In this document: one piece after another, positions 1-37,225 of the stretch | Layout: each line of letters starts with the position of its first letter | Numbering within the stretch: position 1 is the stretch's first letter | NCBI GenBank assembly: GCA_016789955.1 | Contig: JAEUPB010000061.1 | Coordinates: forward strand, 1 to 37,225 | Direction: 5' to 3' | DNA: 37,225 nt | From: Rubrivivax sp. | Lineage (GTDB): Bacteria > Pseudomonadota > Gammaproteobacteria > Burkholderiales > Burkholderiaceae_C | Made by a program: the position numbers and the translations under genes | The notes under the pieces: generated by a model | What the model saw: only the letters and a program-made list of their open reading frames with translations | Databases searched by the model: none | What the model was told of the DNA's origin: nothing

Positions 1-147
1 CTCGGGCGGCTGACGGTCGACGCGGTGCTGGCGCGCGACTTCCCCACCATCCAGGGCGTGATCCTGCTCTTCTCGTTCGTCTACGTGCTCGTGAACCTGC
101 TCGTCGACCTGAGCTACGTCTTCTTCGACCCGCGCATCCGCTACTGA
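1..147 (+). CDS. ABC peptide transporter permease, DppB/OppB-like (C-terminal fragment)
   Basis: The window opens inside a coding frame of 48 residues that ends at TGA 145-147. The visible part has one hydrophobic segment (GVILLFSFVYVLVNLLVDL) followed by YVFFDPRIRY. This is the characteristic last membrane helix and short cytoplasmic tail of DppB/OppB-type inner-membrane permeases of dipeptide/oligopeptide ABC importers. The next gene, 33 bp downstream, is a DppC-type permease, which is the usual DppB partner. The two would form the membrane channel driven by the fused ATPase further downstream. The start and most of the protein lie outside the window, so the substrate cannot be judged. Confidence 0.85.
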   Translation, partial: LGRLTVDAVLARDFPTIQGVILLFSFVYVLVNLLVDLSYVFFDPRIRY

Positions 148-180
148 CGCACCGCCGACCCCCGAAGCCGCGACCGCCCG

Positions 181-1113
181 ATGGCCGAAACAACCTCGTT
201 CAACGAACTCTCCGTCGAAGCCGCTTCGGTGGTGCGGCAGCAGAGCGCCTGGACCCGCGTGCGCCGCAACGGCAGCGTGCGCGTGGGAGGCGTCGTGCTG
301 GTGCTGCTGCTGCTGGTGGCGCTGGCGGCGCCGTGGATGGGCACGGTGGACCCTTCGCTGTTCGACCCCGCCAGCCGCGACCTCACTCCCGGCAAGATGG
401 GCGAGATCACCACGCTCGAGGGCGAGACGCTGCAGCACCGCTTCCTGATGGGCTCGGACAGCTTCGGGCGCGACATCTACAGCCGCGTCGTCTATGGCAC
501 GCGCGTGTCGCTCATCGTCGGCGTCAGCACGGCGCTCGTGGCGCTGGCGGTCGGCATCCTCTTCGGGCTGGTGGCCGGCTTCCTGCGCCGCGTGGACGGC
601 ATCCTGATGCGCGTGATGGACGGGCTGATGGCCATCCCGGCGATCCTGATCGCCATCGCCCTGGTGGCCATGTGGCGCGGCAGCCTGCTGACGGTGGTGA
701 TCGCCATCGCCATCCCCGAGATCCCGCGCGTCACGCGGCTGGTGCGCTCGCTGGTCCTGACGATCCGCGAGGAGCCCTACGTCGAGGCGGCCGTCTCGCT
801 CGGCACGCCGACCTGGAAGATCATGTGGCGGCACATCCTGCCCAACACGATGGCGCCGCTCATCGTGCAGGGCACCTTCATCTGCGCCGCCGGCATCCTC
901 ACCGAGGCGATCCTGTCGTTCCTCGGCGTCGGGCTGCCGCCGGACATCCCCACCTGGGGCAACGTGATGGCCGAGGGCCGCGCGCAGTTCAGCGAGCAGC
1001 CGCACAACATCTTCTTCCCCGGCATCTTCCTCGCGGTGACGGTGCTGGCGGTGAACATCCTCGGTGACGGGTTGCGCGACACGCTCGATCCGAAGATGGC
1101 GAAGCGGGGATGA
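181..1113 (+). CDS. ABC peptide transporter permease, DppC/OppC-like
   Basis: This is a 310-residue inner-membrane permease, the usual length for DppC/OppC. It has a cytoplasmic N-terminus and a first helix at about residues 39-55. A periplasmic segment follows with the family motif HRFLMGSDSFGRDIYSR, then four to five more helices. The cytoplasmic EAA loop is visible as YVEAAVSLGTPTWKIMWRHI, the site that docks the ATPase. It presumably pairs with the DppB-like protein upstream to import dipeptides, oligopeptides or a related compound such as glutathione or an opine. No periplasmic binding-protein gene is visible on this side, so it is likely upstream of the window. The ATG at 181 is the first good start after the preceding stop. 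Confidence 0.93.
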   Translation: MAETTSFNELSVEAASVVRQQSAWTRVRRNGSVRVGGVVLVLLLLVALAAPWMGTVDPSLFDPASRDLTPGKMGEITTLEGETLQHRFLMGSDSFGRDIYSRVVYGTRVSLIVGVSTALVALAVGILFGLVAGFLRRVDGILMRVMDGLMAIPAILIAIALVAMWRGSLLTVVIAIAIPEIPRVTRLVRSLVLTIREEPYVEAAVSLGTPTWKIMWRHILPNTMAPLIVQGTFICAAGILTEAILSFLGVGLPPDIPTWGNVMAEGRAQFSEQPHNIFFPGIFLAVTVLAVNILGDGLRDTLDPKMAKRG

Positions 1114-1500
1114 GGGGTTGGTGACGCCTCGACAACAGACGGTGGGCCGCTGGCGCGTGCGCGGAGTCCGCTGCGGGGCGGGCGGACCGGGGGGTCGGTC
1201 TCCGGGCCACGCTCCGGGGGTGGCGGCTTGTGCCTGCCACTGTTTCCTCCTGAACGCTGTCCAGGCGCGCCTGCGACTTCTCGGTCCGGAATGGGCCCTG
1301 CGCCCGACCCCCCGATCCACCCACCCGAGTGGCGACGAGGCGCATCGTTCGCGGGAGCGAAGGATGTTCGCGGTTGGCCCGAGCGGCGCATGCAGAGAGA
1401 GGCGCCTTGCGCGCGCGGCAGTTCTCCCACGCAGCCGCAGGGTCCGCCGTCGACCTGCCGCCTCGTCGGTGGCATGCGCGGCGCCCCAGGGAGCGAGGAC
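1114..1500. other. 387-bp gap between permease and ATPase genes, no credible gene
   Basis: This stretch separates two genes of what should be one operon, whose other junctions are tight. Open frames cross it on both strands, but their translations are rich in Arg, Pro, Ala and Ser and match no family I recognise. They are best read as GC-driven shadows. The only structure I can support is the imperfect inverted repeat at 1181-1321, annotated separately. A strong ribosome-binding-like string (AGGAGGAAACAGTG on the minus strand, near 1240) does not lead into a protein-like frame. A Shine-Dalgarno-like GGGAGCGAGG just before 1501 belongs to the next gene. Confidence 0.5.
1181..1321. repeat. Imperfect inverted repeat element (28-bp arms)
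   Basis: The arms at 1181-1208 and 1294-1321 are reverse complements at 23 of 28 positions. They include a perfect core, CGGGGGGTCGG, on the left arm. About 85 bp lie between them. Weaker complementarity appears to continue on both sides. The shape, a non-coding element with long terminal inverted repeats inside an operon, fits a small non-autonomous insertion or an interspersed palindromic repeat. A long attenuator-type hairpin in the mRNA is an alternative. No target-site duplication could be identified by eye. Confidence 0.45.
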
Positions 1501-3141
1501 ATGAACAGCCCAGACCGGCCGGTCCTCGAAGTCCACGGCCTCACCATCGGCCTGCCGGCCGGCGGCGACCGAAGCACCGCCGTGAAGGACGTGTCGTTCA
1601 CCGTCGGCCGCGGCGAGATCGTCTGCCTGGTCGGTGAGTCCGGCTCGGGCAAGTCGGTCATCGCGCAGGCCGTGATGGGGCTGCTGCCGCGCTCGCTGCC
1701 GCGCCAGTCGGGGCGCGTGCTGCTCGATGGCGAGGACCTCACCGCGGCCTCGGCGTCGCGGCTGCGCGAACTGCGCGCCACGCGCCTCTCGATGATCTTC
1801 CAGGAGCCGATGACGGCGCTGAACCCGGTGATGCGCTGCGGCGAGCAGATCGACGAGGTGCTGCGCCAGCACACGTCGCTCGGCGCGACCGAGCGGCAGC
1901 AGAAGGTGCTGGGCATCCTGCGCGAGGTGCTGCTGCCCGAGCCGGAACGCATCGCGGCGAGCTATCCGCACCAGCTCTCGGGCGGTCAGCGGCAGCGCAT
2001 CATGATCGCGATGGCGCTGGTGCTGGACCCGTTGCTGCTGATCGCCGACGAGCCCACCACCGCGCTGGACGTCACCACGCAGGCGCAGATCCTCAAGCTC
2101 ATCCTCGAGCTGCAGGGGCGCCACGGTACCGGGGTGCTGTTCATCACGCACGACTTCGGCGTGGTGGCCGAGGTGGCACACCGCGTGGCGGTGCTGCGGC
2201 TGGGCGACCTGGTGGAGATCGGCGCCAAGGCCGACGTGCTGGGCCGCCCGCAGGCCGACTACACGAAGATGCTGATCGGCTCGGTGCCCACGCTGCGCGT
2301 GGAAGCGCGCGCGCTGCCGCCCGGGGCGCCGGTGGTGCTGGCCGTGAAGAGCCTGGAGAAGACCTACGACGAGCGGCGCTGGTTCGGTCAGCGGCGCGTG
2401 GTGCATGCGGCCAAGGCGGTGAGCTTCGAGATCCGGCGCGGGCAGACGCTGGGCATCGTCGGCGAGTCGGGCTCGGGCAAGAGCACGGTGGCGCGCTGCA
2501 TCGTGCGGCTGGTGGACCCCAGCGGCGGCGAGGTGCTGCTGGCCGGCGACGGCGGGCGCAGCGACGATATCGCGCGCATGCCGCCGGCGCGCCTGCGGCC
2601 GCTGCGGCGGCGCGTGCAGATCGTGTTCCAGGACCCGTACCGCTCGCTGAACCCGCGGCTGTCGATCGGCGAGGCGCTGATCGAGGGGCCGGTGAACTAC
2701 GGCCTGGCGCGGCGCGACGCGCTGGAGCGGGCGCGCGAGCTGCTGAAGCTCGTGCGCATGGACGCCTCGGCGATGGACCGCTACCCGCATCAGTTCTCGG
2801 GCGGCCAGCGGCAGCGGCTGTGCATCGCGCGCGCGCTGATGATGGAGCCCGAGCTGCTGATCGCCGACGAGGCGGTGTCGGCGCTCGACGTCTCTGTGCA
2901 GGCGCAGGTGCTCGAGCTGCTGGCCGAGATCCGCTCGCGGCTGCAGCTGGCGATGCTCTTCATCACCCACGACCTGCGCGTGGCCTCGCAGGTGTGCGAC
3001 CAGCTCGCGGTGATGAGCCGCGGCGAGGTGGTGGAGATGGGCCCGGCGCACGAGGTGTTCGCGGCGCCCAGGCACGCCTACACGCAGGCCCTGTTCGCCG
3101 CGCTGCCCGGCCGCGACTACGCGTTCGGGGCGGGGGCTTGA
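1501..3141 (+). CDS. Fused DppD-DppF-type dipeptide ABC transporter ATP-binding protein
   Basis: This 546-residue cytoplasmic protein has two complete nucleotide-binding domains, so one gene supplies both ATPases of a peptide importer. Domain 1 has Walker A GESGSGKS at about 45-52, IFQEPMTALNP, an LSGGQRQR signature and Walker B LLIADEPTTALD. Domain 2 begins near residue 280, with Walker A GESGSGKST near 320, FQDPYRSLNP, FSGGQRQR near 433 and LLIADEAVSALD. In the second Walker B the usual DEP reads DEA. The frame is open upstream to 1228, but ATG 1501 follows GGGAGCGAGG and begins a typical DppD N-terminus, so it is preferred. The gene ends inside the start of the next gene (TTGA overlap). 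Confidence 0.92.
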   Translation: MNSPDRPVLEVHGLTIGLPAGGDRSTAVKDVSFTVGRGEIVCLVGESGSGKSVIAQAVMGLLPRSLPRQSGRVLLDGEDLTAASASRLRELRATRLSMIFQEPMTALNPVMRCGEQIDEVLRQHTSLGATERQQKVLGILREVLLPEPERIAASYPHQLSGGQRQRIMIAMALVLDPLLLIADEPTTALDVTTQAQILKLILELQGRHGTGVLFITHDFGVVAEVAHRVAVLRLGDLVEIGAKADVLGRPQADYTKMLIGSVPTLRVEARALPPGAPVVLAVKSLEKTYDERRWFGQRRVVHAAKAVSFEIRRGQTLGIVGESGSGKSTVARCIVRLVDPSGGEVLLAGDGGRSDDIARMPPARLRPLRRRVQIVFQDPYRSLNPRLSIGEALIEGPVNYGLARRDALERARELLKLVRMDASAMDRYPHQFSGGQRQRLCIARALMMEPELLIADEAVSALDVSVQAQVLELLAEIRSRLQLAMLFITHDLRVASQVCDQLAVMSRGEVVEMGPAHEVFAAPRHAYTQALFAALPGRDYAFGAGA

Positions 3142-4049
3142 CGGGATCGCAGTCCGGCGCGCCCGCCGCGGCGCGGGGCTGGCTGTGGATCCCGCCGCTG
3201 CTCGCGCTGGCCTGGGGCCTCAACTGGCCCGCGGTGAAGCTGATGCTCTCGGTGTCGCCGCCGTTCACGCTGCGCGCGGCAGGCCTGGCCGGGGCCGCGC
3301 TGCTGCTGGGCGTGGCCGCCCTCGCGCGCGGCTCCGGCCTGCTGCCGCCGCGCGCCGCGTGGCCCGGCATCGCCATCAGCAGCCTGCTGAACGTGGCGAT
3401 CTTCAACCTCGCCAGCGCGTTCGCGCAGCTGCACACCAGCACCTCGCGCGCCGCGGTGCTCACCTACGTGATGCCGGTGATCACCGTGGTGCTCGCGTGG
3501 CCGCTGCTGGGCGAGCGGCCGACGCGGCGCGCCTGGATCGCCGTGGCGCTGGGCGCCGCGGGCATCGGGCTGCTGGCGTGGCCGGCGCTCACCTCCGGCG
3601 CATCGCGGGCCGGCTCCTGGATCGGCGTGCTGCTGCCCCTGGTGGGGGCGTCGTCATGGGCCGCCGGCACGCTGGTCTCCAAGCGCTGGCCGCTCGAGGG
3701 CGACCGGCTGCTGAACCTCGCGTGGCAGCTGGTGATCGGCGCCGCCGTGGCGGCCACCGGCGCGTGGCTGGCGGGCGAACGCCCGCCCGGCCCGATCCCG
3801 CCGGCGGTGCTGGCCACCTTCGCGTTCCACGTGGTGATCGCGATGGCGGCCGGCTACGGCCTGTGGTTCATGCTTCTCGAGCGCGCCGACGCCGGCGTGT
3901 CGGCGATGACGACGCTGGCCGTGCCGGTGGTGGGCGTGGCCGGCGCGATGCTGCTGGCCGGCGAGCGGCCCGGCGCGCTGGACTGGCCCGGATTCGCGGC
4001 TGTGCTGGCCGGGGCGGCGCTGGTGATGCGGCCTCCGGCCGGTCGGTGA
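3138..4049 (+). CDS. DMT-superfamily EamA-type transporter
   Basis: This is a 303-residue membrane protein with about ten hydrophobic helices arranged as two EamA repeats, of the kind found in RhaT/YdcZ/RarD-like metabolite exporters. The first repeat begins WGLNWPAVKLML and the second GASSWAAGTLVSKRW. Both carry the family's small-residue and Pro-rich helices (VMPVITVVLAWPLLGERPT; TTLAVPVVGVAGAMLLAGERP). There is no suitable ATG near the beginning. The in-frame TTG at 3138 overlaps the stop of the ATPase gene (TTGA), which suggests translational coupling, and I chose it for that reason. The cargo cannot be deduced; amino acids or related metabolites are typical of the family. Its coupling to a peptide importer fits an overflow exporter, which is inference. 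Confidence 0.85.
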   Translation: MTGSQSGAPAAARGWLWIPPLLALAWGLNWPAVKLMLSVSPPFTLRAAGLAGAALLLGVAALARGSGLLPPRAAWPGIAISSLLNVAIFNLASAFAQLHTSTSRAAVLTYVMPVITVVLAWPLLGERPTRRAWIAVALGAAGIGLLAWPALTSGASRAGSWIGVLLPLVGASSWAAGTLVSKRWPLEGDRLLNLAWQLVIGAAVAATGAWLAGERPPGPIPPAVLATFAFHVVIAMAAGYGLWFMLLERADAGVSAMTTLAVPVVGVAGAMLLAGERPGALDWPGFAAVLAGAALVMRPPAGR

Positions 4050-4087
4050 TGCACGCCGAGGCCGATCTACGCGTGGTATCGAGCAAA

Positions 4088-4109
4088 TTTACTCGGAGTA
4101 CTGAGTAAA
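4088..4109. promoter_or_regulatory. Perfect inverted repeat (candidate operator) before the DUF4143 ATPase gene
   Basis: TTTACTC (4088-4094) and GAGTAAA (4103-4109) are perfect reverse complements around an 8-nt spacer, GGAGTACT, which itself contains the palindrome AGTACT. The site lies only 8 bp before the ATG at 4117 and is strikingly AT-rich for this genome. It overlaps the place where a promoter -10 region or ribosome-binding site would be. This arrangement suggests an operator for autoregulation, although a hairpin masking the start is also possible. No separate Shine-Dalgarno sequence is evident. Confidence 0.55.
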
Positions 4110-4116
4110 ATGCTGC

Positions 4117-5316
4117 ATGGACTATATCCGCCCGCAGGCCGGCGAGCTGGCGCGGCGCCTGAGCGAGCCGCGGCGCCACATCCAGGTCGTGGCCGGGCCG
4201 CGCCAGGTGGGCAAGAGCACGCTGGTGCATCAGGTCGTCGAGCGCGGCGAACTGCCGTGGCGCTGGGCCAGCGCCGACGAACCCACGCTGCGCGGCCCGT
4301 CATGGCTGGCCCAGCAGTGGGATGCCGCGAGGCTGGCCGCCCGTGACGCCGCGGCGCGGGGCGGCGCCGTGCTCGTGCTCGACGAGGTGCACAAGCTCGA
4401 CGGCTGGTCGGAGGCGGTCAAGCGCCTGTGGGACGAGGACACCCGGCAGCGCACGCCGCTGAAGGTCGTGCTGCTGGGCTCGTCGCCGCTGCTGGTGGCG
4501 CGCGGCCTCACCGAGAGCCTGGCCGGGCGCTTCGAGATGCTGCACCTGCGGCACTGGTCGTACGCCGAGATGAAGTCGGCGTTCGATTGGCCGCTGGCGT
4601 CGTACGTGTTCCACGGCGGTTATCCCGGCGCCGCGCCGCTCGTGAACGAACCGGTGCGTTGGGCGCGCTACGTGATGGACTCCCTGGTGGAGACCTCGAT
4701 CTCGCGCGACGTGCTGCTGCTGACGCGCATCGACAAGCCCGCGCTGATGCGGCGGCTGTTCGAGCTGGCCTGCAGCTACTCGGGCCAGGTGCTGTCGTAC
4801 ACGAAGATGCTGGGACCGCTGCAGGACGCGGGCAACACCACCACGCTGGCGCACTACCTCGATCTGCTCGGCGGCGCGGGGCTCGTCACCGGGCTGCCGA
4901 AGTACCACGGTGATGCGGCACGCAGCCGGGGGTCGATGCCCAAGCTGCAGGTCTACAACACGGCACTGATGACGGCACCGAGCGGGCTCACGATCGAGGC
5001 CGCGCGCGCCGACGCCTCGCTGTGGGGCCGGCTCGTGGAGTCGGCGGTGGGGGCGCATCTGGCCAACGCCGCCGCGGCAGGCGTGACCGAGCTGTACTAC
5101 TGGCGCGAGCGCAACCGGGAGGTCGACTACGTGCTGCGCCGCGCCGGTGTGGTCGTGGCGATCGAGGTCAAGAGCGGCCGGGCGCCGCAGGCCCTGCCGG
5201 GCATGGCGGCCTTCGACGCCGCATTCCGGCCGCACCGCCGCCTGCTCGTGGGAGGCGACGGCATCCCGCTGGAGGAGTTCCTCGGCGCTCCGGTCGAGGA
5301 GTGGCTGCGACGCTGA
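4117..5316 (+). CDS. AAA ATPase with C-terminal DUF4143 (nuclease-like) domain
   Basis: This is a 399-residue soluble protein. The N-terminal AAA_14-type P-loop domain has Walker A GPRQVGKST at about 27-35 and Walker B VLVLDEVHKLDGW at about 85-97. A LLGSSPLLVARGLTESLAGRF sensor region follows. The C-terminal DUF4143 domain ends in REVDYVLRRAGVVVAIEVKSG (about 337-357). Its D...E-x-K spacing resembles PD-(D/E)xK nuclease-fold proteins, although nuclease activity is unproven for this family. These genes are common, patchily distributed, often horizontally transferred and of unknown physiological role. The gene stands alone, flanked by unrelated genes, and the repeat at 4088-4109 is its most likely control site. 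The ATG at 4117 gives the canonical short N-terminus before the P-loop. Confidence 0.92.
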   Translation: MDYIRPQAGELARRLSEPRRHIQVVAGPRQVGKSTLVHQVVERGELPWRWASADEPTLRGPSWLAQQWDAARLAARDAAARGGAVLVLDEVHKLDGWSEAVKRLWDEDTRQRTPLKVVLLGSSPLLVARGLTESLAGRFEMLHLRHWSYAEMKSAFDWPLASYVFHGGYPGAAPLVNEPVRWARYVMDSLVETSISRDVLLLTRIDKPALMRRLFELACSYSGQVLSYTKMLGPLQDAGNTTTLAHYLDLLGGAGLVTGLPKYHGDAARSRGSMPKLQVYNTALMTAPSGLTIEAARADASLWGRLVESAVGAHLANAAAAGVTELYYWRERNREVDYVLRRAGVVVAIEVKSGRAPQALPGMAAFDAAFRPHRRLLVGGDGIPLEEFLGAPVEEWLRR

Positions 5317-5337
5317 TCGCGGTGCCTCTGGGCGCGC

Positions 5338-5553
5338 TCACGCGCCGATCGGCAACAACTGCGGCTCGGACGGGAAGCGCCCCGTCTGGTACTTGGAGTA
5401 CGCCACGACACCGTCGACGACGATGTCGAACTGGCCGGACTTGCCGACCTGAATCTCGACGGGGCCGCGGCCCCGGGATTCGAACCAGGCCTTCACACGG
5501 AGGGCCTCGGGTTTGTAGCCTCAGCCGGCGCAGTAGTGGATGACGATGCTCAT
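5338..5553 (-). CDS. SelW-like (Rdx family) selenoprotein with in-frame UGA/Sec at residue 11
   Basis: Read on the minus strand from ATG 5553, the frame runs to TGA at 5340-5338, with a single internal TGA at 5523-5521. If that TGA is read as selenocysteine (U), the 71-residue product begins MSIVIHYCAGUGYKPEALR and later contains SGQFDIVVDGVVAYSK and GRFPSEPQL. This matches the SelT/SelW/SelH (Rdx) domain: a beta strand, the redox motif C-x-x-U (C8, U11) followed by GYK, and the FD/E-V-V-x-G...SK core. Human SelW has YCGAUGYK at the same place. The family has a thioredoxin-like fold and is thought to act in thiol redox reactions. Similarity continues in the same frame on both sides of the TGA, which argues against frameshift or decay. 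A hairpin follows the TGA. No strong Shine-Dalgarno sequence is seen. Confidence 0.87.
5483..5513 (-). promoter_or_regulatory. Candidate bacterial SECIS hairpin downstream of the SelW UGA
   Basis: Starting 8 nt after the TGA, the minus-strand RNA can fold as AACC, a 2-nt bulge (CG), AGGCC, an 11-nt loop, GGCCT, GGTT. That is nine base pairs interrupted by one bulge. The apical loop (CUCCGUGUGAA) lies 19-29 nt after the UGA and contains exposed G and GU residues. Bacterial SECIS elements are hairpins immediately downstream of the UGA, inside the coding region, with G/U in the apical loop that binds SelB. Position, size and loop composition agree with that description. The fold was drawn by hand, and part of the sequence is constrained by coding. 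Confidence 0.6.
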
Positions 5554-5635
5554 GGCGGTGCAGGCATGGGGTGGATCAACGGAGTGGGGCGGATGCTAAG
5601 CGCGTGCCGACAGCCCTGCCGGCAGAATGGGCCCC

Positions 5636-7138
5636 ATGACCCGCCTCTTCATCGCCGGCTACCAGCACGAGACCAACACCTTCGCGCCGAGCCTGGCGGA
5701 CTGGGCCGCCTTCACGCGCGGCGACTCCTTCCCCGCCTACCTGCGCGGCGCCGAGATGGTCGAGACGCTGCGCGGCGTGAACATCCCGGTGGCCGGCGTG
5801 ATCGACGCGGCGCGGGCCCACGGCTGGCAGCTCGTGCCCTCGGGCTGGGCCGGCGCGATCCCGTCGTCGTACGTCACGCGCGACGCCTTCGAGCGCATCG
5901 CCGCGGCGATCGACGAGGACCTCCGCGCCGCGCTGGCCTCGCCGGCCGGGCTCGACGCCGTGTACCTCGACCTGCACGGTGCCGCGGTGGCCGAGCACGC
6001 CGACGACAGCGAGGGCGAGTTGCTGGCCCGCGTGCGGGCGCGCGTCGGCCCCGCGATGCCGATCGTCGCCAGCCTCGACCTGCATGCCAACGTCACCGAG
6101 CGCATGCTGCGCGAGGCGGATGCGCTGGTCAGCTACCGCACCTACCCGCACGTCGACATGGCCGACACCGGCACGCTGGCTGCGCAGCTGATCGAACGCC
6201 GCCTGAAGCTCGGCCGGCGCGAGGCGCAGCACGCGCGGCGGCTGCCGTTCCTGATCCCGCTGAACGCGCAGAGCACGTGGATGCAGCCGGCGCAAGGCCT
6301 GTACGAACGGCTCGTGGCGCTCGACCGCGAGCACGGCACCTGCTCGAGCTTCTGCATGGGCTTCCCGGCGTCGGACTTCGCCGAGTGCGCGCCGATGGTG
6401 TGGAGCCACGGCGAGCGCGCCCGTGCCGTGGCCGAGGCGCTGTACGACGCGACGGCCGAGCCCTCGCAGTGGCAGCAGCAGCTGCTCGCGCCGCGCGACG
6501 CGGTGGCGCAGGCGATGGCGCTGGCCGAGGGTGCCGACAAGCCCGTGGTGATCGCCGACACGCAGGACAACCCCGGCGCCGGCGGCGACAGCAACACCAG
6601 CGGCATGCTGCATGCGCTGGTCGCGCAGGGCGCCGGCCGGAAGTTCCCGGGGCAGGTGGCGCTCGGGCTGCTCTACGACCCCGAGGCCGCGCGCGCCGCG
6701 CATGCCGCGGGCGTCGGTGCCGAGATCGACCTCGCGCTGGGCACGCAGGTGCCCACGTTCGCCGGCCCGAGCGACCCGCCGCTGCGCGGCCGCTGCAAGG
6801 TGCTGGCGCTGGCCGACGGCACCTGCACGCTGGCCGGGCCGATGATGCACGGCCTCACCGTGCGCCTCGGCCCGAGTGCCTGCCTGGAGATCGACGGCGT
6901 GCGCGTGGCGGTGGTCAGCGGCAAGAAGCAGCTGCTCGACCGCGCGCTGCTGCGCATGGTGGGCGTGCACACCGAGCAGCTGCGCATCGTCGTCGTGAAG
7001 AGCTCCAACCACTTCCGCGCCGACTTCCAGCCCAACGCCAGCCACGTGCTCGTGGCCAAGGCGCCGGGGCCGATGGCGGCCGATCCGGCCGACCTGCCGT
7101 GGACGAAGCTGCCGGCGTCGACACGCCGGCGGCCGTGA
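5636..7138 (+). CDS. M81 family (MlrC-like) metalloprotein
   Basis: This 500-residue protein belongs to the M81/MlrC family, named after microcystinase C, which cleaves linearised microcystin. Most members have unknown substrates, presumably peptides or amides. The N-terminal DUF1485 part begins MTRLFIAGYQHETNTFAP and continues to LDLHGAAV (111-118). SLDLHANVT (D148, H150) and YPHVD (H172) supply the expected metal ligands. The C-terminal part contains DTQDNPGAGGDSNTSG and SSNHFRADF. An ATG lies three codons upstream at 5627, but the start at 5636 gives the family's usual N-terminus. The gene is divergent from the selenoprotein gene and convergent with a paralogue. The nearby peptide importer suggests a role in processing an imported amide or peptide, which is inference. 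Confidence 0.9.
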   Translation: MTRLFIAGYQHETNTFAPSLADWAAFTRGDSFPAYLRGAEMVETLRGVNIPVAGVIDAARAHGWQLVPSGWAGAIPSSYVTRDAFERIAAAIDEDLRAALASPAGLDAVYLDLHGAAVAEHADDSEGELLARVRARVGPAMPIVASLDLHANVTERMLREADALVSYRTYPHVDMADTGTLAAQLIERRLKLGRREAQHARRLPFLIPLNAQSTWMQPAQGLYERLVALDREHGTCSSFCMGFPASDFAECAPMVWSHGERARAVAEALYDATAEPSQWQQQLLAPRDAVAQAMALAEGADKPVVIADTQDNPGAGGDSNTSGMLHALVAQGAGRKFPGQVALGLLYDPEAARAAHAAGVGAEIDLALGTQVPTFAGPSDPPLRGRCKVLALADGTCTLAGPMMHGLTVRLGPSACLEIDGVRVAVVSGKKQLLDRALLRMVGVHTEQLRIVVVKSSNHFRADFQPNASHVLVAKAPGPMAADPADLPWTKLPASTRRRP

Positions 7139-7174
7139 CGCGGAGGTCGCGGCGCTACCGCCGCGACCTCCGCG
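7139..7174. terminator. Bidirectional hairpin terminator between convergent M81 genes
   Basis: A perfect 16-bp stem (arms 7139-7154 and 7159-7174, with core GGAGGTCGCGGCG) encloses a 4-nt loop, CTAC. It fills the 39-bp gap between the stop at 7138 and the oppositely oriented stop at 7178. Neither side has a clear U-tract. It is therefore a strong hairpin acting as a transcription barrier or 3'-end stabiliser rather than a textbook intrinsic terminator. Its position between two convergent genes supports a two-way role. Confidence 0.8.
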
Positions 7175-7177
7175 GCC

Positions 7178-8668
7178 TCACATCGGATCCAGCGGGTACA
7201 TCGGCCGGCGCAGCTTCCTGAACGCCAGCGCGTCGTAGTCCGACGTGCAGACGCCGGTGCCGGCGCACTCGACCACCGCGTGCGCCAGGCTCTTCAACCC
7301 CGCGCGCCAGTGCACGCGGCTCTTGAGCATCAGCAGGTCCAGCCGCTCGGGCGCCAGGCCGACGGCCTGGAACGCGGCCAGGTCGTGCGGCTCCACGTGC
7401 TGCGAGATCACGACGATCTGCACGCCGCCCACCTCGAACAGCGCGGTGGGCCCCATGTGGTTGGTCTCGCCGGCGGCCATCGGGCCGCGGTTGCGGTAGC
7501 GGCCGTCGCAGATCAGCCGCACGCGGCCGGTGACCGTGCGCGGCGCGCCCTTGAGTCCGAGTGACGGCATGTCGAGCTTGCCGCCCAGCGCGAGCGTGAG
7601 CTCGGCGCCGACCCCCGCGGCAATCATCCGCTGCACCGCGCCGGGGTCGTAGACCGCAAACGCCACGGCGTTGCGCGCGCCGGCGTCGAGCAGCGCGCCG
7701 AGCACCGTCATCGTGTCCATCGTGCCGCCGGAGGCGCAGTTGTCGCTGTGGTCCAGCAGCACCACCGGGCCGCTGCCGGCGGGCTTGTCGGCGGCGATGC
7801 GCATCGCGCGGGCGATGGAATCGGCCAGCGGCTCGATCGTGTAGACGAACTTCGCGCGCTGCTCCCAGGCCATCGCCAGCAGCTCGTCGCACCAGCGGCG
7901 CGCCAGCGCCGCGTCGCCGTCGGTGACGACCACTGCCGACAGCCCGGCGTTGAGGATGTCGGCGTTGGGGAAGCCGACGAAGACGCTGGCCGCCAGCGCC
8001 CCTTGCGCTTCCATCTCGCGGCAACGCGCCTGCAGCTCGCGATTCGGAGAGTCGTCGGTGCCCTGGCGCATCACGTGCGGCAGCATCGCGGCGCGACCCC
8101 AGGCCATCGTCGGGTTCGCGTGGCCCTGCAGCTTCGCGAGCAGCGCGCGGCCGGCGCGCAGCCCGGTGCCGTGCATGTCCACGTGCGGGTAGGTCTGGTA
8201 GCCGGCGATCGCGTCGGCGTGCTCGCCCATCGCGTCGTAGAGGTTGGTGTGCATGTCCAGCGCCACGCCGATCGGCACGCCGGGCACCGCGGCGCGGATG
8301 CGGCGCAGCAGCTCGCCCTCGCCGTCGTCGTGGGTCTGCGTGACCATCGCGCCGTGCAGGTCGAGCAGCACGCCGTCGCAGCCGGCGCGCACCGCGTCGA
8401 CGATGCGGCCGGCGATGTGCTCGTAGGCGTCGTCGTGCACCGGGCCGCTGGGCCAGGCGGCCGCGGCGATCGGCACCACCACCTCGGCCCCGGCGGCCTC
8501 GGCCAGCTCGAGGAAGGCGCCGATCGCCGAGCCGGTGCCGCGGTAGGCGGCGATCGCCGCGGCGCCCTCGGGCGGCGGCGAGGTGCCGTCGCCGAAGCGC
8601 GCCAGCGGCGTGGGCACCGGCGAGTAGGTGTTGGTCTCGTGCTTCATCTGCGCGATGACGAGCTTCAT
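7178..8668 (-). CDS. M81 family (MlrC-like) metalloprotein, second paralogue
   Basis: This 496-residue protein has the same domain order as the M81 gene it converges with. It begins MKLVIAQMKHETNTYSPVPT, then has LLDLHGAMV near 101-109, ALDMHTNL (D138, H140) and YPHVDMHGTG (H162), which are the expected metal-binding positions. The C-terminal DUF1485 half has DHSDNCASGGTMDTM and SRVHWRAGLK. The two paralogues are clearly diverged rather than a recent duplication, for example DMHTN against DLHAN and QMKHETNTYSP against GYQHETNTFAP, so they probably act on different substrates. The start ATG at 8668 follows a purine-rich stretch and matches the family N-terminus. The gene downstream on the same strand side (8770 onward) belongs to a separate efflux operon. 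Confidence 0.9.
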   Translation of the reverse strand: MKLVIAQMKHETNTYSPVPTPLARFGDGTSPPPEGAAAIAAYRGTGSAIGAFLELAEAAGAEVVVPIAAAAWPSGPVHDDAYEHIAGRIVDAVRAGCDGVLLDLHGAMVTQTHDDGEGELLRRIRAAVPGVPIGVALDMHTNLYDAMGEHADAIAGYQTYPHVDMHGTGLRAGRALLAKLQGHANPTMAWGRAAMLPHVMRQGTDDSPNRELQARCREMEAQGALAASVFVGFPNADILNAGLSAVVVTDGDAALARRWCDELLAMAWEQRAKFVYTIEPLADSIARAMRIAADKPAGSGPVVLLDHSDNCASGGTMDTMTVLGALLDAGARNAVAFAVYDPGAVQRMIAAGVGAELTLALGGKLDMPSLGLKGAPRTVTGRVRLICDGRYRNRGPMAAGETNHMGPTALFEVGGVQIVVISQHVEPHDLAAFQAVGLAPERLDLLMLKSRVHWRAGLKSLAHAVVECAGTGVCTSDYDALAFRKLRRPMYPLDPM

Positions 8669-8735
8669 CGGGGCGTCTCCGGAAAGAGGGCGGGTCGTGC
8701 GGGTGAGGCCGGTGCGGCCCTACCGTACACGAAGC

Positions 8736-8749
8736 GCGCCCGCGGGCGC
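8736..8749. terminator. GC palindrome after the efflux operon (weak terminator candidate)
   Basis: GCGCCCGCGGGCGC is a perfect 14-bp palindrome 20 bp past the stop of the outer-membrane channel gene, which is read leftward. It could form a short hairpin ending the efflux transcript. It has no U-tract and almost no loop, and such palindromes arise easily in DNA this GC-rich. Confidence 0.25.
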
Positions 8750-8769
8750 AGAGGAGCAGCCCGGGGCGC

Positions 8770-10173
8770 CTATCGCGCCGGCACGCCCGGCTGCCAGCCG
8801 CCGCCCAGCACGCGGTACAGCGCCACCAGGTTCTGCGCGGCCTGCGCCTGCACCTGCACCAGCCCCTGCTGCGCGGCGTACAGAGAGCGCTGCGCGTCGA
8901 GCAGCTCGAGAAAGCTCGTCGCGCCGTTGCGGTAGCGCAGGTCCGCCAGCCGCGTGCGCTCGCGCTCGGCGTCGAGCAGCCGCTGCTGCGCCTGCAGCTG
9001 CTCGCCGAGCGTCGCGCGGCCGGCCAGCGCATCGGCCACTTCCCGGAACGCCGACTGGATGGCCCGTTCGTACTGCGCCACGGCGATGTCGCGTGCCACC
9101 TCGGCGGCCTTCAGGTTCGCGTCGTTGCGGCCGGCGTCGAACAGCGGCTGAACCAGCTGCGGCACGAAGCTCCACGCGCCGGCGCGGAACAGGTTCGACA
9201 GCTGGCCGCTGACGGTGCCCACGCTGCCGGTGAGCGTGATGCGCGGAAAGTAGGCCGCGCGGGCCACGCCGATGTTCGCGGTGGCGGCGATCAGCTGCTG
9301 CTCGGCCTGGCGCACGTCGGGCCGGCGCAGCAGCACCTCCGAGGGCAGCCCCGTCGGCAGCGCGGGCAGGCCGGATGCGGCCTCCACCGCGCGGCCCGGC
9401 GGCAGGTCGGCCGGCAGCGGCTGGCCGATCAGCAGCGCGAGCGCGTTCTCGTCGAGCGCACGCTGGCGCTGCCCCTGCGCCAGCACGACGCGGGCCGACT
9501 CCAGCAGCGACTGGGCCTGGCGCAGGTCCACCTCCGAGCTGGCGCCGTTCTCCACGCGCAGCCGGATCAGCCGCAGCGTCTCTGCACGGGAGTCGAGCGT
9601 CTTTCGCGTCACGCGCAGCAGCTCGTCGTCGGCGGCGAGCGCCACGTGCGTGGTGGCCACCGCGGCGACCAGTGCGATCTGCACCGCGTGGCGCGCCTCC
9701 ACGCTCGCCAGCACCTGCGAAGCGGCGGCGTCGCTCAGGCCGCGCAGCCGGCCGAACACGTCGGCCTCGTAGGCCGTGACCTGCAGCCCCGCGCTGTACA
9801 CCGAGGCGATGCCGCCGCTGGTGGTGGGCTGGCGCGACATCGACACGCCCGCGTTCACCGTCGGCCAGCGGTCGGCGTCGCGCACGAGGGCCTGCGCGCG
9901 CGCGGCCTCCACCGAGAGCGCCGCCACGCGCAGGTCGCGGCTGCCGCCGAGCGCCAGTGCGATCAGCCGCTGCAGCCGGGCGTCACCGGCGAAGTAGCGA
10001 GCCCAGTCGAGGTCGGCTGCGGGCGTGACGGTGGCCGGCGCAGACGCTGCGGCCTCCGTTGGAAACACCGCCGGCACCGGCGCCGCAGGCCGCTGGTAGG
10101 TGGGCGCGAGGTTCGTGCAGCCGGCGCCGAGCACCAGCGCGGCGGCGGCGAGAGGAGCGAGCGCGCGCGTCAT
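8770..10173 (-). CDS. RND efflux outer-membrane channel lipoprotein, NodT/OprM family
   Basis: This 467-residue protein is the TolC-like outer-membrane exit duct of a tripartite pump. The N-terminus MTRALAPLAAAALVLGAGC is a lipoprotein signal with a lipobox ending at Cys19, followed by TNLAPTYQRPAAPVP, the typical NodT/OprM opening. Two outer-membrane efflux protein repeats follow, rich in long Ala/Leu/Gln helices, with RPDVRQAEQQLIAATANIGVARAAYFPRITLTGSVG as the family hallmark. The length is usual for OprM. Its start overlaps the stop of the pump gene by 4 bp, so it is the last gene of an adaptor-pump-channel operon. Confidence 0.95.
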   Translation of the reverse strand: MTRALAPLAAAALVLGAGCTNLAPTYQRPAAPVPAVFPTEAAASAPATVTPAADLDWARYFAGDARLQRLIALALGGSRDLRVAALSVEAARAQALVRDADRWPTVNAGVSMSRQPTTSGGIASVYSAGLQVTAYEADVFGRLRGLSDAAASQVLASVEARHAVQIALVAAVATTHVALAADDELLRVTRKTLDSRAETLRLIRLRVENGASSEVDLRQAQSLLESARVVLAQGQRQRALDENALALLIGQPLPADLPPGRAVEAASGLPALPTGLPSEVLLRRPDVRQAEQQLIAATANIGVARAAYFPRITLTGSVGTVSGQLSNLFRAGAWSFVPQLVQPLFDAGRNDANLKAAEVARDIAVAQYERAIQSAFREVADALAGRATLGEQLQAQQRLLDAERERTRLADLRYRNGATSFLELLDAQRSLYAAQQGLVQVQAQAAQNLVALYRVLGGGWQPGVPAR

Positions 10174-13100
10174 CGTGGCTCCTGTCCCGCCGCCGGCGCG
10201 CTGCCCGGCTCACCCGGATCACCCTCGTGCGCGTACAGCCGCCGCTGCCGCTCGCTGCCCTTGAAGATGCGCCGCACCACCACGAAGAAGATCGGCACGA
10301 AGAACACCGCCAGCGTGGTGGCGGTGATCATGCCGCCCATCACGCCCGTGCCGATGCTGTGCTGGCTGGCCGAACCGGCGCCGCGCGCCACCACCAGCGG
10401 CAGCACGCCGAGGATGAACGCCAGCGACGTCATCAGGATCGGCCGGAAGCGCAGGTGCGCGGCCTCGAGCACGGCCGACACGATGTCCTTGCCCTGCGCC
10501 ACCTGGTCCTTGGCGAACTCGATGATCAGCACCGCGTTCTTCGCCGACAGGCCGATGATGGTGATCAGGCCGACCTTGAAGAACACGTCGTTGTCCAGGC
10601 CGCGCACGTTCGCGCCCAGGATCACGCCCAGCACGCCCAGCGGCACGACGAGGATCACGGCCAGCGGGATCGACCAGCTCTCGTACAGCGCGGCCAGGCA
10701 CAGGAACACCGACAGCAGCGAGAAGCCGAACAGGATCAGCGCCGTCGAGCCGGCGAGCTTCTCCTCGCGCGACAGGCCCGTCCACTCGGTGGCGAAGCCC
10801 GGCGGCAGCTGCTGCGCGAGGCGCTCCATCTCGGCCAGCGCGGCGCCGCTGCTGACGCCCGGCGCCGGCTCGCCGGCGATGCGCATGGTCGGGTAGCCGT
10901 TGTAGCGCACGGTCTGGATCGGGCCGATGATCCAGCGGGTCGATGCGAAGGTGCCCATCGGAACGGCCTGTCCCGAAGCGTTCAGCACGTTGAGCTTCAG
11001 CAGGTCCTCGGGCTGCATGCGCGCCGCGGCGTCGGCTTGCACCACCACGCGCTGCAGCCGCGCGGCGTTGGGGAAGTCGTTCACGTAGGTCGAGCCCATC
11101 GCGGTGGACAGCGTGCTGTTGATGGCCGCGTAGCTCACGCCCAGCGCCTGGGCCTTGTCGCGGTCGATGTCCAGCTGCAGCTGCGAGGCGTCCTCCAGGC
11201 CGTCGGGCCGCACGGCCACCAGCAGCGGGCTCTTCTGCGCCATGCCGAGCAGCTGGTTGCGTGCGGCCAGCAGCGCATCGTGGCCGGCGTTGGAGCGGTC
11301 CTGCAGGCGCAATGCGAAGCCGTTGGCGCGGCCGAGGTCACGGATCGCCGGCGGGCTCACCGGGAAGATGATGGCGTCGCGGATCGACGCGAGCCCGCGC
11401 GATGCGCGCGCCACCAGTCCTTGCGCCGACTGGCCGGCGCCGGTGCGCTCGCTCCAGTCCTTCAGCGTCACGAAGGCGAGGCTCGCGTTCTGGCCGGCGC
11501 CCGCGAAGCTGAAGCCCAGCACCGTCACCATGTCCTGCACCTCGGGCTGCGCGAGCATGTAGCGCTCGGCCTGCTCCATCACCGCCAGCGTGCGGTTCTG
11601 CGTGGCGCCCGGCGGCAGCTGCACGTTCAGCAGCAGGTTGCCCTGGTCCTCGCTGGGCACGAACGAGGAGGGCAGCCGCGCGAACAGGACCACCACGGCG
11701 CCGACGATCGCCGCGTAGATCACCAGCCAGCGCGCCGCGCGCCGCAGCAGCCGCGCCACCAGCCCCTCGTAGGCGTGCGTCGTCCGCGTGAAGCCTCGGT
11801 TGAACCAGCCGAAGAAGCCGCCCTTGGCATGGTGGTGGCCGGCCTCGACGGGCTTGAGCAGCGTTGCGCACAGCGCCGGCGTGAAAGACAGCGCCATGAA
11901 CGCCGAGAACGCCACCGCGCTCACCATCACCGCGGCGAACTGGCGGTAGATGTTGCCCACCGCGCCGCTGAAGAAGGCCAGCGGCACGAACACCGAGATG
12001 AGCACCACCGTGACGCCGACGATGGCGCCCGAGATCTGCCCCATCGCCTTCTTCGTGGCCTGCAGCGGCGGCAGGCCCTCGGTGCTCATGATGCGTTCGA
12101 CGTTCTCGACCACGACGATGGCGTCGTCGACGACGATGCCGATCACCAGCACCATGCCGAACATCGTCAGCACGTTGATCGAGAAGCCGAAGGCCAGCAG
12201 CGACGCGAAGCTGCCCAGCAGCGCGATCGGCACCACCAGCGTCGGGATGATCGTGTAGCGGATGTTCTGCAGGAACAGGTACATCACGAGGAACACCAGC
12301 ACCACCGCTTCCAGCAGCGTCTCGACCACCTGGCCGATCGACAGGCGGATGAAGGTCGAGGTGTCGTACGGGATCTTCGCCTTCACGCCGGGCGGAAAGT
12401 ACGGCGTCAGCTCGGCGAGCCGCTTCTTCACCGCGGCGGCGGTCTGCAGCGCGTTGGCGGTGGGCGTGAGCTGGATGCCCACGCCGGTGGAAGGCTCGCC
12501 GTTGAGCCGCGTGCGCACGTTGTAGGTCTGCGCGCCCAGCTCGATGCGCGCCACGTCCTTCAGCCGCACGGTGGAGCCGTCGGGGTTGGCGCGCAGCACC
12601 AGCTCGCCGAACTCGGCCGCCGTCTCGCGCTGGCCCTTCACCACCACGGTGGCGTAGATGCCCTGGTCGCCGGTGTTGGGCAGGTCGCCGATGGTGCCGG
12701 AGGACACCTGCGCGTTCTGCGCCGCGATCGCGGCATTGACGTCGGCGGTGGAGAGCCGGTAGCCGACGAGCCTGGCCGGATCGATCCAGATGCGCATCGC
12801 GCGCTCGGTGCCGAACAGCGTGGCCTGGCCCACGCCCGGCACGCGCTGCATCTCGGGCTGCACGTTGCGCGCCGCGTAGTCGCCCAGCGCCACCGGGTCG
12901 AGCTTGCCGCCCTCGCTGGCCAGCGTGATGAAGAGCAGGAAGTTCGGGTTGGCCTTGTCGACGCGCACGCCCTGCTGCACCACCGCCTGCGGCAGCCGCG
13001 GCGTGGCGCGGCTGAGCCGGTTCTGCACGTCGACCTGCGCCAGGTCGGGGTTGGTGCCGGGCTCGAAGCTCAGCGTGATGCTGCCGGTGCCGTCGGCCTG

Positions 13101-13346
13101 CGCCACCGACTCGTAGTACGCCAGGCCCGGCGAGCCGTTCATCTCGCGCTCGATGACGGCGATGACGCTGTTCTCCAGCGTCTGGGCCGAGGCGCCCGGG
13201 TAGCCGACGTTGACGACGATCGACGGCGGCGCCACCGGCGGGTACTGCGCGATCGGCAGCTGCGTGATCGACACGCTGCCGATCACCAGGATGAAGAGCG
13301 CGATGACCCAGGCGAAGATGGGCCGGTGGATGAAGAACTGGGCCAC
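10170..13346 (-). CDS. RND multidrug efflux pump, AcrB/MexB (HAE1) family
   Basis: This 1058-residue inner-membrane transporter uses the proton gradient to expel drugs, detergents or other amphiphiles. It begins MAQFFIHRPIFAWVIALFIL, the HAE1 family start, and QLPIAQYPPVAPPSI follows. Helix 4 carries the proton-relay Asp pair in GIVVDDAIVVVENVERI, and helix 10 has the matching Lys in LSAKNAVLIIEFAKD. Two large periplasmic porter/docking regions lie between helices 1-2 and 7-8. The length agrees with AcrB (1049). It lies between its adaptor gene, 12 bp upstream, and its channel gene, which overlaps it by 4 bp. No TetR- or MarR-type regulator gene adjoins the operon, so local control is not evident. 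The substrate range cannot be read from sequence. Confidence 0.97.
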   Translation of the reverse strand: MAQFFIHRPIFAWVIALFILVIGSVSITQLPIAQYPPVAPPSIVVNVGYPGASAQTLENSVIAVIEREMNGSPGLAYYESVAQADGTGSITLSFEPGTNPDLAQVDVQNRLSRATPRLPQAVVQQGVRVDKANPNFLLFITLASEGGKLDPVALGDYAARNVQPEMQRVPGVGQATLFGTERAMRIWIDPARLVGYRLSTADVNAAIAAQNAQVSSGTIGDLPNTGDQGIYATVVVKGQRETAAEFGELVLRANPDGSTVRLKDVARIELGAQTYNVRTRLNGEPSTGVGIQLTPTANALQTAAAVKKRLAELTPYFPPGVKAKIPYDTSTFIRLSIGQVVETLLEAVVLVFLVMYLFLQNIRYTIIPTLVVPIALLGSFASLLAFGFSINVLTMFGMVLVIGIVVDDAIVVVENVERIMSTEGLPPLQATKKAMGQISGAIVGVTVVLISVFVPLAFFSGAVGNIYRQFAAVMVSAVAFSAFMALSFTPALCATLLKPVEAGHHHAKGGFFGWFNRGFTRTTHAYEGLVARLLRRAARWLVIYAAIVGAVVVLFARLPSSFVPSEDQGNLLLNVQLPPGATQNRTLAVMEQAERYMLAQPEVQDMVTVLGFSFAGAGQNASLAFVTLKDWSERTGAGQSAQGLVARASRGLASIRDAIIFPVSPPAIRDLGRANGFALRLQDRSNAGHDALLAARNQLLGMAQKSPLLVAVRPDGLEDASQLQLDIDRDKAQALGVSYAAINSTLSTAMGSTYVNDFPNAARLQRVVVQADAAARMQPEDLLKLNVLNASGQAVPMGTFASTRWIIGPIQTVRYNGYPTMRIAGEPAPGVSSGAALAEMERLAQQLPPGFATEWTGLSREEKLAGSTALILFGFSLLSVFLCLAALYESWSIPLAVILVVPLGVLGVILGANVRGLDNDVFFKVGLITIIGLSAKNAVLIIEFAKDQVAQGKDIVSAVLEAAHLRFRPILMTSLAFILGVLPLVVARGAGSASQHSIGTGVMGGMITATTLAVFFVPIFFVVVRRIFKGSERQRRLYAHEGDPGEPGSAPAAGQEPR

Positions 13347-13358
13347 GGCGCGCCCTCC

Positions 13359-14561
13359 TCAGCGCGCCGCGGAGGCGGTGGAGGCGGGTGCCGCCGCCGG
13401 CGATGCCGCAGCGGTGCCCGGCTTCCACGGCACCGCCTTCACCGTCGCGTTCGGCCGCAGCTTCTGGAAGCCTTCCACCACCACCTGCTCGCCGCCCGAG
13501 AGGCCTTCGAGCACCAGCCATTGCCGCTCGGGCCCGGGGCCGATCTTCACCGGCCGCGTGGCGACCTTGTTGTCGCTGCCCACCACCAGCACCGTGTCGC
13601 CGGCGCCGCCGCGCTGCACCGCCTGCTGCGGCAGCACGATGCCCGCGGGCAGTTGCGCCTGCTCGACGCGCACGCGCACGTACAGCCCCGGCAGCAGTGC
13701 GCCTTTCGGGTTGGGCAGCTCGGCGCGCAGCGTCACCTGGTTCGATGTCGGGTCCACCGTCAGGTCGGAGAACAGCAGCCGGCCGCGCTGCGGCTGCACG
13801 CTGCCGTCTTCCAGCATCACCGTGACCGGCACCGCGCCGGCGGCGTTGCGCAGCCGGCCGGCGTCCACTGCGGCGCGCAGCTTCAGCACCTCGGCAGCCG
13901 ACTGCGTGAAGTTCACGTACAGCGGGTCGATCTGCTGCACCACCGCGAGCTGCGTGGCCTCGCCCTGGCCGACGAGCGCGCCTTCGGTGACCAGCGCGCG
14001 GCCGATGCGGCCCGAGATCGGCGCGGCGACCGCGGCGTAGCCGAGGTTGATCTGCGCGGTCTGCACCGCGGCGCGCGCGGCCGCCACGTCGGCCTCGGCC
14101 TGCTTGTACGCGGCCTGCGCGGCCACGTATTCCTGCTGGCTCACGGCCCGGGCCTCCACCAGCGGCGCGTAGCGCTCGGCCTGCGCGCGCGTCTGCATCA
14201 CGTTGGCCTCGGCGCGTGCCAGTGCGGCCTGCGCCGAGGCGAGCGTGGCGCGGTACGGCGCGTCGTCGATCGCGAAGAGGGGCTGCCCGGCGCGCACTTC
14301 GCTGCCCTCGCGGAACAGCTGCCGCTGCACGATGCCGGCCACGCGGGCGCGTACCTGCGCGATGCGCGAGGCCTCGGTGCGGCCCGGCAGTTCGGCGACG
14401 AGCCCGACCGGTGCCGCGGTCGCAGCGACCACGGCCACCTCGGTGGGCGGCGGCGCGGCCGGGGCGGGCGGCGGGGCACCGGGCCCGCAGGCGGCCAGCA
14501 GGGCCGCCACCGCGAGAGACAGGATCAGGGACTCGCCCCGCGGGGCCGGCCATGCAGACAT
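13359..14561 (-). CDS. RND efflux periplasmic adaptor (membrane fusion) lipoprotein, AcrA/MexA family
   Basis: This is a 400-residue adaptor that bridges the RND pump and the outer-membrane channel. The N-terminus MSAWPAPRGESLILSLAVA ends in the lipobox LLAAC with Cys25, so it should be lipid-anchored in the inner membrane. Then come the beta-barrel and lipoyl halves (GRTEASRIAQVRARVAGIVQ; FREGSEVRAGQPLF), an alpha-hairpin of about residues 90-160, and the return barrel with PISGRIGRALVTEGALVGQG. The frame is open upstream to 14603. I chose ATG 14561 because GAGGTGAT lies 7 nt before it and because the product then starts with a compact lipoprotein signal. It is the first gene of the efflux operon and is divergent from the amidase genes. 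Confidence 0.94.
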   Translation of the reverse strand: MSAWPAPRGESLILSLAVAALLAACGPGAPPPAPAAPPPTEVAVVAATAAPVGLVAELPGRTEASRIAQVRARVAGIVQRQLFREGSEVRAGQPLFAIDDAPYRATLASAQAALARAEANVMQTRAQAERYAPLVEARAVSQQEYVAAQAAYKQAEADVAAARAAVQTAQINLGYAAVAAPISGRIGRALVTEGALVGQGEATQLAVVQQIDPLYVNFTQSAAEVLKLRAAVDAGRLRNAAGAVPVTVMLEDGSVQPQRGRLLFSDLTVDPTSNQVTLRAELPNPKGALLPGLYVRVRVEQAQLPAGIVLPQQAVQRGGAGDTVLVVGSDNKVATRPVKIGPGPERQWLVLEGLSGGEQVVVEGFQKLRPNATVKAVPWKPGTAAASPAAAPASTASAAR

Positions 14562-14568
14562 CGTGTGG

Positions 14569-14576
14569 ATCACCTC
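14569..14576 (-). promoter_or_regulatory. Strong Shine-Dalgarno site of the efflux adaptor gene
   Basis: GAGGTGAT on the minus strand matches the 16S anti-Shine-Dalgarno end over eight bases and lies 7 nt from ATG 14561. It decides between that start and the in-frame ATG at 14603, which lacks such a site. Confidence 0.7.
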
Positions 14577-14739
14577 GACCACCGCATGCGCATGCGACGG
14601 CACTGCTACGTTTTCCGTGGTCGCACTCTACACAGCCGCGCCCTCCGTGTTCTCCTGATGGGCGCGCCGGGGCCCGCGACGCATGATCGACCCGACCGGC
14701 CGCGCGCCCGCGCGGCTCACGACCTGGGACGAACCGCAC

Positions 14740-16143
14740 ATGACCGACCTCGCCGACTGCACCGCCACGCAACTGCTCGCGCTCTACCGCAGCGGGCAGG
14801 CCTCGCCCGTGGAGGCCACACGCGCGGTGTTCCGACGCATCGCGCGCGTGAACCCGGTGATCAACGCCTTCGTCGTGCTGGCCGAGGAGGAGGCGATGGC
14901 CTCGGCGCAGGCGTCGGAGGCACGCTGGCAGCAGGGCGCGCCGGTCGGGCCGCTGGACGGCGTGCCGGTGTCGATCAAGGACCTCATCCTCACGCGCGGC
15001 TGGCCCACGCTGCGCGGCAGCCGCACGGTCGATCCGAAGCAGCCGTGGGACACCGACGCACCGGCCACCGCCCGCATGCGCGAGGCCGGCGCGGTGCTGA
15101 TCGGCAAGACCGCCACGCCCGAGTTCGGCTGCAAGGGCGAGACCAACTCGCCGCTCAACGGCATCACGCGCAACCCGTGGAACCCGGCGAAGACACCGGG
15201 CGGCTCGTCGGGTGGCACGGCGGCGGCGGTGGCCGCGGGCTGCGGGCCGATCTCCGTGGGCACCGACGGCGCGGGCAGCGTGCGCATCCCGGCGGGATTC
15301 TGCGGCAACGTGGGCCTGAAGCCCAGCTTCGGCCGCGTGCCGGCCTACCCGCTGTCGCCGTTCGGCACGGTGGCGCACCTCGGCCCGCACACGATGAGCG
15401 TGCGCGACGCGGCGCTCGCCACCAACGTGCTGAAGCGGCCGGACGCGCGCGACTGGACCTCGCTGCCCGAGGATCCGTCGGACTACACCATCGGCCTGGA
15501 GGACGGCGTGCGCGGCCTGCGCATCGCGTGGTCGCCGCGGCTGGGCTATGTCGACAACCTCGACCCCGAGGTGGCCGCCGCCTGCGAGGAGGCGGTGGCG
15601 CTGTTCGAGGACCTCGGCGCGAGGGTCGATCCGATCGATCCAGGCTTCGAGAACCCGCTGGAGATCACCACCGGCATGTGGTTCGCCGGCGCGTGGACGG
15701 TGTGGAACACGCTCACGCCCGAGCAGCAGGCGCTGGCCGACCCCGACTTCGTCGCCGAAGCCCGTTTCGGCTCGGCCTACAGCGCCCTCGAGCTGCAGCG
15801 GCTCGCGCTGCGCCGCGGTGCGCTGGGGGCGCACATGCGGCAGTTCATGCAGCGCGTGGACCTGCTGGTCACGCCCACCGTCGCGATGCCGGCGTTCGAC
15901 GCGAAGCCGGCCGGCCACACGCCGCTGGACCCGCAGACCATGCTCGGCTGGACGCCGTACTCGTACCCGTTCAACCTGACGCAGCAGCCGGCGATCACCG
16001 TGCCCTGCGGGCTCACGGCCGACGGGTTGCCGATCGGGCTGCAGATCGTCGGCCCGATGTTCGGCGACGCGCTCGTGCTGCGCGCGGCACGAGCGTTCGA
16101 GTCCGCCTGCCCGGTGCGGCGGCCGAAGGCGGTGCAGGCATGA
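14740..16143 (+). CDS. Amidase-signature family hydrolase
   Basis: This is a 467-residue cytoplasmic hydrolase of the amidase-signature family, which cleaves carboxamide bonds through a Ser-cisSer-Lys triad. Lys80 (DGVPVSIKD), cis-Ser156 in PGGSSGGTA and nucleophile Ser180 in GTDGAGSVRIPAG are all present with the normal 24-residue Ser-Ser spacing. The C-terminal part has QQPAITVPCGLTADGLPIGLQIVG, common to indoleacetamide-hydrolase-like and GatA-like enzymes. The frame starts at ATG 14683, but ATG 14740 begins MTDLADCTATQLLALYRSG, the usual N-terminus, so it is preferred without a decisive ribosome-binding site. The gene overlaps the next amidase by 4 bp (ATGA), implying coupled translation. 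It lacks gatB/gatC neighbours, so a tRNA amidotransferase role is unlikely. The substrate is unknown. Confidence 0.9.
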   Translation: MTDLADCTATQLLALYRSGQASPVEATRAVFRRIARVNPVINAFVVLAEEEAMASAQASEARWQQGAPVGPLDGVPVSIKDLILTRGWPTLRGSRTVDPKQPWDTDAPATARMREAGAVLIGKTATPEFGCKGETNSPLNGITRNPWNPAKTPGGSSGGTAAAVAAGCGPISVGTDGAGSVRIPAGFCGNVGLKPSFGRVPAYPLSPFGTVAHLGPHTMSVRDAALATNVLKRPDARDWTSLPEDPSDYTIGLEDGVRGLRIAWSPRLGYVDNLDPEVAAACEEAVALFEDLGARVDPIDPGFENPLEITTGMWFAGAWTVWNTLTPEQQALADPDFVAEARFGSAYSALELQRLALRRGALGAHMRQFMQRVDLLVTPTVAMPAFDAKPAGHTPLDPQTMLGWTPYSYPFNLTQQPAITVPCGLTADGLPIGLQIVGPMFGDALVLRAARAFESACPVRRPKAVQA

Positions 16144-17609
16144 ACGACGCCCTCGGCTATGCCCAGGCGCTGCTGCGCGGAGAGCGCACGGTGCTGGCCG
16201 CGTTGCACGAGACGCTGGCCGCGCTGCGCGCCGCCCACGCGCGGCTGAACTGCGTGAGCCTGTGGACCCCCGGCGTGGCCGAGGCGCAGGCCGCGGTGCT
16301 GCAGGCCGAGCTCGCCGCCTGCTCCAGCGATGCAGAGCGGGCCGCGCTGCGGCAGCGCCGCCCGTTCTTCGGCGTGCCGCTGCTGCTGAAGGACGTGGGC
16401 CCGGCCACGGCGCACCCGCAGGTGCCCAGCCGCATGGGCTCGCGCCTCTTCGGCGAAGGGGGGCAGGTGTGGCCTGCGATGGGTACGCTGGCCGAGCGCT
16501 ACCTCGCCGCGGGGTTCGTGCCGATCGGCCGCAGCACCTCGCCCGAGTTCGGCATCAGCCCGAGCACCGAGGCGGCGGCCTACGGCGGGCCGACGCGCAA
16601 TCCATGGCACCCGGCGCACTCGGCCGGCGGTTCCAGCGGCGGCGCGGCCGCGGCGCTGGCCAGCGGCGCGGTCCCCATCGTGCATGCCAACGACGGTGCC
16701 GGGTCGATCCGCATCCCTGCCGCGTGCTGCGGCGTCATCGGCCTCAAGCCCACCCGCGGGCTGATGCCCAACGGCCCGCTGGTCGGCGAAGGCTGGGGCG
16801 GCCTGACGATCGACCACGTGCTCACGCGCACGGTGCGCGACTGCGCCGCGGCGCTGGACGCCACGGCCGGCGCCGATGCCGGGGCGCCGTACGCCGGGCC
16901 GGGCCGGCCTGCGTCGTACCTCGCCGCGATGGCCGAGCCGCCGCCGCGCCGGCTGCGCGTCGGCCTCATCGACCGCACCTTCGATGGCGACGCCATCCAC
17001 GCCGACGTGGCCGCGGCGATCCGTGCCTTGGGGCAACGCCTGCAGTCGCTCGGCCATGCGGTGGAGGTCGCGACGCTGCCGTTCGGCACGCTGGACGTGG
17101 TGCGGCCGGTGATGCACCTCGTGGGCGCCGGCACGTCGATGGTGCTGCAGGGCATCGAACGCCAGCGCGGGCGGCCGATCGCCGACGGCGAGATCGAGCC
17201 GACCACGCGAGGCGCCTATCGCCTCGGCGCCACGCTGACCGGCGCCGACGTGCTGGCCGCGCAGGCCGCGCTGCACGCGCTGGGCCGCCGCATGGCCGCG
17301 TGGCACCAGACGTACGACCTGCTGCTCACGCCGGTGCTCGCCGAGCCGCCGGCGCCATTGGGCCGCTGGGCGATGACGAACCCCGACTTCCTCGACTACC
17401 GCATCGGCCCGCAGGGCCTGTGGCGCTACAGCCCGTACGCGCCGCTGGCCAATGCGACCGGGGCGCCCGCGATCTCGGTGCCGGCCGGGCTCGCGCGCGA
17501 CGGCCTGCCGATCGGCGCCATGCTCGCGGCGCCGTTCGGGGAGGATGCGCTGTTGCTGCAGGTCGCCGCGCAACTCGTTCCCGGCGAGGTGGCGATGCCG
17601 GGCCGCTGA
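16140..17609 (+). CDS. Amidase-signature family hydrolase, NylA-like subgroup
   Basis: This 489-residue amidase has its triad intact: Lys84 ([10 protein letters not shown]), cis-Ser165 (GGSSGGAAA) and nucleophile Ser189 ([11 protein letters not shown]). Motifs such as [27 protein letters not shown], then GP and later WGGL, resemble the subgroup containing 6-aminohexanoate-cyclic-dimer hydrolase (NylA). That is recognition from memory, and the substrate is not established. ATG 16140 overlaps the stop of the first amidase (ATGA), so the two are co-translated. The reading frame stays open a long way upstream because of base composition, but homology begins at this ATG. The gene converges on a serine hydrolase that resembles the NylB side of such pathways, with only 20 bp between the stops. 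Confidence 0.9.
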
Positions 17610-17629
17610 TCTCGAAGCGACCCCGCCGG

Positions 17630-18898
17630 TCAGCCCGGCTCGGCCATCAGGTGCCGCGCCAGCGCGTGGTACGCCGGCAGCGAGGTCGGGTCGAGGTGCG
17701 CATTCGCCGCCATCGGGTGCGACGCGAAGCGCGCCACCACCATCTCGGCCGCAGGGTCGACGTAGATGCCCTGGCCGTGCACGCCGCGCGCCGTGTAGGC
17801 GCCGTGCGGGTTGTGCGTCACCCACCACATCGAGCGGTAGCTCCAGCCCAGCAGCAGCCCGTAGCCGGCCTTGGCGAAGCGCGCCGGGTCGGCGCCGCGG
17901 GCGATGTCGTCGATCACCGCGCCGGGCACGATGCTGTGGCCGGTGTCGGGCCGCGTGCCGCGCAGCCGCATCAGCTCGCCCACGCGGGCCAGGTCGCGCA
18001 GCGCAAGGTTCAGCCCGCCGCCGGCGAATGGCGTGCCGAGCGCGTCGACGCTGAAGTAGGCATCGTGCTCGGTGCCCAGCGGCTGCCAGAGGCGCTCGGC
18101 CAGCAGCATGTCCAGCGCCTGCCCGGTGGCGCGCGCCATCACCCAGGCCAGCACATCCGTGTTGACGGTCTTGTAGGCGAAGGCCTCGCCGTGCGTGCCC
18201 TGGGCCTGCACCATGCGCAGGAACGCGTGGAACCCGTCGGGCCCGGTGTAGTCCGCGGGCCGCGGCACCACGTGGCCGGCGCGCACGAAGTCGTAGATCT
18301 CCGCCGCGGGGTTGGCGTAGTCCTCGGAGTAGCGCAACGCCGTGGTCATGTCCAGCAGCTGCCGCACGGTGGCGTGGCCGAAGGCGCTGCCAGAGAGCTC
18401 GGGCACCCAGTTCGACGCCGGCGCCTGTTCATCCAGCGTGCCGTCGGCCACGAGCATCGCGCCCAGCAGTCCGACGAAGCTCTTGGTCACCGACATCGCG
18501 AGGTGCTGCACCTCGGGCCGCAGCACGCCGGCGTAGCGCTCCTGCACGATGCGGCCACGGTGCAGCACCACGATGCCGTCGGTGTAGTTGGCGTCGAAGG
18601 CCTCGCCCCAGCTCATCGGTGCGTCGGCGCCGATCGGCATGAAGCGCACCGCGTCGAGGTCCTCGCGCGGTGCGCGCGGCAGCTCCCACACCGGGCCGGT
18701 TCCGCGCGGCACGGCCCGCGTGGGCACCAGCTGCCGCTGGTGCGAGTACGCCCAGCGGATCTGCGGAAACTGCCGGCACGTGCCGTCGTCGAAGCGGATG
18801 CGCTTCTCGGGCGGTGGCGGCGAGCCGACCATCCAGCCGAGCAACGCGGGGTCGCTGGCGCGTGCGTCCAGCGGATGGGAGGCGGGCAGCGGAGGCAT
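17630..18898 (-). CDS. Serine hydrolase of the beta-lactamase/class C (NylB-like) fold
   Basis: This is a 422-residue protein of the beta-lactamase-related family (COG1680 type). The catalytic S-x-x-K is SVTK (Ser136-Lys139) in HLAMSVTKSFVGLLGAML. The second motif region reads LRYSEDYANP (around 188-197) and the third HGQGIYVD, replacing the KTG of true beta-lactamases. Members include esterases, D-aminopeptidases and 6-aminohexanoate-dimer hydrolase (NylB). No clear signal peptide is seen from ATG 18898 (MPPLPASHPLDARASDP), so it is probably cytoplasmic. The frame is open to 19054, but that extension is low-complexity. True beta-lactam resistance is unlikely given the missing KTG. It converges on the amidase pair and is divergent from an amino-acid importer, which suggests processing of amide-linked compounds; this is inference. 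Confidence 0.87.
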   Translation of the reverse strand: MPPLPASHPLDARASDPALLGWMVGSPPPPEKRIRFDDGTCRQFPQIRWAYSHQRQLVPTRAVPRGTGPVWELPRAPREDLDAVRFMPIGADAPMSWGEAFDANYTDGIVVLHRGRIVQERYAGVLRPEVQHLAMSVTKSFVGLLGAMLVADGTLDEQAPASNWVPELSGSAFGHATVRQLLDMTTALRYSEDYANPAAEIYDFVRAGHVVPRPADYTGPDGFHAFLRMVQAQGTHGEAFAYKTVNTDVLAWVMARATGQALDMLLAERLWQPLGTEHDAYFSVDALGTPFAGGGLNLALRDLARVGELMRLRGTRPDTGHSIVPGAVIDDIARGADPARFAKAGYGLLLGWSYRSMWWVTHNPHGAYTARGVHGQGIYVDPAAEMVVARFASHPMAANAHLDPTSLPAYHALARHLMAEPG

Positions 18899-19028
18899 GG
18901 GGGATGCTATCGCCCATGCGAGCCCATGCGGCCCGCGGAGTGCTGTGACCGAAGACCGGCCACCGGGGGCGCCGGCCGGGGCACGCGGCTTGCGTACCCC
19001 CAGCAACGCCCCTGTCGCCGCACTTCCG

Positions 19029-19047
19029 TGGTGCGCCGGGCGCACCA
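19029..19047. promoter_or_regulatory. Perfect inverted repeat upstream of the amino-acid ABC operon
   Basis: TGGTGCGCC and GGCGCACCA (9-bp arms, 1-nt centre) form a perfect palindrome 30 bp before ATG 19078, in the 179-bp divergent region between the serine hydrolase and the importer. It may be an operator or a 5'-leader hairpin. No regulator gene lies next to it. The rest of the intergenic region (18899-19028) shows no structure I can support. Confidence 0.4.
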
Positions 19048-19077
19048 GATTCATCCACTCGACCGCTACCTGCCCCC

Positions 19078-19875
19078 ATGAACCGTCGCCACGCCACCCG
19101 CCTGCTCGTCCACCTGGCCGTCGTGGCCGCCGCCGGGGCTTGGTCTCCGCTCCACGCCCAGACCGCCCTCGACGACGTGCTCGCCAAGAAGCAGATCACG
19201 ATCGCCATCCCCACTGACTTCCCGCCGTACGGCTTCGTCGGCACCGACCTGAAGCCGCAGGGGCTGGACATCGACATGGCCACCTACATCGCCGGCAAGC
19301 TCGGCGTGAAGGTCGAACTGGTACCGGTGAGCAGTGCCAACCGCATCCCGTACCTGCAGACCAAGAAGGCCGAGCTGGTGATCTCCACGCTCGGCAAGAA
19401 CGCCGAGCGCGAGAAGGTCATCGACTTCACCGCGGCCTACTCGCCGTTCTTCCAGGCGGTGTTCGCGGCCAAGGGCACGGCGATCAAGGGCCCGGCCGAC
19501 CTGGCCGGCAAGACCGTCTCGGTGACGCGCGGCGCCATCGAGGACATGGAGCTGACGAAGATCGCGCCGCCCACCGCCGACATCAAGCGCTTCGAGGACA
19601 ACAACGCCACCGTGTCGGCGTTCGTCTCGGGGCAGGTGCAGGCCATCGCCACCGGCGCCTCGGTGGCCGGCAACATGATGGGCCGCAACCCGCAGCTGGG
19701 CACCGAGTTCAAGTTCGTGCTGAAGGACTCGCCCAACTTCATCGGCGTGGCCAAGGGCGAGGACAAGCTGAGGCTGAAGGTCAACGAGATCATCGCTGCG
19801 GCCAAGGCCTCGGGCGACCTCGACAAGATGGCGATGAAGTGGCTCGGCCGCCCGGCCGGCGACCTGCCCAATTGA
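19078..19875 (+). CDS. Amino-acid ABC transporter periplasmic binding protein (PAAT family)
   Basis: This is a 265-residue solute-binding protein (SBP_bac_3). An N-terminal signal peptide, MNRRHATRLLVHLAVVAAAG, should be cleaved near ALHA/HAQ, around residue 27. The mature part begins LDDVLAKKQITIAIPTDFPPYGF, and the motif PQGLDIDMATYIAGKLGVKVELVPV is the amino-acid-binding signature. NRIPYLQTKKAELVISTLGKNAERE and DFTAAYSPFF follow. The length is normal. It is the first of four co-directional genes that make up a complete importer. The aromatic/acidic ligand residues cannot be resolved by eye, so polar amino acid is as specific as the evidence allows. Arginine, glutamine and cystine are all possible. 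Confidence 0.93.
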   Translation: MNRRHATRLLVHLAVVAAAGAWSPLHAQTALDDVLAKKQITIAIPTDFPPYGFVGTDLKPQGLDIDMATYIAGKLGVKVELVPVSSANRIPYLQTKKAELVISTLGKNAEREKVIDFTAAYSPFFQAVFAAKGTAIKGPADLAGKTVSVTRGAIEDMELTKIAPPTADIKRFEDNNATVSAFVSGQVQAIATGASVAGNMMGRNPQLGTEFKFVLKDSPNFIGVAKGEDKLRLKVNEIIAAAKASGDLDKMAMKWLGRPAGDLPN

Positions 19876-19916
19876 TGCCGCTGTTGCCGGAACGCTGACG
19901 ACCGGACGCGGCGCGC

Positions 19917-20579
19917 ATGGCGGTCACGCTCGACTTCGCCGCCGTCCTCGACCAGTGGCCGCTGCTGCTGCGGGGCGCCGCGATGACGGCCGGCCTCACC
20001 GCGGTGGCCGCGGTGGCCGGTGTGGCGCTGGGCGTCGGCTGCGCGTGGGCGCGCAGCTGGGGGCCACGTTGGCTGGGCGCGGTGGCGACGGGCTATGTCG
20101 AGCTGATCCGCAACACGCCGTTCATCGTGCAGCTCTTCTTCGTGTTCTTCGGGCTGCCGAGCCTGGGCGTGAAGCTCACGCCCGAGATCGCCTCGGTGCT
20201 GGCGATGGTGATCAACCTCGGCGCCTACGCCGGCGAGATCGTGCGCGCGGGGCTGGACGCCACGCCGCGCGGGCAGGTGGAGGCGGCGCTGAGCCTGGCG
20301 CTGACGCGCACGCAGGCCTTCGTGCACGTGGTGCTGCCGCCGGCGCTCTCGCGCGTGTGGCCTGCGATGGTGAGCCAGATCGTCATCGTGATGCTGGGCT
20401 CGGCGGTGTGCGGGCAGATCGCCACGCAGGAGCTGAGCTACTACGCCAACCTGATCCAGAGCCGCAACTTCCGCGCGTTCGAGGCGTTCATCGTGGCCAC
20501 CGCGATCTACCTCGCGCTCGCGATCGCGCTGCGGCGGCTGCTCGCGTGGATCGGGCCGCGCTTCCTGTTCGGGCGCTGA
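19917..20579 (+). CDS. Amino-acid ABC transporter permease 1 (HisM/GlnP type)
   Basis: This 220-residue inner-membrane permease has about five helices. The N-terminal motif LLRGAAMTAGLTAVAAVAGVALG and the later YVELIRNTPFIVQLFFVFFGLP are the HEQRO-family permease hallmarks. The ATPase-docking loop is GQVEAALSLALTRTQAFVHVVLPPAL. It pairs with the next gene as a heterodimeric channel. The gap after the binding-protein gene is 41 bp and the gap before the second permease gene is 18 bp, so they are one operon. The start ATG 19917 gives the normal short cytoplasmic N-terminus. Confidence 0.93.
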   Translation: MAVTLDFAAVLDQWPLLLRGAAMTAGLTAVAAVAGVALGVGCAWARSWGPRWLGAVATGYVELIRNTPFIVQLFFVFFGLPSLGVKLTPEIASVLAMVINLGAYAGEIVRAGLDATPRGQVEAALSLALTRTQAFVHVVLPPALSRVWPAMVSQIVIVMLGSAVCGQIATQELSYYANLIQSRNFRAFEAFIVATAIYLALAIALRRLLAWIGPRFLFGR

Positions 20580-20597
20580 CCGCGACGCCGCGCGCCG

Positions 20598-21248
20598 ATG
20601 GTCGACTTCACCCTCTGGGACATCCTGCGCAACCTGCTTCTCGCGGCGCGCTGGACGATCGCGCTGTCGCTGATCGCGTTCGCGGGCGGTGGGCTGGTGG
20701 GCCTGGCGCTGCTGGTCGCGCGGCTGGCGCGCTGGCCGGGGGCCGAGGCGTTCGTGGCCGGCTGGGTGCAGCTGTTCCAGGGCACGCCGCTGCTGATGCA
20801 GCTGTTCCTCGCGTACTTCGGCCTGGCGCTGCTGGGCTGGGACGTCTCGGCATGGTTCGCCGCGGGCCTGGCGCTGACGCTCTACACCAGCGCCTTCCTC
20901 GCCGAGATCTGGCGCGGCTGCGTGGCGGCGGTGCCCAAGGGGCAGTGGGAGGCGTCGGCGAGCCTGGCGCTGAGCTTCGGCGAGCAGCTGCGGTGGGTGA
21001 TCGGCCCGCAGGCGCTGAAGATCGCGATCCCGCCGACGGTGGGGTTCCTGGTGCAGGTGATCAAGGGCACGGCACTGGCCTCGGTGATCGGCTTCATCGA
21101 GCTGACCAAGGCCGGCACGATGATCACCAACGCCACGTTCCGGCCGTTCACGGTGTACGCCTGCGTGGCGCTGATGTACTTCGCGCTGTGCTGGCCGGTG
21201 TCGGCCTGGAGCCGGCGACTCGAAAGGAAGATGCAACGTGGCCGGTGA
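20598..21248 (+). CDS. Amino-acid ABC transporter permease 2 (HisQ/GlnP type)
   Basis: This 216-residue membrane protein is the second half of the channel. It carries LLLAARWTIALSLIAFAGGGLVGL, then WVQLFQGTPLLMQLFLAYFGLALLG, with QGTP in place of the RNTP of its partner, and the EAA loop GQWEASASLALSFGEQLRWVIGPQAL. The C-terminus (RRLERKMQRGR) overlaps the start of the ATPase gene by 11 bp, which points to translational coupling. It is distinct in sequence from the first permease, as expected for a heterodimer. Confidence 0.93.
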   Translation: MVDFTLWDILRNLLLAARWTIALSLIAFAGGGLVGLALLVARLARWPGAEAFVAGWVQLFQGTPLLMQLFLAYFGLALLGWDVSAWFAAGLALTLYTSAFLAEIWRGCVAAVPKGQWEASASLALSFGEQLRWVIGPQALKIAIPPTVGFLVQVIKGTALASVIGFIELTKAGTMITNATFRPFTVYACVALMYFALCWPVSAWSRRLERKMQRGR

Positions 21249-21981
21249 ACCGATCGTGGCCGTCGCCGGGCTGCGCAAGCGCTACGGCACGAACGAGGTG
21301 CTCAAGGGCATCGACCTGCAGGTGCAGCGCGGCGAGGTCATCGCGATCATCGGCAAGAGCGGCTCGGGCAAGAGCACGCTGCTGCGCTGCGTGAACGGCC
21401 TCGAGGAGTTCCAGGAAGGCACGCTCACCGTCGACGGCCAGGCGCTGCGCCACCACGACGCCAAGGCGATGCGCGAGCTGCGCCAGCACGTGGGCATGAT
21501 CTTCCAGAGCTTCAACCTGTTCCCGCACCTCACGGTGGGCCGCAACGTGATGCTGGCGCCGGGGCTGGTGAAAGGCGTGCGCGGCGAGCCGGCGGCGCAG
21601 CGCGCGCGGGCGCTGCTCGACCGCGTGGGCCTGGCCGAGAAGTTCGACGCCTGGCCCGACCAGCTCTCCGGCGGGCAGCAGCAGCGCGTGGCCATTGCGA
21701 GGGCGCTGGCGATGGAGCCGGCGGTGCTGCTGTGCGACGAGATCACGTCGGCGCTGGACCCGGAACTCGTCGGCGAGGTGCTGCGCGTGGTGGAGCGGCT
21801 GGCCGAGGAGGGCATGACGCTCTTGATGGTGACGCACGAGATGAACTTCGCGCGCAAGGTGGCCGACCGGGTGGTGTTCATGCACGCCGGCCGCATCCAC
21901 GAGATGGGGCCGCCGGCGGAGCTGTTCGCCGCGCCGCAGACGGCGGAGCTGAAGCAGTTCCTGTCGGCGCTGCACGACTAG
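21238..21981 (+). CDS. Amino-acid ABC transporter ATP-binding protein (GlnQ/HisP type)
   Basis: This 247-residue cytoplasmic ATPase powers the preceding permease pair. Walker A is GKSGSGKS at about 39-46, the Q-loop FQSFNLFPHLTV, the signature LSGGQQQRVAIARAL, Walker B VLLCDEITSALDPELVGEVL and the H-loop THEMNFARKVADRV. The pattern and length are those of GlnQ/HisP. It uses the GTG at 21238, inside the end of the permease gene, preceded by the purine run GAAAGGAAG. The operon ends here, and the TRAP genes converge on it from the other strand with a 7-bp gap. No terminator is visible there. Confidence 0.95.
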   Translation: MAGEPIVAVAGLRKRYGTNEVLKGIDLQVQRGEVIAIIGKSGSGKSTLLRCVNGLEEFQEGTLTVDGQALRHHDAKAMRELRQHVGMIFQSFNLFPHLTVGRNVMLAPGLVKGVRGEPAAQRARALLDRVGLAEKFDAWPDQLSGGQQQRVAIARALAMEPAVLLCDEITSALDPELVGEVLRVVERLAEEGMTLLMVTHEMNFARKVADRVVFMHAGRIHEMGPPAELFAAPQTAELKQFLSALHD

Positions 21982-21988
21982 AGGGCGA

Positions 21989-23269
21989 TCACCGGAACAC
22001 GCCCGGCAGCCAGGTCGACAGCGCAGGGATGTACGTGACCATCAGCAGCGCGAGGCACATCGCTCCGTAGAACGGCCACAGCCCCTTGGACACCTGCTCC
22101 ATGGTCACCTTGCCGATGGCACAGCCGACGAACAGCGTCGGCCCCACCGGCGGCGTGATCAGGCCGATGCCCAGGTTCAGGATCATCACCATGCCGAAGT
22201 GCACCGGGTCGATCCCCAGCTTCGCGATCACCGGCATGAAGATCGGCGTGCAGATGAGGAGCATCGGCGCGACGTCCATGAAGGTGCCCAGCAACAGCAG
22301 CAGGATGTTCACGAGCAGCAGGAAGACGTACTTGTTCTCCGAGATGGTCAGGAACAGCTGCGTCACCTTGGCCGGGATCTGCATCAGCGCCATCATGTAG
22401 CCGAAGGCCACCGAGAAGCCGATCAGCATCATCACCATCGCCACCGTCTTGACCACTCGGTGCACCAGATGGATCAGGTCGCGCCAGCGGTAGTCGCGGT
22501 AGACGAACATCGTGACGGCGAACGCGTACACGCAGGCCACTGCCGCCGACTCGGTCGGCGTGAAGACGCCGGAGAGGATGCCGCCCATGATGATCACGAC
22601 CGTGACCAGGCCCCACAGGGCCTCCCTCACGACGCGCGGCACGTCGGCCAGCCGGATCGGCTCCCCGCGGGGCAGGTCCTGCCGGTGCGCGGTCCACGCG
22701 ATCAGGCCGAGCAGGCACAGACCGAAGAGCAGCCCCGGGAAAATCCCCGCGAGGAAGAGGTCGGCCACCGAGATCACCCCGCCGGCCGCCAGCGAGTAGA
22801 TCACCGCGTTGTGCGACGGCGGGATCAGCAACGCCTGCACCGAGCCGCAGATGGTGACGTTGGTGGCATACACCCGCGGATACCCCGCCTTCACCATCTG
22901 CGGAATCATCACCGAGCCGATCGAAGCCGTGTCCGCGACCGACGAACCGGAGATGCAGCCGAACAGGCTGCTGGCGAGAACGTTGACGTAGGCCAGGCCA
23001 CCGCGAATCGCGCCGACGAACACGCGGGCCAGGTTGATCAGCCGCGCCGCCATGCCACCCTCGGCCATGATCGCCCCGGCCAGCACGAAGAACGGAATCG
23101 CAAGCAGGGCGAAATCGTCGGTGCCGTCCGAGATCTTCAGGATCACCGCCTCGAGCGGGATGTCAGTCCAGAGGGCGGCGATCAGCGCCGAGAGGCCCAG
23201 CGCATAGGCGACCGGCACGCCGATCGCGCACAGCACGGCGAACGAGCCCAGCAGGATGAGGGCGTCCAT
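21989..23269 (-). CDS. dctM: TRAP transporter large permease DctM
   Basis: This 426-residue integral membrane protein is the main ion-coupled subunit of a tripartite TRAP importer for organic acids. It has about 12 helices starting MDALILLGSFAVLCAIGVPVAYALGLSAL. Family motifs are ASSLFGCISGSSVADTASIGSVMIP (usual GxxSGSxxA), IPPSHNAVIYSLAAGG and the C-terminal GLITPPVGPTLFVGCAIG. The frame is open much further upstream, but homology and the position 2 bp after the DctQ stop fix the start at ATG 23269. The length matches DctM. It is the last gene of the leftward unit livM to dctM. Confidence 0.95.
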   Translation of the reverse strand: MDALILLGSFAVLCAIGVPVAYALGLSALIAALWTDIPLEAVILKISDGTDDFALLAIPFFVLAGAIMAEGGMAARLINLARVFVGAIRGGLAYVNVLASSLFGCISGSSVADTASIGSVMIPQMVKAGYPRVYATNVTICGSVQALLIPPSHNAVIYSLAAGGVISVADLFLAGIFPGLLFGLCLLGLIAWTAHRQDLPRGEPIRLADVPRVVREALWGLVTVVIIMGGILSGVFTPTESAAVACVYAFAVTMFVYRDYRWRDLIHLVHRVVKTVAMVMMLIGFSVAFGYMMALMQIPAKVTQLFLTISENKYVFLLLVNILLLLLGTFMDVAPMLLICTPIFMPVIAKLGIDPVHFGMVMILNLGIGLITPPVGPTLFVGCAIGKVTMEQVSKGLWPFYGAMCLALLMVTYIPALSTWLPGVFR

Positions 23270-23271
23270 CG

Positions 23272-23796
23272 CTACTCCAGCTCGGCGGGTTGATCGCTGT
23301 ACATGATCGAGCCCGGTGGGGGCGGACCCACCCACACGCGCTCCAGCAGGAACAGCAAGGTCAGCAATCCGGCGATCGGGATCGGCAGGTAGACAACTCC
23401 CTGCTTCAGCCCGGGGAACTCGGCCATCGTCTGGTACCAGGTCACCTCGCAGAGGTGGGCGCCGAACACCAGCATGAAGCACGCCGTCAGTGCCACGCAG
23501 GCGTCCGCGGCCCAGCCCATCACGCGGCGTGCCCAGGGGCCGACCGATTGCGTCAGGGCCTCGACGGCGATGTGCACGTTGGCCCGGAAGACGGCCGCTC
23601 CACCGATGAACGAGAAGATCACCATCAGCACCACCGCGGCGGGCTCGGGCCAGGACTGCGGGTTGCTCAGCGCATACCGCATGAAGACGCCGAACGGGAT
23701 GATCAGCGTGATGGCGACGAGCGCGCCGCCGGAGACGGCGATGCAGCCGAGGTAGGACCACTCCATGGCCTTGGCATAGTGTTGACGTGCTGGCAT
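23272..23796 (-). CDS. dctQ: TRAP transporter small permease DctQ
   Basis: This 174-residue protein has four predicted helices, the DctQ architecture, and connects the binding protein with DctM. Recognisable features are PFGVFMRYALSNPQSWPEPAAVVLM (RYxxxxPxxWxxE core), FIGGAAVFRANVHIAVEAL and the final helix GLLTLLFLLERVWVG. ATG 23796 is used; an internal ATG at residue 11 (MEWSYLGCIAV) is an alternative. It lies 66 bp after the dctP stop and 2 bp before dctM, in the normal P-Q-M order. Confidence 0.93.
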   Translation of the reverse strand: MPARQHYAKAMEWSYLGCIAVSGGALVAITLIIPFGVFMRYALSNPQSWPEPAAVVLMVIFSFIGGAAVFRANVHIAVEALTQSVGPWARRVMGWAADACVALTACFMLVFGAHLCEVTWYQTMAEFPGLKQGVVYLPIPIAGLLTLLFLLERVWVGPPPPGSIMYSDQPAELE

Positions 23797-23862
23797 GCAG
23801 GCCCCTGCGGACGCTCCGGGTCGAACGGGCGGCCCCGTCGGCCGCCCGCGGTTCGCGCTGGA

Positions 23863-24846
23863 CTACTTGGTGTCCTGGATGCGCTGCAGCAGCGCGGCGT
23901 ACTTCGCGCCGTATTTGTCGCGGATCGGCTGCGTCGCGGTGTAGAACGCGGCCTTGTCGGCCTCCACGAACTGCACGCCCGCGGCCTTGAGCTTGGTGGT
24001 GGCCTCCCCGACATAGGCGTCCCAGAGCGCGCGCTGTTCCAGCTGGGCTTCCCGCGAGACCTTGCGCAGCAGCTGCTGGTCCTCCTTGCTCATCGCATCC
24101 CAGGTGCGCCTGGAGAAGACGAAGATCTCCGGAATGATCAGGTGGCCGGTGAAGCTGTAGACCTTGCTCACCGTGTAGTGGTTCTGCGCCAGCAGCGTCG
24201 GCGGGTTGTTCTCGGCGCCATCGACGACACCGGTCTGCAGCGCGCCGAACAGTTCGTTGAAGCCCATCGCGACGCCGTGGCCGCCCATCGCGTTCATCGT
24301 CTCGACGAACAGCGGGTTGCCCATCATGCGGATCTTCATGCCCTTCAGATCGGCGGGCTTGGCCACCGGCTTGTTCGAGTAGACATTGCGCGTGCCGGCG
24401 TCCATCCATCCCAGCACCACCAGGCGTGACTGCGGGCTGGCGGTGATGCGGTCGAGCAGTTCCTGCCCGATCGGCCCGTCGATGACCTTGCGCATGTGGG
24501 CCTCGTCCCGGAAGACGAAGGGCAGGTTGAAGACGTTGAGCTCGTCGACCACCGGGCCCATCGCACCGACCGAGATGCGCGCGATCTGCAGCGCGCCGAG
24601 CTGGGCCTGCTCGATCATCTCCTTCTCGCCGCCCAGCTGCATCGAGGGGTACATCTGGATCCTGATGCGGCCGTTGGTGGCGGCCTCGAGCTTCTTGCCC
24701 ATGCGCTGGATCGCCTCCACGGTGGGGTAGCCCAGCGGGTGGACGTCGGAGGCCTTCCAGACGGTCTGCGCCAACCCGACGGCCGGCGCGGCGCACCAGA
24801 GCGACAGTGTCGCGCCGGCGGCGAAGAGGAATCTGCGAATGGTCAT
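23863..24846 (-). CDS. dctP: TRAP transporter periplasmic binding protein DctP
   Basis: This 327-residue protein binds its ligand in the periplasm and delivers it to DctQM. The signal peptide MTIRRFLFAAGATLSLWCAA should be cleaved after GLAQ at about residue 27. The mature protein has DVHPLGYPTVEAIQRMGKKLEAATNGR, then PFVFRDEAHMRKVIDG. LKGMKIRMMGNPLFVETMNAMGG contains the family Arg that clamps the carboxylate of the ligand. FNELFGALQTGVVDGAENNPP is also a DctP signature. The start ATG 24846 has TCTCCT on the plus strand (AGGAGA on the coding strand) 7 nt away. It shares its ATGA with the stop of the upstream ATPase gene. The ligand is probably an organic acid, perhaps related to the sugar-acid catabolism encoded across the divergent promoter. 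Confidence 0.94.
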   Translation of the reverse strand: MTIRRFLFAAGATLSLWCAAPAVGLAQTVWKASDVHPLGYPTVEAIQRMGKKLEAATNGRIRIQMYPSMQLGGEKEMIEQAQLGALQIARISVGAMGPVVDELNVFNLPFVFRDEAHMRKVIDGPIGQELLDRITASPQSRLVVLGWMDAGTRNVYSNKPVAKPADLKGMKIRMMGNPLFVETMNAMGGHGVAMGFNELFGALQTGVVDGAENNPPTLLAQNHYTVSKVYSFTGHLIIPEIFVFSRRTWDAMSKEDQQLLRKVSREAQLEQRALWDAYVGEATTKLKAAGVQFVEADKAAFYTATQPIRDKYGAKYAALLQRIQDTK

Positions 24847-25526
24847 GGTGTCGTCTCCTGGTCGTTGGGTGATGCGCCGGCCTGTCCGCCGGTGGGTTCG
24901 GGGTCCACGAGCCTGCCGAGGTAGCCCCGCACGCCGGGCAGGGCCAGCAGTTCCTGCATCGATGCCGCTGCGTGCAGCCGGCTCACGCGGGCGGCGTCCT
25001 TCTGCGCGAAGAAGTAGCGATCGCAGGTCTGATCGAGGATCTGCAGGTGCACCGGCTCGTTGGGGTGCAGGCAGAGGAACACCAGGTGGCCGGTATCCCG
25101 GAGTTGCCGGAAGAAGTCCAGCATGAAGCCGATGTAGCCGTCCTGGGTGTTGAACTGCGGCTCGTCGAAGAGGTGCACCACCGCCTCGCGCCGGACGGCC
25201 GCTTCGAGCAGGACGTTCGGCCGCGTGCGGTGGAAGTGCCGCAACTGGTACGACTGGTGATAGTGCAGCGCCAGCCTGCCGCGTTCGGCGTAGCGGACAC
25301 GGTGGATGTCCTGGCCGGCCACGCGCACGCAGCCCTCGGTGGGCACGTTGCCCCCGGTGATCAGTTCGAACAGCGTCGTCTTGCCGGCACCGTTGGCACC
25401 CAGCACACCGACGATCGCCGGAGCCTCGATGCGGAAGTCGGCACGCAGCTCGAAGCTCACCTCGCGGGCCGTCCAGCCGCGCGTGTAGCGCTTGACCAGG
25501 CCATCGACATGCAACAGGGGCGCCAT
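24843..25526 (-). CDS. Atypical ABC-type ATPase lacking the signature motif
   Basis: This 227-residue cytoplasmic protein begins as a normal ABC ATPase: LLHVDGLVKRYTRGWTAREVSFEL and Walker A GANGAGKT (43-50). A Q-loop-like HYHQSYQ lies near 89-93. A Walker B-like VVHLFDEP (116-123) and an H-loop-like CLHPNEP (His154) follow. Walker A and B are only about 70 residues apart, against about 115 in the neighbouring LivF. No LSGGQ signature or helical subdomain lies between them; that space reads RTRPNVLLEAAVRREAVV. The protein continues in frame to a compact end, so this is not a frameshift. It follows livF by 3 bp and overlaps dctP by 4 bp. It may be a regulatory or coupling ATPase, or an unusual subfamily. 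Ordinary ABC transport activity is doubtful. Confidence 0.8.
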   Translation of the reverse strand: MAPLLHVDGLVKRYTRGWTAREVSFELRADFRIEAPAIVGVLGANGAGKTTLFELITGGNVPTEGCVRVAGQDIHRVRYAERGRLALHYHQSYQLRHFHRTRPNVLLEAAVRREAVVHLFDEPQFNTQDGYIGFMLDFFRQLRDTGHLVFLCLHPNEPVHLQILDQTCDRYFFAQKDAARVSRLHAAASMQELLALPGVRGYLGRLVDPEPTGGQAGASPNDQETTP

Positions 25527-25529
25527 CGC

Positions 25530-26315
25530 TCAGATCCCCAACCAGCGTGAGCGCAGCGCGGCATCGTCCCGCAGAGCCTGCGCCGTGCAGGCGTGGACGA
25601 CGCGCCCGCCCTGCATCATGCAGACGCGGTCGGCCACCTCCAGCGCGCAAGCGACGTTCTGCTCCACCAGCAGCACCGCCACGCCCTCGGACTTCAGCCG
25701 CCGGATCGCGGAGATCACGTCCTGCACGACTTTCGGGGCCAGTCCCTGGCTCGGCTCGTCGAGCAGCACCAGGCCCGGCGCCCCGAGCAGCACGCGCGAG
25801 ATGGCCACCATCTGCATTTCGCCGCCCGACAGGTTCTCGCACTCGCGCGGCATCAGGTACTCCAGCGCCGAGAACAGGCCGAAGCACTCCTGAAGGCTCC
25901 AGGCCCGGAAGCGCGTCGTCTTGCGTGCGATCGCGAGGTTGCGTGCCACGGACAGTGTCGGAAACACGCGTCGGTCGTCCGGCACCCACCCCACGCCCGC
26001 CGCAGCGATCTCATGGGTCGGAAGGCGCGTGACGTCGCGGCCGTCGAAGCGCACGCGGCCGGCCGAGGCGGGCGTCAGCCCCAGGATGGACCTCAGGGTG
26101 GTGGTCTTCCCGGCGCCATTGGGGCCGAGCAGCGCCAGCACCTCGCCGGGGGCGAGCTGCAGGCTCACGCCGAAGAGCACCTGCGTCTCGCCGTAGTGCG
26201 TGTCGATGCCATCGACGTCGAGCAGCGACGCGGGTGCCTGCGACGCCGCGCGCACCGGAGAGGCGAGGTGGCTGGTGCCGCTCAAGTCCGCCCCAGGCTC
26301 GAACGTTGCACCCAT
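25530..26315 (-). CDS. livF: LIV-type ABC transporter ATP-binding protein LivF
   Basis: This 261-residue ATPase is one of the pair used by branched-chain amino-acid-type (HAAT) importers. After an N-terminal extension of about 28 residues come LLDVDGIDTHYGETQVLFGVSL and Walker A GPNGAGKT (64-71). VPDDRRVFPTLSVARNL is the LivF-type Q-loop region; then come the signature ENLSGGEMQMVAISR and Walker B LVLLDEPSQGLAPKVVQDV. ATG 26315 overlaps the end of livG by 34 bp. An in-frame GTG about 20 codons later would remove most of the extension and the overlap, so the start is uncertain. It works with LivG, with LivM upstream, and with LivH and a binding protein in the divergent unit. Confidence 0.93.
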   Translation of the reverse strand: MGATFEPGADLSGTSHLASPVRAASQAPASLLDVDGIDTHYGETQVLFGVSLQLAPGEVLALLGPNGAGKTTTLRSILGLTPASAGRVRFDGRDVTRLPTHEIAAAGVGWVPDDRRVFPTLSVARNLAIARKTTRFRAWSLQECFGLFSALEYLMPRECENLSGGEMQMVAISRVLLGAPGLVLLDEPSQGLAPKVVQDVISAIRRLKSEGVAVLLVEQNVACALEVADRVCMMQGGRVVHACTAQALRDDAALRSRWLGI

Positions 26316-27022
26316 GGGTTCGCGCGCAGCGCGGCGGGCGTGCCTTCGGCGATCACCTGACCCCAGTGGATCACCGAGATCCGGTCGGCGAGCCGGAAGA
26401 GAAAGTGCATGTCGTGCTCGATGATCACGATGGCGAGCTGCCGCTTCAGCGACTCGATCAGATCGAACAGGCGGGCCGTGCCCTCCACGCCCAGGCCGGC
26501 CGTGGGTTCGTCCAGGAAGAGCAGCCGAGGCCGCGCCGCCAGCGCCACGCCGATCTCCAGGGCACGGCGCTCCCCGTAGGACAGGCGGCGGGACGCCGCC
26601 CGTTCCTTGCCCGCCAGGCCCACGCGGGCCAGCAGTTCGGCCGCCTCGTCGTAAGCGGACTGCTGCCGCGCGAGGTCGCGCCACATCGACCATCCATGCC
26701 GGCGCACCTGGGGCAGCGCGATGACCACGTTGTCGATGGCGCTGTACTCGTCGAACAGGTTCATCACCTGGAACGAGCGCGAGATGCCCAGCCGGGCGAT
26801 CTCGCGCGGCGTGCGTCCGCCGATGGAGCGGCCTTCGAACAGGACCTCGCCGCCGTCGGGCTTGTAGCGCCCGGTCAGCACGTTGAAGCAGGTGGTCTTG
26901 CCGGCGCCGTTGGGCCCCATGATTCCGCACAGCTCGCCGTGGTCGACGCGCAGCGACACGTCCTGCAGCACCACCTGCGCGCCGAACCGCTTCTGCAACG
27001 CCCGCGCTTCGAACAGGGGCAT
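26282..27022 (-). CDS. livG: LIV-type ABC transporter ATP-binding protein LivG
   Basis: This 246-residue ATPase is the second of the LivG/LivF pair. Walker A GPNGAGKTT is at 36-44, followed by CFNVLTGRYKPDGGEVLFEGRSIGG. ISRSFQVMNLFDEYSAIDNV gives the LivG-type Q-loop, RRLSYGERRALEIGVALA the signature (LSYGE, usual for LivG) and LLFLDEPTAGLGVEG the Walker B. VIIEHDMHFLFRLADRISVIHWG carries the H-loop. It starts 4 bp after the livM stop, so the genes are co-transcribed. The C-terminus overlaps the livF start. The length is typical. Confidence 0.95.
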   Translation of the reverse strand: MPLFEARALQKRFGAQVVLQDVSLRVDHGELCGIMGPNGAGKTTCFNVLTGRYKPDGGEVLFEGRSIGGRTPREIARLGISRSFQVMNLFDEYSAIDNVVIALPQVRRHGWSMWRDLARQQSAYDEAAELLARVGLAGKERAASRRLSYGERRALEIGVALAARPRLLFLDEPTAGLGVEGTARLFDLIESLKRQLAIVIIEHDMHFLFRLADRISVIHWGQVIAEGTPAALRANPWVQRSSLGRT

Positions 27023-27026
27023 GGTC

Positions 27027-28046
27027 TCAAGCCTCCCTGGCCGGTGCCGGCACCGGTGGCGCGGGCGCCCGGCTGGGGGCCGCGCGGCGTCTCCAGGCCT
27101 GCCAGGCGCCGGCGATGCCGTCGGGCTGGAACAGCACGATGGCCATGAACAGCAGCCCGTACCAGAGCAGCCACGCCTCGGTGTAGGCGCCGAGCAGGTC
27201 GCGGGCCATGATGAACACCAGCGCGCCGATCACAGGGCCCCAGAAGCTCACGAGGCCGCCGCCGATCAGCACCATCATCACGACGAAGCCGGAGTTGTGC
27301 AGACTCATGACGTTGGGGTAGGCCGACTGCTGCGCCATTGCGAACAGCGCCCCCGCCAGACCCGACAGCGCCGCCGACAGGACGAACGCGACCCACTTGT
27401 AGCGCCACACGTCGTGGCCGACGAAGCTGGCGCGCATCTCGTTCTGCTTGATCGCACGCAGGATCCGGCCGAACGGAGAGTGGACCAGCCGCCACAACGC
27501 CACGAGCACGCCCGCGAACACCGCGAGCACGAAGTAGAAGAGGGCCTCGTTGCTGGACAGCGGGACGTCGACCCCCGGCAGCCGCAGCGGCGGCCGCTCG
27601 ATCTTCAGCAGCCCGTCTTCGCCGCCGGTGACGGAGTGCCACTTGATCGCCACGAACCACAGCACCTGCCCGAACGCGATCGTCAGCAGCGCGTAGTAGA
27701 TGCCGCGCCGGTGGGAGATGAAGGCAGCCACCACGGCGCCGACCACCGCCGCCGCGAGCAGCGCGCCCGCCAGCCCGGTGAGCAACCCCGCACCGGCCTT
27801 GTGTTGCAGCAGCCCGAAGGCGTACGCGCCGACGCCGAAGTAGGCCCCGTGCCCGAAGGAGGGCAACCCGCCCTGGCCCAGCAGCAGGTTGTGCGCGAGC
27901 GCGAAGATCATCCAGATGACGATCTCCACGGCGAGGTACTGGTAGAGCCCGACCCGGGCCAGCCACAGCGGCGTCGATGCCAGCAGCAGCAGCGTCACCA
28001 GCATGGGCGCTGTCACCGGGGCGGCGGGTGCGGCGGACGCGGACAT
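27027..28046 (-). CDS. livM: LIV-type ABC transporter permease LivM
   Basis: This 339-residue inner-membrane permease has about nine helices. The family core is LLGQGGLPSFGHGAYFGVGAYAFGLL (usual GxxSxGxxAFxGxGAY, with P-S-F-G-H here). The docking loop is GRILRAIKQNEMRASFVGHDVWRYKWVAFVLSA, and the C-terminal helix is GGLVSFWGPVIGALVFIMARDLLG. It heads the leftward unit and starts 81 bp from the regulator's possible leader, facing the divergent promoter region with the candidate RpiR operator. Its channel partner LivH is encoded more than 5 kb away on the other strand, an unusual split. The C-terminal tail is Ala/Pro/Arg-rich. Confidence 0.94.
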   Translation of the reverse strand: MSASAAPAAPVTAPMLVTLLLLASTPLWLARVGLYQYLAVEIVIWMIFALAHNLLLGQGGLPSFGHGAYFGVGAYAFGLLQHKAGAGLLTGLAGALLAAAVVGAVVAAFISHRRGIYYALLTIAFGQVLWFVAIKWHSVTGGEDGLLKIERPPLRLPGVDVPLSSNEALFYFVLAVFAGVLVALWRLVHSPFGRILRAIKQNEMRASFVGHDVWRYKWVAFVLSAALSGLAGALFAMAQQSAYPNVMSLHNSGFVVMMVLIGGGLVSFWGPVIGALVFIMARDLLGAYTEAWLLWYGLLFMAIVLFQPDGIAGAWQAWRRRAAPSRAPAPPVPAPAREA

Positions 28047-28126
28047 GGCACGGATGAATTTCGGCGGGCGGGGCGTACGGATCCGACCAACGCGCGGTGC
28101 GCCCTTTTTAGGATGACGACGTGAAC

Positions 28127-28142
28127 GAGAATATCTATTCTC
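28127..28142. promoter_or_regulatory. Palindromic candidate operator for the RpiR regulator
   Basis: GAGAATA and TATTCTC (7-bp perfect arms, 2-nt centre) form a 16-bp AT-rich palindrome. It lies between livM and the RpiR gene, 42 bp before ATG 28185. Written as AGAA-N6-TTCT, it resembles the GGAA-N6-TTCC type of site I recall for rhizobial IolR, a regulator of the same family. That comparison is from memory. The location in the divergent promoter region suggests control of both units by one site. Confidence 0.6.
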
Positions 28143-28184
28143 ATCTTGCGCATGTCAAGCACGTTTGTTCTAATCCGGTCCGCC

Positions 28185-29066
28185 ATGAGCGCCGCGACCC
28201 CCGACTTCGACGCCTTCACGTCCGCCGTCAACGAGGCCTATCCCAGGCTCTCGCCGCAGCAGCGGCTGATCGCGCAGTACGTGCTCGAGCACCCCGACGA
28301 GTTCGCACTCGGCACGGCCGCCAGCGTGGCGGAGGCGGCGGCGGTGCAGCCCTCGGCGCTGGTGCGTTTCGCCAATGCCATCGGATACGCCGGATTCAGC
28401 GAGCTGCAGCAGGTCTTCCAGGCGCGGCTGCTGCACCGCGCGGGTTCGTACCGCGAGCGCATCGGCGCGATGCGCGCGAGCGCCGGCCCGTCCGACGGCG
28501 TGTTGCACCAGTTCATCGACGAGGGTGTCGACGACCTGCGACAGCTGCAGCACAACGTGCGCGCGGCCGATCTCGACGCCGCCGCCGATCTGATCCGCCG
28601 GGCGCCGCGCGTGCACGTGCTGGCGCAGCGCAGGGCGTTCCCCGTGGCGGCCTACCTCGCCTACGCCCTCGGACAGCTCGACCTCAAGGTGCAACTGCTC
28701 GATGGCATCGGCGGCATGCTGGGCGAGTCCCTGTCGCAGATCGGCGCGGGCGAGCTGCTCGTCGTGGCCAGCTTCAAGAACTATTCACCGCAGGTGATCG
28801 AGGCAGCCGCCGGAGCCCACGGGCGCGGGCTGGATGTGGTGGCCATCACCGACCACGCCTGGTCGCCGCTGCGCGCGTCCGCCCGCGTCTGCTTCGAGCT
28901 GGGGTCGGGGCCGAGCGCCTCGTTCCGTTCGCTGGTGGCGCCGTTGTGCCTTTCCCAGGCGCTGGTCGTGCGCGCGGGGCAGAAGCTGCTGGAGAAGCCT
29001 CCCCGGCGGCCGGCGCCCGCGTCGTCGCCCTCGCGCCGGGCACGGACGAACGGAGCAGGACGATGA
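28185..29066 (+). CDS. RpiR/MurR-family transcriptional regulator
   Basis: This 293-residue DNA-binding protein has an N-terminal helix-turn-helix domain at about residues 10-85 (LSPQQRLIAQYVLEHPDEFALGTAASVAE, VQPSALVRFANAIGYAGFSELQQVFQ). A SIS sugar-phosphate-binding domain lies at about 125-260 (VHVLAQRRAFPVAAYLAYALGQLD; LVVASFKNYSPQVIEAA). RpiR proteins respond to phosphorylated sugars. An inducer produced by the adjoining IolC kinase, such as 2-deoxy-5-keto-gluconate 6-phosphate, would be logical, but that is inference. Starts at TTG 28146 and ATG 28152 are also in frame. ATG 28185 is preferred because homology begins just after it and it leaves the palindrome clear. Its stop overlaps the iolC start (ATGA). 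Confidence 0.92.
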   Translation: MSAATPDFDAFTSAVNEAYPRLSPQQRLIAQYVLEHPDEFALGTAASVAEAAAVQPSALVRFANAIGYAGFSELQQVFQARLLHRAGSYRERIGAMRASAGPSDGVLHQFIDEGVDDLRQLQHNVRAADLDAAADLIRRAPRVHVLAQRRAFPVAAYLAYALGQLDLKVQLLDGIGGMLGESLSQIGAGELLVVASFKNYSPQVIEAAAGAHGRGLDVVAITDHAWSPLRASARVCFELGSGPSASFRSLVAPLCLSQALVVRAGQKLLEKPPRRPAPASSPSRRARTNGAGR

Positions 29067-31060
29067 CGAACACGCTGACTGCCGAACACACCGACGCGCT
29101 CGACGTCGTCTGCATCGGCCGGGCCGCGGTGGACCTGTACGGCGAGCAGGTCGGCGGGCGCCTCGAGGACATGCAGACGTTCGCGAAGTACATCGGCGGC
29201 TCGCCCACGAACACCGCCGTCGGCGCATCGCGTCTCGGATTGCGAGCGGGGCTCATCAGCTGCGTGGGCGACGAGCACAACGGTCGCTTCGTCCGCGAGA
29301 CGCTGCAGCGCGAACGCGTCGACGTCGAGCAGCTGCGCACCGATCCGGCACGCCTCACCGCGCTCGTCTTCCTCGGGATCCGCGACGAGCACACCTTCCC
29401 GCTGATCTTCTACCGTGATCATTGCGCCGACATGGCGCTGCGCGCCGAGCACATCGAGGAGGCCTACCTCGCGCGCGCCCGCGCCGTGCTCATCAGCGGC
29501 ACGCACCTGTCGCACCCCGAGACCCGGGCCGCCTGCATGCGCGCCATCGAGCTGGCCCGCCGGCACGGGCGCAAGGTGGTGCTCGACATCGACTATCGCC
29601 CCGTGCTGTGGGGGCTGACGTCCCCGGGCCTCGGGGAGCGGCGGTACGTCGCCTCGGCCACGGTCAGCGAGCAACTGCAGGCGGTGCTGTCCGGCTGCGA
29701 CCTGGTGGTGGGTACGGAGGAGGAGGTGCACATCGCCGGCGGCAGCGGCGAGACGCTGGCCGCTCTGCGCCGCATCCGCGAGCTCACCCGTGGCTTGGTG
29801 GTGATGAAGCGGGGCCCGATGGGCTGCGTGGCCTACGACGGGCCGATTCCCGACGCCGTCGACGGCGGGCTGATCGGCCCCGGATTTCCGGTCGAGGTCT
29901 TCAACGTGCTCGGCGCCGGCGACGCATTCATGGCAGGGCTGCTGCGAGGCTGGCTCCGCGGCGAACCCCTGCTGGAGGCGCTCCGGTTCGCCAACGCCTG
30001 CGGGGCGCTCGTCGTGTCACGCCATGGCTGCGCCCCGGCGATGCCGAGCTGGACCGAGCTGCGGCACTTCCTCGACCACGGTTCGCCCTGTACCCGCCTG
30101 CGCGAGGATGCGTTGCTCGAGCGCCTGCATGCGGTGACGACGCGCGCACCGGCGGCTCCCGCGCTTGCCGTGCTGGCGTTCGACCACCGGTCCCAGCTCG
30201 AGGACCTCGCCGGCCCCGCTCCGAACGCCGCCCGCCGCATCGGCCGCTTCAAGGCGCTCGTGGCGCGGGCGGCGGCGCAGGCATACGCCGCAGAGCAGGC
30301 CCGGCAGTCCGGCGCGATGGACCTGCCGGCGCCCGGTGTGATCATCGACGACCGCTACGCCGAACCGGTCCTGCACGGGCTGACCGGCACGGGGTGGTGG
30401 ATCGGTCGACCGGTGGAGCGGCCGGGTTCGCGTCCGCTGCATTTCGAGGCCGGTCCCAACGTCGCGCTGGCGCTGCGGAGCTGGCCGGCCGAGCACGTGG
30501 TCAAGTGTCTGGTCCTGCATCATCCGGAAGACGAATCGGAACTCGCCCGAACGCAGACCGAGTCGGTCGCCGCACTGGCCGATGCCGCGCGCCGCACCGG
30601 GCACGAGTTGCTGCTCGAACTGATCCCGCCGCCGACGGGCCCGATGGACGAGTGGACGGTGACGCGCGGCGTGGCGCAGCTCTACGAGGCCGGCATCCGT
30701 CCGGACTGGTGGAAGCTGCCGCCTCCCACGCCCGCCGCGTGGGAGGCCTTGTCGGCCTGCATCCGGCAGCATGACCCGTACTGCCGCGGCGTGCTGCTGC
30801 TGGGCCTCGAGGCGGATGAGGAGGAGCTCTCGGCCGCGTTCCGTGCGGCACGCGGCCAGCCGCTGTGCCGTGGCTTCGCCATCGGGCGCAGCATCTTCGC
30901 CTCCGCCGCGCAGGCCTGGTTCGCCGGCCGGTGCGACGACGCGGCCGCGGTGGCCGACATCGCCGTGCGCTACCAGCGCCTGATCAGGACGTGGCAGGCC
31001 GCGCAACGGCCTGACGCGCCCGCCGCGTCCCCGACGCTCCCACACCTCCGGCAGGTTTGA
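29063..31060 (+). CDS. iolC: Bifunctional 5-dehydro-2-deoxygluconokinase / DUF2090 aldolase (IolC fusion)
   Basis: This is a 665-residue cytoplasmic fusion. The N-terminal PfkB kinase (about 14-340) has GGSPTNTAVGASRLG at 45-59 and NVLGAGDAFMAGLLRGW at 281-297, with catalytic Asp287; the NVLGAGDAF variant is characteristic of IolC. The C-terminal DUF2090 domain (about 368-648) begins LAVLAFDHRSQLEDL and contains WWKLPPP. In the inositol pathway the kinase makes 2-deoxy-5-keto-gluconate 6-phosphate, and the second domain is thought to cleave it to DHAP and malonate semialdehyde, the IolJ step. ATG 29063 has AGCAGGA upstream and overlaps the regulator's stop. iolB, iolD, iolE and iolG are absent from the window, so a related substrate is possible. 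Confidence 0.9.
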   Translation: MTNTLTAEHTDALDVVCIGRAAVDLYGEQVGGRLEDMQTFAKYIGGSPTNTAVGASRLGLRAGLISCVGDEHNGRFVRETLQRERVDVEQLRTDPARLTALVFLGIRDEHTFPLIFYRDHCADMALRAEHIEEAYLARARAVLISGTHLSHPETRAACMRAIELARRHGRKVVLDIDYRPVLWGLTSPGLGERRYVASATVSEQLQAVLSGCDLVVGTEEEVHIAGGSGETLAALRRIRELTRGLVVMKRGPMGCVAYDGPIPDAVDGGLIGPGFPVEVFNVLGAGDAFMAGLLRGWLRGEPLLEALRFANACGALVVSRHGCAPAMPSWTELRHFLDHGSPCTRLREDALLERLHAVTTRAPAAPALAVLAFDHRSQLEDLAGPAPNAARRIGRFKALVARAAAQAYAAEQARQSGAMDLPAPGVIIDDRYAEPVLHGLTGTGWWIGRPVERPGSRPLHFEAGPNVALALRSWPAEHVVKCLVLHHPEDESELARTQTESVAALADAARRTGHELLLELIPPPTGPMDEWTVTRGVAQLYEAGIRPDWWKLPPPTPAAWEALSACIRQHDPYCRGVLLLGLEADEEELSAAFRAARGQPLCRGFAIGRSIFASAAQAWFAGRCDDAAAVADIAVRYQRLIRTWQAAQRPDAPAASPTLPHLRQV

Positions 31061-31063
31061 GAC

Positions 31064-31966
31064 ATGACGACCACCACGATCGGATTCATAGGACTGGGCA
31101 TGATGGGCCACGGCATGGCCGCCAACCTGCTCAGGAAAGGCTATGGCCTGCGCTTCAAGGTGCACCGCAACCGGGGCAATCTCGCGGACCTCGTGCAAGC
31201 CGGCGCGCAGGAGGTGGCAACGCACTGCGAGCTGGTTCGAGACGCCGAGGCCGTGGTGCTGTGCGTCACCGGCTCCCCGCAGATCGACAGCATCGTGCTG
31301 GGCGAAGGTGGTCTGCTGGAGGCGGCACAGCCGGGCCTGCTCGTCATCGACACGTCCACGGCCGAGCCGGCTTCGGCATCGCGGATCCGCGAGGCGTTCG
31401 TCGCCAAGGGCTGCCGCTACGTCGACGCTCCGCTGTCGCGCACGCCCAAGGAGGCCGAGGAGGGGCGGCTCAACTCGATGGTGGGAGCGACCCCGAGCGA
31501 CCTCGAGCGCGCTCGGCCGATCCTGGCGGCGTTCTGCGAGAACGTGATCCATGTCGGGCCCCCCGGCCACGGGCACGTGCTCAAGCTGGTCAGCAACATG
31601 CTCGCGATGACGATGGCCGCCTCGATCGCGGAGGGGCTGGCCGCTGCGGCGAAGGCCGGGCTCGACCTGCGCAAGGTCTTCGAGGTGATCTCGGCCGGTG
31701 GCGTGAACTCCGGCATCTTCCGCCTGATGGTCGGACCGATGCTCGAGGGCGACCTGGGAGGCCTGAAGTTCGCGATCGCCAATGCGCAGAAGGACCTGCG
31801 CTACTTCACGCACATGACCGAGATGCTGCCCACGACCTCCTATCTCGCCGAGGCTGCGCACCAGAGCTTCGTGCAGGCCACCAACCTCGGGCTCGGCGAT
31901 CGGTTCATCGCCTCGCTGTTCGAGGCGCAGGAGACCCTCAACGGCACCCGCATCGTCCCCCGCTAG
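31064..31966 (+). CDS. NAD(P)-dependent beta-hydroxyacid dehydrogenase (HIBADH/GarR-like)
   Basis: This is a 300-residue oxidoreductase of the 3-hydroxyisobutyrate dehydrogenase family. The Rossmann motif GLGMMGHGMAANLL starts at residue 10. The catalytic Lys is K174 in HVLKLVSNMLAM, and the C-terminal all-helical domain follows. The substrate loop reads DAPLSRTPKEAEEG (121-134), where the family norm is DAPVSGG followed by a G-x-L. The Ser-Gly-Gly that holds the substrate carboxylate is thus altered, and an unusual substrate is likely. It could interconvert malonate (or tartronate) semialdehyde and its hydroxyacid next to IolC and MmsA, which is inference. It starts 3 bp after the iolC stop, so it belongs to the same operon. 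Confidence 0.9.
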   Translation: MTTTTIGFIGLGMMGHGMAANLLRKGYGLRFKVHRNRGNLADLVQAGAQEVATHCELVRDAEAVVLCVTGSPQIDSIVLGEGGLLEAAQPGLLVIDTSTAEPASASRIREAFVAKGCRYVDAPLSRTPKEAEEGRLNSMVGATPSDLERARPILAAFCENVIHVGPPGHGHVLKLVSNMLAMTMAASIAEGLAAAAKAGLDLRKVFEVISAGGVNSGIFRLMVGPMLEGDLGGLKFAIANAQKDLRYFTHMTEMLPTTSYLAEAAHQSFVQATNLGLGDRFIASLFEAQETLNGTRIVPR

Positions 31967-32018
31967 GCCGGGCGGGCACTCAGCACGGCGGCCGGCGCCG
32001 CCACACCAGGAGACCACC

Positions 32019-33341
32019 ATGACCACCGAGACCAGCCGAACAGAGTCCGATACGTCGACCGCGGGCCGCCGCAGGTTCGTCAGTGCAATGGCCGCGGCCC
32101 TGGGCGGCGGGGGTGCGTTCTTCGGGCCCTGGGCGCACAACCGCGTCTGGTCCCAGAGCGCCGGCGCCAAGCCGCTGGTCATCGGCCTGACGATGGACGC
32201 CAGCGGCCAGTACGCGGCCAGCGGCGGCATGGAGCGCCTGGGCGCGATGATGGCCATCAAGGAGTTCAACGAGAAGGGTGGCGTGCTCGGTCGCCCGATC
32301 GAGGCCATCCACATGGACACCGAGACGACCCCGGCGACGGGTTCGCGGGTGGCCGAGCGCATGATCAACCGCAACGACGCCGCGTTCCTGATCGGTGCGG
32401 TGCATTCGGGCGTGGCCAACGCGATCTCCCAGGTGGCGCAGAAGTACGGGTGCATCTTCCTGAACACCAACTCGAGCTCGCCCACCGAGAGCGGCAAGGA
32501 CTGCCACCGGACCAAGTTCGTGTGGGACGGCAACGGCAGCAACTTCGCCCAGGCCACCGTGCGCAACGCGATCAAGACCGCCGGCCGCGACTGGGTCCTG
32601 CTGACCAACGACTATGTCTGGGGCCACAACACCTCGAAGGCCACCCGCACGATTCTCGAGGCCAATGGCGGCAGGGTGGTCGAGGAACTGCTCGTGCCGC
32701 AGAACACGCGCGACTTCTCGGCCTACCTGCTGAAGCTGCAGCAGCTCAAGCCGCAGGCCGTGGCCACCGCGATCGGCGGCGACGACATCAAGGCCCTGCG
32801 CCAGCAGGTGGTCCAGCTCGGGCTGCACAAGCGGGCGGCGTGGATCAACAACCAGCAGGACTGGCCGGACGTTTACGGCCTCGGCCCGGAGCAGATCTTC
32901 GGCGTGTTCGGCACGACCTGGTACTACCGGCTCGACCTGCCCGGGGTGAAGGAGTTCGTCGCCGCGTACCAGAAGACCTATCCCGGCATGGCGATCGCCG
33001 TCCCGGGCAACGTCTTCCACAACGGCTACATGGCCACCCGCGAGTTGCTGCGCTGCGTGCAGGAAGCCGGCACGACGAACAACCTCGCCGTGATCCGCAA
33101 GCTCGAGGGGCGGCGCATGAGCGCACGCGATCGGCTGCAGCACTTCGATGCCTACATCGATCCGGCCACGCATCAGTGCCAGCAGACCATCTACATGGCC
33201 TCCTACAACGACACGCCGGCTGAGAAGACCGACATCTTCCGCATCCTGACGCAGAGCGAGCCGAAGGACGTGATGGACACCGACGCCCCGAAGGCCTGCA
33301 AGCTCGAGACCTACGAGTCCACGCCCAGCTACGAGCGCTGA
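32019..33341 (+). CDS. LIV-type ABC transporter periplasmic binding protein, Tat-type signal
   Basis: This 440-residue type-1 periplasmic binding protein (Peripla_BP_6) belongs to HAAT/LIV importers, the group that also includes urea and short-chain amide binders. The N-terminus carries a twin-arginine-like signal, TAGRRRFVSAMAAALGGGG (residues 14-32), with cleavage probably near WSQSAGA. The mature part begins PLVIGLTMDASGQYAASGGMERLGAMMAIKEFNEKGG. Later it has IGAVHSGVANAISQVAQKYG and DWVLLTNDYVWGHNTS. It resembles amide/urea-binding members rather than classical LivJ, but the ligand is not determined. The ribosome-binding site AGGAGACC precedes ATG 32019. It is followed by LivH 21 bp later, while LivM, LivG and LivF are on the opposite strand. 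Confidence 0.92.
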   Translation: MTTETSRTESDTSTAGRRRFVSAMAAALGGGGAFFGPWAHNRVWSQSAGAKPLVIGLTMDASGQYAASGGMERLGAMMAIKEFNEKGGVLGRPIEAIHMDTETTPATGSRVAERMINRNDAAFLIGAVHSGVANAISQVAQKYGCIFLNTNSSSPTESGKDCHRTKFVWDGNGSNFAQATVRNAIKTAGRDWVLLTNDYVWGHNTSKATRTILEANGGRVVEELLVPQNTRDFSAYLLKLQQLKPQAVATAIGGDDIKALRQQVVQLGLHKRAAWINNQQDWPDVYGLGPEQIFGVFGTTWYYRLDLPGVKEFVAAYQKTYPGMAIAVPGNVFHNGYMATRELLRCVQEAGTTNNLAVIRKLEGRRMSARDRLQHFDAYIDPATHQCQQTIYMASYNDTPAEKTDIFRILTQSEPKDVMDTDAPKACKLETYESTPSYER

Positions 33342-33362
33342 GCCGTACCGGCCCGCGATCCG

Positions 33363-34280
33363 ATGAGCCTGCTGCCCCACCTCTTCAACGGCGTCACGCT
33401 GGGACTGCTGTTCGCGCTGGTGGCGCTCGGATTCATGCTGATCGTGGGCGTCATGGAGACGATCAACCTCGCGCACGGGTCGCTGTTCGCCCTCGGCATG
33501 TACGCGGCGCTGGCGGTGATCACCCCGCGCGTCGGGAGCGACTGGCCCGTGGTGTCGGCCTGGCTGGCGTTGCCGCTGGGGACGCGCTACGCCCTGGCAC
33601 TGCTCGTGGCACCCATGCTGGTGGGCCTGTTCGGCCTCGCGCTCGAACTGTGCCTGCGCCGCACCTACGGCCGCGACCCGCTGTACGGGCTGCTGCTCAC
33701 GTTCGGAGCGGCGCTGGTGATCGAGGAGGGCATCCGGCTGATCTGGGGCTCCACGGAGCGGCAGTTGCCGTTGCCCGAGGCGCTGTCGGGCGCGGTGCTC
33801 ATCGGCGACCTGATCTACGCCCGATACCGCCTCTTCGCGTGCGGCTTCGCCGTGGTGGCGATCATGGCGCTCTGGCTGTTCCTGGAGAAGACGCCCTACG
33901 GCGCGATCATCAAGGCCGGGGCCCACGACAGCGAGATGGTCCGCGCGCTCGGAATCAACCTCAGCCGGTTGCGCGCGGGCGTGTTCGCCCTCGGCGTCGC
34001 GCTGGCCGCACTCGCCGGCATCGTGGTCGCGCCGATCTGGGGCATCCGGCCACAGGTGGGTGTGGACGCCGTCGTGCCGGCCTTCCTCGTGATCGTGCTC
34101 GGCGGCGTGGGCTCGCTGTGGGGCGCGGTGTTCGCCGGTCTGCTGGTGGGCATGGTGGTCGGGCTGACGGGGGCCTTCGCCTCCGAATGGTCGCTGCTGT
34201 CCATGTACCTGCTGTTCATCGCCGTGGTCACGTTCCGGGCCCGCGGCCTCTTCGGACGCAAGAGCGTGCTGGACACATGA
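33363..34280 (+). CDS. livH: LIV-type ABC transporter permease LivH
   Basis: This 305-residue inner-membrane permease has about eight helices. The opening LFNGVTLGLLFALVALGFMLIVGVMETINLAHGSLFALGMYAAL is the LivH hallmark (G-x-x-x-x-G...NLAHG). The docking loop is AIIKAGAHDSEMVRALGINLSRLRAGVFALGVALAALAG, and VVPAFLVIVLGGVGSLWGAVFAGLLVG closes the fold. It should form the channel with LivM from the divergent unit. ATG 33363 follows the binding-protein stop by 21 bp. Its stop overlaps the start of the next SDR gene (ATGA), tying transport genes to catabolic genes in one operon. Confidence 0.95.
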   Translation: MSLLPHLFNGVTLGLLFALVALGFMLIVGVMETINLAHGSLFALGMYAALAVITPRVGSDWPVVSAWLALPLGTRYALALLVAPMLVGLFGLALELCLRRTYGRDPLYGLLLTFGAALVIEEGIRLIWGSTERQLPLPEALSGAVLIGDLIYARYRLFACGFAVVAIMALWLFLEKTPYGAIIKAGAHDSEMVRALGINLSRLRAGVFALGVALAALAGIVVAPIWGIRPQVGVDAVVPAFLVIVLGGVGSLWGAVFAGLLVGMVVGLTGAFASEWSLLSMYLLFIAVVTFRARGLFGRKSVLDT

Positions 34281-35026
34281 AGATCGAGACTCTGCAGGAC
34301 AAGGTCGCCGTCGTCACCGGCGCCGGCGGGACGATGGGTTGCGCGCTGACCGACACGCTCGTTGGCCTCGGGTGCCGCGTGGCGATGGTGGACCTCCGCC
34401 AGGACGCGATGCGGCAAGCGCTCGAGCGCCACGGTGATCGCGTGATCGCGGTGCCGTGCGACGTGCGGACCGCCTCCTCGGTGGAAGCAGCCCACGCGTC
34501 TGTCGTGGCCGCCTGCGGGCCGGTGGACATCCTGATCAACAACGCCGGAGTGCTGACGAACCAGAAGATCGAGGGCACCACGCCGGAGGATTGGCGCCAG
34601 GTGATGGCGGTCAATGCCGATGCTCCGATGTTCTGGTCGCGCTGTGTCGTTCCGGCGATGAAGCGCGCACGCTGGGGCCGCATCGTCAACGTCGGCTCGC
34701 TGGCGGCCAAGACCGGCGGGCTCACCGCCGGCACCGCCTATGCGGTGTCCAAGGGCGCGATCGCCGCGCTGACGCTGTCGCTCGCCCGCGAACTGGCGCC
34801 CCACGGAGTCACGGCCAATGCCGTGGCGCCGGCCTACGTGCGCACGCCGATGGTCACCGAGGGCCTGACCGAGGCGCAACGCCAAGCCCTGCTCCAGCAG
34901 ATCCCGGTCGGGCGGTTCTGCGAGCCGGAGGAGTTCGCCCACGTGGTCGCCTTCCTCGTGTCGCCCTTGTCGGGCTTCATCACCGGAGAGATCATCGATC
35001 TCAATGGTGGCCTGCACATGGATTGA
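34277..35026 (+). CDS. Short-chain dehydrogenase/reductase (classical SDR), first of two
   Basis: This 249-residue NAD(P)-dependent oxidoreductase has a complete classical SDR set: TGAGGTMG (14-21), CDV (61-63), NNAG (88-91), Ser141, and Tyr155-x3-Lys159 in YAVSKG. The C-terminal IDLNGGLHMD matches FabG/gluconate-dehydrogenase-like enzymes. Asp39 at the end of beta-2 (VAMVDLR) points to NAD rather than NADP. ATG 34277 shares ATGA with the livH stop. In this operon it probably oxidises a hydroxyl of the imported polyol or sugar acid. An FabG role in fatty-acid synthesis is unlikely from context. The exact substrate is unknown. Confidence 0.92.
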   Translation: MKIETLQDKVAVVTGAGGTMGCALTDTLVGLGCRVAMVDLRQDAMRQALERHGDRVIAVPCDVRTASSVEAAHASVVAACGPVDILINNAGVLTNQKIEGTTPEDWRQVMAVNADAPMFWSRCVVPAMKRARWGRIVNVGSLAAKTGGLTAGTAYAVSKGAIAALTLSLARELAPHGVTANAVAPAYVRTPMVTEGLTEAQRQALLQQIPVGRFCEPEEFAHVVAFLVSPLSGFITGEIIDLNGGLHMD

Positions 35027-35050
35027 CCGCCCCGTTACGGCATCACGACC

Positions 35051-35842
35051 ATGATCCCCTCCGCATCCTTCTCGCTGGAGGGCCGCGTGGCCTTCATCCC
35101 GGGTGGCTACGGCGACATCGGTCGCGCCGTGGCCTGGCAGCTCGCGCAGGCGGGCGCATCGGTGGCCGTGGCGGGCCGCCACGCCGGCAAGGCCCAGATG
35201 CTGGCCACGGAACTTCAGCGAGCCGGGCACCAGGCCCTCGGCCTCGGCCTGGACGTCCGGGACGCGACGCAGATCCGGGACATCACCACCCGTGTCGCCA
35301 CGCACTTCGGCGCGCTGGACATCCTGGTGAACAGCGTGGGCATGCAACGCGAGCAGCGCATCGACGACGTGACCGAGGAGACGTTCGACGAGATCGTCCG
35401 GGTGAACCTGCGCGCGGCGATGTTCCTCGCGCAGGCCGCGGCGCGATGCCAGATCGCCTCGGTGCAGGCCGGTCGCCCGCCTGGACAACAGGTGCACATA
35501 CTTTCCGTGCGGGCGCAATTGGGCATGCGGGACCGCGGCTACTCGGCCTACTGCGCCACCAAGGGCGGCTTGGTGCAGCTGATCCGGCAGCACGCGGTGG
35601 AGCTGTGCAACCACGGGATCACGGTGAACGGGGTCGCGCCGACCGTGGTGCGCGGCGAGATGGGCGCACACTGGCTTGCAGACCCGCAGGTCCGCGACCG
35701 GCTGCTTCAGCGCATTCCGCTGGGGCGCGTGGCCGAGCCGCAGGACGTGGCCGGGCCGGTGCAGTTCTTCTGCAGCCCGGCCGCCGCCTTCGTGACCGGG
35801 CAGATCCTGTACGTCGACGGCGGCCTGACCGCAACCCAGTGA
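35051..35842 (+). CDS. Short-chain dehydrogenase/reductase, second, with altered motifs
   Basis: This 263-residue SDR has the fold motifs modified in two places: the cofactor loop is PGGYGDIG (17-24, with Pro where Thr is usual), and NNAG is replaced by NSVG (94-97). The catalytic Ser152 and Tyr167-x3-Lys171 (YCATKG) are kept, so activity is expected. AGRH after beta-2 suggests a possible preference for NADP, in contrast to its neighbour. The C-terminus [11 protein letters not shown] is typical. It lies 24 bp after the first SDR and 10 bp before mmsA. The two SDRs are not recent duplicates. A pair of oxidoreductases could act in sequence, oxidising and then reducing or epimerising the substrate; this is inference. 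Confidence 0.9.
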
Positions 35843-35852
35843 GTCCGTTCCG

Positions 35853-37225
<1,373 letters not shown>

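Follow-up and report, generated by a model that had tools for sequence, protein, structure and literature searches.

The SelW-like frame and its match to the Rdx family

The analyzed window of 37,225 nucleotides is a contig in its full length (C107) and comes from a draft Rubrivivax sp. genome (5.26 Mb, 116 contigs, 79.6% complete, 2% contamination). On its minus strand, between an ATPase gene and a metallopeptidase gene (Table 1), we found a frame that starts with an ATG at 5553, terminates with a TGA at 5340-5338 and contains a single internal TGA. Its product reads MSIVIHYCAGUGYKPEALRVKAWFESRGRGPVEIQVGKSGQFDIVVDGVVAYSKYQTGRFPSEPQLLPIGA, with U for the internal TGA. The first-pass annotation had proposed a minus-strand frame of 71 codons with one in-frame TGA at this place, encoding a SelW-like selenoprotein, and its coordinates, strand and frame were all borne out.

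Table 1. Features of the SelW-like locus and its two flanking genes (window coordinates)
Feature	Position	Strand	Remarks
SelW-like (Rdx family) selenoprotein gene, predicted	5338..5553	minus	71 aa, Sec at codon 11
In-frame TGA, codon 11, predicted Sec; CAGU = CxxU motif	5521..5523	minus	based on relatives and genomic sel genes
TGC = Cys8, partner redox residue in CxxU	5530..5532	minus	Cys codon in 40/41 related loci
Predicted bacterial SECIS hairpin	5487..5507	minus	stem 5507-5500 with 5494-5487, 5-nt loop 5499-5495
Invariant G, loop base 2 of the hairpin	5498	minus	41/41 sequences
AAA_14/DUF4143 ATPase, neighbour outside the system	4117..5316	plus	convergent with the SelW-like gene
M81 family metallopeptidase (MlrC-like), neighbour outside the system	5627..7138	plus	divergent from the SelW-like gene

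The internal TGA had been described as standing exactly where Rdx proteins carry selenocysteine (Sec), with family similarity continuing on either side of it, and both points were confirmed by comparison with the family. Codon 11 aligns with the second redox residue of the CxxU/CxxC motif in relatives, and both family models suggested for the check span the TGA with scores above their cut-offs: Pfam Rdx PF10262 (E 3.2e-12, 46.9 bits, cut-off 22.6), whose alignment covers both flanks of the TGA, and TIGR02174 CXXU_selWTH (43.6 bits, cut-off 34.2). The Campylobacter equivalog model NF041051 gave 57.9 bits for the same frame, which is under its cut-off of 88. When the raw DNA of the whole genome was searched for Rdx proteins with stops tolerated, this frame, reported with “1 TGA” within, was the sole match over the cut-off.

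DNA of high G+C content gives many long frames, and the window holds 141 of at least 80 aa if frames running off its ends are counted. It has therefore to be considered that the frame may be open merely by chance, lying as it does across from the plus-strand frame 5022-5543, but in view of the two family models passing their cut-offs and of relatives in several phyla that are 31-77% identical over the aligned length, we regard this explanation as exceedingly improbable.

Conservation of the TGA among relatives

When genome contigs were scanned with a profile built from three TGA-form proteins, 41 loci were obtained, and every one of them has TGA at codon 11 (41/41). This count describes the clade found in this way and not Rdx proteins at large, since the profile was made from TGA forms; the peptide pattern that covers codon 11 had Cys at this place and should thus not have favoured TGA. 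Ten of the loci are labelled Betaproteobacteria, Burkholderiales or Rubrivivax (L026-L035) and one Reyranella, while further labels include Deltaproteobacteria, Polyangia, Myxococcales, Binataceae, Vicinamibacterales, Planctomycetota and Krumholzibacteriota, among others. The nearest relative (L026) comes from a bin that is itself labelled Rubrivivax sp.

Within the order, Rdx-like matches were found in 66 of 399 searched genomes, the genome under study included. Most of these matches lack a TGA, and 14 of the 66 contain an internal one. Thirty loci were fetched from the order: all 13 TGA-bearing loci have the TGA at codon 11, and 14 of the 17 stop-free loci have Cys at the corresponding place, the remaining three having been missed by the motif filter. 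Cys at the same codon was also seen in ten further loci (L003-L012). The Cys forms that were read are longer, carry YCTQC-like motifs and represent a separate sequence group in the order. In five of the 52 genomes with a stop-free match, the alignment is restricted to positions 14-61 or 17-61, and these matches are possibly not Rdx proteins. Two genomes (G076 and G211) combine one TGA-form and one stop-free Rdx match each.

The same order also contains a second, remoter TGA-form Rdx group (L074, L075, L076, L077, L080 and L089), which reads GGVFEVE, GGVFEVD or GGVFDVA where the first group has GQFDIVV. A separate observation concerns a Planctomycetota bin (CANEYR010000004.1; L065:5022-5033), in which the SelW-like gene reads HUTSUGF and thus has a TGA at both redox positions (UxxU). 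Being a single locus of 41, this may be an error; the gene retains the SECIS-like hairpin. Reviews of 2022 and 2026 give Rdx as CxxU in their entries for the family (PMC9312934, PMC13188914).

Downstream of the TGA, dN was lower than dS in 15/15 comparisons with relatives, although dS exceeded 1, and is hence rough, in eight of the 15. Against the nearest relative, this part of the gene gave a dN of 0.13 and a dS of 0.58. In the nine codons upstream of the TGA, a stretch too short to judge by, pN exceeded pS in 3/15 comparisons.

A hairpin downstream of the TGA

The TGA is followed by a SECIS-like hairpin with 21 nt between the TGA and the loop, so that the loop starts 22 nt after the TGA. In the window's own sequence, seven of the eight stem pairs are formed and one is a C-A mismatch. 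Conservation was assessed in an alignment of the window with 40 of the 41 scan loci (A4; 40 distinct rows), from which L063 was omitted for its one-codon insertion, and in which the hairpin corresponds to columns 17-24 pairing with 30-37. Standard pairs made up 89.1% of the stem cells, compared to 65.8 ± 1.9% after shuffling of partners (0/500 as high). The covariation score was 0.592 versus 0.209 in shuffles, and 80 cells were changed on both sides where 30 were expected (0/500 shuffles). Six stem pairs show changes in both partners, which is not exceptional, as 62/500 shuffles reached this number. Sliding the partners by 1-3 columns lowered the pairing to 35-45%, a control that favours the chosen register because this register was picked after seeing these sequences fold. 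RNAalifold picked seven of the eight stem pairs.

Since the DNA of the hairpin is also protein-coding, synonymous recodings were used as a further comparison, with codon usage pooled over the 41 genes and with statistics that ignore relatedness. The 292/328 pairs observed stand against 228 ± 5.6 expected, and the highest value among 2000 recodings was 247. For the 12 closest sequences (alignment A2: the window and L026-L036), 79/96 pairs were formed compared to 61.6 ± 3.0 in recodings; covariation among these 12 showed no excess over shuffles. Judged alone, the window's hairpin with its 7/8 pairs lies within chance (P 0.14).

A set of 16 sequences was composed of the window, L026-L036, L069, L071, L072 and L073; L067, L068 and L070 were omitted as duplicates of other rows, and L074-L077, L080 and L089 were left aside as more distant. 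Among the 58 five-codon windows of this set, codons 17-21 (GCC CTC CGK GYG ARG) show the strongest synonymous conservation (0.95 vs 0.42 expected). Watson-Crick pairing between the third positions of codons 16 and 22 is seen in 9/11 scorable sequences (P 0.06). The total folding energy of the 39 nt downstream of the TGA, which takes in all structure and not the single hairpin, was unremarkable against synonymous recodings of the 16 sequences, with a mean z of -0.15 and a range from +2.0 (L033) to -3.3 (L073). A search against Rfam gave three matches, all far under their gathering scores, which we do not count against a SECIS. As far as can be judged from the sequence, the element fits a bacterial SECIS: a stem-loop just 3' of the UGA, here with an eight-pair stem, and a small apical loop containing a G.

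Selenocysteine machinery of the genome

The first-pass annotation had also predicted that the organism should possess SelA, SelB, SelC and SelD, and all four were found. The genes selC (tRNA-Sec; 76.8 bits, C48:56960-57051), selB (446 bits, C48:57086-58966) and selA (582 bits, C48:59055-60395) follow one another on a single contig, all in minus orientation, while selD (424 bits, C8:16453-17379) is located on another. ARAGORN called selC as tRNA-SeC with the anticodon TCA. A lack of selB or tRNA-Sec had been named as a finding that would speak against a selenoprotein; both are present on contig C48.

A formate dehydrogenase alpha frame of the same genome (L100; G000:C4:54155-57118) likewise contains an in-frame TGA, at about position 54,597 of contig C4 in the context LDTQARIUHAPTVSSLG, and we take this site (ARIUHAPTV) to be the usual formate dehydrogenase Sec position. 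The family match is fragmented, the first piece, with one TGA inside, reaching 187 bits and every piece remaining under the family cut-off, and the frame is a candidate for a second selenoprotein. Given the complete set of sel genes and this TGA, the Sec machinery probably has another client besides the SelW-like gene. A full-length, stop-free formate dehydrogenase alpha match is found near the TGA-bearing frame (C4:48004-50073).

With this machinery in place, we weighed two further explanations of the internal TGA. It could have arisen from TGC or TGT, either by decay of an Rdx gene of the Cys type or by an error in base calling, and the patchy distribution in the genus, where the SelW-like gene was found in 1/71 other genomes, as well as the draft state of the genome (79.6% complete) would be compatible with this. 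However, the TGA occupies the same codon in all 41 loci, the sequence downstream of it is under purifying selection, the hairpin is conserved and the genome encodes the Sec machinery, which makes decay or error highly improbable. The strain-specific stop in a decaying gene that the first-pass annotation had considered as an alternative is thus not what the aligned relatives display: they share the TGA at codon 11 and, following it, the SECIS-like hairpin. Alternatively, the TGA could be read through with another residue, either by a near-cognate tRNA or by insertion of Cys via the Sec machinery under selenium scarcity. Stop-free relatives carry Cys at codon 11, so Cys is functional in this protein family and its insertion would be tolerated, but tRNA-Sec, selA, selB, selD and a properly placed SECIS-like hairpin point to Sec, and we consider insertion of another residue to be very improbable.

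Association of TGA-form genes with tRNA-Sec

The presence of tRNA-Sec was scored in 15 genomes with a TGA-form gene and in a sample of 21 from the 52 genomes whose Rdx match is stop-free, none of the 21 having a partial match. The best scores fell into two groups, at least 68 bits and at most 52 bits, and the latter were taken as tRNA-Ser-like background. On this basis, tRNA-Sec is present in 13/15 TGA-form genomes vs 3/21 sampled stop-free-form genomes (Fisher P 2e-5, which is a guide only because the genomes are related to one another). Two TGA-form genomes, G130 (96% complete) and G428 (83% complete, 6% contamination), deviate in showing no tRNA-Sec above background and no selB over the cut-off; the draft bins may have gaps here, contigs may have been misplaced, or the genes may have outlasted a machinery that was lost. 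In a genome of the same genus (G054), a partial selB match (144.7 bits, positions 276-580) lies beside the tRNA-Sec but is under the cut-off.

Predicted fold, decoding and redox role

A further alignment (A3) comprises the window's protein and 33 of the 41 scan loci. An AlphaFold2 model built with 34 sequences, in which Cys stands for Sec, reached a pLDDT of 94.9. The modelled order is a strand (3-7), the CxxU turn (C8, U11) and a helix (14-26). Foldseek returned 22 PDB matches at E <= 0.001, which belong to seven entries (2fa8, 2p0g, 2obk, 2ojl, 2oka, 3dex and mouse SelW 2npb); plain thioredoxins appeared only from E 0.04 upwards. By sequence, the best PDB match was MIEN1/C17orf37 (2ljk; E 3.5e-7), followed by a weak match to mouse SelW (0.017) and by Atu0228 (2fa8; 0.025). 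Scores above the family-model cut-offs, a CxxU motif between the first strand and the first long helix, and the modelled Rdx fold all place the protein in the Rdx family.

The six bacterial structures resemble the predicted fold with TMq values of 0.70-0.85 at an identity of only 22-31%. Two of them are titled selenoprotein W-related (2fa8, 2p0g) and one putative Se binding (2obk); the three whose titles give no family (2ojl, 2oka, 3dex) are presumably Rdx proteins as well. We assume that all six have Cys where the protein described here has Sec. Mouse SelW (TMq 0.68) and MIEN1 (TMq 0.69) have a similar fold. In eukaryotes, SECIS elements are located in the 3' UTR (PMC1088965), whereas the hairpin found here is within the reading frame.

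If decoding follows the pathway established for bacteria, Sec-tRNA(Sec) would be made by SelA and SelD, and SelB would bring it to the ribosome while binding the hairpin about 20 nt past the UGA, and UGA 11 would then be decoded as Sec and not as a stop. Judging from the fold and the motif, the product would be a small thioredoxin-like protein in which Cys8-x-x-Sec11 cycles between the selenol/thiol and the selenenylsulphide state. The account of the family in PMC1088965 describes its function as unclear, while noting that CxxU suggests a redox role and that an interaction with glutathione has been found. On balance, we favour a role as a small thiol-disulphide oxidoreductase (selenol-disulphide), possibly linked to glutathione, as the model and the motif would suggest.

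Relation to known SelW-like selenoproteins

The frame with its family match across the TGA, the TGA conserved in 41/41 loci, the SECIS-like hairpin after it and the full set of sel genes in the genome together support the reading as a SelW-like selenoprotein. We estimate a probability of about 95% that positions 5338-5553 represent a functional gene for such a protein of 71 residues, with UGA 11 predicted to be decoded as Sec.

The gene is an added member of an already described bacterial selenoprotein family. Several surveys and reviews describe SelW-like proteins as one of the selenoprotein families of prokaryotes or include them in their lists (PMC1088965, PMC1794560, PMC2398784, PMC9312934, PMC13188914), and the bacterial SelW-like or SELENOW-like proteins, as characterized there, share with the present one the PF10262 Rdx family, the CxxU motif and a SECIS-like stem-loop after the UGA. 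The entries in the reviews of 2022 (PMC9312934) and 2026 (PMC13188914) list them as PF10262 with CxxU. In the Sargasso Sea set, SelW-like was reported as the most abundant selenoprotein family with 48 genes (PMC1088965); the GOS survey reports 427 SelW-like genes with CxxU (PMC2398784), and the table of a 2006 survey counts 10 (PMC1794560). The same 2006 survey states that, in organisms which use Sec, Cys homologues of SelW-like proteins are very few or absent (PMC1794560). As few selenoproteins are reported to be as widespread as this family in samples of marine microbes (PMC2398784), the discovery is a modest one.

The passages on SelW-like proteins in these accounts name Sargasso and GOS sequences, Deltaproteobacteria, Clostridia and Symbiobacterium, whereas the present gene belongs to Burkholderiales, which are not named in those passages. 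Our literature search, whose coverage was incomplete, gave no paper title on a SelW-like selenoprotein of Burkholderiales, and we do not claim priority. With this finding, the selenoproteome of Burkholderiales bins gains a gene that is easily overlooked. Moreover, the 41 loci, with TGA and never Cys at codon 11 and with a covarying hairpin, are well suited for testing what SelB requires of a bacterial SECIS, and also why this small redox protein retains Sec.

A more far-reaching view, which we put forward as speculative and rather doubtful, is that the GQFD[IV][VL]VD clade constitutes a Sec-only branch of Rdx proteins that has given rise to no Cys form: a stand-alone redox gene moving between Sec-equipped genomes, with a SECIS hairpin inside the gene in one fixed register and with UxxU in one Planctomycetota bin. 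If this were true, Sec would be essential to the chemistry of the protein and not merely better than Cys.

Genomic context and origin of the contig

The rarity of the gene in the genus and the 2% contamination of the bin raise the question of whether the contig was misbinned from another organism, in which case the Sec genes of this genome would not be the partners of the SelW-like gene. Against this, the 14 best foreign matches of the neighbouring M81 gene are all from the same genus, at 69-79% identity and nearly full length. In addition, four of six same-genus M81 regions (L103-L106) have the permease and/or ABC transporter genes of the window's left-hand part upstream of M81, as here. Based on these same-genus matches and the conserved transporter order, the contig looks native to this genome, and we judge misbinning to be very improbable. 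The permease and ABC transporter labels of the left-hand genes are our own assumption.

No SelW match at E <= 1e-4 was present in the six same-genus M81 regions (L102-L107). The AAA_14/DUF4143 ATPase upstream of M81 was also unmatched in these regions, L105 having a 24% identical one on the other side. In L104, a frame of 346 aa lies between the ABC transporter and M81 genes; we presume it to be a histone-deacetylase-type protein from the way it reads. The stretch with the SelW-like gene could have been gained locally in this lineage, or it could have been lost in the others. Carriage by a plasmid or phage was considered as well and is unsupported, as no relative was found at E <= 1e-3 among plasmid and phage records.

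Comparison of five window proteins with 16 TGA-form loci gave three weak matches (24-36% identity). Ten neighbouring frames in relatives, chosen by length, comprise five without a Pfam family, some of them perhaps spurious, and five with families of which none is shared. Without a recurring neighbour gene, the function is not readable from the context. Apart from this, the window contains two convergent M81 (MlrC-like) genes side by side (5627-7138, plus strand; 7178-8668, minus strand) that are only 36% identical to each other. Both are kept in the same orientation in a further genome (G024), where a transporter-like gene with 55% identity to the window frame 3000-4046 lies between them.
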